Of a stretch of 64,000 bases of DNA, positions 1 through 64,000 are shown one piece after another (within the stretch, counting starts at the first letter, position 1; every line of letters starts with the position of its first letter). Origin of the DNA: Myxococcus fulvus (lineage in GTDB: Bacteria; Myxococcota; Myxococcia; Myxococcales; Myxococcaceae); assembly GCF_900111765.1 (NCBI RefSeq), contig NZ_FOIB01000002.1, forward strand, positions 992,001 through 1,056,000, read 5' to 3'. Position numbers and translations under genes: made by a program. Under the pieces are notes generated by a model. The model saw only the letters and a list, made by a program, of their open reading frames with translations. It made no database searches and had not been told where the DNA came from.

Positions 1-387
1 GACGTCGCCGAGCAGCAGCGTGTAGCGGAAGTCCTCCCGGCCCGTGCGAGCATCCTCGGTGAAGACGCTCAGCTCCCGGCCCCGCCCCGAAAGGCCCGTG
101 GCGACGCGCATGGGCTGCAGGCCTCCCTGGCCCATGAGCTGCTCGTACGACGCGCGCCCCATGACCTGGGTGGCGTCGACATCCAGCCGCCATCCCCGCC
201 AGCTCGCGCAGACGCCGGGCTCGAGCACACCCGCCGCGGCGCCCCCCTCGCCGCGCGCGAAGTCCTCCAGCACCGTCAACATCTCCCGGGGGCCGCCGAG
301 GACGCGAACGGTGCGGGCATCCAGCCGCCGGAACACGAGTGACGTCTCTTCCCGCGAGTCCCCAACACTGCGCCAGTCCCCATGCAT
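1..387 (-). CDS. Unrecognised protein, C-terminus outside window
   Basis: An open frame of 129 codons runs from an ATG at 387 off the left edge of the window, so the C-terminus is missing. A purine-rich ribosome binding site (AGGGGGA, 393-399) lies just upstream. The visible part begins MHGDWRSVGDSREE, has no signal peptide or membrane segment, and mixes charged and hydrophobic residues as a soluble protein would. Codon use has the strong third-position G/C of the neighbours. I do not recognise a family. It follows the macrodomain gene in the same direction after an 86-base gap that holds an inverted repeat, so it may have its own promoter. Confidence 0.6.
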   Translation of the reverse strand, partial: MHGDWRSVGDSREETSLVFRRLDARTVRVLGGPREMLTVLEDFARGEGGAAAGVLEPGVCASWRGWRLDVDATQVMGRASYEQLMGQGGLQPMRVATGLSGRGRELSVFTEDARTGREDFRYTLLLGDV

Positions 388-445
388 CGGCGTCCCCCTC
401 GAGCGACTGCTCCAGGGAGTTGTCGTCCAAATCGGGACGGGCGTG

Positions 446-466
446 GGATTAAACGGAGTTAAATCC
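446..466. promoter_or_regulatory. Inverted repeat between two minus-strand genes
   Basis: Arms GGATTAAAC (446-454) and GTTAAATCC (458-466) flank a 3-base spacer and match at 8 of 9 positions. It is an AT-rich island in GC-rich sequence, 59 bases upstream of the start at 387 and just after the stop of the macrodomain gene. There is no T-run in the minus direction, so an operator fits better than a terminator. The core (AAC, 3 bases, GTT) resembles the palindrome at 8482-8494. Confidence 0.35.
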
Positions 467-473
467 GCGCGCC

Positions 474-1295
474 TCAACCGCCGAAGTGCTCCTGGAAGGC
501 GCGCAGGTTCGGCCCGTCCCCGCCCCGCTCGTACACGGCGAAGACCACGCGCGAGAAGGCGCCATACAACTGCGTCAGCGCGCTCGAGAACGCCCGCGCC
601 ACCTCCGCCGGCTCGTTGCGGAAGACGCCGCAGCCCCACGCCCCCAGCACCAGGACCTCATGCCCCTGATGCGCGGCGACCTGGAGCACCTTCAGCGCGC
701 GCGCCCGCAGCACCGCGTGGAGCTGACGCCGCTGCCGAGGGTCCTCTCGCAGCACCACGCCCGCGTTGGGCCCGGGCGCGGTGAGCACCGAGAGGAGGAA
801 GGGCCGCTCCAACAGCTCCAGCGAGTCGTCGCGGAAGAACGGCACGTCCGGCGAATAGATGAGGTGGTCCGTGTAGAGCGCCGAGCGCTCCTCGCGGTTG
901 GCGTCGTAGTACTCGCGCTGCGTGAGCAGGCAGGGATAGAGCGCCGAGCAGCGCGCCAGGTCCTCCTCCTGCGCCTTCGCGCCGCCCAGGAAGCCGCCGC
1001 CCGGGTTCCTCGCGGAGGCGAAGTTGAGCGCCGCGACGCGCGTCAGCCCCTCCTCCTCCACCAGCCTGCGCGCCGCCTGCCCCGTCTTCTCGCCCGTCAC
1101 CTCGATGCGCGGCGCCGTGCCGGCCGCGAGCCCCCGAGGCGTCAGTCCCGAGAAGTCCTCGGGACGGTAGAGCACCGTCCCTTGCACCGCCCGCTCCACC
1201 AGGTCGCCCACCTGGACCACCCGGCCCGAGGGCGCCACGTACTGTCCTTGCTCCGTGATGCGCACCGTCTGGCGCGCAAGCTCCTTCAACGACAT
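474..1295 (-). CDS. TIGR02452 family microbial PARG-like macrodomain protein
   Basis: The 273-residue protein carries the poly(ADP-ribose) glycohydrolase signature: NPGGGF at residues 97-102, a short loop, then QEE at 109-111, where the second Glu is the usual catalytic residue. Length and overall pattern fit the bacterial TIGR02452/DUF2263 family, whose studied members hydrolyse poly(ADP-ribose). The GAWGCGVFRNEP stretch near residues 218-229 fits the second phosphate-binding loop of the macrodomain fold. No signal peptide is seen, so it is probably cytoplasmic. It stands alone, with no ADP-ribosyltransferase beside it, so its substrate here is unknown. The family call is firm; a role in reversing ADP-ribosylation is inferred. 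Confidence 0.85.
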   Translation of the reverse strand: MSLKELARQTVRITEQGQYVAPSGRVVQVGDLVERAVQGTVLYRPEDFSGLTPRGLAAGTAPRIEVTGEKTGQAARRLVEEEGLTRVAALNFASARNPGGGFLGGAKAQEEDLARCSALYPCLLTQREYYDANREERSALYTDHLIYSPDVPFFRDDSLELLERPFLLSVLTAPGPNAGVVLREDPRQRRQLHAVLRARALKVLQVAAHQGHEVLVLGAWGCGVFRNEPAEVARAFSSALTQLYGAFSRVVFAVYERGGDGPNLRAFQEHFGG

Positions 1296-1325
1296 GACCC
1301 GCTGCCTTTCGATGCCAGCCCCGTG

Positions 1326-1361
1326 GTGAGCACGAAGCTTCGTGTCTCACAAACACGAAGC
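1326..1361. promoter_or_regulatory. Palindrome upstream of the PARG-like gene
   Basis: CACGAAGCTTCGTG (1331-1344) is a perfect 14-base palindrome. It is extended by GTGAG (1326-1330) and CTCAC (1346-1350), with one extra base on the right side. A third CACGAAGC half-site follows at 1354-1361. The element is 31 bases upstream of the start at 1295, the position of an operator or promoter element for that gene. A hairpin role for the upstream lipoprotein transcript is also possible. Confidence 0.4.
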
Positions 1362-1389
1362 AACGGCCTCCACCCTGACAAGGCGAAGG

Positions 1390-1404
1390 CTCCGGGCCCC
1401 GGAG
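1390..1404 (-). terminator. GC-rich hairpin after the lipoprotein gene
   Basis: CTCCGGG and CCCGGAG form a 7-base-pair stem around a single base, 28 bases past the stop of the minus-strand lipoprotein gene. A loop this tight would force the stem to open slightly, and no T-run follows. The call as a terminator is tentative. Confidence 0.3.
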
Positions 1405-1431
1405 CGGGTGGGGCCCGGAGGCGCGGGGGTG

Positions 1432-2322
1432 CTACTCGCAGCCGATGCGCTGGGTGCTACTCACCGCCACGTTGTCGATCCACGTCTCGGAGGCGGACGG
1501 CCCCTGCGGATGGACGAAGCCGTAGCCCACCATGAAGGTGTTGAACGAGCGCATGCCAATCTCGGTGAACTCGTGCGCCTTCGCGCCGTCCACGTACACC
1601 GTGGTGGTGCCGTGCGTGCTGGACGCGGTGGGGCGGCGGACCTCCCACTCCAGACACACCCAGCGGCCGGTGGACATGCCCAGGTTGACCGGCGGCCCCT
1701 GGCGGTTCCAGCCCTGGCCATTGCGCGCGGACCAGTCATCCAGCGCGAAGCCCGTGTCCTGGATGACCTGCAGCTCGAAGCCGCCGAAGTCGTTGCCCGC
1801 GTCCGAGAAGAGGACGAAGAAGGTCCCCATCTGCCCGAAGTCTCCCGGCAGCGAGGTCATGAACACGTGCGCGCGCACGAACAACTGCGTGCTGAACGTG
1901 GGGCTCAACGAGCGGATCCACCGGGCGATGGCCTCTCCCTCGCCCTGCTTCTCGTCGATGCCGTCCTCCGTCACCACGTGCAGCGAGCGCGAGCCGGTGT
2001 GCGGCTTCGTGCCATCCGCGGTGATGGTGGCGTGCGTCTTCTGCTCATCCCAGCTGCCCTGGCCGTTCTCGAACGTCTCGCAGAACATGGCATGGGACGG
2101 ACACGACGCGGTGCCCGTGCCGCCATCACCGCCATTCGGCGTACCGGAGTCGGGCGTGCCGGAGTCAGGAGTGCCGGAGTCGGGTGTGCCGGAGTCGGGT
2201 GTGCCGGAGTCCGGCGAATCCCCGGCATCGGGCTTCGGGTCGTCGGAGTCGCCGGAGCACGCCGGCATCGCGCCCAACGCCAGGATGGCGAGGGGCAGCA
2301 ACAGAGTGGCTTTGAAGCGCAT
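1432..2322 (-). CDS. Lipoprotein with PDSGT repeats and Cip1-like beta-sandwich region
   Basis: A 296-residue predicted lipoprotein. A hydrophobic leader ends in AMPAC (Cys22), followed by Ser-Gly-Asp. Residues 23-65 form a low-complexity linker with five copies of GTPDS, encoded by a 15-base tandem repeat. The remaining part, starting FCETFENGQGSWDE, has the alternating pattern of a concanavalin-like sandwich and reminds me of the Cip1-like fold of carbohydrate-active proteins; conserved features include WSARNGQGWNR, WVCLEWEVRRP and a closing WIDNVAV. Such proteins bind or cleave polysaccharides, but no catalytic residue can be assigned by eye. It is divergent from the GST gene, with a 227-base intergenic region between them. 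Confidence 0.75.
   Translation of the reverse strand: MRFKATLLLPLAILALGAMPACSGDSDDPKPDAGDSPDSGTPDSGTPDSGTPDSGTPDSGTPNGGDGGTGTASCPSHAMFCETFENGQGSWDEQKTHATITADGTKPHTGSRSLHVVTEDGIDEKQGEGEAIARWIRSLSPTFSTQLFVRAHVFMTSLPGDFGQMGTFFVLFSDAGNDFGGFELQVIQDTGFALDDWSARNGQGWNRQGPPVNLGMSTGRWVCLEWEVRRPTASSTHGTTTVYVDGAKAHEFTEIGMRSFNTFMVGYGFVHPQGPSASETWIDNVAVSSTQRIGCE
2141..2215. repeat. 15-base tandem repeat, five copies
   Basis: Five consecutive 15-base units with consensus GTGCCGGAGTCGGGT lie inside the lipoprotein gene and encode the PDSGT linker. Units differ only at a few positions, so the copy number may vary between strains by slippage without breaking the frame. Confidence 0.85.
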
Positions 2323-2463
2323 AGGGTCCTTCCAGGCCGGGGTGGACGCCGGCGGGAGGGCAGAGAACTACCACCGCGAGTGAGCCCCGGGCAGCGGGGC
2401 CCGGTGGACCCAGGAGCGCACGTCGTCACCCGAGCGACCCCCGGCCGACCGACGGAGCAGGCC

Positions 2464-2495
2464 GTGGGAGCACCACGGAAACGGTGGCATCCCAC
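2464..2495. promoter_or_regulatory. Interrupted inverted repeat upstream of the GST gene
   Basis: GTGGGA (2464-2469) pairs with TCCCAC (2490-2495), and inside it CCAC (2473-2476) pairs with GTGG (2484-2487). It lies 54 bases before the GST start in the divergent intergenic region. It could be an operator or a leader hairpin. Confidence 0.3.
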
Positions 2496-2549
2496 CTCGG
2501 GAAGATGCACAACTGCGCGCCGCGAATCCCACACGCGAGGTCTTGCACC

Positions 2550-3158
2550 ATGAAGCTCTACTACACGAATGGCGCCTGTTCCCTGTCCCCGCACATCGTC
2601 CTGCGTGAGGCGGGTCTGAAGTTCGACGTCGAGAAGGTCGACCTGCGCTCCAAGAAGACGGAGACGGGCGCGGACTTCCTCGCCGTCAACCCCAAGGGCT
2701 ATGTCCCCGCGCTCGTGCTCGACGACGGCAACGTGCTGACCGAGGGCCCCGCCATCGTCCAGTACATCGCGGACCAGGCGCCCCAGTCCAAGCTGGCCCC
2801 GGCCAACGGCACGCTGCCGCGCTACCAGCTCCAGGAGACGCTCAACTTCATCTCCACCGAGCTGCACAAGGCCTTCAGCCCCCTGTTCAACCCGGCGTTC
2901 CCCGAGGACGGCAAGGCCATCTACAAGGAGCGCATCGCGCAGCGCCTGAAGACGCTGGACGGCGTGCTGGCGAAGCAGTCGTTCCTGATGGGCGAGCAGT
3001 TCACCGTCGCGGACGCGTACCTGTTCACCGTGCTGAACTGGTCGGCGCCCATGAAGGTGGACCTGGAGCCGTTCCCGGCCGTGCGCGCCTTCCAGGCCCG
3101 CGTCGCCGAGCGTCCCCACGTGCAGGCGGCCCTGGTGGCCGAAGGCCTCAAGAAGTGA
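2550..3158 (+). CDS. gstA: Glutathione S-transferase (GstA-like, beta class)
   Basis: The ATG at 2550 gives 202 residues, the usual length for bacterial beta-class GSTs. The N-terminus MKLYYTNGACSLSPHIVLRE holds the Ser/Cys glutathione-site pattern with Cys10. NPKGYVPALVLDDG (about 50-63) carries the cis-Pro, and TEGPAIVQYI is the Glu/Gly glutathione-binding motif. The C-terminal helical domain has the conserved FTVADAYLFTVLNW stretch. A longer frame upstream would add 22 residues with no family similarity, so the later ATG is preferred. It is translationally coupled to the next gene. The likely role is conjugation of electrophiles to glutathione; the same window also encodes bacillithiol synthesis. 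Confidence 0.9.
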   Translation: MKLYYTNGACSLSPHIVLREAGLKFDVEKVDLRSKKTETGADFLAVNPKGYVPALVLDDGNVLTEGPAIVQYIADQAPQSKLAPANGTLPRYQLQETLNFISTELHKAFSPLFNPAFPEDGKAIYKERIAQRLKTLDGVLAKQSFLMGEQFTVADAYLFTVLNWSAPMKVDLEPFPAVRAFQARVAERPHVQAALVAEGLKK

Positions 3159-3514
3159 GCACGGCGTTCGTCAAGCTGCTGGTCACGGACCTGCCGCGCT
3201 CGCTCGCGTTCTACGAGGCGCTCGGCTTCGAGCGCACCCAGTCCGAGCCGCCCTTCGTCCGCCTCCAGTGGGCGGGCGCGGTGGACGTCTACCTCGTCGC
3301 CCCTCCGGCGCAGCTCCAGTTGGAAGGACGACGCGGGCTGGGCGTGCTCGTGGGCATCCGTGTCGAGGGCCCCAGCGGACTGGACGAGCTGCTCCTGCGC
3401 GCCCAGGCCCAGGGAGCCCCGGTGGAAGGTCCCGCCGTGCAGCCCTGGCACACCCGGGAGGTCGTCGTCACCGACCCGGACGGCTACCGGCTCAACTTCA
3501 TCGAGCCCGCTTGA
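3155..3514 (+). CDS. VOC/glyoxalase-superfamily small protein
   Basis: A GTG start at 3155 overlaps the GST stop by 4 bases (GTGA), which indicates coupled translation. The 119 residues show the paired beta-alpha-beta-beta-beta pattern of the VOC fold: an N-terminal FVKLLVTDLPRSLAFYEALG and a C-terminal VVVTDPDGYRLNFIEPA, the standard ending with its metal-site Glu. Related proteins include glyoxalases and antibiotic-binding proteins; the substrate cannot be told from sequence. Pairing with a GST suggests detoxification. The 3' end overlaps the convergent TetR gene by 17 bases. Confidence 0.85.
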   Translation: MSTAFVKLLVTDLPRSLAFYEALGFERTQSEPPFVRLQWAGAVDVYLVAPPAQLQLEGRRGLGVLVGIRVEGPSGLDELLLRAQAQGAPVEGPAVQPWHTREVVVTDPDGYRLNFIEPA

Positions 3515-4166
3515 GCCCCGCCGGGCTGGAGGGCTTCTTCGCGAGGCCCTCCAGCAGCAGCTCCACCATCAGCTCCGCCGCGCGCGGCAGCGGGCGCAGG
3601 TCCACCCACGGGTCCTCCTGGGTCTTCACCAGGTGCAGGGCCACCAGGCCGTGCATTCCGCCCCACACCACCTGGCTCACCAGCTCCACGTCCTGGTGCT
3701 CGGGCTTGAAGCAGCCCGCGTCCTTCGCCTCCTGCACCGTCTTGCGCAGGAAGGCGTAGGCGTCCTGCTCCGGATTGTCCTGCTCGAGCGACTCCTCGGA
3801 CGTGGACCCCACCTCGGCGGGGAGGCGGTCCATGAAGAGCAGCCGGTAGGTGGTGGGGTGCTCGCGGGCGAAGTCGATGTACGCGCGGCCCATCTTCCTG
3901 AGCCGCTCCAGCGGGTCCTTCACCCGGGCGACCTTGTTGAGCACCTCGGCGAAGCGCAGGAAGTCGTGCGTGCACAGCTCCCGCACGAGCGCGGCCTTGT
4001 CCTTGAAGTGGACGTAGATGGCGGTGGGGCTGTACTCGATGCGCTCGGCGACCCGACGCATGGTCATCGCCTCGTAGCCCTCCTGGCCATAGAGCTCGCG
4101 CGCCGCGTCCAGGATGCGCTGCCGCGTCGCCTGCTTCTCCCGCTCTCGCCGCTCCTTGATGCCCAT
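3498..4166 (-). CDS. TetR/AcrR-family repressor of the RND operon
   Basis: A 222-residue regulator. Residues 13-60 form the TetR DNA-binding domain (ATRQRILDAARELYGQEGYE, then the helix-turn-helix MTMRRVAERIEYSPTAIYVH with the family FKDK step). The rest is a helical ligand and dimer domain similar to the TetR_C/WHG type. It is the last gene of a minus-strand run after the adaptor and RND pump genes, only 18 bases from the pump, so it is probably co-transcribed and represses its own operon until a pump substrate binds. A candidate operator is the TTAAC/GTTAA palindrome at 8482-8494 upstream of the adaptor gene. Confidence 0.88.
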   Translation of the reverse strand: MGIKERREREKQATRQRILDAARELYGQEGYEAMTMRRVAERIEYSPTAIYVHFKDKAALVRELCTHDFLRFAEVLNKVARVKDPLERLRKMGRAYIDFAREHPTTYRLLFMDRLPAEVGSTSEESLEQDNPEQDAYAFLRKTVQEAKDAGCFKPEHQDVELVSQVVWGGMHGLVALHLVKTQEDPWVDLRPLPRAAELMVELLLEGLAKKPSSPAGLKRAR

Positions 4167-4184
4167 GATGCCTCGCTCGTGCCG

Positions 4185-7100
4185 CTACACCGCGCCTCCG
4201 GGGGACAGGACGCTACCGCCGGACATGGCCGGCTCGCGAGCCTCGGCTTCGGGCTCCACCTCCGGGGCCAACAGCTTGTACACCACGGGCGTCACCACGC
4301 GGGTGAGCACGGTGGAGGAAATCAACCCGCCGATGATGACCCACGCCAGGGGTGAGTAGAGGCTGCTGTTCTCCAGCGCCAGGGGCAACAGTCCGCCGAG
4401 CGCCGTGAGGGTGGTGAGCAGGATGGGCAAAAAGCGCGTCTCGCCCGCCTGCTCGATGGCCGCGTCCACCGACAGGCCCCGGGCCCGCAGCTGGTTCGTG
4501 AAGTCCACCAGCAGGATGCTGTTCTTCACCTCGATGCCCACCAGCGCGATGAAGCCGATGGAGGCGGTGAAGGACAGCGTGTTGCCGGTGAGCCACAGCG
4601 CGGCGATGCCGCCCACCAGGCCCAGCGGAATCACCGACGCCACGATGAGCGCGCCCCGGAACGTGCGGAACTCCAGCACCAGCACCGCCAGCACGCCGAA
4701 CGCCGCGATGATGCCGGCGGCGGACACGCCGTCGAAGCTCTCCTGGCGGCTCTCCAGCTCTCCCGCCATCTCCAGGCGATAGCCCGCGGGCGGCTTCACC
4801 TCCGCGTCCAACCGGCGCATCGCCTCCTGGATGACGTTGTCGTTGATGAAGCCGGTCGCCACGCTCGCGGAGACGGTGACGGAGCGCTCGCCCTCGTGGT
4901 GGGTGATGCGGTTGGGGCCCGCCTCCAGCCGCACGCGCGTCACCTGTCCGAGCGGCACCTGGGCGCCGGTGACGCTCGCCACGTGCAGCCGCTCCAGCGC
5001 GCCGAGCGCGGGCCACGCGCCCGACTCCAGGGGCAGCCGCACGAGGATGGGATGGTCGTCGCCCTCCTCGTCCCGGAAGGAGCCCGCGGGCAGCCCCGCG
5101 AGCCCGAAGCGCACCGCGCGCGCCACCTCCGCCGCGGGCACGCCCAGCCGGCCGGCCTTCTCCCGGTCCACCTCCACCTGCAGGTCCGTGCGGCGCGTCT
5201 GCACCGGGTTCTTCACGTAGAGGGTGCCCGGGGTGGCCTCCAATACGCGCTGCGTCCGGTCCGCCAGTTCGCGCAGCGGCTCCAGCTCCGGCCCCACCAG
5301 CCGCACCGCCACCGGCGCCTCGATGGGCGGCCCCTGCTCGAACTCGCGCACCTCGATGCGCGCGCCCGGGTACGTGGACAGCTGGGCGCGCAGCAGGTCG
5401 AGCAGCGCGGGCGTCTGGCGCGCATCATACGACTCCAGCTGCGCGAAGACCTCGCCCACGTTGGGGCGCTCGGGGCTGGGCTGCACGTTGTAGTAGACGG
5501 ACGGCTGCCCCCGGCCCGCGTTGGCGGACACGGAGCGGACCTCCGGACGGCGGCGCAGCACGTCCTCCACGAAGCGCACCGCGCGGTCCGTCTCCGTGAG
5601 GCTCGTGCCCTCGGGCGTCTCCACCTGGACGTAGAACATGGGCGCGCCGGCCTTGGGGAAGAGGCTGAAGCCCACCACCGGCACCAGCGCGAGGCTGCCC
5701 GCGAAGAGCCCCGCCGCCACCGCCAGCGTCAGCACGGGGCGCGCCAGCGCGCGGTGCAGCACGGGCCGGTACACCCGCTCGATGCCGTGGTGGAGCCAGC
5801 GCAGCACCCGGTTGCCCTCCGGGTGCTCGTCCTTCGAGAGGACCAGGCTCGACAGCAGCGGAATCACGGTGAGCGACACCAGCAGCGACGCGAGGATGGT
5901 GAACACCACCGCCATGGGCAGGCCCCGGATGAACTGGCCGGAGGTGCCGGGCAGGAACACCAGCGGCACGAAGGCCAGCACCAGCGTGGCGGTGCAGCCG
6001 AGCACGGCCAGGCCAATCTGGGACGTCCCCTCGATGGCGGCCTGGACCCGGGTGCGCCCCATGCGCAGCAAGCGCGCGATGTTCTCCACCACCACGATGC
6101 TGTCATCCACCAGCAGGCCCAGCGCGATGACGAAGCCGACGATGGAGAGCTGGTTGAGCGTGAAGCCCGCGTGGTGCAGCGCGGCCAGCCCCAGCGCCAG
6201 GGACAAGGGAATCGAGACCATCACCACGAGGCTCGCCCGGAAGCCCAGCGGCAAGAGCGTCACCAGCACCAGCGCCAGCGCCAGCGCGAAGTCCACCGCG
6301 AAGCCGCCCAGCCGCCTGCGCACCTGGAGCGACTGGTCGAAGCCCGTCTCCAGGCGCATCCCCGCCGGCAGCTCCTCCGCCCACGCCCGGGCCACCTCCA
6401 GCACGGCGTCGCGCACCACGAAGACGTTGCCGCCGTCCTTCTGCGTGACGCCCACGAAGGCCGCGCGCTCCCCGTTGTAGCGGCCCAGGTGCACGGCGTC
6501 CTGGTCGCGGAAGGACACCTCCGCCACGTCCGACACCCGGACCACGCCGGACGCGCCGCCGGCCACCACCGTGGCGCGCACCTGCTCGAGCGAGGTGAAC
6601 TCGCTGCCCGTCTTCACGTTGAAGCGGCGCGTGCCCACGTCCACGCTGCCCGCGGGGATGTTGAGGTTGGCGCCCGTGAGCGCCTGGAGCACCTGGTCCA
6701 GGGACACGCCCACGCGCGCCAGGCGCTCGGGGTCCAGGGACACGCGCACCTCCTGCTTCGCCGCCGCGAAGACCTCCGCCTTCTTCACGCCCGCCACGCG
6801 CCCCAGCCGGTCCGAGAGGTCATCCGCGCGCTTCTCCAGCTCGCGCGCCGGGACGTGCGGCCCCACCAGCGCCAGCTGCACCACGCTCACGTTCGACGCG
6901 CTGTGGGGGATGACCTCCAGGCGCACCAGCCCCGCGGGGAGCCTGGGCCGCGTGGCGGTGATTTGCCGCAGCACCTCCGCGTGCTTGTCGTCCACGTCGG
7001 AGGACGACTCGAACTCAATCTCCAGCTGCGCCAGCCCGTCCTCCATCTGGCTGGACACCTCCTTCACGTCGTCGAGCTCCTCGAACGCGTCCTCCAGCGG

Positions 7101-7295
7101 GTCCACCACCAGCTGCTCGAGGTCCGAGGGGCTCGCGCCGGGATAGACGGCGACGATGGAGAAGCTCGGCATCGGGAAGACGGGGTCCTCCGCGCGCGGG
7201 ATGGAGAGGGCACTGGAGACGCCCAGCGCCACCAACATGGCGAACACCACCAGGGTGAGCTGGGGATTCTTCACGGCCGCCGTGGACAGCCTCAT
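4185..7295 (-). CDS. RND-family efflux pump, inner membrane subunit
   Basis: The 1036 residues match the normal length of AcrB/MdtB-type pumps. An N-terminal membrane helix follows the cytoplasmic start, and YPGASPSDLEQLVVDPLED (about 51-69) is the classic first porter-domain motif. Two sets of helices flank two large periplasmic loops. The proton-relay motif GLLVDDSIVVVENIAR lies near residue 398, and the second half has the matching GIEVKNSILLVDF. The divergence from AcrB and the start RLSTAAVKNPQLTL suggest a heavy-metal/hydrophobe-like or MexB-unlike subgroup; the substrate is unknown. The start overlaps the adaptor stop by 4 bases. No outer-membrane channel gene is nearby, so a shared TolC-like protein must serve it. 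Confidence 0.93.
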   Translation of the reverse strand: MRLSTAAVKNPQLTLVVFAMLVALGVSSALSIPRAEDPVFPMPSFSIVAVYPGASPSDLEQLVVDPLEDAFEELDDVKEVSSQMEDGLAQLEIEFESSSDVDDKHAEVLRQITATRPRLPAGLVRLEVIPHSASNVSVVQLALVGPHVPARELEKRADDLSDRLGRVAGVKKAEVFAAAKQEVRVSLDPERLARVGVSLDQVLQALTGANLNIPAGSVDVGTRRFNVKTGSEFTSLEQVRATVVAGGASGVVRVSDVAEVSFRDQDAVHLGRYNGERAAFVGVTQKDGGNVFVVRDAVLEVARAWAEELPAGMRLETGFDQSLQVRRRLGGFAVDFALALALVLVTLLPLGFRASLVVMVSIPLSLALGLAALHHAGFTLNQLSIVGFVIALGLLVDDSIVVVENIARLLRMGRTRVQAAIEGTSQIGLAVLGCTATLVLAFVPLVFLPGTSGQFIRGLPMAVVFTILASLLVSLTVIPLLSSLVLSKDEHPEGNRVLRWLHHGIERVYRPVLHRALARPVLTLAVAAGLFAGSLALVPVVGFSLFPKAGAPMFYVQVETPEGTSLTETDRAVRFVEDVLRRRPEVRSVSANAGRGQPSVYYNVQPSPERPNVGEVFAQLESYDARQTPALLDLLRAQLSTYPGARIEVREFEQGPPIEAPVAVRLVGPELEPLRELADRTQRVLEATPGTLYVKNPVQTRRTDLQVEVDREKAGRLGVPAAEVARAVRFGLAGLPAGSFRDEEGDDHPILVRLPLESGAWPALGALERLHVASVTGAQVPLGQVTRVRLEAGPNRITHHEGERSVTVSASVATGFINDNVIQEAMRRLDAEVKPPAGYRLEMAGELESRQESFDGVSAAGIIAAFGVLAVLVLEFRTFRGALIVASVIPLGLVGGIAALWLTGNTLSFTASIGFIALVGIEVKNSILLVDFTNQLRARGLSVDAAIEQAGETRFLPILLTTLTALGGLLPLALENSSLYSPLAWVIIGGLISSTVLTRVVTPVVYKLLAPEVEPEAEAREPAMSGGSVLSPGGAV

Positions 7296-8401
7296 CGCGC
7301 CTCCACCACCGCCACCGGCTGGCCCTCGCGCAGGAAGGACACGCCATCGGTGACGACCCGGGCGCCCGCCTCGACGCCCTCGGACAACGCCGCGCGGCCG
7401 TCCTCGGTGGAGAGGAACGCCACGCGCACCCGGCGCCGTGTCGCGCGCTGGCCGTCCTGGGCCAGGACGAAGACGCTGGCCGTGTCTCCGTCCCCCTCCA
7501 GCAACGCCTCCACGGGGACGAAGCGCAGCGCCCGCCGCTCCGAGGGGAAGACGCGCGCCTTGGCGGAGAGCCCGGACAGCAACCTGGGCGCGGCGTCCGA
7601 CGGGGGCAAGAGCAGCTCCAGCTCCACCTCGGCCGTGCCGAGCCCCGGCGTGGCGGCGCTGGCGATCTCCCGCACCCGCGCCTGGAAGGTCCGGCCCGGA
7701 TGGGCGTCCAGGAACACCTCCGCGGAGTCCCCTTCCCTCACGCGCACCACGTCACGGTCCGCCAGCTCCACGCGGACGACCCAGCCGTCCTCCTCGCTGG
7801 CGAACAGGAAGAGCGCCTGTCCGGGCGCCACCACCTCGCCGGGCTCCACCATCCGCCGGAGGATGCGACCGGCGGCGGGCGCGACGAGGCTCGTCTGGCG
7901 CTGCTGGAAGGTGGCGACCCGCAGGCCCGCCTCCGCGACCTCGAACGCGGTGGTGGCGTCCTGGAGCTGCACGCGGGTGGCGACCTGGGCCTCGTACAGA
8001 CTCCGGGCCCGCTCCAAATCACGCGCGGCCTTGTCCCGCGCCTCGCGCGCCTGCGCCACCTGCGGGCCCACCTCCGAGGGGTCCAGCGCCGCCAGCACCT
8101 GCCCGCGCGTCACCGTGCGTCCCTCCTCGACGGAGATTCGCTGGACGATGCCTCCCAGCTTGAACGACAGGCGCGACTCCTGCTTCGCGGCCAGCGCGCC
8201 GCTGGCCCGCACGGGCTGGGCGACCTCCTCCTCCATCACCACCGCCGAGCGGACCCGCACCAAAGCCTCCTCCCGGGAGGCGCGCTCCGACGCCGCGGTG
8301 GCGGGAGGCGAGCACCCCGCCACCGACTGCAGGCCCAACAGGAGGACGGCGAAACCGCTCACCCACGCGGCGCACAGGCTCAACGACGGGGCACGCATCA
8401 T
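7292..8401 (-). CDS. RND efflux periplasmic adaptor (membrane fusion) lipoprotein
   Basis: A 369-residue adaptor. The leader ends with a lipobox SVAGC (Cys30), so it is probably lipid-anchored in the inner membrane. The barrel-sandwich half-motifs flank a helical hairpin: LSFKLGGIVQRISVEEGRTV (about 78-97) before it and APAAGRILRRMVEPGEVVAP after it. A beta-barrel domain and a membrane-proximal domain (LSEGVEAGARVVTDGVSFLR) follow, all in the HlyD/AcrA order. It is the first gene of the adaptor-pump-TetR operon. ATG codons at 8401 and 8398 are both possible starts. Confidence 0.92.
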   Translation of the reverse strand: MMRAPSLSLCAAWVSGFAVLLLGLQSVAGCSPPATAASERASREEALVRVRSAVVMEEEVAQPVRASGALAAKQESRLSFKLGGIVQRISVEEGRTVTRGQVLAALDPSEVGPQVAQAREARDKAARDLERARSLYEAQVATRVQLQDATTAFEVAEAGLRVATFQQRQTSLVAPAAGRILRRMVEPGEVVAPGQALFLFASEEDGWVVRVELADRDVVRVREGDSAEVFLDAHPGRTFQARVREIASAATPGLGTAEVELELLLPPSDAAPRLLSGLSAKARVFPSERRALRFVPVEALLEGDGDTASVFVLAQDGQRATRRRVRVAFLSTEDGRAALSEGVEAGARVVTDGVSFLREGQPVAVVEAR

Positions 8402-8481
8402 GACGCGACTCCCGCCCGCACCGGCTCGGGCGGGCCAAGGCCCGGCCCTCTCGTGGGCCCGGGTTTACGAAGGCCCCTCAC

Positions 8482-8494
8482 TTAACGCCGTTAA
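8482..8494. promoter_or_regulatory. TTAAC-GCC-GTTAA palindrome, candidate TetR operator
   Basis: A perfect inverted repeat with 5-base arms and a 3-base spacer lies 80 bases upstream of the efflux operon, in the 318-base divergent region (8402-8719) before the UvrC-like gene. That region otherwise holds an AT-rich stretch (8505-8540) that could carry promoters and no open frame I would support. The position fits self-regulation by the TetR protein of the operon; this is an inference from position. Confidence 0.4.
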
Positions 8495-8719
8495 CTCATC
8501 GAGACAAGTCTCCTGACAAAACTTCACAAACCCAGAAATACCCGTTCCGACATGGGGCCAGGCTGCACGGCGCCGCTCGCCCACTCGCCAGGGCCGTGCA
8601 GGGCGGCGGCTCGCTCCACACCCAGGCATGGAGCGGCCGTCATCACCATTCCCCCACGCTCTCCACCGGGGTGTACGGTGTCCCGTCCGGCGCCCGTGGC
8701 GCCGTGCGCCTTCCGCACC

Positions 8720-9775
8720 ATGTCTTCCCGTATCGCCTCGCTCCTCGACCATGTCCGCGCGCACGCGGAGAACCGGCCCGGCGTGTACCGGATGCTGGGC
8801 CCGTCGAGCGAGGTGCTGTACGTGGGCAAGTCCGTGCGCGTGCGCTCGCGGCTGCTCTCCTACTTCCGCGCGGAGCCAGGCGAGAAGGCCGCGGACATCA
8901 TCGGCCACGCGCACCACGTCGAGTGGGAGCACACGCCCAGCGAGTTCGCCGCGCTGCTGCGCGAGCTGCGCCTCATCAAGCAGCACCGCCCCCTCTACAA
9001 CGTGGAGCACAAGCGGGACCGGGGGCACTGCTTCCTGCACCTCACGAAGGAGGCCGTCCCGCGCCTGCACGTGGTGGGACGCGTCAACGGCGCGAGCGGC
9101 GACTACTACGGCCCCTTCCACGGCCCGGGCGCGGTGTCGGAGGTGGTCCGCGCGGTGAACGACCTGCTCGAGCTGCGCGACTGCGCCGCGGACACGCCGA
9201 TGCGACTGGCGGACCAGGGCCAGCTCTTCCCGGTGAAGCTGGAGCCCTTGTGCATGCGCGGCCAGCTCTCGCGCTGTCTTTCGCCCTGCGCGGCGGGCTG
9301 CACGCATGCGGAGTACCACGCGCGCGTCACCCAGGCCCGGGCCTTCCTGGAGGGGAACTCGGACGCGCCGCTGGTGCTCCTGCGCGAGCGCATGGCCCTG
9401 GCCGCGCGCCGCCTCCAGTTCGAGTACGCCGCGGAGCTGAGGGACCGCGCGGAGCGGCTCGAGGCGCTGCGCGGGTGGATGGTCTCCCTGGGTCGGACGA
9501 TGAAGCGCCTGTCCTTCGTGTACACCGTGCCGGGTTACGCCGGAGAGGACCGCGTCTACATCCTGCGACGTGGCAGCGTGCGCGATGAGCGTCCCGCGCC
9601 CCGCACGCCCGAGGAGCACGAAGCGCTCGCCGCGCGCGTGCGGGAGGTCTACGAGCGGCCCGAGCCCGAGACCCTCGGCCTCAAGGCCCACGAGGCGCAG
9701 GAGGTGATGCTCATCGCGCGCTGGTTCCACCTGCACCCCGAGGAACTGGAGCACGGCGCCGCGCCCGGGGCGTGA
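8720..9775 (+). CDS. UvrC/Cho-like GIY-YIG endonuclease
   Basis: The ATG at 8720 gives 351 residues, close to Cho (about 295) and far shorter than UvrC (about 610). The GIY-YIG nuclease domain spans about residues 18-95, with GVYRM at 21-25, LYVGKS at 33-38 and the catalytic-Glu helix FAALLRELRLIKQHRPLYN. A Cys cluster, CMRGQLSRCLSPC plus another Cys four residues later, resembles the UvrC iron-sulfur ligands. A UvrB-binding UVR-like helix pair follows (QFEYAAELRDRAERLEAL). The RNase-H-like second nuclease half of UvrC is absent. It should make a single 3'-side incision in excision repair, as Cho does. A longer frame starting at 8552 adds only low-quality sequence. Confidence 0.85.
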   Translation: MSSRIASLLDHVRAHAENRPGVYRMLGPSSEVLYVGKSVRVRSRLLSYFRAEPGEKAADIIGHAHHVEWEHTPSEFAALLRELRLIKQHRPLYNVEHKRDRGHCFLHLTKEAVPRLHVVGRVNGASGDYYGPFHGPGAVSEVVRAVNDLLELRDCAADTPMRLADQGQLFPVKLEPLCMRGQLSRCLSPCAAGCTHAEYHARVTQARAFLEGNSDAPLVLLRERMALAARRLQFEYAAELRDRAERLEALRGWMVSLGRTMKRLSFVYTVPGYAGEDRVYILRRGSVRDERPAPRTPEEHEALAARVREVYERPEPETLGLKAHEAQEVMLIARWFHLHPEELEHGAAPGA

Positions 9776-9931
9776 GCACGGCCCATCGCGCCACGTCGGT
9801 TCGTATGTCCCCGTAGGACTCCACTCCCGGGAGGGTGACCACCGTCATCCCGGGTGTGGTGTTCACACGTCGCGAGCACGCGTCAGGCCCAGCGGCTATG
9901 ACTGCGCCACTCCACACCCCTTGGGGGACTC

Positions 9932-10216
9932 ATGAAGGCCCGACTCTCGATTGCCACCCTCGTGGCCGGCTTGCTGGTGGCGTCCACCGCCTCGGCGGCC
10001 ATCACCGTGCGCTACTCCAACCGCGACTCGCGCGACTACACGTGGAGCGCGGTGTGCAGCGGCGTGAAGACCCGCGTGTCCTTCGGCAAGGACCAGACGG
10101 CCTCCCTCACCATTCCGGGCTCAGGCCCCTGCACCGTCCAGACGGACAAGGGCAAGGTCGTCCTCAAGGGCGGCGAGGACCTGGACATCAAGGACGGCGG
10201 CATCGTCGTGAAGTAG
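9932..10216 (+). CDS. Small secreted protein, unknown
   Basis: A 94-residue protein with a clear Sec signal peptide (KARLSIATLVAGLLVAS, cleavage probably after ASA near residue 23). The mature 70 residues are rich in short beta-strand patterns (AITVRYSNRDSRDYTW, then CSGVKTRVSF) and have two Cys, at CSG and PCTV, that may form a disulfide. I do not recognise a family. It stands alone with 156 bases of upstream sequence. It is probably periplasmic or exported. Confidence 0.7.
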   Translation: MKARLSIATLVAGLLVASTASAAITVRYSNRDSRDYTWSAVCSGVKTRVSFGKDQTASLTIPGSGPCTVQTDKGKVVLKGGEDLDIKDGGIVVK

Positions 10217-10278
10217 CCGCGCCCGCGAAAAGGCGCAATCAGCGACGATTTTAACTCAAAACTCCGCATTTTTATCCT

Positions 10279-10302
10279 CCAGGGCATGGAATTAATCCCT
10301 GG
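10279..10302. promoter_or_regulatory. Inverted repeat in the AT-rich leader of the ammonium transporter gene
   Basis: CCAGGG (10279-10284) and CCCTGG (10297-10302) flank a 12-base loop that itself holds the near-palindrome GGAATTAATCC. The surrounding 10235-10320 is unusually AT-rich for this genome, and the start of the transporter is at 10367. Candidate promoter or operator region for nitrogen control; I see no convincing -24/-12 sigma-54 match. Confidence 0.35.
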
Positions 10303-10366
10303 GGAATTGAAATCAGCCGCCGCCCTACCCATACTGCAACGCGTCAGTCCTTGCTGGGGAGGCGCG

Positions 10367-11761
10367 ATGAAGAAGTGGTTGGCAGTGGCCCTGCTGGTGG
10401 GTGTGGGGGTGGCGGGCATGCTGGTGACGCCGGCGGCGCAGACCCGGCAAGGGGGGCCCATCAACCCGGCGGACACGGCGTGGATCCTCACCGCCACGGC
10501 GCTGGTGCTGCTGATGACGCCGGGGTTGTCGTTCTTCTACGGCGGCATGGTGCGGCTGAAGAACGTCGTGTCCACGCTGTTGCAGAGCTACATCGCCATG
10601 GCGGTCATCAGCCTGCTCTGGGTGGTGGTGGGCTTCAGCCTCTGCTTCGGTGACAGCTTCCACGGCCTCATCGGCGACCCGCGCACCTTCTTCATGTTCA
10701 GCGGCGTGGGGGGCGAGACGCATCCGGACCTGGCGCCCACCATCCCCCTGCTGCTGTTCGCGCTGTTCCAGCTCAAGTTCGCCATCATCACCCCGGCGCT
10801 CATCACCGGCGCCTTCGCGGAGCGGGTGCGCTTCAAGGCGTACGTGCTCTTCATGGTGCTCTTCACGCTCTTCATCTACGCGCCCTTGGCGCACTGGACG
10901 TGGCACCCGGAGGGCTTCCTGCGCACGTGGGGGGTGTTGGACTTCGCGGGCGGCACGGTGGTGCACATGTCCGCGGGCTTCGCGGCGCTGGCGGGCGCGC
11001 TGGTGCTGGGACGTCGGCACACGCACCTGGAGAACGCCGCGCACACGCCGGCCAACCTGCCCTTCGTGATGCTGGGCACGGGCATGCTGTGGTTCGGCTG
11101 GTTCGGCTTCAACGCGGGCTCGGCCCTGTCGGCCTCGTCGCTCGCCACGCTGGCCTTCGCCACCACCAACACGGCGTCCGCGGCGGCGATGCTCGGGTGG
11201 ATTGCGTTCGACTGGCTGCGCGGCCGCAAGCCCAGCGCCCTGGGCGCGTGCGTGGGCGCGGTGGTGGGCCTGGTGGCGGTGACGCCCGCGGCGGGCTTCA
11301 TCACCGTGGGCCAGAGCATCATGGTGGGCCTGGTCTCGAGCTTCGTGAGCAACTGGGCGGTGCACATCAAGAACCGCACCTCGCTCGACGACACGCTGGA
11401 CGTCTTCCCCTGCCACGGCCTGGGCGGCGTGGTGGGCATGGTGCTCACGGGCGTGCTGGCCAAGGACGTGGGGCTGGTGCACGGCGAGACGACGACGTTC
11501 CTCAAGCACCTGGCCGCGCTGGTGCTGGTGTCCGTCTTCTCCTTCGTCGGCTCCTACCTGCTCTACAAGCTGGTGGACCGCATCGTCCCGCTGCGCGTGC
11601 CCCGCGAGCACGAGGAGCTGGGCCTGGACCTGAGCCAGCACGGCGAGACGATGGGCGAGTCCACCGGGTTCGCCGCGCCGCACGCCGCTCCCGCGAGCAC
11701 GCCGGCCGTCGTGGAGCCCGCGCCGACGCCCCCGGACTCGACGCAGCCGCTGCCCGCCTGA
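10367..11761 (+). CDS. amt: Ammonium transporter (Amt/MEP/Rh family)
   Basis: The ATG at 10367, preceded by GGGGAGG, gives 464 residues. A signal-like first helix is followed by the 11-helix Amt core. Diagnostic features are TPGLSFFYGGMVR (about 50-62), DFAGGTVVHMSAG with the first pore His, WFGWFGFNAGSA, and DVFPCHGLGGVVG with the second pore His of the twin-His site. The protein conducts ammonium or ammonia across the inner membrane. The C-terminal cytoplasmic tail has the conserved RVPREHEELGLDLSQHGE that contacts PII proteins in relatives, then an added Pro/Ala-rich end. No glnK gene is adjacent, unlike most amtB loci. A strong hairpin follows the stop. Confidence 0.95.
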   Translation: MKKWLAVALLVGVGVAGMLVTPAAQTRQGGPINPADTAWILTATALVLLMTPGLSFFYGGMVRLKNVVSTLLQSYIAMAVISLLWVVVGFSLCFGDSFHGLIGDPRTFFMFSGVGGETHPDLAPTIPLLLFALFQLKFAIITPALITGAFAERVRFKAYVLFMVLFTLFIYAPLAHWTWHPEGFLRTWGVLDFAGGTVVHMSAGFAALAGALVLGRRHTHLENAAHTPANLPFVMLGTGMLWFGWFGFNAGSALSASSLATLAFATTNTASAAAMLGWIAFDWLRGRKPSALGACVGAVVGLVAVTPAAGFITVGQSIMVGLVSSFVSNWAVHIKNRTSLDDTLDVFPCHGLGGVVGMVLTGVLAKDVGLVHGETTTFLKHLAALVLVSVFSFVGSYLLYKLVDRIVPLRVPREHEELGLDLSQHGETMGESTGFAAPHAAPASTPAVVEPAPTPPDSTQPLPA

Positions 11762-11773
11762 CGGCCCCCACCG

Positions 11774-11801
11774 GGGCACCGGGTCCTCGCGCCCGGTGCC
11801 C
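11774..11801 (+). terminator. Hairpin terminator after amt
   Basis: GGGCACCGGG (11774-11783) and CCCGGTGCCC (11792-11801) form a perfect 10-base-pair stem with an 8-base loop, 13 bases past the amt stop. No long T-run follows, as is common in high-GC genomes. Confidence 0.65.
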
Positions 11802-11981
11802 GACGGGATTGTTGACCACCGGCTGCGCCGGCACGCGGGTGTCCACCGCCGACCACGCATCCGTACGCTGTCCGACGCTCCCCTCGACCGCTTCGCGATG
11901 CGGCCCGAGCGTGGCTCCTAGTCTCCCGCCGTTCGCGCGCGCCCTTCGTGAGTCGGGAGCCGCCAGTCCCGGGGGGACACC

Positions 11982-14522
11982 ATGCGCCGAGGTATCGCGG
12001 TCCACGCCGCTCGAGTGCTGCTGCTCGTGGGGCTCATCACGAGTCCCCCGGGCGCGAGCGCCTCCGGCCCGCCGACGCGCGAGGAGTACTTCCGCTTCGT
12101 CCCGCTCTCCTACCCACGCATCGTCCGTCAGACGAGCGCGAGTCAGGCGCTCGCGCTCTACGGCGACCCGGCGGACCCGGGCTATCGCGACGAGGCGCCG
12201 CGTGACGGCATCGACGACGAGCGCTTCCGGGTGCTCCAGGCGCTGGCGGTGCGCTTCGCGCCCATCCTGGTGAAGAACACGTACACCTTCCCCATGGACC
12301 ACAAGGCGTTCCGGGACCTGCCCGGGGGCCTCCTGCTGAGCCTGGACACGTGGGACCTGGCCAAGCCCGGCTCGGTGCTGATGCGCAGCGACTCCATCAA
12401 CTTCTCCACGCTCGGCCACCCGTGTCCCGAGGACGGCGCGCCCGAGAGCACGTTGCGGACGGAGTCCTCGGGCCGTGACGCGCGCGACGACTGCCGCCTC
12501 ATCGCGCTCTTGAAGGAGTTCCATCCGGACCACCCCACCATCCCCCGACTGCGCCAGGACGCGGTGGCCGCCGAGCAGGCGCCCTTCACCGTCATGTACC
12601 TGGACTTCCCCGGGTATGACCCGGACACGTGGCACGAGGCCTACGCGAGCCCGCAGCCCGGACAGATTGCGCGGCGCTACCTGGGCACGGAGAAGGTCTA
12701 CGCCCACCCGTTCCTCGCGGAGGTCCGCGACGCGGAGCGCGGCCTGCTCGGCTACGAGCTGTTCATCCAGTACTGGTTCTTCTACCCATTCAATGCGGGC
12801 GGCAACAACCACGAGGGCGACTGGGAGCACGTGAGCGCCGTCATCACGCCGCTGTCCGCCGTGGAGCGCGTGCTCACCGAGGAGGAGCTGCGGCGCATCC
12901 TCTCCGGAGGCTGGCCGGCCGACGGCGCGGACCCGCTGGTGCTCAAGCGCACCGAGTACTTCTTCCACCACAACGCGATGGTCTTCGACTTCGCCCGCCC
13001 CAACGCGTACCTGCCCCGCAAGCGCTGGGAGGAGCTGATGGAGCTGCGCGGCGAGGACCGGCCCGGCGAGAAGAAGCTGCTGGCGCGGGTGCGCAGCTAC
13101 GTCTGGGCGGATGAAGAAGAGACTCGCATCAACACGCACCCCATCGGGTACATCGGCGCGGACTCGAAGGGTCTGGAGCAGCTGCTCTCCTCGCCCGGCC
13201 CCCATGCGCGCGAGTCGCACGCCACCTATCCTCTGCCCGGCGTGTTCAAGGGCGTGGGGCCCGCGGGCTCCACGGAGGCGGTGCCCAAGCGCTTCGACCA
13301 CCAGGAGTACCTGGGCGACCCGAAGCGGCCGCTCCCCGAGGGCGTGGTGCGCTACGACATGGCCGAGCGCATCGACCTGGTGCCCGACTGGGAGCGCGTC
13401 TACGACCTGGCCATCGAGGACCCGTCCGTGCGCCGCGAGTGGTCCTGGCTCATCCTGCCGCTGCGCTGGGGCTACCCGTCGGCGAAGTCGCCGCTGGCGG
13501 GAATCATCTCGCACTCGGACATGGGCAACCTGTCCATCACCGGCCCGGCCTTCAGCGAGGGCTGGAACCGGCCCGCTCCCAACGCGGGGTTCATCGGCTA
13601 CGCGCCGGGAGAGCTGCCCTGGTTCTTCCCGCTCGACGTGCAGGACAACTTCTCCAACAACCTGGGCTTCCTCAACGGCCCGGTGGCCGTGCTCATCAGC
13701 CTGCCGCCGTTCGACTTCATCTACCGCGTGCTGGGATTGCCCGTGCGCGCGGTGGTGGAGAAGCACGAGCCCGTCTACACCCCCCAGGCGAAGCTGCCCC
13801 GGCGGCGCGCGAGCGTGGAGGCGGGCGTCAGCGTGGGCCTGCTCGACAAGGACTTCGCGGGGCTGCTCCTCAATGACCGCCAGTTCGCCGAGTGGGCCCC
13901 GCAGCTGCTCGCCCTGGACCCGAGCATCGAGGGCGCGTCCTCGGACTTCATCAAGCCGGTGGTGGACACTGCCGTGTCCGCCACGCTGAAGGTGAGCTTC
14001 TACCTGGGAGACCGCTTCACGTCGGAGAACACGCTGCTCCACTCGCGCAGCACGCTGGGGCTCGACGTGCCGCTGGCGGACCGGCAGACGCTCTTCACGC
14101 TGCGCTCCAAGCTGAACATGTGGGAGTACGCGGGCAGCATCCGCTACAACATCCTGCCCGGCGGCTTCCAGCCGTACGTCAAGCTGGGCTACGGGTTGAC
14201 GTGGTACCGGCTCGAGGACGGCGCCATCAACGGCGAGCGGATGGCCAACCCCACCTCCTACTGGGTCCGCCTGCCCGGCTTCTTCCGCAACCTGTGGCCC
14301 AACACGTTCCACCTGGGCGCGGGCCTGGACATCATCCTGGTGCGAGGCTTCTTCCCTGGACTGCGCGGCCTGGACGGTGGCATCCGCGCGGGCTACGTGC
14401 TGTCACGTCACGAGCTGGGCATCCGGGACCTCACCGCCCCCGTCTCGCTCGCGGGCACGGTGAGCGAGCCCGTGCACGTGCTGCGCAACACCTTCGAGCT
14501 GCTCGGCACCCTGAGCTTCTGA
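11982..14522 (+). CDS. Large secreted protein: Vps62-like region plus beta-barrel-like C-terminus
   Basis: An 846-residue protein with a signal peptide ending near ASA (residue 26). The middle holds YWFFYPFNAGGNNHEGDWEH, a hallmark of the Vps62/DUF946-like domain known from plant and fungal proteins. The last 200 residues (from VSATLKVSFYLGDRF) alternate polar and hydrophobic residues in short strands, contain YVKLGYGLTWYRLEDG, and end in LGTLSF, the terminal Phe typical of outer-membrane barrels. I infer an exported protein anchored in the outer membrane with a periplasmic or surface domain. No catalytic residues are recognised. It is convergent with the FadL-like gene, 6 bases apart. Confidence 0.75.
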   Translation: MRRGIAVHAARVLLLVGLITSPPGASASGPPTREEYFRFVPLSYPRIVRQTSASQALALYGDPADPGYRDEAPRDGIDDERFRVLQALAVRFAPILVKNTYTFPMDHKAFRDLPGGLLLSLDTWDLAKPGSVLMRSDSINFSTLGHPCPEDGAPESTLRTESSGRDARDDCRLIALLKEFHPDHPTIPRLRQDAVAAEQAPFTVMYLDFPGYDPDTWHEAYASPQPGQIARRYLGTEKVYAHPFLAEVRDAERGLLGYELFIQYWFFYPFNAGGNNHEGDWEHVSAVITPLSAVERVLTEEELRRILSGGWPADGADPLVLKRTEYFFHHNAMVFDFARPNAYLPRKRWEELMELRGEDRPGEKKLLARVRSYVWADEEETRINTHPIGYIGADSKGLEQLLSSPGPHARESHATYPLPGVFKGVGPAGSTEAVPKRFDHQEYLGDPKRPLPEGVVRYDMAERIDLVPDWERVYDLAIEDPSVRREWSWLILPLRWGYPSAKSPLAGIISHSDMGNLSITGPAFSEGWNRPAPNAGFIGYAPGELPWFFPLDVQDNFSNNLGFLNGPVAVLISLPPFDFIYRVLGLPVRAVVEKHEPVYTPQAKLPRRRASVEAGVSVGLLDKDFAGLLLNDRQFAEWAPQLLALDPSIEGASSDFIKPVVDTAVSATLKVSFYLGDRFTSENTLLHSRSTLGLDVPLADRQTLFTLRSKLNMWEYAGSIRYNILPGGFQPYVKLGYGLTWYRLEDGAINGERMANPTSYWVRLPGFFRNLWPNTFHLGAGLDIILVRGFFPGLRGLDGGIRAGYVLSRHELGIRDLTAPVSLAGTVSEPVHVLRNTFELLGTLSF

Positions 14523-14528
14523 GCGCGC

Positions 14529-15950
14529 CTAGGGAAGCTCGAGGTCCGAGTCGGGGCGCGTGGAGGTGTCCTCGGAGTCGCGGCCGACGCCCAGCGTGAC
14601 GCCGACGATGAGGGTGGCGTGGAAGACGTGCACGCGCTGCGTCTCGCTCGGCGGCGGCAGGCCCGTCAGCGCCAGCAGCTCGGCGAAGCGCTGCGTCGAC
14701 TGACGGCCCCACCCCAGGTCGGTGCCCACGGTGACGCGCGAGCTGCGCACGGGGAAATGAAGACCCGTGGCCACGTGGTACAAATCACTGGTCGCCAGGA
14801 GCGTGCTGGTGTTGGGCAGCTTGATGGCGGCGCTGAAGTCGGTGTGCACGCTGAGGAAGACGCGCAGCCGGTCCCCCACGCGGTGCTCGGCGCCCAGCGC
14901 CGCGTTCACCACCGGCTCGGAGCCATAGAAGACGTCGCTGCCGAGCACGCGCTCGGGTCCCGACAGGGCAATGGGGTCGCTGTCGAGGAGGCGGAACAGC
15001 GGCACGCGCGCGAACACCTCCATCGCCGCGTGCAGCGTGGTGCCCCCGAGCAGGATGTTGCCGCCGAGGCCCACCGACAGCGGGCTCTGGAAGCGCGCGC
15101 GGACGCTCGGCTGGAAGTCGGAGATGCGCTCCGGTCCCTGGAAGGAGAGGCCTTGCTGGCTCAGCGCGCGCTCCAGCCCCACCTCGCCCTTGCCCAACAG
15201 GCCCAGGCCCGGCGTCGTCACCGTCAGGCCCAGGGCCCAGCGCTCGCGCTGGTAGCACACGCCCACCTTGGCGAGCAGGCGCAGGTGCTGGACGCGATAG
15301 TCGCGGCTCACCGCGGCGAGCAGGGAGCTGCCGTCCGCGCCGCTGCCCTGCGAGATGGCCAGGAAGTTCGCGTGCTGCTGACGCCCGGCGAGGAACGGCG
15401 TGATTCCCACCCCCAGCGTCCTGCTCAACGGGTAGGCCCAGCTCACGCCGGCCCACAGCTCCTTCACGCCGTGCTCCAACCGCACGTCGGAGGAGAGGTG
15501 CTCCAGCCCCTGGATGCCCAGCAGGTTGCTGCCGGAGAAGTCGTCACGACGCGTGAGCAGCGTCTCGAAGCCTTGGCGCGTCAAGAGCGCGTAGCCCATG
15601 CGCGCGCGTCCCAGCCACTTGAAGCGCAGGGGCCCCGCGATGAAGGCGGGCAGCGCGTCGAAGCGCGACGTCGTCAAATCCCGGCCGGGCCCCAGGCCGT
15701 TGACCAGCGCCAGGCGCGAGTACTCGAAGACGTTCCCCGTCAGCTCCAGCTCCAGGTTGCTGACGAGCACCAGCGCGCCGGGGTTGTAGTAGACGGCGCT
15801 GATGTCCGCGGGGTCTCCCAGCAGCGCGCCGCCGAGCAGCCACGCGCGGTTGCCGAACTGCCGCGTCCAGTAGTGCGCGTCCTGCGCCCACACGGGGCTC
15901 GCGAGGAGGAAGGCGATGAGCAGCCACCCACCGCGCCATCGCGTCTTCAT
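14529..15950 (-). CDS. OmpP1/FadL-like outer membrane protein
   Basis: The ATG at 15950 gives 473 residues beginning with a good signal peptide (KTRWRGGWLLIAFLLASPVWA, cleavage before Gln-Asp). GDPADISAVYYNPGAL (about 47-62) is the N-terminal signature of the FadL/OmpP1 family, in which a plug carries YNPG/A next to the barrel. The rest is an alternating beta-barrel pattern. FadL proteins move hydrophobic compounds across the outer membrane; the substrate is unknown. The C-terminus carries an Asp/Ser/Pro tail (DTSTRPDSDLELP) rather than ending in Phe. A longer frame starting at 16103 adds 51 Pro/Arg-rich residues before the signal peptide and is rejected. Confidence 0.78.
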   Translation of the reverse strand: MKTRWRGGWLLIAFLLASPVWAQDAHYWTRQFGNRAWLLGGALLGDPADISAVYYNPGALVLVSNLELELTGNVFEYSRLALVNGLGPGRDLTTSRFDALPAFIAGPLRFKWLGRARMGYALLTRQGFETLLTRRDDFSGSNLLGIQGLEHLSSDVRLEHGVKELWAGVSWAYPLSRTLGVGITPFLAGRQQHANFLAISQGSGADGSSLLAAVSRDYRVQHLRLLAKVGVCYQRERWALGLTVTTPGLGLLGKGEVGLERALSQQGLSFQGPERISDFQPSVRARFQSPLSVGLGGNILLGGTTLHAAMEVFARVPLFRLLDSDPIALSGPERVLGSDVFYGSEPVVNAALGAEHRVGDRLRVFLSVHTDFSAAIKLPNTSTLLATSDLYHVATGLHFPVRSSRVTVGTDLGWGRQSTQRFAELLALTGLPPPSETQRVHVFHATLIVGVTLGVGRDSEDTSTRPDSDLELP

Positions 15951-16065
15951 CCGAACACGCCCCGAGGTCCGCTCCCCGAAGGGGAGACAAGGCCCGCGAG
16001 CATGCGGTCCCCCTGGGCCCGGGCCCATGGCCCCCGGGTCCCACGCACCTGTCATCCAGCGGGGC

Positions 16066-16737
16066 TCAGCCCTTCTTCGCGGCGGCGCGGCCCTTGCGCG
16101 CACTCCCTCGCGCCGGCGTGGCCGAGGGCGCGGGACCGGTCGTGGGAGAGGTCGGCTCCTCGCCCTCCGCCGTCTTCACGCGGCGCTTGAGTCGGCGAGG
16201 AGGCAAGAGGTCCGGCTCCCCCGGCACCTTCTGCGCGAGGAAGATGGCGGCATCCAGCTTGTAGAACGTCCTCGCCCGGTACCACGCCAGCGCGGACTCG
16301 TTGTTCTCCGCCACCTCCAGCACCAGGTGCGTGCAGCCTCGCGTGCGAGCCAGGTGCTGGAGTTGATCCAACATGAAGCTGCCCACGCCGCGGCCCTGGT
16401 AGTCCGGGTGCACCGCGAGCTCCTCCACGAAGAGGGGCCGCATGCCGCGCTTCTCGAACCAGCGCGGGTTCACCCAGTTGTCGTCGCCGGTCGCCTCGAA
16501 GGCGCACTCGGAGTAGCCGACGATCTCCCCGTCCACCTCGTAGAGGAGCTGCTCGATCCACTCGGAGGTGTAGACCTCCATGAAGCGGCGCTTGGAGCGG
16601 GGACGCTGGTACTCGACCGTCTCGCGATTGACGTCGCGGAAGACGAGCTTCAGGAACTCCCAGGTCCGGTTGAGGTCTCTGCGGTGGATGCGGCGGACCC
16701 GGACCTCGAGCGACTGCTGGGGCGCGACTTTCGTCAT
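16066..16737 (-). CDS. GNAT-family N-acetyltransferase with basic tail
   Basis: The ATG at 16737 has a strong ribosome binding site (AAGGAGG) 10 bases upstream, so it is preferred over an ATG at 16773. Of 223 residues, about 10-180 make a GNAT domain: VEELAVHPDYQGRGVGSFML includes the acetyl-CoA loop (Q/R-x-x-G-x-G), and the next strand and helix HLVLEVAENNESALAWYRA is the usual C-terminal half. From about residue 185 there is a Lys/Arg/Ala/Pro-rich, histone-tail-like extension. The acceptor is unknown; the N-terminal HRRDLNRTWEFLKLVF is unusual for the family. Divergent from the kinase gene. Confidence 0.85.
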   Translation of the reverse strand: MTKVAPQQSLEVRVRRIHRRDLNRTWEFLKLVFRDVNRETVEYQRPRSKRRFMEVYTSEWIEQLLYEVDGEIVGYSECAFEATGDDNWVNPRWFEKRGMRPLFVEELAVHPDYQGRGVGSFMLDQLQHLARTRGCTHLVLEVAENNESALAWYRARTFYKLDAAIFLAQKVPGEPDLLPPRRLKRRVKTAEGEEPTSPTTGPAPSATPARGSARKGRAAAKKG

Positions 16738-16900
16738 ACAGGCTGCCTCCTTAGCAGGCTGGCGGAAAGCCACCAGTGCTTCTCATGGGGCGAGAGGCCC
16801 TCCGTCCGGAATCACGCCTCGGGAGGGTTGCCTCGCGGTGGGGTGGGAGGATGGAATGGGGCGGAGACTCCCCATTGAATCCCGTGCGAGCCACAACCCC

Positions 16901-18961
16901 ATGAATCGACCGTCCGACGGTGACCTCTCCATCGATTCGGTCCTGCGCAACACCTACAAGGTCGTCTCCATCCTGGGGCGCGGCGGCATGGGCTCGGTGT
17001 ACCTGGCCCAACACCTGCGACTGCCCGGCAAGCAGGTCGCGGTGAAGGTGCTGCGCGGCGGAGACCACCTGACGCCTGAAATCTTCGCGCGCTTCCGCCG
17101 CGAGGCGGAGATCGCCTCCCGGCTGGGCCACCCCAACATCGTCGAGGTGCTCGACTACGACACCCTCGAGGACGAGACCCCGTTCCTGGTGCTGGAGTTC
17201 CTGCGCGGCGAGAGCCTCCAGGCCCGACTGGAGCGGGGGCGACTGCCGTTGTCGGACGTCTACTCGTTCACGCGGCAGATGGGCTCGGCGCTCCAGGCCG
17301 CGCACGGCGCGGGCATCGTCCACCGCGACCTGAAGCCCGCCAACGTCTTCCTGGTCCCCACCGACTCGGGCGGCGTGGTGGGCGAGCGGCTCAAGCTGCT
17401 CGACTTCGGCATCTCCAAGGTCCTCGACTCCGGCACCGTGCAGACGCAGGAGGCGATGCTCATCGGCACGCCGCAGTACATGTCACCGGAGCAGGCCCAG
17501 GGCCGCAACCGCGAGATTGACGCGCGCACGGACATCTTCGCGCTGGGCGCCATCGTCTTCGAGATGATGACGGGCACGCCCGCCTTTGGCGCGGGCGGCA
17601 TCGCGCAGATGATCTTCCGCGTCGTCTACGAGCCACCCCCGCCGCTCGCCCCGCTGTGTCCGGAGGCCCCGCCCCACGCCATCGCCGCGGTGGACAAGGC
17701 CCTGGCCAAGCGCGCCGAGGACCGCTTCCAGGACGTCGCGTCCTTCGTGGAGGCGCTCACCGGCAGCCCGCTGCACACGCTCTCCTCCGCCACCGGCTCC
17801 CACGCCGCGCTGCCCCGTCCGTCGGGCACGCCCTCCGGCGTCGCGCTGCCCTCCGAGGGGCCGCCGTCGCTGTCCAACACCCTGCCGCCGGGCAGCCTCC
17901 AGAAGGGCCCCGACACCGGCCGCCTCGCCTTCGACGACACCCTGGCCCCGGGCTCCTCGGGCAACCAGGGCGCGGTGCAGCCCGTGCGCGGCTTCGCGTC
18001 CGGCGGCACGGGGCAGATGGGCGTCGCCCAGGCGCAGGCCGGCTTCGCCAGCGGTGGCACCGGACAGATGGGCGTCGCCCAGGCGCAGGCTCCCGCTGGA
18101 GGCTTCGCGGCGGGCGGCACCGGGCAGATGGGCGTTGCCCAGGCGCAGGCCGCCACGCCCAAGCTTCCGCTGATGGACCCGCCGGGCCTGGACCCCACGC
18201 TCATCTCCCAGCAGGCCCCGTCGCTCCCTCCGCCCGTCGCGGGGCAGAGCCTGGTCGCCCCCGCGCCGGTGGTCCCCGCCGTGGCCCCGAGCACCGCGAG
18301 CCAGCCCCCCAAGAGCCGCGCGCCCCTGGCCGCCATCGCCGTCGCGGCGCTCGTCGTCGTCATCGCGGGCGGCTGGTGGGTGACCCGCCCCAAGGACGGC
18401 GCGCAGCCCACGCCGCCCATCGCCACGGGCACGCAGGGCACCACGCCGACGTCGAACACCGGCACGCAGGGCACGACCCCGACGCCCGCGAACACGGGCA
18501 CCCAGGGCACCACCCCGACTCCGCCTCCCAACACCGGCACCGTAGCCCAGGGCACCGACACGCCCACGGGCACGACCCCCGTGCCGACGGGCACCACCCC
18601 CACGCCGGTGGACCCTCCCCCGGACGACCCCACGGGGGTGGCGACGAAGAACCCGCCCCCCTCCACACGTCCTTCCACCCGGCCCGAGCCTTCCGAAAAG
18701 CTGTCTGACGAGCTGCGGCAGCTTTTGGCGGACGCGGAGCGTGCTTTAAACGGGGGAGACACCGCGGAGGCCATCCGTCTGGCTCGCAGCAGCCAGCGGC
18801 GGGAACCCAAGGTCATCCCACTGGCGTCCTACTCGCTGCTCACCCGAGCCTTCTGCCGTCAAGGAGACCTCAGCAACGCCAAGGCCCAGTGGCCGAAGGT
18901 CTCCCGGGCGGAGCAGGCCCGGGTCCGGAAGTTCTGCAAGCAGCACGACATCGAGCTCTGA
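16901..18961 (+). CDS. Membrane Ser/Thr protein kinase (PASTA-less, Hanks type)
   Basis: The ATG at 16901 gives 686 residues. The kinase domain covers about 20-290: glycine loop LGRGGMGSVY (26-35), Lys49, HRDLKPANVF with catalytic Asp143, DFG at 168-170, and an activation loop ending GTPQYMSPEQA. All key residues are present, so it should be active. A linker holds three copies of GFASGGTGQMGVAQAQA (364-417), then a single membrane helix near 476-494, a Thr/Pro/Gly-rich extracytoplasmic stretch with repeated GTQGTTPT, and a conserved helical C-terminus from about 600 that looks TPR-like. Such kinases sense envelope signals and regulate development in myxobacteria. Two secreted proteins follow and may be partners. 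Confidence 0.93.
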   Translation: MNRPSDGDLSIDSVLRNTYKVVSILGRGGMGSVYLAQHLRLPGKQVAVKVLRGGDHLTPEIFARFRREAEIASRLGHPNIVEVLDYDTLEDETPFLVLEFLRGESLQARLERGRLPLSDVYSFTRQMGSALQAAHGAGIVHRDLKPANVFLVPTDSGGVVGERLKLLDFGISKVLDSGTVQTQEAMLIGTPQYMSPEQAQGRNREIDARTDIFALGAIVFEMMTGTPAFGAGGIAQMIFRVVYEPPPPLAPLCPEAPPHAIAAVDKALAKRAEDRFQDVASFVEALTGSPLHTLSSATGSHAALPRPSGTPSGVALPSEGPPSLSNTLPPGSLQKGPDTGRLAFDDTLAPGSSGNQGAVQPVRGFASGGTGQMGVAQAQAGFASGGTGQMGVAQAQAPAGGFAAGGTGQMGVAQAQAATPKLPLMDPPGLDPTLISQQAPSLPPPVAGQSLVAPAPVVPAVAPSTASQPPKSRAPLAAIAVAALVVVIAGGWWVTRPKDGAQPTPPIATGTQGTTPTSNTGTQGTTPTPANTGTQGTTPTPPPNTGTVAQGTDTPTGTTPVPTGTTPTPVDPPPDDPTGVATKNPPPSTRPSTRPEPSEKLSDELRQLLADAERALNGGDTAEAIRLARSSQRREPKVIPLASYSLLTRAFCRQGDLSNAKAQWPKVSRAEQARVRKFCKQHDIEL
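17990..18151 (+). repeat. 51-base in-frame repeat in the kinase gene, three copies
   Basis: Units at 17990-18040, 18041-18091 and 18101-18151 are nearly identical at DNA level and encode GFASGGTGQMGVAQAQA. The third is separated by 9 bases. They sit in the cytoplasmic linker between kinase domain and membrane helix. Confidence 0.85.
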
Positions 18962-18991
18962 CACACACGGCGCCGTCCAGGAGACGGCACC

Positions 18992-19825
18992 TTGATTCCT
19001 GAGGTGAATTTCTTGAGAAACCTGGTCGCGGTAATCGTCACCACGCTCGTGCTGGGGTCCACCCCCGGCCTCGCGGCGTCCCCCGTGGAGGCCGGCAAGG
19101 TGTTCGTCGGCCCCGAGGGCGAGGAGGTCGCCGTCGTTCCCCTCGCCCCGCGCTCCAACAAGAAGTACCTGCTGCGCGTGCAGGGCACCGGCTCGGAGAT
19201 TGACGGCAAGGTGCTGCCCTTCGACTTGAACGACAGCAGCTCCATGAGCAGCGAGCAGCACAGCTACAAGACCCAGTGGCGCGGCCGTGGCTACACGGTG
19301 CTGTACATGCGCAACTCCAAGTACGAGCTCTATGTCCCGGGCCGCGGCAAGGAGATCCGCGTCACCTTCGACGAGAAGCGCAGCAAGGCGCTCGACGCCG
19401 AGGACGTCTACGATTTGCACCAGAAGCAGAAGAAGGACGGCACCGTCGCGAAGCTGATGGCGTTCGACCGCAAGGGGGAGATCGCCAAGCAGGAGAAGGA
19501 CTACGTCACCCACGTGCAGGACGCGAACACCGCGTGCGGCACGTCGCTGGCCGCCGCCATCGACTGGACGTCCATCAACGACGAGCAGCTCAAGGAGCTG
19601 AGCATCAGCAGCTACTGTGAGGCGCCGCTCGCCTCGCTCAAGCAGCTGTGCACCGTCTCCAACGTCGCGAAGCAGACCGTCAAGGAGAAGCTCAAGCAGG
19701 TCAGCTGCCGCTTCGGCAATGCCCTGGAGCCGAAGGTGGAGGGCGACAAGCTCATCTGGACCACCTCCCGCGACGCGTCCAATCAGCAGGAATTCGCCAC
19801 GAAGTTCTTCAAGACGAACCTTTAG
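18992..19825 (+). CDS. Secreted protein of unknown function
   Basis: Up to 277 residues, starting with a TTG at 18992 that has AGGAG 8 bases upstream. A GTG at 19004 and a TTG at 19013 are also possible; the GTG would give a start (NFLRN) resembling the next gene's NFQRI. The signal peptide ends near GLAAS. The mature part begins with a beta-rich domain (KVFVGPEGEEVAVVPL) and continues with charged helices and four Cys (TACGTS, SYCEA, LCTV, SCRFG) that could pair. I do not recognise a family. It directly follows the kinase gene (30 bases) and precedes another secreted protein (3 bases), so the three probably form a transcription unit. Confidence 0.72.
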   Translation: MIPEVNFLRNLVAVIVTTLVLGSTPGLAASPVEAGKVFVGPEGEEVAVVPLAPRSNKKYLLRVQGTGSEIDGKVLPFDLNDSSSMSSEQHSYKTQWRGRGYTVLYMRNSKYELYVPGRGKEIRVTFDEKRSKALDAEDVYDLHQKQKKDGTVAKLMAFDRKGEIAKQEKDYVTHVQDANTACGTSLAAAIDWTSINDEQLKELSISSYCEAPLASLKQLCTVSNVAKQTVKEKLKQVSCRFGNALEPKVEGDKLIWTTSRDASNQQEFATKFFKTNL

Positions 19826-19828
19826 TCC

Positions 19829-20662
19829 ATGAGATTTGAGATGAACTTCCAGCGTATCGCCGCCGTGGCGGTGTCCTTCGCCTGTAGCGCGTCCCTGGCC
19901 TCCGAGAGCCTCCAGCCCCCCTGGGGCAAGGAGGAGAACCTGGGCCAGAAGATGGTCATGGAGTCCACCGCCGTCTGCACCGACGGCAAGGGCCACTACA
20001 TCGTCGTCACGCCCGAGGAGGAGCGCGGCGGAGACCAGCTCTTCTACGGTGACGGCAAGCAGTTCGTGCAGGTCCCGTCCATGCCCTGGACCTCCGGCAC
20101 CAGCTTCGTGGACCCGCGCTTCTTCAACAAGTCCGCCAACCCGAACTTCCGCGGCCAGGACTGGCGCGTGGTGTCGGAGGTGGAGTTCGACCGCAAGGAG
20201 AAGAAGTGCACCATGCGGTGCGGTGAGAAGAACGTCCCGCTCACCGTGGTGGAGACGGCCCAGGGCGCGGACCTGCTGCGCAAGGCCACCTACGCCCCCA
20301 ACCCGCAGGAGTTCGCCCCGTACGCGCTCCTGCGCGACACCAAGGGCAACTACTACTTCGTCGACAAGGGCATCAAGACGCCGGAGCAGAAGAACTACCG
20401 CGTCTTCATCGGTCCGCGCGGCAGCCTGAAGTCGCAGAAGATGACCAACGTCATCTCCGACTCCGAGGGTGAGATCTTCTCCACCAAGAAGGGCGACCTC
20501 CGCCTGGTGCTCGACAAGGCGAAGAACTCGCTGTGGATCGAGAACAAGAAGAAGTCGCTCGAGCTGCGCCAAGTGCCCGTCGAGGAGAACCTGCCGCTCA
20601 TCTACAATGATTTGGGTGTGTACGAGGGCATCCGCCTGGGCACGCCCTGCGACGACCAGTAG
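19829..20662 (+). CDS. Secreted protein of unknown function, paired with upstream gene
   Basis: 277 residues from the ATG at 19829, or 273 from the ATG at 19841 (start NFQRIAAVAV), which gives a better signal peptide ending near SASLAS. The mature part has a WGKEENLGQ start, CTDGKGHYIVVTPEEE, and two close Cys in KKCTMRCGEKNV. A later stretch, ALLRDTKGNYYFVDKG, looks like a beta-propeller-type or repeat strand pattern. No family recognised. It lies 3 bases after the previous secreted protein and is followed by a strong hairpin, so it likely ends the kinase transcription unit. Confidence 0.72.
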   Translation: MRFEMNFQRIAAVAVSFACSASLASESLQPPWGKEENLGQKMVMESTAVCTDGKGHYIVVTPEEERGGDQLFYGDGKQFVQVPSMPWTSGTSFVDPRFFNKSANPNFRGQDWRVVSEVEFDRKEKKCTMRCGEKNVPLTVVETAQGADLLRKATYAPNPQEFAPYALLRDTKGNYYFVDKGIKTPEQKNYRVFIGPRGSLKSQKMTNVISDSEGEIFSTKKGDLRLVLDKAKNSLWIENKKKSLELRQVPVEENLPLIYNDLGVYEGIRLGTPCDDQ

Positions 20663-20680
20663 TCGCTGTTTCGTCGTGAC

Positions 20681-20715
20681 TCGGGGCCTGGGCGCGTTCG
20701 AAGCCCAGGCTCCGG
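20681..20715 (+). terminator. Hairpin terminator after the kinase unit
   Basis: GCCTGGGC (20686-20693) pairs with GCCCAGGC (20703-20710) around a 9-base loop. The stem extends outward through TCGGG and TCCGG with two G-T pairs, giving about 13 pairs. It starts 19 bases past the stop at 20662. Confidence 0.65.
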
Positions 20716-20818
20716 GAGCACCTCGGGTCGAGCGGCGGACATCCCGCCATCCCCGAGGAACCGTGGCGCCCCCGTGGACGCGTCGTTAGGTTGCCGGCCC
20801 CGACCAGGAGGCCGCCCC

Positions 20819-21286
20819 ATGCGTCCGGAAGAGACCCGATTCCTTCTTCAGTCCATCGAGGCCGCGCGTCGCGCGAGCAGCCGGGGTGACCAGCCGTTCG
20901 GCGCGGTGCTGGTGGATGCGCAGGGCAAGGTGTTGCTCGAGGGTGAGAACACCGTGGTGACGCAGCGCGACTGCACGGGCCACGCGGAGTCGAACCTGAT
21001 GCGGGACGCGACGAAGCGCTTCACGCCGGAGGTGCTCGCGGGCTGCACGATGTACGCAAGCACGGAGCCGTGCGCGATGTGCGCGGGCGCCATCTTCTGG
21101 GGCGGCGTGCGGCGGGTGGTGTTCTCGCTGTCGTCGGCGGAGTTCGCGCAGCTGGTGGGCACGGCCCGGGGAGGGCTGGCGATGTCCTGCCGCGAGGTGT
21201 TCGAGCGGGGCAGCAGTCCCACGCAGGTGGAGGGTCCCATCCCCCTGCAGGAGGCTCGCGACGTGCACACGGCCTTCTGGCGCTGA
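20819..21286 (+). CDS. Nucleoside deaminase (guanine/cytosine deaminase-like)
   Basis: The ATG at 20819, with CAGGAGG upstream, gives 155 residues. The zinc site motifs are complete: GHAESN with the catalytic Glu, then STEPCAMCAGAIFW. GDQPFGAVLVD is the usual substrate-side motif. Length and the conserved FEVCREVF-like C-terminal part (SCREVFERG) fit the guanine-deaminase/tRNA-adenosine-deaminase-like branch of cytidine deaminase relatives. Substrate could be guanine, cytosine or another nucleobase; sequence alone does not decide, and it lacks a typical TadA context. It stands alone with no purine genes nearby. Confidence 0.85.
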   Translation: MRPEETRFLLQSIEAARRASSRGDQPFGAVLVDAQGKVLLEGENTVVTQRDCTGHAESNLMRDATKRFTPEVLAGCTMYASTEPCAMCAGAIFWGGVRRVVFSLSSAEFAQLVGTARGGLAMSCREVFERGSSPTQVEGPIPLQEARDVHTAFWR

Positions 21287-21310
21287 GCCAGGGGTGCGCT
21301 TGCGTGGCTC

Positions 21311-22651
21311 GTGGGGTTGCGCGAGCCTCACGCCACCCTCGTGATACTGCCCCGCTACTTCGTCCCCCATGCCACCACGCCGCCGGTGCCCGTCCTGTCG
21401 GACGCGGCCTCGGTGGTTCATGTGGTGGACACGTTCCTGTTGGACTTCCACCACATGGCGCGGTCGGAGTGGGTGGTGGGGCTCGACGCGCTGGGGAGCG
21501 TGCATTTCATCCCCGCGAGCGAGCGGAGCCGGCTGCCCGCCTCTGCGCTCGCGCAGCTCGCGCACCACGAGGTCGCCACCGGCCGCACGCCCCACAGCAT
21601 CGCGGCGTCGACGGTGTACTTCTTCGAGGTGGAGCTGGTCGAACACCCCGCCGACGCGGAAGGGTTCAACGACCCGGTGTACCTCTACGGGCACCTGTCC
21701 GGTCCCTGGCCGAACACGTCACCCAAGCGCGTGCCGGGACAGCTCACCGTGACGCGCGGGGATGTGCTCGCGGGGCTGACTCGGCAGGCGCCGTATGCCT
21801 TCGAGTACGCGCAGACGCCGGAGAGTTCCGCCGCGCCGCGTGGCTATCACGCGCTGTTGCCGGGGGACCGGCCGGAGGCCCTCGAGGAGGGAGGCGGGGC
21901 GGTGCTCGCGTGGCCCGTGGTGCCGCCCGAGCTGCAGATGGGCAACGCCTCCAACGGGCCCATGGTGGCGCGCATCCTCCATGACGTGCTGACCCAGCTG
22001 AAGGAGGACGCGGAGGCGAACGGAGGGCCCGCGGCGCTGGCGAAGCTGGAGCTGCCCGTGCCGAGTCGGGCCATGGCCATCGCGGAGCTGGAGCTGCGCG
22101 GCTACGAGGTGAAGGGCGACGTGGCGGTGCTGCGCCGTCAGCACCCGGGAGTGCTCACGCGCATGGCCGAGTGGCTGCGCGCGGAGAAGGTGCGGATTCC
22201 TCCCGAGGCGGGCGCGCCCGAGTTCCTGGACCTGGCGCGTCAGGCACTGGCGCTGCTTCCTGGTTGGCCCACGGAGACGGAGAGGGTGCTGCGCTCACAG
22301 GCCAGCCCAGGGAACCGGCTGCCCCCGGTCTCCGCGCCGGTGCCGCGCGAAGTCGTGCCCGTGCCCGCTCGCCCCCTGCCCCCTCGGGCACCGGCACCGC
22401 CCGCGCGCCCGGATGAGTGGATGCGAGACTTCCTGTCCGCGCACGCGGCGCAGAAGCCCCAGGCGGCGAAGCCTCGGCTGACGCGGACCCGGCCCGTGGC
22501 GCCGCCCCCCGCGAGGTCTGGGACGCCTGCCTGGATGGAGGACTTCGGAGCTGCTTCGGCGCCGTCCGCCGCGCAAGGTTTGCGGGAGCCGGGCGAGTCC
22601 GCCGCGCCGGCGAAGAAGAAGCCCGCCTGGATGACCGACTTCGAGGACTGA
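21311..22651 (+). CDS. Unknown protein with three WMxDF motifs
   Basis: A GTG at 21311 gives 446 residues with no signal peptide. The first 300 residues look like a folded domain (TLVILPRYFVPHATTPP at the start; SSTVYFFEVELVEHP-like strands inside). From about 330 a Pro/Ala-rich disordered tail carries three repeats of a short motif: DEWMRDF, PAWMEDF and PAWMTDF, the last at the very C-terminus. Repeated linear motifs in a disordered tail usually bind a partner or act as a sorting signal. I do not recognise a family. It precedes two VWA genes (gap 72 bases), so a shared role is possible. Confidence 0.75.
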   Translation: MGLREPHATLVILPRYFVPHATTPPVPVLSDAASVVHVVDTFLLDFHHMARSEWVVGLDALGSVHFIPASERSRLPASALAQLAHHEVATGRTPHSIAASTVYFFEVELVEHPADAEGFNDPVYLYGHLSGPWPNTSPKRVPGQLTVTRGDVLAGLTRQAPYAFEYAQTPESSAAPRGYHALLPGDRPEALEEGGGAVLAWPVVPPELQMGNASNGPMVARILHDVLTQLKEDAEANGGPAALAKLELPVPSRAMAIAELELRGYEVKGDVAVLRRQHPGVLTRMAEWLRAEKVRIPPEAGAPEFLDLARQALALLPGWPTETERVLRSQASPGNRLPPVSAPVPREVVPVPARPLPPRAPAPPARPDEWMRDFLSAHAAQKPQAAKPRLTRTRPVAPPPARSGTPAWMEDFGAASAPSAAQGLREPGESAAPAKKKPAWMTDFED

Positions 22652-22723
22652 GGCCCCCGCTTGCGCTGGACCTTCCGACCCTTTGGAAGGTGATAGCGTT
22701 CGGCGCATCCAGCAGGGGGAACG

Positions 22724-23659
22724 ATGGGTCACGAGAAGCCGGTCGAGCCGTTTTCGGATCTCCACGTCGAAGAGGGGAAGGTCCGCGCGGTGTTGCTGCA
22801 CGACCCGACGGTGGAGGGTCTGGACGTCGCCATCTACATGGACGCGTCCGGCAGCATGGAGGAGGAGTACAAGTACGAGCGCCCCAGGCGCTCCTTCCTG
22901 GAGTGGCTGCGAGGCGCGCCGCTGAAGGACCCGGCCAACCAGGTGGAGCCGCAGGTCCGGTGGATGCTGGAGTACCTGGCCACGAAGGACCGCAACGGCG
23001 TGCTGCGCGTCGCCTACTGGGCGGCGGGCGCCTCGGGCAAGGAAGTGGAGGTGGTGGGCGAGCTCAAGGGCGTGGACGTCCAGCAGTACAGGTTCCCGGG
23101 CGCGAAGAAGCCCGGTGGGCACACCTTCATGACGCCGGCGCTGAAGGACTACGTGCGCTACCTCAAGGAGCAGGTGAAGCACGGGGCACGGCGCGGCTGC
23201 GCGGTCATCGTCACGGACGGCAAGCTGCATGACGCCGAGGAGGTGGAGCGCTTCTCCGCGCAGGTGGCGAAGGACATCGTCGCGGGGCGGTTGCCCCGGA
23301 TGAACTTCGTGCTGGTGGGCGTGGGCGACGGCGTGGACGAGGAGCAGCTCGAGCGGATTGCCCACCTGGAATATCCGGGCGTGGGGCACCTGTGGTGCCA
23401 CCGCATCGCCGAGGAGATTGGCCAGGTCGCGGAGCTGGTCGCGGTGCTGGTGGACGAGAACATGACGGTGGCCGCGGGCGGCACGGTCTACGACGACAAG
23501 GGCCAGGTGCTGAAGACGTACGAGGGCCGGCTGCCGGCGGTGCTGGAGTTCGAGGTGCCCGAGGGCGCGGAGAGCTTCACGCTGGAGGTGAATGGCCAGC
23601 GCTTCACGCAGCCGTTGCCGGACGAGGACCACCACGAGGACGACGAGGACCACCACTGA
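22724..23659 (+). CDS. VWA (von Willebrand A) domain protein, first of tandem pair
   Basis: 311 residues. Residues 33-240 form a VWA domain with a full MIDAS start DASGS (40-44) and later conserved GHTFMTPAL and VIVTDGKL, resembling the TerF/TerY-like VWA group. After it comes AGGTVYDDKGQVLKTYEG, a compact beta domain, and the protein ends with the acidic-His tail PDEDHHEDDEDHH, a likely metal-binding element. No signal peptide, so it is cytoplasmic. The next gene is a close paralogue and overlaps the stop by 1 base. VWA domains bind partner proteins through a divalent metal; the partner is unknown. Confidence 0.85.
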   Translation: MGHEKPVEPFSDLHVEEGKVRAVLLHDPTVEGLDVAIYMDASGSMEEEYKYERPRRSFLEWLRGAPLKDPANQVEPQVRWMLEYLATKDRNGVLRVAYWAAGASGKEVEVVGELKGVDVQQYRFPGAKKPGGHTFMTPALKDYVRYLKEQVKHGARRGCAVIVTDGKLHDAEEVERFSAQVAKDIVAGRLPRMNFVLVGVGDGVDEEQLERIAHLEYPGVGHLWCHRIAEEIGQVAELVAVLVDENMTVAAGGTVYDDKGQVLKTYEGRLPAVLEFEVPEGAESFTLEVNGQRFTQPLPDEDHHEDDEDHH

Positions 23660-24627
23660 TGGCCGGGCACGAGGTGGTGGTGCGTCCGTTCTCGGACGTG
23701 CATCGGATGGGGAACAAGGTGGTGGCCACGCTGCTGCATGACCCGACGGTGGAGGGGCTGGACGTGGCCCTCTACATGGATGGCTCGGCGAGCATGGAGG
23801 ACGAGTACGGTCCTCGGGGCGTGCTGGCGAAGCTGGCGCCGGTGAAGAACCTGGTCGAGCCGCAGATGCGGTGGATGCTGGAGTACCTGGCGAGCAAGGA
23901 CCGCGACGGACAGGTGCGCGTGGCGTACTGGGCCACGGGGGACGGCAGCCAGTTGGAGGAGGTGGGGCTGTTGTCGACGGTGCAGGCGAAGGACTTCCGC
24001 TTCCCGGGGCCTCGCGCCTACGGAAAGGCGACGGTGATGCTGCCGGTGTTGCGCGACTTCGTGGCGCACATGAAGCAGCAGGTGACGACGGGCGCGCGGA
24101 GGGGGCTGGCGGTCATCATCACGGACTCGCAGCTCTCGGACGGGGACGACGTGCGGGCGTATGCGACGCAGGTGGCGAAGGAGATTGCAGCGGGTCGCCT
24201 GCCGAGGATGAGCTTCGTCTTCGTGGGGGTGGGCGACCAGGTGGACGAGGAGCAGATGGAGGAGATCTCCCACGAGACGTACCCGGGGGTAGGCCATCTG
24301 TGGTGTCACCGCATCGCGGACCGCATGGAGGAGATGGCGGAGCTGGTGGCGGTGTTGGTGGACGAGACGATGACGGTGGCCGCGGGCGGCACGGTGTACG
24401 ACGAGCAGGGGAACACGCTGAAGTCGTATGAGGGACGGCTGCCCGCGGTGCTCGAGTTCGAGGTGCCGGCGGATTGCAAGGCGTTCACCCTGGAGGTCGC
24501 GGGGCAGCGCTTCACGCAGCCGATTCCGGAGGAGCACGGGGACGAGGAGCACCACGAGGAAGCGCCCGAGCCGGCGCGAGCGCCCGAGCCTGCTCCCCGG
24601 CGCAAGCACGGCGGTCATCGTCACTAG
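23659..24627 (+). CDS. VWA domain protein, second of tandem pair
   Basis: The ATG at 23659 overlaps the previous stop (TGATG), giving 322 residues very similar to the upstream protein along the whole length: LLHDPTVEGLDVA, MIDAS DGSAS (41-45), GHLWCHRIA, and the C-terminal domain AGGTVYDEQGNTLKSYEG. It therefore arose by tandem duplication. Its C-terminal tail is longer (HGDEEHHEEAP, then a Pro-rich run and KHGGHRH) and again His-rich. The insertion in the first copy around residue 55 (RSFLEWLRG) is changed here. The metal ATPase gene begins 48 bases downstream in the same direction, suggesting a common unit. Confidence 0.85.
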   Translation: MAGHEVVVRPFSDVHRMGNKVVATLLHDPTVEGLDVALYMDGSASMEDEYGPRGVLAKLAPVKNLVEPQMRWMLEYLASKDRDGQVRVAYWATGDGSQLEEVGLLSTVQAKDFRFPGPRAYGKATVMLPVLRDFVAHMKQQVTTGARRGLAVIITDSQLSDGDDVRAYATQVAKEIAAGRLPRMSFVFVGVGDQVDEEQMEEISHETYPGVGHLWCHRIADRMEEMAELVAVLVDETMTVAAGGTVYDEQGNTLKSYEGRLPAVLEFEVPADCKAFTLEVAGQRFTQPIPEEHGDEEHHEEAPEPARAPEPAPRRKHGGHRH

Positions 24628-24675
24628 GGTTTCGAGCTTCAGGTTTCAGGATTCACGGTTCAGGAAGAACACGCC

Positions 24676-27606
24676 ATGTCCGAGCAGAAGAAGAGCGGTA
24701 AGACAAGCGAGCACGTCCACGGTCCGGGCTGCGAGCACGACGCCGGACATGGCGACGCACCGTCCCGCGTGGTGGGCAAGCCCGCCGCGAAGCCTGTGTT
24801 CAAGTCGCTGAAGCTCGTGGGAACGAAGGACCCGGGGAAGCACGTCCACGGGCCCGGGTGTACGCATGACCACGCTCCCGCCCATGAGCACGGCGCTGGT
24901 GGCGCGCATGCCCATGGCCCTGCACCAGAAGGGCACGAGCATGGAGCAGGCTGCACGCATCACCACGGCCACCAGCATGGAGCGGGCAGCCAGCACAGCG
25001 AGGGCCCTGCGCACACTCACGGGGACAGGCATCAACACGGCCCGGGCTGCGACCACGCGCACGGCGGGGACGGCCACGCGCATGGCGGCAGCCACGCACA
25101 CGCGGACGGTGCCGCGTGCGACCACGACCACGGTGACGGGCATCATCACCACCACCCGAAGCCGAAGAAGATCCGCCCTCCGGGCTATCGCGCGGCGGAG
25201 GGGGGCGGCGTCGCGCTCCAGCTCGACCTGGAGGGGGCGCTGCCGGGAGAGATGAACGACCAAGGTCGCTTCCAGAAGCTTGAGGAGGCGCTGGAGGCGC
25301 ATCACGGCATCCTCGATGTGCACATCCGCCGCGACCAGGGCTACGCGGAGGTCTGCCTCCACTACAACCCGAAGCTGGTGAACTCGACAGCCCTGCTCGC
25401 GACGGCACAGCGCACGAGCGCGCAGGTGGCGAAGCGGTACAAGGACCACACCTGGTTCGTGCGGGGGATGAGCTCGGCGGACTCAGCCACGACCATCGAG
25501 CACGGGCTCACCAAGGTGAAGGGGGTGCTGTCCGCGAACGTGGCGTACGCGAGCGAGCGGCTCGTCGTCGAGTACGACAGCGAAGAGGTCTCGCTGAAGG
25601 ACATCGAGTCCCGGGCGAAGTCCCTGGGCTACGCGCTGGAGGTGCCGAGCCACGGGCACGCGTGTTCGCACCACGCGCATGGAGGTGGACTCGCACCGCT
25701 CCTGGAGATGCCGCTGGTGGTGGCCTCGGGAGTGCTGCTGGTCGCGGGCTGGCTGCTCGGGCGCTTCGCCCCTGTGTCGGAGATGGTGCCGACAGTGCTG
25801 TGGGCGCTGTCCATCCTGAGTGGTGGGTTCTTCGCCATCAAAGGCTCGGTGAAGTCGCTGCTCCAACTGCGCATCGACATCGAGACGATGATGGTGGTGG
25901 CGGCGCTGGGAGCGGCGGTGTTGGGCTCCTGGTTCGAGGGAGCGTTCCTGCTCTTCCTCTTCAGCGCGGGCCACGCACTGGAGCACCGGGCGATGGACCG
26001 GGCGCGGCGTTCCATCGAGTCACTCGGGGCTCTGCGTCCCGAAGTGGCGCGAGTGCGCCGAGGCGCGGAGTTGGTCGAGGTCCCCGTGGCGCAGGTGCAG
26101 CGAGGGGACCGCGTCGTGGTGCGTCCCGGAGACCGGGTGCCGCTGGACGGCATCATCCGGGAAGGAAAGAGTTCACTGGAGCAGGCCGCCATCACAGGCG
26201 AGTCGATGCCGGTCGCCAAGGTGCCAGGGGACGAGGTGTTCTCGGGCACGGTGAACTGCGAGGCCTTGCTGGAGGTAGAGGTCACCCGGCTGTCGTCGGA
26301 GTCCGTGCTCGCGCGAGTGGTGGACATGGTGGCGGAGGCCGAGGCGCAGAAGGGCCCGAACCAACGCTTCGCGCAGCGACTGGAGCGCACCGTCGCGCCG
26401 CTGGTGATGATTGGCGCGGTGGTGTTCCCGGTGGTGCTGGTGTTGCTGGGCACGCCGCTGAAGGAAGCCATCCTCCGCGCGGTGTCCCTGCTGGTCGCCG
26501 CATCGCCGTGTGCCTTGGCCATCTCGACCCCGTCGGCGGTGTTGTCCGCGGTGGCAGCCGCGGCGCGAGGCGGTGTGCTCATCAAGGGAGGCATCTACCT
26601 GGAGCTGCTCGGCAAGGTGAACGCCATCGCCTTCGACAAGACGGGCACGCTGACGATGGGCAAGCCGAAGCTGCTGAGCACGGCGCCCGTGACCGGAGTG
26701 ACGGAGGAAGAACTGCTCGGCACGGCGGCGGCGGTGGAAGCCCTCTCAGCGCATCCGCTGGCACACGCGGTGGTGGAGGCGGCGGCCTCGCGGAACATCA
26801 AGCCGCAGGCAGGCAGTGACATGGAGGCCATCCACGGCAAGGGCTTGCGAGCCCGGATTGGCACGGATTGGGTGGACGTGGGCAGCCTCGCGCTCTTCGC
26901 GGGAAACGCCGTGCCGGCCGAAATCCAGACATTGGTGGACCGGCTGGAGCAAGCCGGCCAGACAACGATGGTGGTGCGCAAGACGGAACGCTACCTGGGC
27001 GTGCTCGGGGTGGCGGACACGGTGCGAGCCGGAGCGCGGCACGTCATCTCCACGCTCAAGCAGCAGGGCATCAGCCGCACGGTGATGTTGTCGGGAGACA
27101 ACGCCAGGGTGGCCAAGTCCATCGCGGAACAGGTGGGGCTCGACGAGGCACGGGCGCCGCTGATGCCCGCCGACAAGGTGATTGCGGTCCGAGAGATGGG
27201 GCGTACGGGTTCCGTGGCGATGGTGGGCGACGGCGTCAACGACGCGCCCGCGCTCGCAGCGGCATCAGTGGGCGTGGCGATGGGCGGAGCAGGCTCGGAC
27301 GCGGCGCTGGAGACGGCGGACGTGGTGCTGATGAGCGATGACCTGTCCCGCCTGCCCTTCGCGCTGAGCCTCGCCCGTCAGGCGACCTCGGTGATGAAGC
27401 AGAACCTGGTCATCTCACTGGGAATCAGCGCGGTGCTCATCGTCGCCTCCATCTTCGGCCTGACGAGCATCAGCTCCGCAGTAGTGCTGCACGAAGGCAG
27501 CACCCTGCTCGTCGTGGCGAACGGCCTCAGGCTGCTCGCCGTTCGCCCCAAGGTCCTGGGCTCCACGCCCCTACCCTCCATGGGAATCGAACCGGCGCCC
27601 CGCTGA
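24676..27606 (+). CDS. P1B-4-type heavy-metal ATPase with His-rich N-terminus
   Basis: 976 residues. Residues 1-165 are crowded with His-Gly repeats such as HVHGPGC and HHHGHQHG. Two HMA-like domains follow (about 178-325), but neither has a CxxC pair: the second reads RGMSSADSA where GMxCxxC is expected. The ATPase core is complete: SPC in the membrane (610-612), phosphorylated Asp654 in DKTGTLTMG, an HP motif (ALSAHPLAHA) and GDGVNDAPAL. HEGSTLLVVANGLR near 939 in the last helices, with SPC, marks the P1B-4 subgroup, whose members export Zn, Co or Fe(II). The His tail and the adjacent His-tailed VWA proteins point to transition-metal handling. Confidence 0.92.
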   Translation: MSEQKKSGKTSEHVHGPGCEHDAGHGDAPSRVVGKPAAKPVFKSLKLVGTKDPGKHVHGPGCTHDHAPAHEHGAGGAHAHGPAPEGHEHGAGCTHHHGHQHGAGSQHSEGPAHTHGDRHQHGPGCDHAHGGDGHAHGGSHAHADGAACDHDHGDGHHHHHPKPKKIRPPGYRAAEGGGVALQLDLEGALPGEMNDQGRFQKLEEALEAHHGILDVHIRRDQGYAEVCLHYNPKLVNSTALLATAQRTSAQVAKRYKDHTWFVRGMSSADSATTIEHGLTKVKGVLSANVAYASERLVVEYDSEEVSLKDIESRAKSLGYALEVPSHGHACSHHAHGGGLAPLLEMPLVVASGVLLVAGWLLGRFAPVSEMVPTVLWALSILSGGFFAIKGSVKSLLQLRIDIETMMVVAALGAAVLGSWFEGAFLLFLFSAGHALEHRAMDRARRSIESLGALRPEVARVRRGAELVEVPVAQVQRGDRVVVRPGDRVPLDGIIREGKSSLEQAAITGESMPVAKVPGDEVFSGTVNCEALLEVEVTRLSSESVLARVVDMVAEAEAQKGPNQRFAQRLERTVAPLVMIGAVVFPVVLVLLGTPLKEAILRAVSLLVAASPCALAISTPSAVLSAVAAAARGGVLIKGGIYLELLGKVNAIAFDKTGTLTMGKPKLLSTAPVTGVTEEELLGTAAAVEALSAHPLAHAVVEAAASRNIKPQAGSDMEAIHGKGLRARIGTDWVDVGSLALFAGNAVPAEIQTLVDRLEQAGQTTMVVRKTERYLGVLGVADTVRAGARHVISTLKQQGISRTVMLSGDNARVAKSIAEQVGLDEARAPLMPADKVIAVREMGRTGSVAMVGDGVNDAPALAAASVGVAMGGAGSDAALETADVVLMSDDLSRLPFALSLARQATSVMKQNLVISLGISAVLIVASIFGLTSISSAVVLHEGSTLLVVANGLRLLAVRPKVLGSTPLPSMGIEPAPR

Positions 27607-27622
27607 AGCGCTAGAGGCAGCG

Positions 27623-27997
27623 TCAGAAGAAATCCAGCGACTTGCCGAACTTCTCGTCGAAGACCTCAACGGTCACATGGTGCATGACCGCTGGGTCTCC
27701 AATGCTCACGCTGCGCGGAATCGTCTGAGGTTGCTCGAGGACACTCGTGTAGAAGTCGCGCCCCTGGGCAACCACCCAGTACGCGATATCCATCAAGCCA
27801 TCCTCTGAGACCTCCTGCCCCAGCATCAGGTCGAACGGCTCACCCCGGAGCACAGAGGAAGTCCTGACGAATTCCTCATGGAATCGAGCGACATCCGATT
27901 CGTTCATCTCCCAGAGAATCTCTCGCAACGCGCTCGCCTGACCATTGGCACGCCGGATGATGTCCCAGAACCATGAGGAGCCTTCATCCTCGTTCAC
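27623..27997 (-). CDS. DUF4240-like small protein
   Basis: 124 residues without signal peptide. FWDIIRRANGQASALREIL at the start and FHEEFVRTS plus MDIAYWVVAQGRDFYTSVL in the middle fit the DUF4240 family, as I recall it. These proteins are small, acidic, and often found in accessory or toxin-immunity regions, but no activity is established. The start overlaps the upstream gene's stop by 4 bases, so the two are co-translated. It is convergent with the metal ATPase, 16 bases apart. Base composition is less GC-rich than in the genes to the left. Confidence 0.7.
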   Translation of the reverse strand: MNEDEGSSWFWDIIRRANGQASALREILWEMNESDVARFHEEFVRTSSVLRGEPFDLMLGQEVSEDGLMDIAYWVVAQGRDFYTSVLEQPQTIPRSVSIGDPAVMHHVTVEVFDEKFGKSLDFF

Positions 27998-28410
27998 GGT
28001 GACTCATCCTGCTCCCCGAGGAAGCCGTTGAAATTCTCGTCATGGTCTCCGATTGAGCCCGTCGCGAGCGCGACATCTCTGCACTCCAGACGAAACCCCA
28101 CGGAAGGATCGAATACCACCCTCCCCGTTGTCAGCCCACCGCTATCACGGACTTCGCCAACCAGGATCCTCAAGTCGGATGCTCTCCAGGAAAACGGACC
28201 CTGGATGAACCGGCATCCCACGACGACAACGTAGAGTTCCTCCATCAAGCCGGGAGCTGACAGCCTGAGGGCCATGCGTCTATGACTTGCATGGTACATC
28301 CAGACGACGACGTCTCCGCCACGCCATTGCGCGAGAGTCTCATCCTGGGCTTCGGGCTCCACAATTGTCTTACGTCCCAATGAAGTCCTCCCGAGTCCAA
28401 ACAAGCACAC
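27994..28410 (-). CDS. Unknown small protein in accessory island
   Basis: 138 residues from a GTG at 28410; a TTG a few codons later is also possible. No signal peptide. It opens with CLFGLGRTSLGRKTIVEPE, then QWRGGDVVVWMYHASHRR and a strand-rich middle (EELYVVVVGCRFIQGP). I recognise no family. Its stop overlaps the start of the DUF4240-like gene by 4 bases. It lies 47 bases after the 434-residue unknown gene and is probably in the same transcript. The Cys in the middle (VGCRF, ECRD) show no metal-site spacing. Confidence 0.6.
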   Translation of the reverse strand: MCLFGLGRTSLGRKTIVEPEAQDETLAQWRGGDVVVWMYHASHRRMALRLSAPGLMEELYVVVVGCRFIQGPFSWRASDLRILVGEVRDSGGLTTGRVVFDPSVGFRLECRDVALATGSIGDHDENFNGFLGEQDESP

Positions 28411-28457
28411 TCAATTCCTCACATCCCCTCAAAGACTCGTGCCTTCTCGCGCACCTG

Positions 28458-29762
28458 TCATACCTGCAGGGCCTGGAGGATGGCCTCTCGCGAGCAGTGC
28501 GTATCGCAAAGCTCTCGAAACGTGGCTGGGTCTGGAACCGTGCGGACGTAGACCTCGTCTGCGACCGGACAGAGGGTATTGAACTGGGCGGGCAGAATCG
28601 TCGGCTCCACATCCGCGAGTGGGTCGCTCCCGCGCTCGAAGACGCGGATCTGGGGGACCTGGCGGAAACGGGCTTCCAACGGAGCGCTGAGGAATCCCAT
28701 CACCGCCATGGCCCTGGTCAGTCCTCGCGACTTGTCGAATTCCAAAGGCATCACACGGCGGATGTCCGCCTGGATATCCGAGTCCTGCTTCCACGTCTGG
28801 AGCCACTGCCTCGTGAGAAAGGTCGCAGGCAGGGCCGCATCGGGAATGGATTCCACGCCAAGCTCCTCCCTGACGATGGCGTGGGCCCCTCGGAAGAGCT
28901 GCTCCATCCAGACCAGCTCATCCAACAACGAGTCGTCCTTCCTCCCTTCGGGAAGGGCGCGTCGCACCGAGGACAGAGCGTCCGCGCCCAGAGACTCCTC
29001 GCACGCCCGCTGGAGGAACCGGTAGGTCTCCGCGCACCGCCGGTAGTGCTCCGCCAGCGGTTCGATAGAGAGCCGTGGCTCCACACGGAGTGGTCGGGGC
29101 ATGTGCCCCTGCGCAGGTAGACCCTCGACCTTCCGGAGCCGTGTCTCTCGCTCCTGGACGGAGAGCCCCCGGAACTGCGACTCCAAGCCCCCTCGGTACT
29201 CTGGGCCCACGACGAGCCGCTCGGCCTCGGGAGTCCACTCGGGAACCAACAGGGGCGCCAACGCGTGGAGCTGATGGTCGGACACCGCGGCCTGTGTACC
29301 GGGGGTCGTATCGAGCCGTCCGTCGCGAATCCGCTGAACGAAGCCGTCGATGAAAGACGTCCCCTCGGGAGGCGGCTCTTTTCCCATGAGAGCATCCACG
29401 AGGCGCTTCATCTCCGGGTCCGATGGAGGCAGGAGCAGCCCTTCTCGTCCGAGGGACTCTGCCGTGGCCAGGAGTCGTTCATCGAAGGCCCTCGCCTTGA
29501 CAGCGAAGGCCTGAGCCGGAACCCACGACCCACGGTCCGGGAGGTCCGAGAGCTTCGCGTACAGCCGAGGCCCGATGCGCGACGGCACCACGGAGATGGT
29601 CCCCAGGGACGGGTCGGCGGGATTGACCGGAATCTGCTCGAGGTCCGTCCTGCCGCGCGCAGTGTGGAAGGACTCGAGCTCGGCCACCTCGATTTCGAGC
29701 ACTTGGGTCGAGCGGTCAACCTCCACCGAATGGACGTACCAGTCGAAGAGATAGCGTGACAT
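28458..29762 (-). CDS. Unknown 434-residue protein, partly duplicated upstream
   Basis: 434 residues from the ATG at 29762 with no signal peptide or membrane helix. The first 69 residues (SRYLFDWYVHSVEVDRSTQV..., then ELESFHTARGRTDLEQI) form a small beta-rich N-terminal module that recurs as a separate ORF at 30770-30979. The rest is mostly helical, with RCAETYRFLQRACEESLG and DDSLLDELVWMEQLFRGA. No family recognised. Its place in a run of unknown small genes with atypical composition suggests an accessory system, perhaps effector and immunity, but nothing in the sequence proves it. Confidence 0.65.
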   Translation of the reverse strand: MSRYLFDWYVHSVEVDRSTQVLEIEVAELESFHTARGRTDLEQIPVNPADPSLGTISVVPSRIGPRLYAKLSDLPDRGSWVPAQAFAVKARAFDERLLATAESLGREGLLLPPSDPEMKRLVDALMGKEPPPEGTSFIDGFVQRIRDGRLDTTPGTQAAVSDHQLHALAPLLVPEWTPEAERLVVGPEYRGGLESQFRGLSVQERETRLRKVEGLPAQGHMPRPLRVEPRLSIEPLAEHYRRCAETYRFLQRACEESLGADALSSVRRALPEGRKDDSLLDELVWMEQLFRGAHAIVREELGVESIPDAALPATFLTRQWLQTWKQDSDIQADIRRVMPLEFDKSRGLTRAMAVMGFLSAPLEARFRQVPQIRVFERGSDPLADVEPTILPAQFNTLCPVADEVYVRTVPDPATFRELCDTHCSREAILQALQV

Positions 29763-30146
29763 GTCGTAGGGCCCTTGAATGCGCCGCCATCATGCGCCAG
29801 CAGCGCATTCTACCGGACCCATGTTCCGCTGGAAGCTGTCACGGCTGAGGCGAACTTCTCTTCGTGCGAGCCTAACGCCACCGGATCCTCAGCCCCCTCA
29901 TTCGCCGTGTCCTCCAGCATCTCTCTACGTTCCTTTGCGTATGAGCATCGTCGCGGGCAAGGCCTCCTCGCAACCTCAAATGAATGCACGACCAGGACAT
30001 CAGCCCCGCGGAAGAGCTCTCTATCCAGACCACAGAGTCAGCCCCGCCCCCCTTGCGCATCTACCACTCGCATACGCTACCGCCAGGGCGAACCATCTGG
30101 GTGCCTCACAACTCGACCGATCGGCTCCAGCCGACAATTGCTGTAC
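29763..30146. other. Intergenic stretch with no supported gene
   Basis: 384 bases between two minus-strand unknown genes. It is relatively AT-rich for this genome. Open frames exist on both strands but have no codon bias, ribosome binding site or recognisable motif. It probably contains the promoter of the 434-residue gene. The bases just before that gene resemble those before the 69-residue copy, so the duplication includes some leader sequence. Confidence 0.5.
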
Positions 30147-30683
30147 CTATCGCGTCACTGGCTCCAGCGGAACCGGCGTTCCCCCTGGATAAAGAACACG
30201 AACTTCGCTTCTCATCACTCGCGCCGCCAAACTTGGCCCAACAAAAACAGGCGATCTGTCACGCGAAACCAATGGGCATTGCTTTCGCACAAAAACAGCA
30301 AGACTCCTCATGACACTCTTCAATTTACCAATCTCACCCTCTGCCTGGAACGTATCAAGATAGAAACGACCAGGAATCACGCCCCCCTTCACCCCACGCG
30401 TCCGTGTCCATTCGATACACGCGCCCGCTTTCGGGAAAACATGGAAGCTCCCGTCCCCCTCAGCCACCGGCGTAACGCGCGACTGGACCAAGTCCTGCAA
30501 CTCTGCGGGAAAAATGACTTGCACAGGGCTTGAGCACCCACCCATTCCGACTGCATTCAGAAAGGGCCCTCCCAGGACTCTCGGAGCACACAGCACATCA
30601 CAACGATCTGCGAGAAAGCCGCACAGCGCCTGTTCATCAACCTCATCTGCTGCCATCGAAAATTGAGTCCCCATCGGCATCAA
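30147..30683 (-). CDS. Unknown protein in accessory island
   Basis: 178 residues from the ATG at 30683; another ATG lies three codons later at 30674. No signal peptide. The sequence has a central beta-rich part (DGSFHVFPKAGACIEWTRT) and a helix-rich later part (GEIGKLKSVMRSLAVFVRKQ). Cys are present in FLADRCDVLCAPR. I cannot name a family; its pattern (IEWTRTRGVKGGVIPGRFYL) seems compatible with a small immunity or effector-associated protein, which is only a guess. Codon bias is weaker than in core genes, supporting acquired origin. Confidence 0.5.
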   Translation of the reverse strand: MMPMGTQFSMAADEVDEQALCGFLADRCDVLCAPRVLGGPFLNAVGMGGCSSPVQVIFPAELQDLVQSRVTPVAEGDGSFHVFPKAGACIEWTRTRGVKGGVIPGRFYLDTFQAEGEIGKLKSVMRSLAVFVRKQCPLVSRDRSPVFVGPSLAARVMRSEVRVLYPGGTPVPLEPVTR

Positions 30684-30769
30684 TCATCCAACACTCTACA
30701 ATCAGACTACAAGTGCGGATTCACAAGTGGAAAAGCATTGGGGGCGGACATGTCCTGCGGTTTTCCAGA

Positions 30770-30979
30770 CTACCTGAAGCTTGAGAGGATGCCGTCTCGG
30801 GCCACCACGGAGATGGTGCCCAGGGGCGGGTCGACTCGATTGATCGAAATCTGCTCGAGGTCCGCCCTGCCACGCGCGGTGTGGAAGGACTCGAGCTCGG
30901 CCACCTCCAGTTCGAGCACCTGGGTCGAGAGGTCGACCTCCACGGAATGAGCGAGCCAGTCGAAGCGGTAGCGTGACAT
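30770..30979 (-). pseudogene. Truncated copy of the N-terminus of the 28458-29762 gene
   Basis: A 69-codon frame reads SRYRFDWLAHSVEVDLSTQV..., closely matching residues 1-66 of the 434-residue protein, including VAELESFHTARGRADLEQI and GTISVV. It then diverges and stops at a TAG (30770-30772). It keeps an ATG start and may still be translated. The best reading is a partial duplication whose remainder was lost, although a functional stand-alone module cannot be ruled out. Confidence 0.7.
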
Positions 30980-31278
30980 GTCGTCGTGGGCTCCCTGAGC
31001 GCGGCTGCCAATTCCTGCTTGGCGCTCCGAGCATCTTCTCACGTCGTTCAATCCACCCCTTGTTGAATCGAAATCGCCTCTCGCCCTCACGTCCTGGGCC
31101 AAGGCCTCGGCCGTCGTGAGTTCCAGTCCAGGCACGGTGACTGCAACCGGGGCGCCCCATCCGACACCTGCGCGACCCGGGAATACCACCCAGGTGTGAT
31201 TCCCCTGGCCCTCCCACGGGCGCACAGTGGTTCACCTCCGCGGACCGTGGACGCGGAGCCTTCACGGGGGATACCTGT

Positions 31279-32775
31279 ATGCAGCCTGTCGTCTGGGTCC
31301 TGGCATTCTCAAGCCTGCTGTCCCTGGGGCTCCTGGTTCGCACCGCGCTGCGCCTGCGTGCCCTCCAGGCGCGCTTCAAGCCCATCCTCGACGTGGAGGC
31401 CGAGCGCCAGCGGATCCTCTCCGCGCTGGAGCGCACCCAGGCCGAGTCCGAGCACATGCTCGCCACCGAGCGTACCCGCGTTTCGGCGGAGCTGGCCCGG
31501 GAGCGCGAGCTCGCGGACACCGCCATCCGTGACGCCCGGGAGGAGGTGGAGCGCATCAAGTCCTCCACCCACCACGCCATCCGGCTGGAACGCACGCGCC
31601 TCGATGCCGAGGCCACCCAGGTCCGCGAGGAGAAGGCCCGCCTGGAGGCCCTCATCGTCAAGCTGCGGGCCGAGCTGCAACCGCTCGAGGAGGAAGCCGT
31701 CCTGCGCTCCTACGGCCTCTACAAGCCCATCTACAACCTCTCCTCCTCGGAGAAGTATGAGCAGCGTCTCGACCGCCTCCGTGAGGAACAGAAAGCCCTG
31801 CTCAAGAACAAGCAGGCCGCGTCCTGCCGCATCCAATGGGAGGTCAATGGCAGCAAGGCCGAAGGCAAGAAACAGACGGACCGCACGCTCAGGCTCATCC
31901 TGCGCGCGTTCAACGGTGAGGCCGACGCCTGTGTCGCCAAGGTCACCTACAAGAACATCAAGGCCATGGAGGCCCGCATCCAGAAGTCCGCCGAGGCCAT
32001 CAATGCCCTCACCGAGATTCAGCAGTGCTCCATCGCCGAGCCCTACGTGGAGCTGAAGCTCGCGGAGCTCCGCCTCGCCCACGAGTATGAAGAGAAGCGC
32101 CAGGAGGAGAAGGAGGAGCAGCGCCGCATCCGCGAGCAGATGCGCGAGGAGGAGGCCGCCCAACGCGAGCTGGAGCGCGCCAGGCTGGAGGCCGAACGCG
32201 AGGCCCAGCGCGACGAAGAGGCCCTGCGCAAGGCCCGGGAGGAGCTGGAGAAGAGCCAGGGCTCGGCGCAAGCAAAACTCCTGGAGCGCATCGCCGAGCT
32301 GGAGCGGCGCGTCGCCGAGGACCAGGAGCGCCAGCGGGCCATCTCCCAGGCCCAGCTCACCCGCACCGGCCACGTCTACGTCATCTCCAACATCGGCTCT
32401 TTCGGCGAGGACATCTACAAGGTCGGCATGACTCGACGGCTCGTCCCCCAGGACCGCATCGACGAGCTCGGCGACGCCTCCGTCCCCTTCGAGTTCGACG
32501 TCCACGCCATCATCCGCACCGCGGATGCGCCGTCGCTCGAAGCCGCCCTGCACAAGACCTTCGCCCAGCGCCGCGTCAACCGCGTCAACGAGCGCAAGGA
32601 GTTCTTCCGCGCCACCCTCGACGAAATCGCCCAGGCCGTGCGCAAGCACCACGGCGACTTCGAGCTGACCCGCATCGCCGAGGCCGCCGAGTACCGCAAG
32701 TCACGGGCCATGCACGAGGAGGAGCGCGGCGGTGAAGCCACCGTCATCGCTCTTCCCGAACGCTCCGTCGCCTGA
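31279..32775 (+). CDS. DUF4041/T5orf172 (GIY-YIG-like) coiled-coil protein
   Basis: 498 residues. An N-terminal membrane helix (residues 5-22) is followed by long coiled coils (about 35-130 and 255-375) around a DUF4041-like domain that has [20 protein letters not shown] and [17 protein letters not shown]. The C-terminus from about 385 is a T5orf172/MUG113 GIY-YIG-like domain: [40 protein letters not shown], then the helix with Glu and [13 protein letters not shown]. Relatives are common in phages and mobile regions, and their nuclease activity is mostly unproven. It is at the right end of the accessory island, divergent from the unknown genes. Confidence 0.85.
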
Positions 32776-33010
32776 CGCCCGACACGCGGGTTCCAGTCCC
32801 CCAGGAACACTCCGTCCACCACAGCCTCCACACAACCCGCAGTCGCGACGCAGTGCGTCCTCCCCGGTGACGCGCGTCATTCCCTCGTGCATGCCTGCTC
32901 GGTGTCCCGACAGCCCCGTGCTCCTTGGCACGCCAAGAAGTCACGCGGCTCACAGGGAACCGCGACGTCACGCTGGGACGAACGAGGAAACGTGGCATGT
33001 TGCGCCCGCG

Positions 33011-34423
33011 ATGGCTGTCAGCGTTTTCGACCTCTTCAAGATTGGTATCGGTCCCTCGAGCTCCCACACGGTGGGGCCCATGCGCGCCGCGCGCTCGTTC
33101 GTCGTGCGCCTGGCGGAAGGGGGGCATCTGGAAAAACTCACCCGCCTGAAGGTCGAGCTGTTCGGCTCGCTCGGCGCCACCGGCAAGGGCCACGGCAGCG
33201 ACAAGGCCGTCGTGCTCGGCCTTCGCGGCGACACGCCCGAGGCCGTCGACGTGGAGGCCATCCCCGCCCTGGTGACGCGCTGGCGCACCGAGGGTCGCAT
33301 CAGCGTGCTCGGCCAGCGCGACATCACCTTCCGCGACGGCGAACACCTGGTCATGCACCGCCGCCGCACCCTGCCCTTCCACCCCAACGGCATGCGCTTC
33401 TCCGCGTTCGGCGCCGACGGCGTGGAGCTGGCCTCGCGCGTCTACTACTCCGTCGGCGGCGGCTTCGTCGTCGACGAGACGGCCACCTCCGGACAGGACC
33501 CCATCCGCCCGGACGCCACCCCGCTGCCCTTCCCCTTCCAGTCCGCCGCCACCCTGCTGGAGCTGTGCGAGCGCGAGCACATGCCCATCAGCACCCTCAT
33601 GATGGCCAATGAGAAGACCTGGCGCTCCGAGGCGGACATCCGCTCGGGCCTCCTGCGCATCTGGGACGTCATGCAGGCCTGCGTGCGCCGCGGCTGCGCC
33701 TCCACCGGCATCCTCCCCGGAGGACTCAAGGTCGAGCGCCGCGCGGGCTCCATGTACCAGCGCCTGCTCAGCCGCCCCGAGGCCGGCCTCACCAACCCGC
33801 TCACCGTGCTCGACTGGGTCAACCTCTACGCGCTCGCCGTCAACGAGGAGAACGCCGCCGGAGGCCGCGTCGTCACCGCCCCCACCAACGGCGCAGCCGG
33901 CATCATCCCCGCCGTGCTCCACTACTACTGGCGCTTCTCCCCCGGCGCGAACGAGGACGGCGTCGTGCGCTTCCTCCTCACCGCCGGCGCCATCGGCGTG
34001 CTCTACAAGGAGAACGCCTCCATCAGCGGCGCCGAGGTCGGCTGCCAGGGCGAGGTCGGCAGCGCCTGCTCCATGGCCGCCGGCGCTCTCACCGAGGTGC
34101 TCGGCGGCACCCCGCTCCAGGTCGAGAACGCCGCCGAAATCGCCATGGAGCACAACCTGGGCCTCACGTGCGACCCCATCGGCGGGCTCGTCCAGGTGCC
34201 CTGCATCGAGCGCAACGCCATGGCCTCCGTGAAGGCCATCAACGCCGCGCGCATGGCCCTCTCCGGCGACGGCCGCCACTTCGTCAGCCTGGACAAGGTC
34301 ATCAAGACCATGCGCGACACCGGCCGCGACATGAAGGACAAGTACAAGGAGACCGCCCGCGGCGGCCTCGCCGTCAACGTGCTCGAGGTCGCCAACCTCA
34401 GCGTCGGCCTCCCCGAGTGCTGA
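33011..34423 (+). CDS. sdaA: L-serine ammonia-lyase (iron-sulfur type, single chain)
   Basis: The ATG at 33011 gives 470 residues, about the size of E. coli SdaA (454). The N-terminus [20 protein letters not shown] is the family hallmark. The middle includes [20 protein letters not shown], and the C-terminal half has [18 protein letters not shown] and [19 protein letters not shown] with two of the cluster Cys; a third lies in [19 protein letters not shown]. Together these bind the labile 4Fe-4S cluster. The enzyme converts L-serine to pyruvate and ammonia, a key step in amino-acid catabolism. A longer frame from 32732 lacks similarity and is rejected. A hairpin lies just after the stop. Confidence 0.95.
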
Positions 34424-34431
34424 TCCACGCC

Positions 34432-34476
34432 CCCTGGTGAGGCCGAACATCGGCCTGATGTCTGCCGTCACCAGGG
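34432..34476 (+). terminator. Nested hairpin after sdaA
   Basis: CCCTGGTGA (34432-34440) pairs with TCACCAGGG (34468-34476), a perfect 9-base-pair outer stem. Inside, GGCCGA (34441-34446) and TCGGCC (34450-34455) form a second stem with a 3-base loop. It lies 9 bases past the sdaA stop. No T-run follows. Confidence 0.6.
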
Positions 34477-34607
34477 CGTGAGCCGCCCGCGCTCGCTCCT
34501 CCCAGCAACATCCAGGGTTTGCCCGTCGCCCTCCTCTCCCGAGGAGCTGGCACACGCGCTGCTATGGCCTCCCGGGTCGCCACACTCCTTCCCCCGAGGC
34601 CTCCGTC

Positions 34608-35630
34608 ATGAGCATCGCGCCCCTGCAGAAGACCGCCGTGTCCGCCCCCCAGACCTCCGCGCTGCGCGGCGCGGAGACTGGCGGCTGCATCCGCCCCACC
34701 ACGCCCCAGCGGTGCGGCACGGGCGGCCCCGGGCTCCAGCAGGACGGCTTCGACCTGGGCGCCCCCAACAAGGCCCACCTGGGCAAGCTGCTCGAGAGCA
34801 CCCTCTCGGTGATGAACACGCTGGTCCAGGTCGTCTCCCAGCTGTCCGCCCAGGGCGGCGCGCAGGGGCTCCAGGGCGCGAAGCCCGGCGCGTCCCCGTT
34901 CGACACCAGCGCCTTCTCCTCCGCCCCCGCGTCGAGTGGCCGCCCTCCACTGGACCTCAACCCCACGCCCACGGGCGCCCCAGCCCTCCCGCCGCCTCCC
35001 CCCAGCATCGGCTGCGCCCCCTCGGCGCCGCCCAGCTTCGGCTCCAACCCGCTGGCGGCGCCCGGCACGGACTCCGCCCCCACGGCGCCTCCCAGCTTCG
35101 CCTCCTCCCCGCTGACGCCGCCCGGCCCCACCTCGGCGCCCACCGAGGGCTCAGGCAAGCTCGGCGGCAACCTGCCCCCGGGCCTGGAGAAGTTCCGGAG
35201 CGCCATCGAGTCCGCCGCCGCCAAGACGGGCGTGCCCGCGGAGATGCTCGCCGCGCAGATCTGGCAGGAGTCGCGCGGTGACCTCGCCGCCGTCACCACC
35301 AACGGTGGCAACGGCCTGAAGGACACCGGCCTGATGCAGGTCAACCCCAACACCTTCAAGGAGCTGCAGGCGAAGCACCCGGAGCTGGCCGGCAAGGACC
35401 TCTCGGACCCGGCCACCAACATCCTCGCGGGCGCCTGCTACATGAAGGACATGAAGGAGCAGTTCGGCGGCTGGGACCTGGCGCTGCGCGCCTACAACTC
35501 CGGCCCCAACGGCGTGGACAAGAGCAACCCGGATGCAATCCCCGCCGGCACCGGTGACGTCACCTACGTGCGCAAGGTGAAGGACTTCATGAACACCCTC
35601 TCCACCGGCGAGGGCTCGCTGCCCGCCTGA
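34608..35630 (+). CDS. SLT-type lytic transglycosylase without obvious signal peptide
   Basis: 340 residues. The first 40 residues (start SIAPLQKTAVSAPQTSALRG) are polar with no hydrophobic core, so Sec export is unlikely by eye. A Pro/Ser/Ala-rich linker with repeated APTAPPSF-like units covers about 90-185. The catalytic SLT domain covers about 200-335: QESRGD with catalytic Glu221, GLMQVNPNTF and LRAYNSGPNGVDK. It should cleave peptidoglycan between MurNAc and GlcNAc. Similar leaderless transglycosylases accompany secretion systems or phages, but no such genes are adjacent. The linker suggests a tether or a translocation signal. It is flanked by sdaA and a DUF4082 gene. Confidence 0.85.
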   Translation: MSIAPLQKTAVSAPQTSALRGAETGGCIRPTTPQRCGTGGPGLQQDGFDLGAPNKAHLGKLLESTLSVMNTLVQVVSQLSAQGGAQGLQGAKPGASPFDTSAFSSAPASSGRPPLDLNPTPTGAPALPPPPPSIGCAPSAPPSFGSNPLAAPGTDSAPTAPPSFASSPLTPPGPTSAPTEGSGKLGGNLPPGLEKFRSAIESAAAKTGVPAEMLAAQIWQESRGDLAAVTTNGGNGLKDTGLMQVNPNTFKELQAKHPELAGKDLSDPATNILAGACYMKDMKEQFGGWDLALRAYNSGPNGVDKSNPDAIPAGTGDVTYVRKVKDFMNTLSTGEGSLPA

Positions 35631-35646
35631 GTCCCACCGCCTCACC

Positions 35647-35672
35647 GGGCGACCCGAGACACCGGGTCGCTC
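35647..35672 (+). terminator. Hairpin terminator after the transglycosylase gene
   Basis: GCGACCCG (35649-35656) and CGGGTCGC (35663-35670) form an 8-base-pair stem with a 6-base loop, extended by G-T and G-C pairs. It lies 17 bases past the stop at 35630. Confidence 0.6.
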
Positions 35673-35819
35673 GTCACCAACCCGAGACATGCCTTGGGGC
35701 CGCCCGTTCTACCGCGAGCGTCTGACATGCCCTGAAACACCCACCTGGAGCACCCCGCACCTCCATTGTCCGACGTGGCTTCCCGTCTCAGCGCGCGCTC
35801 GATACAAGAGAAAAGTTGC

Positions 35820-35949
35820 GCGAGATGGCAATGAATCGCGAACGTTCAGTCAGCGGCTTCGATTGGCAATGAACACGATGTCTGGGTTAGACATGGCGCC
35901 GCCGTGCCTGTCTTGCCCTGTCGTGCCATCCCCCCAAGGAGAAGTCCGA
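35820..35949 (+). promoter_or_regulatory. AT-richer upstream region with GGCAATGAA direct repeat
   Basis: The 319-base gap before the DUF4082 gene holds no supported gene. Its second half is less GC-rich and carries GGCAATGAA twice (35827-35835 and 35865-35873, about 38 bases apart), which might be a regulator site. AAGGAG (35937-35942) then precedes the ATG at 35950 at suitable spacing. Confidence 0.35.
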
Positions 35950-38900
35950 ATGACACCCCAGAAGTCACGACCCGCTCGGGTCGCGAGCGTGCCGCGTGTC
36001 CCCACGCTGGCGCTGCTCGCCGCGGTGCTGCTCGTGCTGCCCGCCGCCGCCCGCGCCCAGCCGACCTTCACCCTGTTCACGCCCGGCTCCACCCCCGCCG
36101 TCGCGTCCGTCACCAATGACTTCTCCGCCGTGGAGCTCGGCGTGAAGTTCCGCTCGGATGTCGAGGGAGACATCCTGGGCATCCGCTTCTTCAAGGGCGC
36201 CACCAACACCGGCACCCACGTGGGCAGCCTGTGGAGCGCCACCGGTCAGCGCCTGGCCTTCGCCACCTTCACCAGCGAGACGGCCACCGGCTGGCAGCAG
36301 GTCCTCTTCTCCACGCCGGTGCGCATCAGCGCCAACACGACGTACGTGGCCTCGTACCACGCGCCCAACGGGGCCTACGCGTTCAACAACGGCGGCCTGG
36401 CCGCGAGCCACGACGCGCCCCCGTTGCACGCGCTCGCCGGCCCCAGCAACGGCGGCAACGGCGTGTTCACCTACGGCGCCGCGGGCTCCTTCCCCGCCAC
36501 CGCCTTCGGCAACTCCAACTACTGGGTGGACGTGGTCTTCCGTCCGGCCGAGCCCGTCACGCTGTGGCCCTCCAACCCCACGCCTCCCGTCGCCTCCGTC
36601 ACCAATGACTCGTCGGCGGTGGAGCTGGGCGTGAAGTTCAAGACGAACATCACGGGCGACGTGCTGGGCGTGCGCTTCTACAAGGGCGCCGCCAACACCG
36701 GCACCCACGTGGGCAGCCTGTGGAGCGCCAATGGCCAGCGCCTGGCGTTCGCCACCTTCACGGGTGAGACGGCCACCGGCTGGCAGCAGGTCCTCTTCTC
36801 CACGCCGGTCACCATCGCCGCGGACACGACGTACATCGCGTCCTACCACGCGCCCGTGGGCGCCTATGCCTTCGAGCAGGGCGGCCTCTCCACCGGGCAG
36901 GACACCCCGCCCCTGTTCGCCCTGCCGGGCGCCACCAGCGGCGGCAACGGCGTCTTCGCCTACGGCGCCGCGGGCTCGTTCCCCGTCAACAGCTTCGAGA
37001 ACTCGAACTACTGGGTGGACGTGGTCTTCCAGGCCACCGGCGCGCCGCCCCCGACGCAGCCGCAGGACGACGCCTACCGCATCTTCCCGCCCAACGCGCT
37101 GCCCGCCAACGCCACCTCCACCGAGACGCTGCCCGTGGAGCTGGGCGTGAAGTTCCGCTCGGACGTGGATGGACAGGTCAAGGGCGTGCGCTTCTACAAG
37201 GGCGCCGGCAACAACGGCACCCACGTGGGCAACCTGTGGAGCGCCACCGGGCTGAACCTGGCCACCGCCACCTTCACCAACGAGACGGCCGTCGGCTGGC
37301 AGGAGGTGACCTTCAGCTCGCCCGTGGCCATCACCGCCGGCACCACCTATGTGGCGTCGTACTTCGCGCCGCTCGGCGGCTACTCGTTCAACAACAACGG
37401 CCTGGCCAACGGCGTGGACGCGCCTCCCCTGCACGCCCTGCCCGGCGCCACCACCTCCGGCGGCAACGGCGTCTACACCTACGCCTCCGCGTCCACCTTC
37501 CCCACGGGCAGCCACCAGAACACCAACTACTGGGTGGACGTCATCTTCGAGTCCTACGGCCCGCCGCCCCGTCCGGGCGTCCAGGGCGCCGGCCCCGTGC
37601 TCGTGGCCACCGCGCCGGGCAACCCCTTCACGGACTACCTGCGCGAAATCCTGGAGGCCGAGGGCATCGCGTCCTTCGCCACCACCGACGCGGGCAACCT
37701 GGGCGTCAGCGTGTCGCTCAATGACTACAAGGTCCTCATCCTCGGCGAGCAGACGCTCGGCGCCGCCCAGGTGACGCTCATCACCAACTGGGTGAACGCG
37801 GGCGGCAGCCTCATCGCGCTGCGCCCCGCCGCCAACCTCCAGTCGCTGCTCGGGCTCAATGCCTCGCAGGGCACGCTGAGCAATGGCTACATCCTGGTGA
37901 ACGCCACCCAGGCGCCGGGCACGGGCATCACCGCGGAGACGATGCAGTACCACGGCCCCGCGGACCGCCGCACCGTCACCACCGGCACGCGCACCGTGGC
38001 CACGCTCTACTCCGACGCCGCCACCGCGACGACGTACACCGCCATCAGCCAGCGCACCGTGGGCAGCGGCACCGCCACCGCCTTCATGTACGATCTGGCG
38101 AAGTCCGTGGTCCTCACCCGCCAGGGCAACCCGGCGTGGCAGGGACAGAACCGGGACGGCTCCACCATCGGCCCGGGCGCTCGCGCCAACGACATGTTCT
38201 ACGGCAACGCGGCGTTCGACCCGCAGCCGGACTGGGTGAACATGGACAAGGTCCAGATTCCCCAGGCGGACGAGCAGCAGCGCCTCCTGGCCAACGTGCT
38301 GCATCAGACCAGCTCCGTGCCGCTGCCGCGCCTGTGGTACTTCCCGCGCTCGCACAAGGCCGTGGTGGTCATGACGGGCGACGGACACCCCAGCGGCCTC
38401 ACCACCACGCGGTGGAACCAGTACCTGGCCGACAGCGCCCCGGGCTGCAGCGTGGCGGATTGGGAGTGCATCCGCGGCACCGTCTACGACTACGTCGGCG
38501 GGCTGACGGCCACCCAGGCCAACAGCTACGTGGCCCAGGGCTTCGAGTACGCCCTGCATGTGAATACCGGCTGCGCGGACTACACGGCCAACACGCTGGA
38601 CCCGGCCTTCTTCACCCCGCAGCTCGCCGGCTTCGCGCAGGCCTATCCGCTGGTGCCCGCGCCCACCACCAATCGCACGCACTGCATCGCGTTCAGCGAC
38701 TGGTCCACCCAGCCCAAGGTGTCGCGCCTGCACGGCATCCGCCTGGACACGAACTACTACTACTGGCCCCACGAGTGGGTGCTCAACCGGCCGGGCCTCT
38801 TCACCGGCACGGGCCTGGCCATGCGCTTCGCGGACCTGGACGGCACGCCGCTGGACGTCTACCAGCTCGCCACGCAGCTGACGGACGAGTCCGGCCAGAC

Positions 38901-39336
38901 GCTCTCCGCGCACATCGACACGCTGCTGGCCAACGCGCTCGGCACCAAGGGCTACTACGCCGCCATCAACGCCAACATGCACGTGGACTCGCACTCGTCC
39001 GTGGGCACCGCGGGCTCGGCGACCATCATCGCCGCCGCCAAGCGTGACGGCGTGCCCGTCATCACCGCGCGCCAGCTGCTCGACTGGGTCGACGCGCGCG
39101 AGGCGACGCAGGTGTCGTCGCTGGCCTTCAGCGGGACGCAGCTGACGTTCAACGTCATCAACCCGGCGCGCAACCTGTCGCTGATGGTGCCCACGCGCGC
39201 CGCCAACGGCCGCAACCTGACGTCCGTCACCCGCGCCGGCGCCCCCGTCACCACCGTGATTCGCACCATCAAGGGCGTGAGCTTCGCGTTCGTCGACGCC
39301 GCTCCCGCCGGCACGTACACGGCCACCTACAACTAG
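35950..39336 (+). CDS. Secreted protein: three DUF4082 domains plus deacetylase-like C-terminus
   Basis: The ATG at 35950 gives 1128 residues with a signal peptide ending ARA (residue 36). Residues about 38-545 hold three copies of a DUF4082 module of about 165 residues, each with GVKF, FYKG/FFKG, GTHVGSLW and a final NYWVDVVF. A GATase/ThuA-like region follows (about 550-700: NDYKVLILGEQTL, WVNAGGSLIALRP). From about 800 on there is a polysaccharide-deacetylase-like domain: VVMTGDGHPSGL (Asp811), YALHVNTGC and VSRLHGIRLDTNYYYW. The C-terminus (about 1050-1128) is a beta-sandwich. I infer an exported carbohydrate-active or surface-binding protein. Confidence 0.85.
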   Translation: MTPQKSRPARVASVPRVPTLALLAAVLLVLPAAARAQPTFTLFTPGSTPAVASVTNDFSAVELGVKFRSDVEGDILGIRFFKGATNTGTHVGSLWSATGQRLAFATFTSETATGWQQVLFSTPVRISANTTYVASYHAPNGAYAFNNGGLAASHDAPPLHALAGPSNGGNGVFTYGAAGSFPATAFGNSNYWVDVVFRPAEPVTLWPSNPTPPVASVTNDSSAVELGVKFKTNITGDVLGVRFYKGAANTGTHVGSLWSANGQRLAFATFTGETATGWQQVLFSTPVTIAADTTYIASYHAPVGAYAFEQGGLSTGQDTPPLFALPGATSGGNGVFAYGAAGSFPVNSFENSNYWVDVVFQATGAPPPTQPQDDAYRIFPPNALPANATSTETLPVELGVKFRSDVDGQVKGVRFYKGAGNNGTHVGNLWSATGLNLATATFTNETAVGWQEVTFSSPVAITAGTTYVASYFAPLGGYSFNNNGLANGVDAPPLHALPGATTSGGNGVYTYASASTFPTGSHQNTNYWVDVIFESYGPPPRPGVQGAGPVLVATAPGNPFTDYLREILEAEGIASFATTDAGNLGVSVSLNDYKVLILGEQTLGAAQVTLITNWVNAGGSLIALRPAANLQSLLGLNASQGTLSNGYILVNATQAPGTGITAETMQYHGPADRRTVTTGTRTVATLYSDAATATTYTAISQRTVGSGTATAFMYDLAKSVVLTRQGNPAWQGQNRDGSTIGPGARANDMFYGNAAFDPQPDWVNMDKVQIPQADEQQRLLANVLHQTSSVPLPRLWYFPRSHKAVVVMTGDGHPSGLTTTRWNQYLADSAPGCSVADWECIRGTVYDYVGGLTATQANSYVAQGFEYALHVNTGCADYTANTLDPAFFTPQLAGFAQAYPLVPAPTTNRTHCIAFSDWSTQPKVSRLHGIRLDTNYYYWPHEWVLNRPGLFTGTGLAMRFADLDGTPLDVYQLATQLTDESGQTLSAHIDTLLANALGTKGYYAAINANMHVDSHSSVGTAGSATIIAAAKRDGVPVITARQLLDWVDAREATQVSSLAFSGTQLTFNVINPARNLSLMVPTRAANGRNLTSVTRAGAPVTTVIRTIKGVSFAFVDAAPAGTYTATYN
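36061..37558 (+). repeat. Three DUF4082-coding DNA repeats of about 0.5 kb
   Basis: The three modules start near 36061, 36568 and 37090. Long stretches, such as the one encoding GTHVGSLWSA, are almost identical at DNA level between units, which suggests recent duplication or gene conversion inside the gene. Confidence 0.75.
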
Positions 39337-39367
39337 CCCTTCGCGCCCTCCAAGGCGCCAAGGACAC

Positions 39368-39404
39368 GCGGGGCTCGACACGGCACGTCCGGCTCGGGCC
39401 CCGC
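39368..39404 (+). terminator. Hairpin terminator after the DUF4082 gene
   Basis: GCGGGGCTCG (39368-39377) pairs with CGGGCCCCGC (39395-39404), 10 pairs including one G-T, with a 17-base loop. The following TTCGTTT is a short T-rich tail. It is 31 bases past the stop. Confidence 0.6.
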
Positions 39405-39533
39405 TTCGTTTCCACTCGAGAGGGGCCTTCGTTCGACACGGGGTGCCTTGTGCCGGCCAGCGGGGAGCCTCTATGACGCGCCCCGGACCGGCGCCCTGCT
39501 GGCGGCCGCCCGGACACAAGGACCGCACACCCC

Positions 39534-40169
39534 ATGCTCAAGAAGCTGCTCGTCGGCCTCGCCGCCGCCATCCTCATCCTGGTGGGCCTCATCGCCTCCC
39601 GCCCCGCCGAGTTCACCATCCAGCGCACCGCGACGCTGCCCGGCCCCACGGACGTGGCCTTCGCGCAGGTGAACGACTTCCACCAGTGGAACGCGTGGTC
39701 GCCCTGGGCGGCGCTGGACCCGAACATGAAGACCACCTACTCCGGCCCACAGAGCGGCGTCGGCGCGGGCTACGCGTGGACGGGCAACGAGCAGGTGGGC
39801 GAGGGGCGGATGACCATCGAGCAGAGCCGCGCTCCCGAGCACGTGCGCGTCAAGCTGGAGTTCATCAAGCCCTGGGCGGCCACCCACCTCACCGACTTCC
39901 ACTTCAAGCCGGTGGCCGGCGGCACCGAGGTCACCTGGGCCATGAGCGGCACCAACGACTTCATGGGCAAGGCCTTCGGCCTGCTCATGGACATGGATGC
40001 GATGGTGGGGAAGGACTTCGAGAAGGGGCTTTCCAACCTGAAGGGCGTCGTGGAGGCGGAGGTGAAGAAGCGCGCCGAGGCCGAGGCCGCGCGCGTGGCC
40101 GCCGCGAAGAAGGCCGCCGAGGAGCAGGCCGCTGCCGCCGCGCCGGTCGTCGCCCAGCCCACGCCGTGA
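39534..40169 (+). CDS. Membrane-anchored SRPBCC (START-like) protein
   Basis: 211 residues. An N-terminal helix (LLVGLAAAILILVGLIAS, 5-22) anchors the protein in the inner membrane. The START/polyketide-cyclase-like fold follows: FTIQRTATLPGPTDVAFAQ, the characteristic NDFHQWNAWSPWAALDPNMK, GYAWTGNEQVGEGRMTIEQ, and a C-terminal helix MDAMVGKDFEKGLSNLK. The tail from about 180 is Ala/Lys/Glu-rich (KKRAEAEAARVAAAKKAAEE), a single charged helix. These domains bind hydrophobic ligands; the ligand is unknown. A strong terminator lies 38 bases downstream. Confidence 0.85.
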   Translation: MLKKLLVGLAAAILILVGLIASRPAEFTIQRTATLPGPTDVAFAQVNDFHQWNAWSPWAALDPNMKTTYSGPQSGVGAGYAWTGNEQVGEGRMTIEQSRAPEHVRVKLEFIKPWAATHLTDFHFKPVAGGTEVTWAMSGTNDFMGKAFGLLMDMDAMVGKDFEKGLSNLKGVVEAEVKKRAEAEAARVAAAKKAAEEQAAAAAPVVAQPTP

Positions 40170-40207
40170 ACGGCAGGGGCCGAGCGCTCCTCCACCGCAC
40201 CTGTTCC

Positions 40208-40240
40208 CGACGCCTCCGTGCCCCCAGCGCGGAGGCGTCG
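40208..40240 (+). terminator. Hairpin terminator after the SRPBCC gene
   Basis: CGACGCCTCC (40208-40217) and GGAGGCGTCG (40231-40240) form a perfect 10-base-pair stem with a 13-base loop. Confidence 0.7.
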
Positions 40241-40414
40241 TCGCGTCTGGCGTCCGGAGTGTCGACCTCTCGGCCCTCCTGAAGGCAGACATGGCGGGTG
40301 GTGAACGCTCCGGCGCGTCCGGGCCGCTTGGGTTCCCCCGCCACGCGGCGCGCGGCGTAGACCGCGAGCGCGCCAGCCCTTGGCGCATCCTCCATCGCCG
40401 TCCAGGGAGCGCTC

Positions 40415-42544
40415 ATGCCGCCGCGCAAGTCTCCGTCGAAGCCGAACCCGCCGCCTCCCAGCAAGAACGAGCAACTGGAGCCCTACCGCATGCACCAGGA
40501 GGACACGGTGCTGACGACGGACCAGGGCATCCCCATCTCCGAGACGGACAACTCGCTGAAGGCGGGCCTGCGCGGCCCCACGCTCCTGGAGGACTTCCAC
40601 TTCCGCGAGAAGATGATGCGCTTCGACCACGAGCGCATCCCCGAGCGCGCAGTGCACGCCCGGGGCGCCGGCGCGCATGGCTACTTCCAGGTCTACGAGT
40701 CGCTGGAGCGCTACACCCAGGCGCGCTTCCTCACGGACCCCAGCGTCAAGACGCCCGTCTTCGTGCGCTTCTCCACCGTGGGCGGCTCGCGCGGCTCGGC
40801 GGACACCGTGCGCGACGTGCGCGGCTTCGCCACCAAGTTCTACACGCCCGAGGGGAACTACGACCTGGTCGGCAACAACATGCCCGTCTTCTTCATCCAG
40901 GACGGCATCAAGTTCCCCGACTTCGTCCACTCGGTGAAGCCCGAGCCGCACAACGAGATTCCGCAGGCGTCCTCGGCGCACGACTCGCTGTGGGACTTCG
41001 TGTCGCTCGTCCCTGAGACGGCGCACATGGTGATGTGGCTGATGTCGGACCGGGCCATCCCCCGCTCCTTCCGACACATGGAGGGCTTCGGCGTCCACAC
41101 CTACCGGCTGGTCAACGCCAAGGGGAAGGCGACACTGGTGAAGTTCCATTGGAAGCCGGTGCTGGGTACGCACTCGCTCGTCTGGGACGAAGCGCAGAAG
41201 GTGTCCGGCAAGGACCCGGACTTCCACCGCCGGGACCTGTGGGACACCATCGAGTCCGGGAACTTCCCCGAGTACGAGCTGGGCCTGCAGCTCATCCCCG
41301 AGGGCGACGAGCTGAAGTACGGCTTCGACCTGCTGGACGCGACGAAGCTGCTGCCCGAGGAGCTGGTGCCGGTGCAGAAGGTCGGCAAGCTGGTGCTGGA
41401 CCGCAACCCGGACAACTTCTTCGCGGAGACCGAGCAGGTGGCCTTCTGCGTGTCCAACATCGTGCCGGGCATCGACTTCACCAATGACCCGCTGCTGCAG
41501 GCGCGCATCTTCTCGTACCTGGACACGCAGCTGACGCGCCTGGGCGGGCCCAACTTCGCGGAGCTGCCCATCAACAAGCCCGTCTGCCCGGTGAACAACC
41601 ACCAGCAGGACGGCTTCGGACGACAGAGCATCAACACCAGCCGGGCGAACTACCACCCCAACTCGCTGGGCGGCGGCTGCCCCATGCTGGCCAACCCCAA
41701 GTCCGCCTTCGTCCACCGCCAGGAGCGCGTGGAGGGACACAAGATTCGCGCGCGCAGCGGCAGCTTCGCGGACCACTTCAGCCAGGCCACGCTCTTCTAC
41801 AACAGCCTGTCCAAGCCCGAGCGCGAGCACCTGGTGGCCGCGCTCGAGTTCGAGATTGGCAAGGTGGAGCGCGAGGAGATTCGCGAGCGCGTGGTGAACA
41901 AGGTCCTGGTGAACATCGACCGGGACCTGGCCGTGCGCGTGGCGAACGCGGTGGGCGTCGCGCCGCCCAAGCTCGGCAAGCAGCCGGAGAGCAAGCCCGT
42001 CTCCAAGCTGACGGCGTCACCGGCCTTGAGCCAGCTGAACACGCCGCATGACTCCATCATGACGCGCAAGGTGGCGGTGCTCGTCGCGGATGGGTTCGCG
42101 GGGCGGGAGCTGTCGCAGGTGCGCAAGACGCTCGAGGGGCTGGGCGCCATCGTCGAGGTGGTGGGCCCCACGCTCGGCCCCGTGGCCAGCGCGGACGGCG
42201 GCGAGGAGAAGCCGGTGAAGACGTACCTGACGGCGTCCTCCGTGCTGTACGACGCCGTCTACGTGCCCGGCGGGGAGCGCAGCGTGGCCACGCTGAAGAA
42301 GGTGCCGCTCGCGGTGGACTTCGTGCGCGAGGCGTACGTGCACTGCAAGGCGCTGGCGCTGTCGGGCGCGGCCACGTCGATGCTGGACGCCGCGGGGTTC
42401 TCCACGCCGATGGCGAAGGGGCTGGATGACTCGCTGGGCGTCATCCGCAGCGCGAAGAACGAGACGCGGGGCTTCGGGCAGATGTTCGCCAAGGCCATCG
42501 CCGCGCACCGCCACTGGGCACGCGAGGCGCCGCCGCCGGCCTGA
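40415..42544 (+). CDS. katE: Large-subunit catalase (KatE/HPII type)
   Basis: The ATG at 40415, with CAGGGAG upstream, gives 709 residues, the size of HPII-type catalases. The haem-site residues are in place: His81 in [13 protein letters not shown], Asn154 in [11 protein letters not shown], and proximal Tyr368 in [14 protein letters not shown]. After about residue 560 the extra flavodoxin/DJ-1-like C-terminal domain follows ([19 protein letters not shown], then [12 protein letters not shown] and [10 protein letters not shown]), which small-subunit catalases lack. The enzyme breaks down hydrogen peroxide. No ankyrin or KatB partner is nearby. It is convergent with the tail-anchored protein, 7 bases apart. 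Confidence 0.95.
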
Positions 42545-42551
42545 GTGGGTT

Positions 42552-44090
42552 TCAGCCCGGCGCCTTCCCGACGAACAGGCCGAACGCGAAGGCGAGCCCC
42601 ATGAGCACGAGCACCAGCACCATGGGGACTCCACCCTTCGCGCGGGCCTGGACGGCCGGAGCCACCATGCGGGCTCCGGCCTGCTCCTCGGGGACGATGA
42701 GGCGGACCTTGATGACGGCCTTGGCGAGCACCTCCTCGACGTCGTTGAGGAAGCGCTCGTACTCCTCGGCGACCAGCTCCAGCGGCTCGCCGTGGTGGGA
42801 TTCGTAGCGCTTCGCCACGGCGTCATGGTTGCGCAGCTGGGCCTCGCGCTTGGAGACGTCCACCCAGCCGCAGACCAGGGACGGGCCGGAGCCCTTGCGC
42901 GGCACCAGGGAGATGTTCTGCCGGGCCAGCTTGCCGCCCGCGGTGCTGGGGCCCTCGGGCTCGTCGATGCGCAGCACGCGGTGCGGTCCGCGTCCGTACA
43001 TCTTCTTGGACAGGGCCTCGCGCAGCTGCTCCGCGAGCAGCGCGGAGTGGTTGGCGAACATGGTCCGCAGCGCGGGGCCCTCCTCGGCCGCCGCGGCCAC
43101 CTTGCCCGCCGCGGGCTCCAGGGGACTGAGCCGTACGACTCCCGCCGCCAGCCCACCGGGGGCCTGCGGCTTCTCGCTCCCGCGTGACAGCCAGTTGCTC
43201 GCGGGGACCTTCACCCGCTCCACGCGGGGAGGGCCACCGGGCACCTCGGAGCCTCCGCGCACTTCCGTCGCGGGTGCCGAGCCTCCGCGCACCTCCGTCG
43301 CTGGCGCCGAGCCACCTCGCCCCTCCCCCGTCGGGCCTCCACGCATCCCCGCGGGAGCCGAGCCACCTCGCACCGCCGGGGCCGCGCCATCTCGCACTTC
43401 CGTCGCCGAGCCTCCACGCATCCCCGCCGCCGGGGCCGAGCCTCCGCCTCGAAGCTCCGTGGCGAAGGGCAGGTGCTCGTCCTCGGCACCGCCGCTGGTG
43501 AAGAGCTGGAACTCCTCGTCGTCGCCTCCCGCGTGGGCCGCGGACGCGTTGGTGTCCTCGTCCTCATCCAGGTCCAACTCCTGGATGCGCTCCTGTGCGC
43601 CGCGCGCACCAGCGCGGCCCCTGGGGTCCTCTGGTGGTGCACGGCCACCGGCGCGTCCCTTCGGTGGCGGGTCGCTCTCCGCGCCTCCTCGCGCGGGAGG
43701 GCGGCTGGGCCTGGCCTCGGTGACGATGGCCTCCTGGCCCCGACCCGCGCGTGCATCGCCCGTGGAGGGGCTCCGGTTGGAGCGGGCCTCGGTGACGATG
43801 ACCTCCTGGCCTCGGGCCGCACCACGGGCCTCGGGACCTCGGCCGGCGACACCTCGCGGCGGCGGCGCGTTCTGCCCCTTGCGCGCCTCGGTGACGATGT
43901 CCTCCTGCTCGTCGACCAGGTCCTGGGGACCGATTCGAGTCTCGGAAGCGGGCGGGTCCGGAGGCGCCACGCGGGTCTCCTCCGGGGCGTAGGACATCGG
44001 GATGTCGCGCGTCGCGTCCTCGTCCTCGGGCGCGATGCGGGGCTCCTCGTTCCGGCCGGGCCCCGCGCCCCGCCTCTGTCCATTCGCCAT
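42552..44090 (-). CDS. Tail-anchored low-complexity protein, unknown
   Basis: 512 residues. The N-terminal 300 residues are disordered and repeat-rich: three VTEAR repeats (EDIVTEARKG, EVIVTEARSN, EAIVTEARPS), Thr-Arg motifs (ATRDIP, ETRVAP, ETRIGP) and later RGGSAPATEV repeats. A conserved domain of about 370-475 follows (TMFANHSALLAEQLREALSK, GHPRVLRID-like stretch, AVAKRYESHHGEPLELVAEE). One C-terminal membrane helix (MVLVLVLMGLAFAFGLFVG) ends the protein, so most of it is cytoplasmic. ETRV/ETRI-type sites are common targets of Ser/Thr kinases and FHA domains in myxobacteria; that role is inferred. No family recognised. Confidence 0.75.
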   Translation of the reverse strand: MANGQRRGAGPGRNEEPRIAPEDEDATRDIPMSYAPEETRVAPPDPPASETRIGPQDLVDEQEDIVTEARKGQNAPPPRGVAGRGPEARGAARGQEVIVTEARSNRSPSTGDARAGRGQEAIVTEARPSRPPARGGAESDPPPKGRAGGRAPPEDPRGRAGARGAQERIQELDLDEDEDTNASAAHAGGDDEEFQLFTSGGAEDEHLPFATELRGGGSAPAAGMRGGSATEVRDGAAPAVRGGSAPAGMRGGPTGEGRGGSAPATEVRGGSAPATEVRGGSEVPGGPPRVERVKVPASNWLSRGSEKPQAPGGLAAGVVRLSPLEPAAGKVAAAAEEGPALRTMFANHSALLAEQLREALSKKMYGRGPHRVLRIDEPEGPSTAGGKLARQNISLVPRKGSGPSLVCGWVDVSKREAQLRNHDAVAKRYESHHGEPLELVAEEYERFLNDVEEVLAKAVIKVRLIVPEEQAGARMVAPAVQARAKGGVPMVLVLVLMGLAFAFGLFVGKAPG

Positions 44091-44138
44091 GGGCCGCTCC
44101 TCGTCCGGGCGAAGATAGCCCGGCCAGGGGCCCTTGCG

Positions 44139-44633
44139 TCAGCGCGCGTCCTGCTTCTTTCGCCGATACACGTCCGGGTCCACGCGCTCCATGATTCGCT
44201 CCGGCGCCGTCAGCGCCGTGAAACCGTATTGCGCGTACAGCCCATGTGCATCTCTCGTGGCCAGCATGAATCGGCGCAGCCCCTGGAGGTCCGGGTGGGC
44301 GAAGACGACCCGCATCAACCACTTGCTCAGGCCCTTGCCACGCTGTGACTCCAGGATGAACACGTCGGCGAGGTAGGCAAAGGTCGCCCGGTCCGTCACG
44401 ACGCGGCAGCCACCCACCTGCGCGCCGTCGGCAGCGTACAGACCGAAGGCCAACGAGTTCCGCCAGGCCCGCTCCACCGTCTCCCGCGGAATCTCCGGGC
44501 TCCAGTACGTCTTCGTCAGGAAGCCGTGCACCAGGTCCAGGTCGAGGCGGGAGAAGTCGTCGGAGATGACGTGGCCATCCTCGCCCTTCACCTCGAAGGT
44601 GGGGGACGAGGACGATGCAGCGGAGTCCAGCAT
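44139..44633 (-). CDS. GNAT-family N-acetyltransferase
   Basis: 164 residues. The order is typical: an N-terminal strand and FLTKTYWSPEIPRETVERAW, then LAFGLYAADGAQVGGCRVV, the central LADVFILESQRGKGLSKWLM with the acetyl-CoA loop QRGKG, and RRFMLATRDAHGLYAQYGF at the end. The pattern resembles the small YdhJ/aminoglycoside-unrelated GNATs whose substrates are unknown. The N-terminus starts with low-complexity residues (SAASSSSPTFE). It lies 48 bases after the tail-anchored gene's start in the same direction, but with no clear coupling. Confidence 0.88.
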   Translation of the reverse strand: MLDSAASSSSPTFEVKGEDGHVISDDFSRLDLDLVHGFLTKTYWSPEIPRETVERAWRNSLAFGLYAADGAQVGGCRVVTDRATFAYLADVFILESQRGKGLSKWLMRVVFAHPDLQGLRRFMLATRDAHGLYAQYGFTALTAPERIMERVDPDVYRRKKQDAR

Positions 44634-44926
44634 GGGGAACGTGCCTCCCTGCGCGCGGGCAGCGCGTGCGGCGGTGGGAGCGCAGACCTAACGCATCTGG
44701 GTGCGCTCAACCATGGATTGCGCAGGAGCAGGAGCGGACCCGCACAGTTGGATGCGAGGTGTTGCGACACAGCGGGTCCAGCGGGCGGCATCAGGGCAAA
44801 CCACCCGGGACGCCCGGGATGCCATGCCATGGGCCTCCTCTGGGTGGCACATCCGGTTGACGTGGAAGACCCCGGTGGGGACACTGCGTGCTTTCGTCCC
44901 ACACCCTTCAGAGACAGGAACACACC
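44634..44926. other. Divergent intergenic region with small palindrome
   Basis: 293 bases between the GNAT gene and the 138-residue unknown gene. It holds a palindrome CCCGGG-ACG-CCCGGG at 44804-44818, a possible regulatory site or hairpin. No credible gene is seen; short frames here lack codon bias and ribosome binding sites. Confidence 0.4.
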
Positions 44927-45343
44927 ATGGGTCTCGCAGAGCGTCGCCGCATCGTGGCCATCCGGGAGTCTCACTCCCCGCGCTTCCAGTCGGAGCTCAA
45001 CGCCGCCATCGGCTTCGAGATGCCATTCGAGATCGACACCGCCAGCTTCCCCGAGGACAAGACCATCCTCGATTGCTACGACTACTATTACGAGTCGTAC
45101 GGCCCGGGCCTCGTCGTCACCGTGATGAAGAGCATCTGCGCGGATGACCTCGGGAAGGAGGCCGCGAAGGCGAAGTTCAACAAGATCGTCTTCCAGAACG
45201 TCGCCAAGAGCGCGGAGAACCCGGGCGACAAGAGCGTGGAGATCAAGGACAACACCCTCTTCGTGCGCGAGAGCTTCTACGGCTACTCGGACAAGCTCTA
45301 CGGAGAGGACGACCTGCGCGGCGCCATCGAGGCGATTCTCTAG
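44927..45343 (+). CDS. Unknown soluble protein
   Basis: The ATG at 44927 gives 138 residues; a frame from 44888 adds 13 poor residues. No signal peptide. It has LAERRRIVAIRESHSPRFQS, then an aromatic-rich stretch ILDCYDYYYESYGPGLVVTV and C-terminal DLRGAIEAIL. Sequence and composition look like a conserved, expressed, folded protein, but I know no family. The next gene starts 9 bases downstream, so these two are probably co-transcribed and may act together. Confidence 0.72.
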   Translation: MGLAERRRIVAIRESHSPRFQSELNAAIGFEMPFEIDTASFPEDKTILDCYDYYYESYGPGLVVTVMKSICADDLGKEAAKAKFNKIVFQNVAKSAENPGDKSVEIKDNTLFVRESFYGYSDKLYGEDDLRGAIEAIL

Positions 45344-45352
45344 GCCCCGCCC

Positions 45353-46054
45353 ATGACCGAGGACGAACGCAAGCTGCGGGCGCTGTCGGCGCGGCCACTC
45401 GTGGAGGTGCTGGACGACCTCGCGGCGCTCCAGAAGCGCGAGCTGCGCGGGGAGCAGGTCCGGCTGCCCCGCGTCACCCTGCATCTGCGCAGCGGGCGGG
45501 AGCTGAGCGGCACCATCCTGGCGCTGGCGCAGCTGCGCCAGGACGTGTTCGTCCTCGTTCGCGGTGGCGCACCGTCGCGGAATGACGCGGGCTCCGATGC
45601 GACGTACGTCGCGCTGGGGTCCATCGAGGCGCTCACCGTGCATGACGCCGCGGGCTTCGTCGGGACGCTGGCGCCCGAGGGCTTGTCCCCGCTCGCCGAG
45701 CCCGCGCCCACGCGCCTCGGGGCGCGTCGATTGATGGAGGCCCAGCGCAAGGAGCTGGTGGCCCTGCTGGGCGGCGAGCTGAGCTGGGAGCCCGCCATCG
45801 ACAAGACCGCGGACGGCGAGCCGCTCCGGGGGCTGGTCTTGCTCGCCAATGCCGTGGCTGGGGCGCTCAAGGCGACAGCGAATGCCGAGCTCGGCCGCGA
45901 GGCAGTGAAGGCGGGCATCCAGCGCGTCATCATCGAGGGAGGGGGCAGGCGCCTGGGGCTCGAAGGCGGCATCCTCCACGTCAGCGCGCCGCTCGAGGAG
46001 GACGACGTGCCCTCCGTGGAGACGTTGACGACCGAAATCGAGACGCTGCTCTGA
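45353..46054 (+). CDS. Unknown protein, downstream partner of the 138-residue gene
   Basis: 233 residues, 9 bases after the previous stop. The N-terminal part (VTLHLRSGRELSGTILALAQ, then DVFVLVRGG and YVALGSIEALTVHD) has the strand order of a small Sm-like or barrel fold, which is only a resemblance. The C-terminal half is helical (ANAVAGALKATANAELGREA) and ends with beta strands (RVIIEGGGRRLGLEGG). No signal peptide. No family recognised. Shared transcript with the upstream gene is likely. Confidence 0.7.
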   Translation: MTEDERKLRALSARPLVEVLDDLAALQKRELRGEQVRLPRVTLHLRSGRELSGTILALAQLRQDVFVLVRGGAPSRNDAGSDATYVALGSIEALTVHDAAGFVGTLAPEGLSPLAEPAPTRLGARRLMEAQRKELVALLGGELSWEPAIDKTADGEPLRGLVLLANAVAGALKATANAELGREAVKAGIQRVIIEGGGRRLGLEGGILHVSAPLEEDDVPSVETLTTEIETLL

Positions 46055-46145
46055 CATCGCGCTGACGCGGCACGCCAATCCACCTGGGACGGCGGGTGTG
46101 TCAGGCCATTGGCGTCCTGTCGGAGGACTGCGTGAAGATGCCGCC

Positions 46146-47156
46146 ATGACTCCACCTACCGTGCATCCCGCGCAGCGCATCGTCGACCTGGGTTTTGGCT
46201 TCATCCTCTCCGGCGCGCTGTCCACGGCGGCGGAGTTGGGCGTCGCGGACCGCCTGGTCCAGGGGCCTCGGAGCGCGGCATCGCTCGCGGAGGAGCTGGG
46301 CGTGCATGCGCAGTCCCTCTATCGGGTGCTCCGGTTGCTCGCGAGCGTGGAGGTCTTCGCCGAGGATGAAGCAGGACGCTTCTCGCTGACGCCCGCCGCG
46401 GAGTACCTGCGCACGGATGCGCCCGGCTCCCTGCACAGCGCGGTGCGCATGCTGACGCAGAAGATCTTCTGGGCCCCCACCGGTGAGCTGACGCAGACGG
46501 TGCGCACGGGACAGACGCCGTTCGACCACATCTTCGGCAAGCCCTTCTTCGACTACCTGACGAGCGACCCGGTCCAGGGGGACATCTTCCACCAGGGCAT
46601 GTCCAGCCTCTCGGACATGGAGAACAAGGCCATCGCGGGCAGCTACGACTTCACGCCGCTGCGGCGCGTGGTCGACGTGGGCGGTGGGCACGGCGGATTC
46701 CTCATCGAGGTCCTCCAGGCGGCGCCCCAGGTGCGAGGTGTGCTCTTCGACCATGCGCACGTGCTCTCGGGGTCGCGGGTCGCGCGGGCGGGGCTCTCGG
46801 AGCGGTGCGAGTTGGTGGAGGGGGACTTCTTCCAGGCCGTGCCCGCCGGAGCGGATGCGTATGTGCTCAAGCGCATCCTCCACGACTGGAACGACGAGAC
46901 GTGCGTCACGCTGCTGCGCCACTGCCGGTCGGCGATGGCGGAGGGTGGACGCGTGCTCGTGGTGGACACCGTCATTCCTCCGGGCAACGGGCCGCACGGA
47001 GGCAAGGTGCTGGACGTGATGATGCTGGCCTCCCTTCCGGGGCGCGAGCGAACGGAAGAGGACTTCCGCAAGCTCTTCGCCCAAGCGGACTTGAAGCTCT
47101 CGCGCATCCTGCCCACGCCGACGGCGATGAGCATCACCGAGGCCGTGGCGGCGTGA
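46146..47156 (+). CDS. O-methyltransferase (acetylserotonin/caffeate OMT-like)
   Basis: The ATG at 46146 gives 336 residues. An N-terminal winged-helix dimer domain (GFILSGALSTAAELGVAD, then LAEELGVHAQSLYRVLRLLA) precedes the class I SAM-binding domain: VVDVGGGHGGFLIEVLQAAP is motif I, with the acidic residue in GVLFDHAHVL and LKRILHDWNDETCVTLLRHC as the catalytic-His/Asp helix. These features match methyltransferases of polyketide and aromatic natural products. The substrate is unknown; no biosynthetic cluster is adjacent, so it may act in a stand-alone tailoring step. Confidence 0.9.
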   Translation: MTPPTVHPAQRIVDLGFGFILSGALSTAAELGVADRLVQGPRSAASLAEELGVHAQSLYRVLRLLASVEVFAEDEAGRFSLTPAAEYLRTDAPGSLHSAVRMLTQKIFWAPTGELTQTVRTGQTPFDHIFGKPFFDYLTSDPVQGDIFHQGMSSLSDMENKAIAGSYDFTPLRRVVDVGGGHGGFLIEVLQAAPQVRGVLFDHAHVLSGSRVARAGLSERCELVEGDFFQAVPAGADAYVLKRILHDWNDETCVTLLRHCRSAMAEGGRVLVVDTVIPPGNGPHGGKVLDVMMLASLPGRERTEEDFRKLFAQADLKLSRILPTPTAMSITEAVAA

Positions 47157-47180
47157 GCCGGAGCGACGAACCGCGGCTGC

Positions 47181-47900
47181 TCAGCGCGTGGGCAGCTCGC
47201 GGAACGTGAGGCCATCCAGTCCCAGGCGGAGCACGGAGTCGCGGAAGCGCTCCGTGCCGATGACCATCGTGGCGAAGTTGCCCACCCGGAACAGGTCCAG
47301 GTCCATGGGCAGGGTGGCCGCGTCGAGGATGGGGTCATCGGGACGGCCAAAGCCATGGCGGCCACATGTCGGGCACGGTGGAGGGACATCCGCTGGAATG
47401 CAGTCCGGATGGAGTCCGCCACGGGGCTCTATCTGAAGCTCCATCAACTCAGGCGGGTTCTTCTGACGGAAACGAAGCGCAGTGGGGCAGCCCACCAGAC
47501 CGAGTACGTCCTCGGCGTGCAGACGCTCCAGTGCGTCGCGGCGTAGCAGCATCCGCGTCCCCGACCAGACCACCGGCCCGAACCCTCCGACAGCACGCCC
47601 CATCAGTGGACCGAAGTCCGTTCCGGGAGGAAGCGCCGCACCCGCTGGCACGTAGGGCCGCACCAGCTCACGAAGGCGCTCGAGTTCCGCGAAGGACTCC
47701 GGTCTCGGAGTGACGAGCTCGCGGCTCTCGGGCAGCGCACTCAGATCCACCGATGGGAAGTCGTGGCCCACGGAGCTCCAAGTCGCACCGCAGACGTGAC
47801 ACCGCACACCGGGAAGCCCCCAGGTGTGCCGTGCGTCGACGTATCCACCATGCCGCGCAGTGGCGGCCCTGTCCTCCGCCACCCAATAGAAACGGCTCAT
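47181..47900 (-). CDS. SitI6-like double-CXXCG immunity protein
   Basis: 239 residues. Two zinc-ribbon-like motifs are visible: CHVCG (34-38) and CPTCG near residue 175. This double-CXXCG layout matches TIGR02264, a paralogous family found mainly in Myxococcus relatives and assigned as SitI6 immunity proteins. Its start lies 6 bases after the stop of the SitA6-like gene, as expected for a toxin-immunity pair. It should protect against the cognate toxin delivered by outer-membrane exchange. There is no signal peptide, so it is cytoplasmic, where the nuclease-like toxin would act. The function is inferred from family and context. Confidence 0.85.
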   Translation of the reverse strand: MSRFYWVAEDRAATARHGGYVDARHTWGLPGVRCHVCGATWSSVGHDFPSVDLSALPESRELVTPRPESFAELERLRELVRPYVPAGAALPPGTDFGPLMGRAVGGFGPVVWSGTRMLLRRDALERLHAEDVLGLVGCPTALRFRQKNPPELMELQIEPRGGLHPDCIPADVPPPCPTCGRHGFGRPDDPILDAATLPMDLDLFRVGNFATMVIGTERFRDSVLRLGLDGLTFRELPTR

Positions 47901-47906
47901 TCGCGC

Positions 47907-48584
47907 CTAGGCTCCTGGGCGAGAATAGTAGGGCTGAAGGGGGCCGCCCATCAGCTCGAACCGATGAATCAACTCCCCGGCGTGCCTGAAAATCTCCTCG
48001 GGCGTCGCGAATGGCCTGGCGCTCATGTAGTCACGCCAGGCATCATTCCAAGCACCACCCCTTCCTGTGCCGTCGTGAATCCGCCGATGAACAGAAAGAG
48101 GTATGGGCATGGTGTAGTCGTGTATCTTGACTCCCTGACGTTCGAACCATATCGCCAGGTCCTGAGACTGCGGGAAGATGTGATGTTTCTCCCAACGCCC
48201 TCGTGGGAGTTGGTGTGAAGGCGGAATGTACTGGGTCGGGGCTCCGTTCCAGTTGGGGAACGTCATGATGGAGCCCGGAGGGAGCCTCTGCGCTCCTCCC
48301 CAGTTCCGACGAGGGCCGCTGCCTGGAGCCGCCGCTGCCGCAGGCGGACGAGAGGGTGGAAAGCGCGCCAACTCGATTTCCGCGGACAGGCTCTCGCAGC
48401 GATAGATGCCGCAGACGTCCTCCTGGCACAGGACGGTAACGCATTGGTCTTCAGCAGGAGCGTCGCACTCTACCTCCGCTGTATCCCAGGCAGCCTGCAC
48501 CAGAGGCCTCGGTGCAGAGGAGCATCCCAACCAAGACACGGCGAGCACGATTTGAAGCCAATGAGCAGGCATCCGCATGGTCAT
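47907..48584 (-). CDS. SitA6-like polymorphic lipoprotein toxin
   Basis: 225 residues, with ATGs at 48584 and 48578. The signal peptide ends at a lipobox WLGC (Cys21), so it is a lipoprotein. A Cys-rich segment follows (Cys40, 48, 53, 58, 63), then a Pro/Ala linker and a C-terminal domain: EKHHIFPQSQDLAIWF with His134/His135, HDYTMPIPLSVHRRIHDG (His155, 166, 170), and WNDAW. This fits the TIGR02269/SitA6 lipoproteins carrying an HNH-type nuclease-like toxin. In Myxococcus, SitA lipoproteins pass between cells by TraA/TraB-dependent outer-membrane exchange and kill non-immune partners. Partner immunity gene follows directly. Confidence 0.85.
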   Translation of the reverse strand: MTMRMPAHWLQIVLAVSWLGCSSAPRPLVQAAWDTAEVECDAPAEDQCVTVLCQEDVCGIYRCESLSAEIELARFPPSRPPAAAAAPGSGPRRNWGGAQRLPPGSIMTFPNWNGAPTQYIPPSHQLPRGRWEKHHIFPQSQDLAIWFERQGVKIHDYTMPIPLSVHRRIHDGTGRGGAWNDAWRDYMSARPFATPEEIFRHAGELIHRFELMGGPLQPYYSRPGA

Positions 48585-48657
48585 TCAGCGTAGCACTCCC
48601 CTCCGTCACGCCTGCCGATGCGGACTTCACGCAGACGCCAAGAATCCGCTTCAGCAA

Positions 48658-50271
48658 TCACGGAGCACTGAGCACTGATTCGCCAAGGCGACGCCGCTCG
48701 CGCCGCACGTCGCGGACCGGGTCCCACGTGCCCAGGGCCCACGGGAGGACTTCCTCCTGGATGGCACGCTGAAGGGCTCGCACGCCCTCTGATGGAGACA
48801 GACTCCCCTGGGCACGGGTGCTCGTCCCGAATTCGCCAGTGCCCCAGGTCGACACCGACAAAGCCCGGCTCGCCGCGGAGAGGCACGCTCTCAGCGCCCG
48901 GTCATGCGTATCGCTCTCTTCCAGAGACACCGGGCCGGACAGCGGGATGCAACGTGAACCGTTCGCCAGCGCCCAGACCGCGGCGTAGGCCGCGGGCGTG
49001 GACATCTGACTGGGGTGGAGATTCGAATCACGACGCGCTCGACGAGCCGCCTCTTCCGTCGGGGCACATACCCAATCCTCGATGGCGGCGAGGCCGCGAC
49101 GCGGCCCATCGTCTTCGGGATGCTCATCATCCGAGTGCCTCATGACCCGACGCGCGGCGGCGAGCATCATCCGCACCCGCGCCTCCGTTCCCTGCCCCGC
49201 GCACGCAATCGCCCAACGAACGAGCACATCCGCGGGACGCTCCTCTGCACTCAACGACGCAGGCAGCTTCGCGCGAAGCGCCTCGACCAGGGCCGAGGGA
49301 ACACCCGAGACCGGCGGGTACGTGCGCCCCCGGAGCTCGTCACGGAGGATGTCGTCAATCGCCGCGTCGATGAAGACCTGCGCCCACGAGCCATTCCGCA
49401 GCCGCAACAAGTCCGGCACCACGGACACAGCCCGTACCCCACAACTTCCCAACAGGGAGATGGCACGCACACCCGACTCGAATCGAATCGAGCGCTCACC
49501 CGGCCGCTCCCGCGCATTCCCTGCCTCCTCGACCAACAACCGCAGAGCACGCTCGGGCGCGTGCACCCACAAGGCACGCAGCATCTCCATCCGGTTGTCA
49601 TCGTCGAGCAGGAGCTGCTGCTCCAAGGGAACGACCAGCCCCGCATCCGGAGGAGACACCCGCTCCAGAACCACGAGCGCGAAGCGGCGGATCCACATCT
49701 GCGAATCCCCCAACAGAGTGAGCGCCATAGCTCGCACCCGAGGCGGCACGGCCCCCGACAGCCCCGCGAGGACCTGCGCCGCGCGAGCACGGACCTCCAT
49801 GTCCCGCGGGTCCTCCAGGCACGCGAAGACAGCGCGAAGCACCGCCGCTGTGGGCCGCGGGCGCAGCTTCGCCATCAATGACAGCGTCTCCCGGCGCACC
49901 CGGGCACTCGGTGCCTTCAACAGGAAGAGCAACGCGGGGACAACGCCCGTGGGCTCCGGCTTCACCGCCGACAACATGCTCAGACACCCGAGCTGACGCT
50001 CCTTCGCGGACTCACGCCACTGCTCCGACGGGCTCGACTCCAACATCTCCAACAACGCCGGAACCAATCCCAACCCCGCATCGAAGACGTGCTCCTGCGC
50101 CTCCTCGGGCCCCTCGGGGTCGACGTACAAAGCCAACCACTCGCGCGCCGTCCGCCCCTCCCAAAGGACCTCCGCGCGCACGAGCTCCGCATCCAGCCGC
50201 CGGAGCGAGGAGAGGTTGTCGGGACGGGCTTCCCGCCGCGCCCGCGCCAGGTCGTCACTCATGTCCGACAT
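48658..50271 (-). CDS. HEAT-repeat protein
   Basis: 537 residues with no signal peptide. Many helical pairs of 30-40 residues are visible, for instance VVPALLFLLKAPSARVRRET, LSLMAKLRPRPTAAVLRAVF and MWIRRFALVVLERVSP, the pattern of HEAT/armadillo repeats, extending to about residue 360. The last part (from about 400) is less regular, with WVCAPTEEAARRARRDSN and AAVWALANGSRC. Such solenoids bind proteins. The sequence is in the same direction as the Sit pair, with 73 bases between, so it may or may not share their transcript. Its function is unknown. The two ATGs at 50271 and 50262 are both plausible starts. Confidence 0.75.
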   Translation of the reverse strand: MSDMSDDLARARREARPDNLSSLRRLDAELVRAEVLWEGRTAREWLALYVDPEGPEEAQEHVFDAGLGLVPALLEMLESSPSEQWRESAKERQLGCLSMLSAVKPEPTGVVPALLFLLKAPSARVRRETLSLMAKLRPRPTAAVLRAVFACLEDPRDMEVRARAAQVLAGLSGAVPPRVRAMALTLLGDSQMWIRRFALVVLERVSPPDAGLVVPLEQQLLLDDDNRMEMLRALWVHAPERALRLLVEEAGNARERPGERSIRFESGVRAISLLGSCGVRAVSVVPDLLRLRNGSWAQVFIDAAIDDILRDELRGRTYPPVSGVPSALVEALRAKLPASLSAEERPADVLVRWAIACAGQGTEARVRMMLAAARRVMRHSDDEHPEDDGPRRGLAAIEDWVCAPTEEAARRARRDSNLHPSQMSTPAAYAAVWALANGSRCIPLSGPVSLEESDTHDRALRACLSAASRALSVSTWGTGEFGTSTRAQGSLSPSEGVRALQRAIQEEVLPWALGTWDPVRDVRRERRRLGESVLSAP

Positions 50272-50377
50272 CCTCGCGCCTTGTCACCGAGCCCACCAGG
50301 AGACCCGGGCCCCGTTGCGCTCGAATGCATCCATCCGGGTAGGCTCACGCCATGGCCCAGTCCACGCAGGTCCGCCC

Positions 50378-50614
50378 ATGAGCCGCCGCTCCTGGCTTCT
50401 CATCGCCGTCCTGAGCAGCGCCCTCCTCGGAGTGTTCTACGTCGGCTTCGCGGACATCGGCACCGTGTGCGCCTGTCACGACGGAACCATCTCGGACGGC
50501 CTGCGACTCCCGCTCGACGACAAGGACGCCTTCTGCACCGTCCGATGCGCAGACCAGGGCGGAGGCCGCTGGCTGCGCGATGGTCGCCTGTCCAGCGACA
50601 GCGGCCCGCGGTGA
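50378..50614 (+). CDS. Small membrane-anchored protein, unknown
   Basis: The ATG at 50378 gives 78 residues; the longer frame from 50216 has no support. A hydrophobic N-terminus (SWLLIAVLSSALLGVFYVGF) is a signal anchor or uncleaved leader. The rest contains four Cys (CAC, FCTV, RCAD), which could form disulfides in the periplasm. No family recognised. It is convergent with the symporter gene, 28 bases apart. Confidence 0.6.
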   Translation: MSRRSWLLIAVLSSALLGVFYVGFADIGTVCACHDGTISDGLRLPLDDKDAFCTVRCADQGGGRWLRDGRLSSDSGPR

Positions 50615-50642
50615 CGCAGGCACGCTGTAGCTCGAGCCCTGC

Positions 50643-52346
50643 TCAGGCCCCCGAAGCCGAAGCGGCCTCCGGCCCGCGCGGCAGCACCGACTGCGCCACC
50701 AGACTCAGCGCCACGACAAGCGCGCAGCCGATGACGTTGTACCAGAGGTAGCCGATGTCACTGAGCATGAAGAGCCCAATCACCGTCGCCTGCGAGATGA
50801 CCGCCGCGGTGAAGACCGCATGCCCGCGCACGAACTTGAGGAAGAACGCGACCAGGAAGATGCCCAGCACCGTCCCGTAGAAAATCGAGCCCAGGATGTT
50901 CACCGCCTGGATGAGGTTGTCGAGCAGGGACGCGAACGTCGCGAACCCCACCGCCACCAAGCCCCAGAACACCGTGAACAGCTTCGACGCGATGAGCACG
51001 TGCCGGTCCGACGCCTCCGGACGGAACACCCGCCGGTAGAAGTCCACCGTCGTCGTCGCCCCCAGCGCATTGAGCTCACTCGCGATGGAGCTCATCGCCG
51101 CGGACAAGATGACCGCGATGAGCAGGCCGAACAGTCCACTGGGCAGCCACCGCTTCACGAAGCCGATGAAGATGTAGTCCGAGTCCTTCGTCTCCGCCCC
51201 AGGCAGCGCCCGCGTCACCAGCGCCTTGGCGTCCTTGCGGACCTGGCTCGCCTCCCCCGCCGCCGCACGCAGCGCCTCACGCACGCCCGTGCGCGAAGCC
51301 TCGTCCCCCGCCGACAGGTACCGCTCCACCTCCGCGCGCTTGCTCGACTGCACCTCTTCCCACTTCGTCTCCAGCGCCGCGTACTCCGCCGCCTGCCCGG
51401 AGCCGCGCATCCGCTCGCCCAGCGTCTCGTTGAACAGCAGGGGCGGCGTGCTGAACTGGTAGAAGACGAAGACGAGGATTCCGACGAAGAGAATCAGGAA
51501 CTGCATCGGAATCTTCAGCACGCCGTTGAATAACAACCCCAGCCGGCTCTCGGTGATGGAGCGCCCCGTGAGATAACGCCCCACCTGCGACTGGTCCGTG
51601 CCGAAGTACGACAGCGCCAGGAAGAAGCCGCCCGTGAGCCCGGACCAGAAGTTGTAACGGTCCTGCACGTTGAAGTCGAAGCTCACCACGTTCATCCGAC
51701 CGAACGCGCCCGCCACGTCCACCGCGTCACCGAACGACACGTGCGAGGGCAGCCGCCAGAGGATGACCAGCGCGGCCACCACCATGCCGCCCATCATCAC
51801 CACCATCTGCTGCTTCTGCGTCTGGCTGACCGCGTTCGAGCCGCCCGTCACCGTGTAGAGGATGACCAACGCCCCCATCGCCACCACCGTGGGCTCCAAC
51901 GCCCAGCCCAGAATCGTGGAGAGGATGATGGACGGCGCGTAGATGGTGATGCCCGCCGCCAGCCCGCGCTGCACCAGGAACAGGAAGGCGCCGAACAGGC
52001 GCGTCTTCAAGTCGAAGCGCGACTCCAGGTACTGGTACGCCGTGATGACGTTCAGCCGGTAGTAGATGGGGACGAAGACCGCGCTGATGAGAATCATCGC
52101 GAACGGCAGTCCGAAGTAGAACTGCACGAAGCGCATCCCGTCTTCGTAGGCCTGTCCCGGAACGGAGAGGAAGGTGATGGCGCTGGCCTGCGTGGCCATC
52201 ACCGCCAGACCGATGGTCGGCCACTTCAGCTCGCGAGCGCCCCGGAGGTACTCCTCCGTGTTCTTCGCGCCCCGCGACTTCCACATCCCCCACGCGACGA
52301 TGAACACAATCGTCCCGACGAGCACACCCCAGTCGAGCAACGTCAC
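50643..52346 (-). CDS. Sodium:solute symporter (SSS family)
   Basis: A GTG at 52346 that overlaps the stop of the 56-residue gene (GTGA) gives 567 residues. About 13 membrane helices carry SSS signatures: GLAVMATQASAITFLSVPGQ near the N-terminus and GGFFLALSYFGTDQSQVGRY in the middle. A soluble insertion of about 70 residues (LETKWEEVQSSKRAEVERYL and following) interrupts the helices before KDSDYIFIGFVKRWLPSGL. These proteins take up sugars, amino acids or acids with sodium. It is the last gene of a PIG-L, small membrane protein, symporter operon, so its substrate may be a sugar or amino-sugar product of the deacetylase. Confidence 0.92.
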   Translation of the reverse strand: MTLLDWGVLVGTIVFIVAWGMWKSRGAKNTEEYLRGARELKWPTIGLAVMATQASAITFLSVPGQAYEDGMRFVQFYFGLPFAMILISAVFVPIYYRLNVITAYQYLESRFDLKTRLFGAFLFLVQRGLAAGITIYAPSIILSTILGWALEPTVVAMGALVILYTVTGGSNAVSQTQKQQMVVMMGGMVVAALVILWRLPSHVSFGDAVDVAGAFGRMNVVSFDFNVQDRYNFWSGLTGGFFLALSYFGTDQSQVGRYLTGRSITESRLGLLFNGVLKIPMQFLILFVGILVFVFYQFSTPPLLFNETLGERMRGSGQAAEYAALETKWEEVQSSKRAEVERYLSAGDEASRTGVREALRAAAGEASQVRKDAKALVTRALPGAETKDSDYIFIGFVKRWLPSGLFGLLIAVILSAAMSSIASELNALGATTTVDFYRRVFRPEASDRHVLIASKLFTVFWGLVAVGFATFASLLDNLIQAVNILGSIFYGTVLGIFLVAFFLKFVRGHAVFTAAVISQATVIGLFMLSDIGYLWYNVIGCALVVALSLVAQSVLPRGPEAASASGA

Positions 52347-52513
52347 GAGTACACCCAGGTGAGCGCCGCCGACAGGACGACGAAGAGGACGAAGACGCCG
52401 ACCACCAGCAGGTAGATGTTGCGCCACGAGCCGAGCAGCGGCGGCGCGTCATCCAGCTCCGGCCGCTTCTCGACGGGCGCGGGAGACGAGGAGGGATTCA
52501 CGGGAGGGCTCAT
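52343..52513 (-). CDS. 56-residue single-pass membrane protein between PIG-L and symporter
   Basis: The ATG at 52513 overlaps the PIG-L stop by 3 bases within ATGA, and its stop overlaps the symporter GTG. The 56 residues have a Pro/Ser-rich cytoplasmic start ([20 protein letters not shown]) and one strong helix, NIYLLVVGVFVLFVVLSAAL, ending TWVYS. Position and coupling match the small accessory subunits known beside some SSS symporters (for example DUF485/YhjB-like partners), although it lacks their sequence. It is probably a small symporter partner. Confidence 0.75.
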   Translation of the reverse strand: MSPPVNPSSSPAPVEKRPELDDAPPLLGSWRNIYLLVVGVFVLFVVLSAALTWVYS

Positions 52514-54996
52514 TGCGCGAGGACGTTCGCCAGGAGGCGGTAGGCGCCGGGGACCCCGGCGGGAAGCTGACGGAAGAAGGCCAGGCCCGTGTAGACGAAC
52601 ACGCCCTTGCCGTGACGCGCGACGAGCAACGAGCCCTTCAGCGGCTCCTCGCCCGCGTCGTTCATCGCGAACACCGGGCGGTACTTGTCGTCCCACTTCG
52701 ACGCGAAGTACAGCCCGCGCTCCTGCACCCAGCCGTCGAAGTCCGCGGACGTCAGCCGGTTGGGTGCGCGCAACAGCGGCTCGGCCGCCGACACCGGCGT
52801 CATCACCGCCGTCTCGTCCGTCACGCGCTCGCGGCCAATCTCCAGCGGGTACGGCCCCACGAAGGCCGCCAGCGGCCCCACGCGGCTGTTGGTGTTGTAC
52901 TGCACCACCAGGCGCCCACCCTGCTTCACGTAGTCGAGCAGTCGCTCCCGGTGCACCGCGAGCCGCGGGTTCGCGTTGAAGGCCCGCACGCCGACGAGGA
53001 TGGCGTCGAAGCGCTCCAGCTTCTCCGAGTCCAGCCGCTCCTCGGGCAGCACCGTCACCTCGTAGCCCACCGCCGCCAGGCTCTCCGCCACCTTGTCACC
53101 CGGGCCGGGGATGTAGCCCAGCCGCTTCACCTTCGTCGCCAGCGCGAAGGGAACCAGCGTGGCCTCCGAGTCCTGCCGCACCGCCAGGGGAGGCAGGTGC
53201 TCGTAGGACACGGTCCTCACCCGCCATGACTCGGCGCGCCCGCCCACGTCGACAACGACGCGCAGGCGCCCCTTCTCCGTCGCGCCCTTGGGCGGCGTCA
53301 CCTTGAAGTGCACGGTGCGCGCATCACCGCGCGTGGCGAACTGGAACGCATGCTCCGCGGGCTCCGAGCGCCATCCCTGCGGCAGCTCCAGCCGCGCCTT
53401 GCCGCTCACGTCCCCGCGCCCCGCGCTCAGGACCACCGCCACCGACCGCGCCGCGCCGTTGGGGAACATCACCCTGTCGCGCTCCAGCGTCGCCGTGACG
53501 GCGGGGACGACCTCGAACGCGCGGTACAGCTCCCCGCGCACCGGGTCCGTCCACACGTGCACCACCGGCCGCGTCACCGTGATGCGCCGACCCGCGGCCT
53601 CGTACACGAACGACACCGACATCGCCGGCCCCGCCTCGGGCAGCCCCGTCAGCGCGCGGTCCGCGTCGTCCAGCGCGAACATTCCTCCGGAGACAGGCTT
53701 GCGCAGCCAGTACGGCGTGGTGACAGCCGCGTCCTCGGGCAGGGCGACCTTCTTCTCCAGCTTCAGCGGCGCGTGCTCCGCGAGCACCGAGTCCACCGCC
53801 ACGCGCTCTCCACCCGGCAGCGTCACGCTCACCAGCTTGAGCGCCGCGGGCGAGCGGTTCAGCGCGTGCAGCGTCACCGCCACCGACGCGCCCGGCGTGC
53901 CCGTGGCCTCCGCGGCCCGCGCCTCCAGGAACAGCCCCGCGCACGCGGCCACCAGCGCCTCCGTCTCGCGCAGCTTCACGGCCTTCCACGGGTGCTCGTC
54001 CGGCAGCGCGGACAGCGCCTCGTGCACCTTCAGCAGCGCGGGCACCGAGCGATACGGCGCGCGCGCATCGAAGCCCTTCCGCGCCTCCTCCACCGCGAGG
54101 GCCACGTTCTCCGTGCCCTTCCAGCGGCGCCAGGACAGCTCCAGCCCCTCGAAGACGTCGGCCCTGGGGCGCGCGCCGTCCAGCGGCTGGAAGTACTCCA
54201 GCAGCGGACCGCGCTCGGCGGGGACCCCGAAGCCCTGGCTCTTGTGCTGACTGCGGCTCTCCGCGGAGATTTCTCCCCATGAGCGCCCGAGCAGCGCGTC
54301 GTACCCGCCCACGTCCACCTTGAGGTAGGCGGACATGTCCGCGTCCGGCTTCAGGCTCCAGGTGGAAACGTTGTGCAGCAGCCGGTCCGCCTTCCAAGGC
54401 TTCACCAGCGACAGCTGCTCCGGGAAGCGCGCGGGGTCCGCGGCGGCCTTGAAGGCCTCGGCGGCGAGCAGCGCGGACGCGGTGTGGTGTCCGTGGTTGG
54501 GCGGCTTCGTGTTGAAGCGCGTGACGATGACGTCCGGCTGGAAGCGGCGGATGGCGAGCACCACGTCCGCCAGCACCGCGTCGTGTCCCCAGATGCGCAG
54601 CGCCTCGTCGGCGGACTTCGTGTAGCCGAAGTCCCGCGCGCGGGTGAAGTACTGCTCGGCGCCGTCCACGCGGCGCGCGGCGAGCAGCTCATAGGTGCGG
54701 ATGAGCCCGAGCAGCTCGTCCTGCTCGGTGCCGATGAGGTTCTGTCCGCCATCGCCGCGCGTGAGCGAGAGGTAGCCCGCGCGCAGGCCGCGCTCTCCGA
54801 CGAGCCAGGCGAGGAAGCGCGTGTTCTCGTCGTCCGGGTGGGCCGCGACGTAGAGCACGCTGCCCGTCACGCCGAGGCGTCGCAGGCCCGCCGCGATTTC
54901 TCCCGCGTGCGGTTGTCGAGGTGTCTGCGCGAAAGCCGTGGTCCCGATTCCAAGGCTCATGGCCAGCGTCATGCCAAAGGTGAGCAGGGTTCGCAT
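52510..54996 (-). CDS. Secreted PIG-L/LmbE-type deacetylase with C-terminal domains
   Basis: 828 residues with a signal peptide ending near AFA (residue 23). The zinc site AHPDDE is at 52-57 and [16 protein letters not shown] gives the distal His, the arrangement of PIG-L/LmbE de-N-acetylases. The middle (about 330-600) is beta-sandwich-like. The C-terminal part (about 640-790: [20 protein letters not shown], then [19 protein letters not shown]) looks like a GATase/ThuA fold. It should deacetylate an N-acetyl sugar in the periplasm. It begins the operon that continues with the small membrane protein and the symporter, and it is divergent from bshC. Confidence 0.88.
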
Positions 54997-55141
54997 CCGC
55001 CGCGGACCCTACAACAAGGACCCGCCTCACGCGCCAGCGGCCTTCATCCACGATGACGCGACCAGCCACGCTGTCACGTCGGGTGTGCGCCACGGTCCTT
55101 CTGCGTGCCGGAGGAAAGGCGACCTGTTATCACCGCGCACC

Positions 55142-56767
55142 GTGACGCCCTCGTTTCCCACCGCGTGGCTCCAGGGAGACCCACGCGCGCTCGCCTTCCT
55201 GCCCGACCGCTTCCGCCACCGCGCCGCTCGCGCGGAGGCCGCGGCCGCTGCCTCCACCCGCTCCGTCCCGCCCGCGCTGCTCGAGGTGCTGCGGGCCCAG
55301 AACGCCCGGCTGGCGCCGAGCCCCGCCAGGGCTCGTCATCTGGAGGAGCTCGCCCAGCCCGGCACCACCGTGGTGGTGACGGGCCAACAGATGGGGCTGT
55401 TCCTCGGCCCCCTCTTCACGCTCTACAAGGCCGCCGCCGCCATCGTCGCCGCCCGAAAACTCCGGGAAGAAACCGGCCGCCCTTGTGTTCCCGTCTTCTG
55501 GCTCCAGACCGAGGACCACGACCTGCCGGAGGTCGACCACTGTTTCGTCGCGAGCCCGAGAGGCGCGCGATGTCGCGTGTCGCTCGACCTCCCCGACGCG
55601 GCCCTCTCACGCGCGCCCATCGCCCACCAGAAACTGGGCCCCGGGGTCATCAAGGCCCTGGAGTCGCTGCGCGCGGAGCTGGGCGCGGAGCCCCAGGCCG
55701 AGGAGCACCTCTCCCTGCTCGAGTGGGCCTACCGCCCCGAAGCGACGCTCGCGGAGGCCTTCACCGAAGTGCTCTCCACCCTCTTCGCCGAAGAGGGGCT
55801 GGTGTTCCTCGACCCGCGGGACGCGCGCCTCGCGCCGCTGGCCGCGCCCATCCACCGGCTCTCGCTGGAGCACGCGTCCAGCATCTCCGCCGCGCTCACC
55901 CAGCGCGTGGAGGAGCTGACCCGCGCGGGCTTCTCCGAGCAGGTCTACATCCGCCCCGGCGCGCCGCTGGGCTTCTTCTCCCCGGACGAGGTCGACGGCG
56001 CGCGCTACCGGCTGGACCCCACGGGCCCGGAAACGTGGAACCTCGTGGGCCACCCGCGCGGCGCCACCGTCACCACGGCACAGCTGCTGCGCGCGCTGGA
56101 GCACGAGCCCCTGCGCTTCACCACCTCCGCGCTCCTGCGCCCGCTGCTCCAGGACACGTGGCTGCCCACCGCCGCGTACGTCGGCGGCCCGGGCGAGGTC
56201 TCCTACTTCGCGCAGCTGGCGCCGCTCTACGCGCACGCGGGCCTGCCCATGCCGCTCGTGGTGCCGCGCGCGCGCTTCCGGGTGCTCGATGACCGCGCCC
56301 GCAGGCTGCTCCACAAGCTGGGCCTCACCGCGGACGAGGCGGGCCAGCCGCGTGAGGCGCTCCTGACGAAGCTGGCCACGCGCGACGCGGCCGAACCCTA
56401 CGAGCCCGCCGGCACCGTGGAGGCGCGGCTGTTCGGCGCGTTCTCCGCCGAACTGGACGCGCTGGGCGAGTCGATGCTGAAGCTGGACCCGCGGCTGTTG
56501 GACGCGCTCAAGCGCACGCGCGGCACCGTGCGCGCGGCGGTGTCACGCTTGTCGGCCCGCTACGGCCGGGCGCTCGCGCTGCGCGACGAGGTCACCACCG
56601 AGCGCGTGGACCGGCTGCGCGCCATGCTGCTTCCGGAGGGCGCGCCGCAGGAGCGCATCCACGGCATGGCCTACCACGCGTGTCGCTTCGGCACGCGGGC
56701 CTTCACCCGCCAGGTGCTCGACGCCTGCATCCCCTTCTCCGGCGACCTCCAGGACCTGATGCCATGA
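55142..56767 (+). CDS. bshC: Bacillithiol biosynthesis cysteine-adding enzyme BshC
   Basis: A GTG at 55142 gives 541 residues, the usual BshC length. Diagnostic motifs are [20 protein letters not shown] (about 78-97) and [14 protein letters not shown] near 120, both hallmarks of BshC, followed by the long coiled-coil and dimer region. BshC links cysteine to GlcN-malate in the last step of bacillithiol synthesis. The longer frame from 54938 overlaps the divergent gene and is not supported. The stop overlaps the bshB1 start (ATGA). The operon order here is C-B1-A. Confidence 0.92.
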
Positions 56768-57570
56768 GCGCGAGCGGCGCGACGTACGGGCTGGAGGCGC
56801 TGGCCTTCGGCCCCCACCCGGACGACGTGGAGCTGTTCTGCGGCGGGCTGATGGCGAAGCTGTCGAGCCAGGGCCACCGCACCGGCATCATCGACCTGTC
56901 CCGAGGCGAGAAGAGCTCACGCGGCACGCTCGAGTCGCGTGCCGAGGAGACTTTGGCCGCCTCGCGGGTGCTGGGCCTGTCCGTGCGCGAGAACCTGGAG
57001 CTGCCCGACGGCTGGCTCAACCCGTGGGCCGGGTTCGAGGCGCCGGAGGCCGAGCGCGTGCGCGCGTCCGCCGTCGCGCGCGTGGTGGAGGTGCTGCGCA
57101 GGCTGCGCCCGGAGCTGGTCATCGTCCCGTGGGAGGAGGAGCGCCACCCGGACCACGAGGCCGCGAGCGCCCTGGTGACGCGCGCGCTGTTCTTCTCCGG
57201 CGTGCGCAAGTTCGAGACCGAGCCTCCCGGCGCGGCCTTCACGCCGCGGCAGGTCCTCTACTATCCGCTGCGCCACCTGGCCGAGCCGAGCTTCGTGGTG
57301 GACGTGTCCTCCATCTACGAGACCAAGACGGCGGCCGTGCGCTGCTACGCGAGTCAGGTGGAACCCCGCCTGGGCGCCCCCGCCACGCTGGTGGGCTCCC
57401 CGCTGTCGCTCTCCTCCCTGGAGGCGAGGGACCGCTTCTACGGCGCCCAGGTCGGCGTGGCCCATGGCGAGCCGTACGTCGTGCGGGAGACGCTGGGGCT
57501 CATCGACCCGGTGGAGCACTTCCGCCGGAATAGCTTCGAGAAGCCCCTGTTCTTCCCTCACCGCCGATGA
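56764..57570 (+). CDS. bshB1: GlcNAc-malate deacetylase BshB1
   Basis: The ATG at 56764 overlaps the bshC stop by 4 bases and gives 268 residues. The PIG-L zinc motif GPHPDDVE lies at 16-23, and [20 protein letters not shown] carries the later His. [18 protein letters not shown] is the conserved BshB1 stretch that follows. The enzyme removes the acetyl group from N-acetylglucosaminyl-malate. The adjacent bshC and bshA genes make the assignment to bacillithiol, and not to another PIG-L pathway, secure. The stop overlaps the bshA start. Confidence 0.93.
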
Positions 57571-58730
57571 GCCCTCCCCTCCGCATCGCCATCACCTGCT
57601 TCTCGACATTCGGTGGCAGCGGCATGGTCGCCACCGGCATCGGCCTGGCCATGGCCGAGCGGGGCCACCAGGTCCACTTCATCGCGCGCGAGCCGCCGGT
57701 GCGTCTGGACCGTCTGCCCAAGGGCGTGTCGTTCCACGAGGTGAAGGAGAGCGACTACCCCGCGCTCCAGCGCTCTGGCACGTACCCGATTGCGCTGGCG
57801 TCCAAGATGATCGAGGTCGCCACCCAGGAGCACCTGGACGTGCTGCACGTGCACTACGCGGTGCCCCACGCCACGGCGGCGTGGATGGCGCGCGAGGTGC
57901 TGGGTGACCAGGGGCCGCGCGTCGTCACCACGCTGCACGGCACGGACACGACGCTCGTCGGCGTGCACCCCAGCTACCTGCCGATGACGCGCTTCTCCAT
58001 CCTGAAGAGCGACGCAGTGACGACGCCGTCCGCCTTCCTGCGCGACGCGACGTGGAGCGGCTTCGGCATCCCCGACAGCTTCCCCATCGAGGTCATCGCC
58101 AACTTCGTGGACACGGAGGCATACGCCCCCGCGCGCGAGCGCTCACAGCTGAAGGCCTTCTTCCCGGACCTGGGCGACGACGAGCCCGTCCTGGTGCACG
58201 TCTCCAACTTCCGCCCCGTCAAGCGCATCACCGACGTGGTGGCCGTCTTCGCGGAGGTGCACCGCCAGCTGCCGTGCCGGCTGGTGATGGTGGGCGACGG
58301 GCCGGAGCGCGAGCCCGCGGAGCGGATGCTGCGCGAGCTGGGGCTCTCCCACCGCGTGGCCTTCCCCGGCAAGCAGGAGCGCTTCGTGCGGGTGCTCGCC
58401 GCGTCCGACGTGTTCCTGCTGCCCAGTGAGCAGGAGAGCTTCGGGCTCGCGGCGCTGGAGGCGCTCAGCTGCGGCGTGCCCGTGGTGGCCAGCGACGTGG
58501 GGGGCATCCCGGAGGTGGTGCGCCACGGCGAGACGGGCCTCCTGGCGCCGCTGGGTGACGTGCGCGCCATGGCGGGCCACGTGCTGGGCCTCCTGCGGGA
58601 CCCGGCGAGGTGGCGGGCCTTCTCCCTCCGAGCGCGAGCCGACGTCGTCGAGCGCTTCAGGCAGGCGCCGGCCATCGACCGGTACGAGTCGCTCTACCGG
58701 CGACTCGCGGGCGGAGCCCCCCGACGCTGA
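57567..58730 (+). CDS. bshA: Bacillithiol glycosyltransferase BshA
   Basis: 387 residues of GT4 type, with a 4-base overlap with bshB1. CFSTFGGSGMVATGIGLAMA near the N-terminus and VHYAVPHATAAWMARE match BshA, which has this extra HYAVPHA. TTLHGTDTTLVGVHPSY follows. The C-terminal half holds the nucleotide-sugar motif EQESFGLAALEALSCGVPVV with the E-x7-E pair. BshA joins GlcNAc from UDP-GlcNAc to L-malate, the first step of the pathway. With bshC and bshB1 upstream, all three biosynthetic steps are present. Confidence 0.93.
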   Translation: MSPPLRIAITCFSTFGGSGMVATGIGLAMAERGHQVHFIAREPPVRLDRLPKGVSFHEVKESDYPALQRSGTYPIALASKMIEVATQEHLDVLHVHYAVPHATAAWMAREVLGDQGPRVVTTLHGTDTTLVGVHPSYLPMTRFSILKSDAVTTPSAFLRDATWSGFGIPDSFPIEVIANFVDTEAYAPARERSQLKAFFPDLGDDEPVLVHVSNFRPVKRITDVVAVFAEVHRQLPCRLVMVGDGPEREPAERMLRELGLSHRVAFPGKQERFVRVLAASDVFLLPSEQESFGLAALEALSCGVPVVASDVGGIPEVVRHGETGLLAPLGDVRAMAGHVLGLLRDPARWRAFSLRARADVVERFRQAPAIDRYESLYRRLAGGAPRR

Positions 58731-58741
58731 AGGAGGGCTCC
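58713..58741. terminator. Hairpin at the 3' end of bshA
   Basis: GGAGCCC (58713-58719) and GGGCTCC (58735-58741) form a 7-base-pair stem with a 15-base loop spanning the bshA stop. The DUF2911 gene converges from the other side (stop at 58756), so it could serve both directions. Short stem and no T-run: low confidence. Confidence 0.35.
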
Positions 58742-58755
58742 ACCGGGACGGCGGA

Positions 58756-59601
58756 CTACTTGTTCTTCCAGTCCGCCAGGGCCTTGGAGACCTGGTCCTT
58801 GTAGAAGAAGTTCGGGGCCTTCTGGCCCAGGTCCCACGAAATCTGCGCGGCCTTGCGGGCCTCCGCGTACTTGCCGCTCTTGGCGAGGATGTCCGCGCGA
58901 ATCCACTGGTTGTACCAGTTGGAGTCGATGGCCACGGACGCGTCCGCCAGCTTCAGCGCCGCCGCGTAGTCCTTGGTGGACTCCGCCACGTAGCGGGCCG
59001 CCTGGGCGTGCTCACTGGCGCTCTGCGACACCGCCTTCTCGATGTTCGCCTTGGCCAGCGTCGCGGTGTCCGCCTTGATGGGGACGGAGACCCGCAGCTT
59101 CTCCCACTCCAGGTCCAGCGACGTGGTGTCGTCCGTGGTGTTGCTGAACACGTACGTCAGGCGCTCGCGGCTGGGAATCGCCGCCGTGGTGCCGGCGACG
59201 GTGACGATGTCGTTGGCGGGCGAGTACTGGGCGGGCGTGGAGAACAGGCCCAGCTCCTTGTTCAGCATCACCTTCCAGCCCTTCTGCGAGGGCAGCGTGA
59301 CGATGGAGTAGGTGCCCGCCGGCACGGCCTTGCCGCCGAAGGTGACGTCGTGGCTGAAGGTAATCTTGGTGGCCGCGTTCGCGCCCGAGCGCCACGGCTT
59401 GTCCCAGGGCACCAGGTCACCCCAGACCTTGCGGCCCTTCACCGCCGGGCTGGAATAGTCGACGGAGATGGACGTGACGCCCACCTCCTGCGTCACCTTG
59501 GAGGAGGGGCTGGCGGCGGGCAGCTCGAGCTGAGCGGAGGCGGGGGCCGCGACGAGGGCCACCAGCGCCGAGAACAGACAACCGAGGGCAACGTTCTTCA
59601 T
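58756..59601 (-). CDS. DUF2911 secreted protein
   Basis: The ATG at 59601 gives 281 residues with a signal peptide ending ASA near residue 23. The DUF2911 core covers about 30-180, with VTSISVDYSSPAVKGRKVWG, LVPWDKPWRSGANAATKITF and GTYSIVTLPSQKGWKVMLN. The last 90 residues are helical and TPR-like (YAAALKLADASVAIDSNWYN, then AKSGKYAEARKAAQISWDLG). DUF2911 function is unknown; members are exported. A longer frame from 59694 lacks a signal peptide, so the later start is preferred. Convergent with bshA and divergent from the AAA ATPase. Confidence 0.88.
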   Translation of the reverse strand: MKNVALGCLFSALVALVAAPASAQLELPAASPSSKVTQEVGVTSISVDYSSPAVKGRKVWGDLVPWDKPWRSGANAATKITFSHDVTFGGKAVPAGTYSIVTLPSQKGWKVMLNKELGLFSTPAQYSPANDIVTVAGTTAAIPSRERLTYVFSNTTDDTTSLDLEWEKLRVSVPIKADTATLAKANIEKAVSQSASEHAQAARYVAESTKDYAAALKLADASVAIDSNWYNQWIRADILAKSGKYAEARKAAQISWDLGQKAPNFFYKDQVSKALADWKNK

Positions 59602-59808
59602 CGTCCTCACTTCATCCTTTCTGGATGCTGCATCCAGGGTTCTTGAGGGGTGCGAAAGCGCGCGGAGTGTATAGACGAGTCCGGAGCCCACCAAACGCTT
59701 CGCGCATGCCCGGACGCGTCATGCTCCGGGCGGCCCACCAGACACTCCGGTGCGTGGAGTATTCCCGCCGTACCCCGGGAGCACGAAGCTGCCGGGTGAG
59801 GACCTCGC

Positions 59809-61098
59809 ATGAAGCTCACCCGGCTCACCGTCCACCACTACCGCGGCGTCGCCCCCGGCACCGAGCTGACACCCGGGCCCGCGCTCAACCTCATCCTGGG
59901 TGAGAACGGCACCGGCCGCACGACGCTGCTGGAGCTCTTGTCCACCGTGCTCGGCTCGGACTTCTCCGGCCTCATCCACGAGCGCTTCGCGCTGGAGTAC
60001 GAGCTGGCCTTCCCGGGCATGAAGCTGCACGTCTTCGCGCGCAACGACACGCGCGTGCCCGAGCGCACGGACGCGACGCCCCGGCAGGGCGCGGGGCTGT
60101 TGCCGCTGCGCGTGCCCACGCACGAGTCGGGGCTGCAGCCGCTCATCGAGGTGGAGCTCTTGCTGACGTCGCCGTCGACGCGACTGGTGCTGCGCGCGGA
60201 CTCGGAGGGGCTCGACTGCAAGGTGGATGGGGAGAGCGCGTGGTCTCGCACCATGCACTGGTCGCTGCTGGACCGCTCGGTGTGGACGCTGCTGTTCATG
60301 ACGGCGCAGTACATCGACGCGGGACTCAAGGAGCGGCTCAAGACACTCCTGCGCCGCACCTTCCTGCTCGCGCCGCAGCGCTTCGACGAGGCGCTCGGGA
60401 TGTACGAGAGGCTGGGCGCCATCCGCTATGCGATGGAGGCGCACGACGGGGAGATCTTCCCGCTGGGGTTGATGGCGCTGCCCTCCTGGATGCCGGGGTG
60501 GCTCAAGGAGCGCGTGGAGCTGGAGCCCCTGGTGGACGCGCTGGAGCTGCGCCATGACGCGCTGGAGCGCTCGTTCCTCGCGCGCTTCGTGGACATGGCG
60601 GGGATGGCCTCCGGACGGCTGCGCGTGGAGGTGCTGGAGAAGCGCTCGTACGACAACGGCGGGCGCGTGGGCTTCGGCGGCTTCACCTTCCACTTCGTCC
60701 GCCGCGATGGGGGCGAGGTGTCGCAAGCCGAGCTGGGCTTCGGCCAGAAGCGGCTCTTGTCACTCCTGTACTACCTGGACGTCAACGAGGACTTCGCCAT
60801 CCTGGACGAGCCCGCCAATGGACTGCACCCGCGCTGGGTGGAGGCCGCGCTCGGGGAGCTGGGCGGGCGGCAGGTGTTCCTCGCCAGTCAGAGCCCGCTG
60901 CCCTTGGAGCACGCGGTGTTCACTTCCGACGAGGAGCTGCGCGCGTCCCTCATCCACTGCGGCCCGGTGTCCCACGAGGGACAGCAGCGCATCGGCTGGG
61001 CCCACCCCACGCGGCAGCTCGCCGCGAGCCTCTTCGAGTCCCACCGCGGCGGCGCGCGGCCCCTGGGGACGCTGCTCCGGGAGCAGGGCGTGTGGTGA
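59809..61098 (+). CDS. AAA-family ATPase (RecF/SMC-like)
   Basis: 429 residues. The ATP site is in SMC/RecF style: LTVHHYRGV at the start, Walker A GENGTGRTT (31-39), a signature-like AELGFGQKRLLSLLYYLDV and Walker B DFAILDEPANGLHP (Asp333, Glu334), followed by VFLASQSPL in the D/H-loop region. The insert between the ATPase halves is only about 260 residues with no long coiled coil, so this is a small RecF/AAA_15-AAA_21 type and not an SMC. Such proteins often pair with nucleases in defence, but no partner lies beside it. Function unknown. Confidence 0.82.
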   Translation: MKLTRLTVHHYRGVAPGTELTPGPALNLILGENGTGRTTLLELLSTVLGSDFSGLIHERFALEYELAFPGMKLHVFARNDTRVPERTDATPRQGAGLLPLRVPTHESGLQPLIEVELLLTSPSTRLVLRADSEGLDCKVDGESAWSRTMHWSLLDRSVWTLLFMTAQYIDAGLKERLKTLLRRTFLLAPQRFDEALGMYERLGAIRYAMEAHDGEIFPLGLMALPSWMPGWLKERVELEPLVDALELRHDALERSFLARFVDMAGMASGRLRVEVLEKRSYDNGGRVGFGGFTFHFVRRDGGEVSQAELGFGQKRLLSLLYYLDVNEDFAILDEPANGLHPRWVEAALGELGGRQVFLASQSPLPLEHAVFTSDEELRASLIHCGPVSHEGQQRIGWAHPTRQLAASLFESHRGGARPLGTLLREQGVW

Positions 61099-61278
61099 GA
61101 CCCAGGTCCGTCATGGACAGGTGCGGCGAATTGTCGCGGCACCCTCCGGTCTCCGGATGATTGTCGCTGGCAAGTGATTGGGATGCCCCTGGGGCTGCGG
61201 CAAAAGGCCACATCGGTGGCGCGCGGGCCGTCTGTTAACCCGGTCCTCCAGCGCAATCCCTTCCACTGGAGGCCCTGC

Positions 61279-62001
61279 TTGAAGACCTCACTCCCACTCC
61301 TGCTCGCGTCCGCGGGCCTGCTGGTCGGCACGGCCGCCCAGGCCCACATCGGCACCTCCGGCGCCGGTCCCGCCATCGAAGGCACGTCCTACGAAGTGCA
61401 GTTCACCGTCGGCCACGGCTGCAGCGGCGCGGACACGTACCGGCTCCAGATTCGCATCCCCGAGGGCGTCACCTCCGTGCGTCCGCTGGACTCGCAGTTC
61501 GGCAAGGCGGTGGTGGAGAAGGACGCGAGCGGCAACGTGAAGTCCATCACCTGGACCCGCGCTTCCGCATCCGAGGTGCTGGCCGCGGACACGCATGCGC
61601 ACCGCGTCTCCTTGCGCGCGCGCATGCCGAACACGCCGTTCGCGAATGTGTACTTCCCCACCACGCAGACCTGCCGCGACGCCCAGGGCCAGGAGACGAC
61701 GGTGGAGTGGGTGGGCACGTCCGGGGACCACCAGCACGGCACCACGGACGCCGGCGCCGAGCCGCAGGCCGAGCCCGCGCCCGCCGTCTTCATCTACCCC
61801 GCGCGCACGCCGGGATGGAACAAGTACACCGTGCAGGAGCACGTGCATGACTTGAGCGTGTTCAAGGACGCGCTCATCGTCTGGTCGGGCAAGAGCGCGT
61901 ACAGCGCCAACCCGGTGACGAAGGAGCTCATCGCGTCCGAGCCGGACACGACGCCGCTGACGGAGATTCATCCCGGCACGGAAATCTGGGTCAAGTACTG
62001 A
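61279..62001 (+). CDS. YcnI-like DUF1775 copper-binding protein
   Basis: A TTG at 61279, with GGAGG 8 bases upstream, gives 240 residues; the longer frame from 61174 lacks a signal peptide. Signal cleavage after AQA puts His23 at the mature N-terminus (HIGTSGAGPAI), which is the copper ligand in studied YcnI proteins. DUF1775 pattern follows: SYEVQFTVGHGCSGADTYRL and then IRIPEGVTSVRPL. The C-terminal part contains WVGTSGDHQHGT and a further His near EHVHDLSVF. Likely an exported copper-handling protein. A small lipoprotein gene follows after 17 bases. Confidence 0.85.
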   Translation: MKTSLPLLLASAGLLVGTAAQAHIGTSGAGPAIEGTSYEVQFTVGHGCSGADTYRLQIRIPEGVTSVRPLDSQFGKAVVEKDASGNVKSITWTRASASEVLAADTHAHRVSLRARMPNTPFANVYFPTTQTCRDAQGQETTVEWVGTSGDHQHGTTDAGAEPQAEPAPAVFIYPARTPGWNKYTVQEHVHDLSVFKDALIVWSGKSAYSANPVTKELIASEPDTTPLTEIHPGTEIWVKY

Positions 62002-62018
62002 GGCGGGAAGGAGGAACG

Positions 62019-62210
62019 ATGACCCGCAAGCTATGCGCCGTAATCGCCGCCTGCGCCGTGCTCACCGCGTGCTCGGACGATGACAAGAAGCCCTCGGGGT
62101 CGCAGCAGGACGGGGGGCCCCTCTCCACCCAGGGGCTCACGCCCTCCGCGCTGGAGCGTCCGCCGACCTCGGGGGGACTGCCCGCGGACCTGAAGCCGCC
62201 GGGGCGCTGA
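62019..62210 (+). CDS. Small lipoprotein
   Basis: 63 residues. KLCAVIAACAVLTACSDDDK has a lipobox LTAC (Cys18) followed by Ser-Asp-Asp, then a polar Pro/Gly/Ser-rich stretch. The size is that of a spacer-type lipoprotein with no folded domain. It starts 17 bases after the YcnI-like gene and is probably co-transcribed, perhaps as an anchored accessory. Function unknown. Confidence 0.72.
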   Translation: MTRKLCAVIAACAVLTACSDDDKKPSGSQQDGGPLSTQGLTPSALERPPTSGGLPADLKPPGR

Positions 62211-62297
62211 AGCGCGGACACGCGTCGAGGCGCGAATCCACCCCGGGCTCGCGCCCGCTTCCTTTCGAGGGACCTGACCGGCGATTATGACGGTCCC

Positions 62298-62795
62298 ATG
62301 AAGACGCTCACGGAATGGAGCCTGGCGGTCCTGCCGTTGTTGGCGCTGGTCCTGCTCTGGCGCTTCTCGGTCTCTCGCGAGAAGCGCCACACCCAGACGC
62401 TCTACCGCGCCATCGACGCGGGCGCCCTGAGCGAGGTCCAGGCCATCCTCGCGAAGCAGGCCTTCCCGAACCTGCGCTCGGCGGTCGTCGCGAGCGCCAT
62501 CGCGAGGGCCGTCGAATCCAGACAGGTTGCCGTGCTCGACTTCCTGCTCAGCCCCGAGCTGAAGCCCGTGACGCTCACCCAGAAGTTCGACTCCTTCCTT
62601 CATGACCAGGCGATGAAGGGTGGCTGGAGGGGCGTGGTGCTCTGGCGCTCGCGAAACTCGCACCTGTTCCTGCCCTGGAGGGATTTGAGCAAGAAGGACA
62701 AGCTCCGGCTGAGGTCCATGGCCACCCGCGTCGTCGAGGCAGAGCCCTCGAAGGTCTTTCTTCGCCACGACGTCCGAGGATGGACCGTCGCCTGA
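62298..62795 (+). CDS. Membrane-anchored protein, unknown
   Basis: 165 residues. An N-terminal membrane helix (WSLAVLPLLALVLLWRF) anchors a cytoplasmic helical part: LYRAIDAGALSEVQAILAKQ, then VASAIARAVESRQVAVLDFL. The spacing of these two stretches resembles a single ankyrin-type unit, but not enough to call it. The C-terminus holds KVFLRHDVRGWTVA. No family recognised. A hairpin follows the stop. Confidence 0.65.
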   Translation: MKTLTEWSLAVLPLLALVLLWRFSVSREKRHTQTLYRAIDAGALSEVQAILAKQAFPNLRSAVVASAIARAVESRQVAVLDFLLSPELKPVTLTQKFDSFLHDQAMKGGWRGVVLWRSRNSHLFLPWRDLSKKDKLRLRSMATRVVEAEPSKVFLRHDVRGWTVA

Positions 62796-62799
62796 AACG

Positions 62800-62832
62800 A
62801 CGAAGGGCCCGTGCGTGTGCATGAGCCCTCGT
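62800..62832 (+). terminator. Hairpin after the 165-residue gene
   Basis: ACGA-GGGC (62800-62808, one bulged A) pairs with GCCCTCGT (62825-62832), 8 pairs plus the bulge. It lies 5 bases past the stop at 62795. Confidence 0.5.
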
Positions 62833-62858
62833 GAAACGTCACCCGTGCGCGATGCGCG

Positions 62859-63190
62859 TCAGAACTGTCTGGCGCGCGTCTGCTCGAAGGACGCGCGGTG
62901 ATGAAGCCGCCCTGGCTGTAGCCCATGAGGTGGACCTCGCGGCCCGCCTTCAGCTCGCCGTAGACGGTGTCCACCAGCGTGTCCTCGGCGGGGCCCGTCC
63001 CCTTGTCCAGCTTGTCACCCACGCACTGGGCCAGGTCCGCGGCGAAGTCCTCGGTCAGTCCATGGAGTGCGTCCCGGAAGCGACGCCTCCGACCCAAGGC
63101 TTCGTGAGTGGCACATCGTCGACATTCGATGCAGGCACACTGCGGAGACGCGCTCAGCGCGGAGCCCATCCGTGTCTGACAAATCGTCAC
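62859..63190 (-). pseudogene. Remnant of an alpha/beta-hydrolase-like gene
   Basis: Minus-strand codons read FRDALHGLTEDFAADLAQCV..., ending AGREVHLMGYSQGGFITA, where GYSQG is the nucleophile-elbow motif (GxSxG) of a hydrolase. After that the frame breaks: continuing in it gives implausible Arg/Ser-rich sequence antisense to the next gene, while another frame reads ASFEQTRARQF to a stop at 62859. An internal deletion or frameshift is the simplest reading. The intact relative seems to be larger; the 5' end is not clear. Confidence 0.6.
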
Positions 63191-63417
63191 TCAGGGCACC
63201 GTCACACCGGTTTCGTGAAAAATGTTTCCGCGAAGAGGAACTCCGCGCGCCGTCATCACCACGATTCCTCGCGGCCCCCCCAAGCAGAAGCGACCCCACG
63301 GAAGTAGACACTGTCGTCGGCAGACACCTGGCCAAGTCCCTCGGGCAGTCTCGCCACTGGCACAAGCAGTGCTCTGGCCCCCACACGACCGCTTGAACGG
63401 TCGACTGAGGGGAAAAG

Positions 63418-63927
63418 ATGAAGAAGAGCGTAGGCCTTGCACTCATTCTGACTATCGTCGCCTGCGGCAAGGCAAAGGACGACGAACTACCAGCGAGCGA
63501 CCTGCCGCCAGACGCCACGTCGCAGACGGTCGCGGTACGACTGCTGGGTGTCCGCGCGGAGGGGCCCGTGCGCGTACAACTCGCAACGCTTGAGTTGACG
63601 GTCGACGGCGCCCCGATCTCTGCCAGGATGGGCACCCGAGATCTCGACCTTGGCAACGACCAGAACGCCTGGGCCGTGACAACGTTTGACCTTCCAGTCG
63701 AAGCGCGCAAGGTCGCCATCAGACTGAAGCTCCATCCGGACGGAGTCATCGAGCGGAACGGAAGGTCGCAATTGCTCGACCTGAGCGGCCCCCCTGTCTC
63801 GATCATCGCGGACGCCGCGCAAATCCGGAAGCGCAACAAGGTCGTGGTTGAGATCGATATCGCTCGCTCCCTGGTCGAACGGGGCGAACAGCTCTTCCTG
63901 CTCCCGGAATTCATCGTCCGCTATTGA
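63418..63927 (+). CDS. Lipoprotein, unknown
   Basis: 169 residues. LALILTIVACGKAKDD has a lipobox IVAC (Cys16). The mature part is a small beta-rich domain: TVAVRLLGVRAEGPVRVQLA, LTVDGAPISARMGTRDL, then IRLKLHPDGVIE and EIDIARSLV. Strand spacing resembles an Ig-like sandwich. No family recognised. Codon bias is slightly weaker than in core genes. The 227 bases before it hold no supported gene; the 73 bases after it reach the window end without a clear feature. Confidence 0.72.
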   Translation: MKKSVGLALILTIVACGKAKDDELPASDLPPDATSQTVAVRLLGVRAEGPVRVQLATLELTVDGAPISARMGTRDLDLGNDQNAWAVTTFDLPVEARKVAIRLKLHPDGVIERNGRSQLLDLSGPPVSIIADAAQIRKRNKVVVEIDIARSLVERGEQLFLLPEFIVRY

Positions 63928-64000
63928 CGAGCCCCTGGGAACCACACTCTCGAACTGAAGTCAGAAATTCGGCTGAACAATCAAGATAGCTTGACGAAAA

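Follow-up and report, generated by a model that had tools for sequence, protein, structure and literature searches.

The locus considered here raises the question of why a PIG-L protein with a signal-like N-terminus and a sodium symporter should be encoded back to back with the genes for bacillithiol synthesis. It lies in a window of 64,000 nucleotides, the whole stretch of DNA that was analysed, from a Myxococcus fulvus genome of 10.8 Mb in 42 contigs. Three genes on the minus strand encode an 828-residue PIG-L protein (52510-54996; Pfam PIG-L and NEW3), a 56-residue single-helix microprotein (52343-52513) and a 567-residue sodium:solute symporter (SSS family) with a GTG start (50643-52346). 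The PIG-L stop overlaps the microprotein start in ATGA at 52510-52513, and the microprotein stop overlaps the symporter start in GTGA at 52343-52346. A sequence of 145 bp (54997-55141) separates the PIG-L start from that of bshC, from which the bsh operon runs divergently on the plus strand: bshC, the cysteine-adding enzyme (55142-56767; TIGR03998, 461 bits, cut-off 266), bshB1, the GlcNAc-malate deacetylase (56764-57570; TIGR04001, 280 bits, cut-off 182.5), and bshA, the N-acetylglucosaminyl-malate synthase (57567-58730; TIGR03999, 501 bits, cut-off 274), each above its own NCBIfam cut-off in the profile search. The overlaps, the divergent arrangement and the presence of BshB1 in the facing operon all agree with the original prediction, which went on to suggest that the genes form a salvage system whose substrates may be of the same class as those of the bsh operon. 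The evidence gathered here supports this suggestion through genomic linkage rather than biochemistry.

We lean slightly towards reading the operon as a unit for the salvage of bacillithiol (Cys-GlcN-malate). The thiol itself, or a compound derived from it, would be located outside the cytoplasmic membrane, where the secreted PIG-L metalloenzyme would cut the amide on the glucosamine to give glucosaminyl-malate and an acyl group, which may be cysteine, a cysteine conjugate or acetate. The symporter, aided by its single-helix partner, would take up the glucosaminyl-malate, and BshC would join it to cysteine again with no need for BshA or BshB. In relatives having an ArgH-like lyase, glucosaminyl-malate would instead be converted to glucosamine and fumarate. 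Periplasmic glutathione salvage proceeds by gamma-glutamyl transpeptidase followed by uptake, and if the salvage reading is true the two would be alike: in each, a hydrolase outside the cytoplasm would open a low-molecular-weight thiol, whose parts a transporter then brings in; the thiol is a different one, and the likeness is one of mode of working with no homology claimed. We know of no bacillithiol export in these bacteria, which counts against the salvage reading. A full bacillithiol pathway has been reported from 3842 bacterial species in one account (PMC12719100). No account of bacillithiol salvage, catabolism, degradation, recycling, uptake or extracellular bacillithiol was found in the open-access PMC literature.

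The pairing of the two operons might have been peculiar to this genome, and the original prediction would have fallen had they never been neighbours elsewhere. This is not what is seen. The three-domain PIG-L protein is present in 67 of 195 Myxococcota genomes, among them all 65 with BshC, and its gene lies within 2.1 kb of bshC in 64 of the 65 genomes having both. Among Acidobacteriota, PIG-L lies within 9 kb of the bsh genes in 12 of the 89 genomes compared by position, and across the two phyla the linkage occurs in several gene orders and strands. A run on one strand, DUF2911-BshC-(BshB1)-BshA-PIG-L(-SSS), is found at seven loci from both phyla (L097, L098, L104, L106, L108, L109, L110). 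A BshC match was obtained in 99 of 102 Acidobacteriota genomes with PIG-L vs 32 of 97 others. The genomes behind such counts are not independent of one another, and genes that are linked may disappear together. Three genomes have PIG-L and lack a BshC match (G515, G564, G681), and the matches of nine further PIG-L genomes are weak and partial only. With weak matches excluded, the Acidobacteriota core clade, our own grouping of 34 genomes, is not associated with BshC (22/34 vs 91/165, p 0.35). Co-occurrence is uninformative in Bacteroidota because BshC is nearly universal there (291 of 296 genomes); G438 alone among the remaining five has a PIG-L-like match.

Relatives of the PIG-L protein in Acidobacteriota, Alphaproteobacteria and Deinococcus adjoin a dedicated ArgH-like lyase, transporters and ROK regulators. 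At E ≤ 1e-75, 27 of 199 Acidobacteriota genomes carry this lyase and every one of them also has BshC; the lyase gene is at most 12 kb from PIG-L in 15, from BshC in 10 and from either in 19; in four genomes it lies 91-286 bp from BshC. Among alphaproteobacterial plasmid records matching the full long PIG-L, the lyase is 4.4-4.8 kb away in 21 of 21. The linked lyases share with argininosuccinate lyase (ArgH) the Lyase_1 and ASL_C2 domains and an SSxMPxKxN stretch, seen in 7/7 alphaproteobacterial copies; two alphaproteobacterial copies score 295 and 311 bits against the ArgH model TIGR00838 (cut-off 279.5). Despite these scores, PIG-L-linked and bshC-linked lyases group in a single clade that excludes 18 housekeeping ArgH proteins (support 100/99), in a tree where some ArgH rows have long branches. 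If the salvage reading is true, the label "argininosuccinate lyase" is probably a misnomer.

NagB, sugar kinases, cysteine dioxygenase and DMT/EamA transporters also occur within these lyase/PIG-L clusters and fit the proposed products; from gene content, the combination of lyase, importer, kinase and sometimes NagB, seen in independent clusters, would suit glucosaminyl-malate. Like the ArgH scores of the two alphaproteobacterial lyases, two further observations count against the salvage reading: Loktanella carries genes of the arginine-deiminase pathway some 3 kb past PIG-L, and around the gene of an archaeal lyase relative no such cluster was found. The lyase query that matched in Acidobacteriota found nothing in 296 Bacteroidota genomes at E ≤ 1e-75, and the Myxococcus fulvus genome has one partial match only (35% identity), which would leave these organisms with recycling in place of degradation. 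Alphaproteobacteria use glutathione, and their long PIG-Ls have no signal-like N-terminus and an ABC importer alongside; the Myxococcus fulvus type has a signal-like N-terminus and a symporter alongside. We give about even chances to a wider reading, in which a degradation and salvage pathway in at least five phyla would combine a PIG-L bacillithiol amidase, an ArgH-like glucosaminyl-malate lyase and importers (the symporter with its single-helix subunit in producers, the ABC importer in Alphaproteobacteria), for recycling the cell's own bacillithiol or eating that of its neighbours. If true, this would name an enzyme, a transporter and a lyase for the breakdown and recovery of bacillithiol, fit a DUF, an unannotated microprotein and a lyase that is probably mis-named into one pathway, and predict that bacillithiol is a public nutrient.

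The PIG-L protein, 89% identical to that of the nearest named relative fetched, a Myxococcus, is composed of a PIG-L catalytic domain (residues ~43-288; Pfam score 55 bits), a beta-sandwich (~355-620) and a GATase1/ThuA-like domain (622-828). The last of these lacks the nucleophilic cysteine of GATase1, as the sole cysteine of the protein is residue 352 and, among 34 relatives, at most 6 share a cysteine at any one position of 622-828. The hydrophobic, signal-like N-terminus predicts secretion. We rejected the idea that the protein became cytoplasmic in genomes lacking BshB1, since signal-like N-termini remain there. The HPDD motif, the distal metal-binding histidine and the alpha/beta fold place the protein in the LmbE-like/PIG-L superfamily, and the metal site (H53, D55, D56, H168, H171) is invariant in 34/34 aligned relatives. 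A search of solved structures by sequence gave no match at E ≤ 0.01. With the AF2 model (pLDDT 88) the best solved folds are MshB of mycothiol metabolism (Z 21.1, rmsd 3.0 over 225 residues) and STM3548 (Z 16.5), and alignment to the BshB structures 6p2t and 6ull gives Z 18.4. Fold and metal site are thus shared with BshB1/BshB2 and Bca, from which the protein differs in its signal-like N-terminus, its two extra domains and its separate clade; in the tree the long three-domain PIG-Ls fall in a single clade to which BshB1 does not belong. BshB binds malate through an arginine, for which position 167 offers no conserved counterpart, a point against the salvage reading.

The proposed chemistry, hydrolysis of an amide adjoining glucosamine, would match that of the mycothiol enzymes Mca and MshB, which are cytoplasmic single-domain proteins, unlike the three-domain PIG-L protein with its signal-like N-terminus. 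One alternative is detoxification, in which the secreted PIG-L would correspond to Bca/Mca as an amidase for bacillithiol S-conjugates, working outside the cytoplasm on conjugates that have been exported, with recovery of glucosaminyl-malate secondary. NCBIfam ranks Mca (TIGR03446, E 1.3e-8) over BshB1 (TIGR04001, E 1.1e-5), both far below their cut-offs (34.8 bits vs 277.15 and 25.3 bits vs 182.5). In favour of this, a review (PMC4360819) describes Bca as cleaving bacillithiol conjugates, the products of which are then exported, but in that account cleavage precedes export. The clusters with NagB, kinases and lyase moreover appear nutritional, and we consider detoxification unlikely.

The unit might also deacetylate some other N-acetyl sugar, the bsh neighbourhood being an inherited gene order. 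Many PIG-Ls are sugar deacetylases, chitobiose deacetylases match the fold (Z 19.5), and the Bacteroidota unit is mostly distant from bsh genes, with a bsh gene in the examined flanks of only 3 of 76 non-myxobacterial PIG-L loci. Such unrelated scavenging, as which alone the reading of a periplasmic chitin or GlcNAc deacetylase is retained, is unlikely given that the PIG-L/bsh linkage recurs in varied orders and strands in two phyla and that the lyase is linked to bshC independently. A biosynthetic role, with PIG-L serving some lineages as their GlcNAc-malate deacetylase (BshB) from outside the membrane while the symporter returns glucosaminyl-malate, would fit several bshC-bshA-PIG-L operons without bshB1. 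It is also favoured by four BshC-bearing Myxococcota among 22 chosen genomes (G147, G028, G162, G015; completeness 92-98%) in which the three-domain protein is the sole PIG-L. The signal-like N-terminus is kept even in these sole PIG-Ls, so that an intermediate would have to be exported and then re-imported, and the Myxococcus fulvus genome also has a canonical BshB1, which makes this role improbable. Another amino-sugar dicarboxylate, such as a sugar linked to aspartate, with the lyase freeing fumarate by C-N cleavage, would suit a lyase annotated as, and passing the cut-off of, the C-N lyase argininosuccinate lyase, but is a very improbable substrate as it leaves unexplained why PIG-L and lyase alike are linked to bshC.

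In bacillithiol salvage, the reading preferred here, uptake would fall to the symporter, and the predicted pair of a tiny membrane protein and a sodium symporter was borne out. The symporter exceeds the cut-offs of PF00474 (131.8 bits) and TIGR00813 (232.9 bits), and its best solved relatives are SMCT1, NIS and SMVT. The microprotein belongs to an unannotated single-helix family located upstream of the symporter, with the motif PPxxxxWxxxYxLV, of which W30 and Y34 are invariant across 36 sequences. The motif-bearing microprotein was found at 60 of 61 PIG-L/symporter loci vs 3 of 1139 control windows, drawn after the motif had been seen. A pattern scan with a laxer hydropathy limit found a microprotein at 14 of 15 newer loci, L107 being the exception. 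The test relies on the W...Y motif because hydrophobic small ORFs without it are common by chance (214/1139 windows). Scanning the 36 members against Pfam at E up to 10 revealed no curated family for the microprotein; 22 families were matched, none of them by more than two members (best E 0.0064), and none bears a transporter-subunit name. An origin as a helix split off the symporter was rejected (profile comparison probability 0.6%). SSS symporters are known with small membrane partners of the DUF485, DUF4212 and DUF997 types; the microprotein resembles these in that its gene is directly upstream of the symporter, and differs in being one helix of ~30-60 residues.

Past bshA, where the bsh operon ends, the minus strand encodes a DUF2911 protein with a signal-like N-terminus (58756-59601; PF11138, 163 bits), which may also take part in the unit. 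A sequence search of solved structures gave nothing at E ≤ 0.1, and a fold search of the PDB gave no match at E ≤ 0.001, its top rows being TPR proteins at E ~0.003-0.02. The model (pLDDT 89) has a beta-rich domain followed by C-terminal helices, and DUF2911 recurs in the bsh/PIG-L neighbourhood of Myxococcota, Acidobacteriota and Bacteroidota.

In the Myxococcus fulvus genome around the window (10.8 Mb in 42 contigs), the original prediction of three overlapping minus-strand genes facing the bacillithiol synthesis (bsh) operon is borne out. Genes for a PIG-L protein (52510-54996, 828 aa), a small peptide (52343-52513, 56 aa) and an SSS-family symporter (50643-52346, GTG start, 567 aa) are coupled by ATGA and GTGA overlaps, and a gap of 145 bp separates them from the divergent genes bshC (start 55142, GTG), bshB1 and bshA, each of which scores above its own NCBIfam cut-off. 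At the far end of the bsh operon, a minus-strand gene (58756-59601) encodes a DUF2911 protein whose N-terminus is signal-like. The named relatives ranking best for the PIG-L protein are from Myxococcus.

The PIG-L protein has a PIG-L domain and a NEW3 stretch in addition to its signal-like N-terminus. In an AlphaFold2 model built from 34 sequences (alignment A1; mean pLDDT 88.3), residues 43-288 match MshB (Z 21.1, rmsd 3.0, 225 residues) and BshB (6p2t; Z 18.4, rmsd 2.7, 195 residues), while residues 622-828 match a GATase1/ThuA-like fold (2gk3; Z 16.5, rmsd 2.8, 187 residues), a domain which holds no cysteine in the window protein. H53, D55, D56, H168 and H171 are invariant in 34/34 sequences, as is the stretch TRGxGGQN. 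Fold and invariant residues together make it very probable that the protein is an active, metal-dependent hydrolase of amides. It falls below the cut-offs for both BshB1 and Mca. In a 36-sequence tree of PIG-L domains, for which the tool warned that long branches meet, the long PIG-Ls (window-type, acidobacterial, alphaproteobacterial and Deinococcus) form one group (100/98) separate from BshB1 and other PIG-Ls. Among 22 chosen genomes, four Myxococcota with BshC (G147, G028, G162, G015) yielded no canonical BshB1; as the three-domain protein is their only PIG-L, it may have a biosynthetic role there. In Bacteroidota such as genomes G380, G231 and G274, a related protein (open frames of ~550-880 aa) matches the PIG-L protein at its two ends only.

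PIG-L is linked to bacillithiol genes in Myxococcota (195 genomes), where 67 genomes have PIG-L relatives, 65 have BshC and all 65 of the latter have both. PIG-L occurs without BshC in G112 and G142, the match in G142 covering only 139 residues. The two genes lie within 2.1 kb of each other in 64 of the 65 genomes, on opposite strands in 55 and on the same strand in nine; in the exception, G017, they are on different contigs. Three genera (g4, g6, g7) contain some species with both genes and others with neither, though linked genes can be lost together.

In Acidobacteriota (199 genomes, PIG-L relatives counted at E <= 1e-20), a BshC match is present in 99/102 PIG-L genomes versus 32/97 others (p 4e-24 assuming independent genomes, which they are not). 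Of the three PIG-L genomes that have no BshC match (G515, G564, G681), G681 has a BshA match directly before PIG-L. Without 18 weak partial BshC matches, the counts become 90/102 and 23/97; a core clade of 34 genomes, our own grouping, is then no longer associated (22/34 versus 91/165, p 0.35), while the other PIG-L types remain associated (68/68). Some very weak partial matches (E ~1e-11, open frames of ~390-580 aa, for example in G602, G611, G629 and G662) are perhaps a different ligase. PIG-L and BshC are at most 9 kb apart in 12 of the 89 acidobacterial genomes compared by position. Among twenty regions read for gene order, mostly picked for being linked, L097 and L098 carry DUF2911, BshC, BshB1, BshA, PIG-L and symporter on one strand, L106 keeps this order as far as PIG-L and the contig end, and L104, L108, L109 and L110 have the run without BshB1. 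Directly beside PIG-L, locus L099 has an ion-channel protein (4898-5728) and L113 an amino-acid permease (9786-11264).

Co-occurrence is uninformative in Bacteroidota (296 genomes, 119 with PIG-L-like proteins) because 291 have BshC. The recurring set there is PIG-L, peptide and symporter, often with DUF2911. Across all phyla, among the 80 top-ranking loci out of 585 or more with PIG-L relatives, a DUF2911 family member is found in 38; bsh matches occur in the flanks (up to 10 kb, often shorter) of 3/76 non-myxobacterial loci (L028, L041, L047).

Further neighbours come from 21 alphaproteobacterial plasmid records with relatives of ~30% identity spanning the whole PIG-L protein; nine more records match only in part. 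Besides PIG-L, the nine annotated loci that were read (L144-L150, L184, L185) all contain ugpC, a lyase gene named 'argH', genes for a binding protein and two sugar permeases, and a ROK gene. Seven of them list a sugar kinase, PfkB-type or other, and in one its place is taken by a ROK-family protein. The gene after PIG-L encodes a DMT/EamA transporter in five and NagB in one, and one locus has a cysteine dioxygenase one gene further on. Lyase and PIG-L are 4.4-4.8 kb apart in 21/21 records. In Loktanella, arginine-deiminase-pathway genes also lie near the cluster, and arginine could be an alternative pointer. The series sugar kinase-ugpC-'argH'-permeases-binding protein-ROK-PIG-L is probably a unit for catabolism whose 'argininosuccinate lyase' is wrongly named. 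On Deinococcus plasmids, two of three lyase-matching records were read (L188, L193) and hold the series ROK-lyase-long PIG-L-importer-small PIG-L-kinase, the long PIG-L having 700-740 aa. Lyase and importer are present in Shinella, Roseomonas (with ROK and SIS genes) and Paroceanicella (with ROK and NagB), with no PIG-L among the genes listed; beside an archaeal lyase relative, in Haladaptatus, none of the cluster's other genes was seen.

In Acidobacteriota, the lyase (E <= 1e-75) is found in 27/199 genomes, all 27 with BshC (no weak matches) and 25 with PIG-L; G510 and G524 gave no PIG-L match. It lies within 12 kb of PIG-L in 15 of the 27, of BshC in ten and of either in 19, and 91-286 bp from BshC in G647, G630, G671 and G510. 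In eight genomes it abuts PIG-L (23-210 bp), each with a second, weaker ArgH match elsewhere. At locus L094 the lyase lies 3' of PIG-L, and upstream are genes for a ROK regulator and an outer-membrane barrel; L199, L200 and L201 share parts of this set, and L194 and L195 show the order ROK-lyase-BshC. In a 35-protein tree, the eight PIG-L-linked and two unlinked acidobacterial lyases and seven alphaproteobacterial ones group in one clade (100/99) that excludes all 18 housekeeping ArgH, of which three have long branches.

The best explanation for these arrangements would be a bacillithiol salvage unit. Bacillithiol is Cys-GlcN-malate (PMC4360819). An amide cut would yield cysteine and glucosaminyl-malate, ArgH-type elimination at the malyl group would then give glucosamine and fumarate, and glucosamine would be taken onward by the kinase and NagB, so that each cluster enzyme would have a place. 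The window type, with its signal-like N-terminus and symporter, would cut first and then import, and the alphaproteobacterial type, with its ABC importer, would import first and then cut. The predicted location fits this scheme: the alphaproteobacterial PIG-Ls show no signal-like N-terminus, although by the crude measure used the PIG-L of L145 comes close to the window protein in hydrophobicity. By sequence, the solved transporters nearest to the symporter are SMCT1, NIS and SMVT, which carry anions; this is compatible with glucosaminyl-malate as a substrate, though weak evidence for it. In the window organism, glucosaminyl-malate may be recycled via BshC rather than degraded, as the genome gave a single, partial ArgH-type match. 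Two papers map bacillithiol genes (PMC6282198, PMC12719100), and a word search of their main texts did not return "symporter"; searches of an open-access library turned up nothing on how bacillithiol might be salvaged or catabolised.

The peptide belongs with the symporter. In 61 of the 80 best loci, which are not independent, a same-strand symporter is called within 1.5 kb downstream of PIG-L (some of the other 19 lie at contig ends), and 60 of these 61, all except L060, have between the two genes a 25-100-aa ORF in which W...Y precedes one hydrophobic stretch, versus 3/1139 random same-length windows from the same loci. All 36 aligned sequences, the window's and those of 35 loci picked for spread, keep W30 and Y34. 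No Pfam family fits, and nine myxobacterial sequences, some identical, yield a nonsynonymous/synonymous ratio of 0.31 in a rough count. In L094, L099 and L100, where the symporter comes before PIG-L, the peptide is still encoded ahead of the symporter and therefore goes with it; it may be a minimal accessory subunit. Chitinophaga and relatives have a second, glycine-rich hydrophobic protein of ~55 residues between PIG-L and the microprotein (L010, L013, L018, L020, L031, L045, L048, L062); the one scanned, from L048, had no Pfam match. Another gene family occurs in 13 loci, mostly directly 3' of the symporter (L019, L025, L051, L061 and nine more), and the one member scanned, from L025, is a Gfo/Idh/MocA oxidoreductase.
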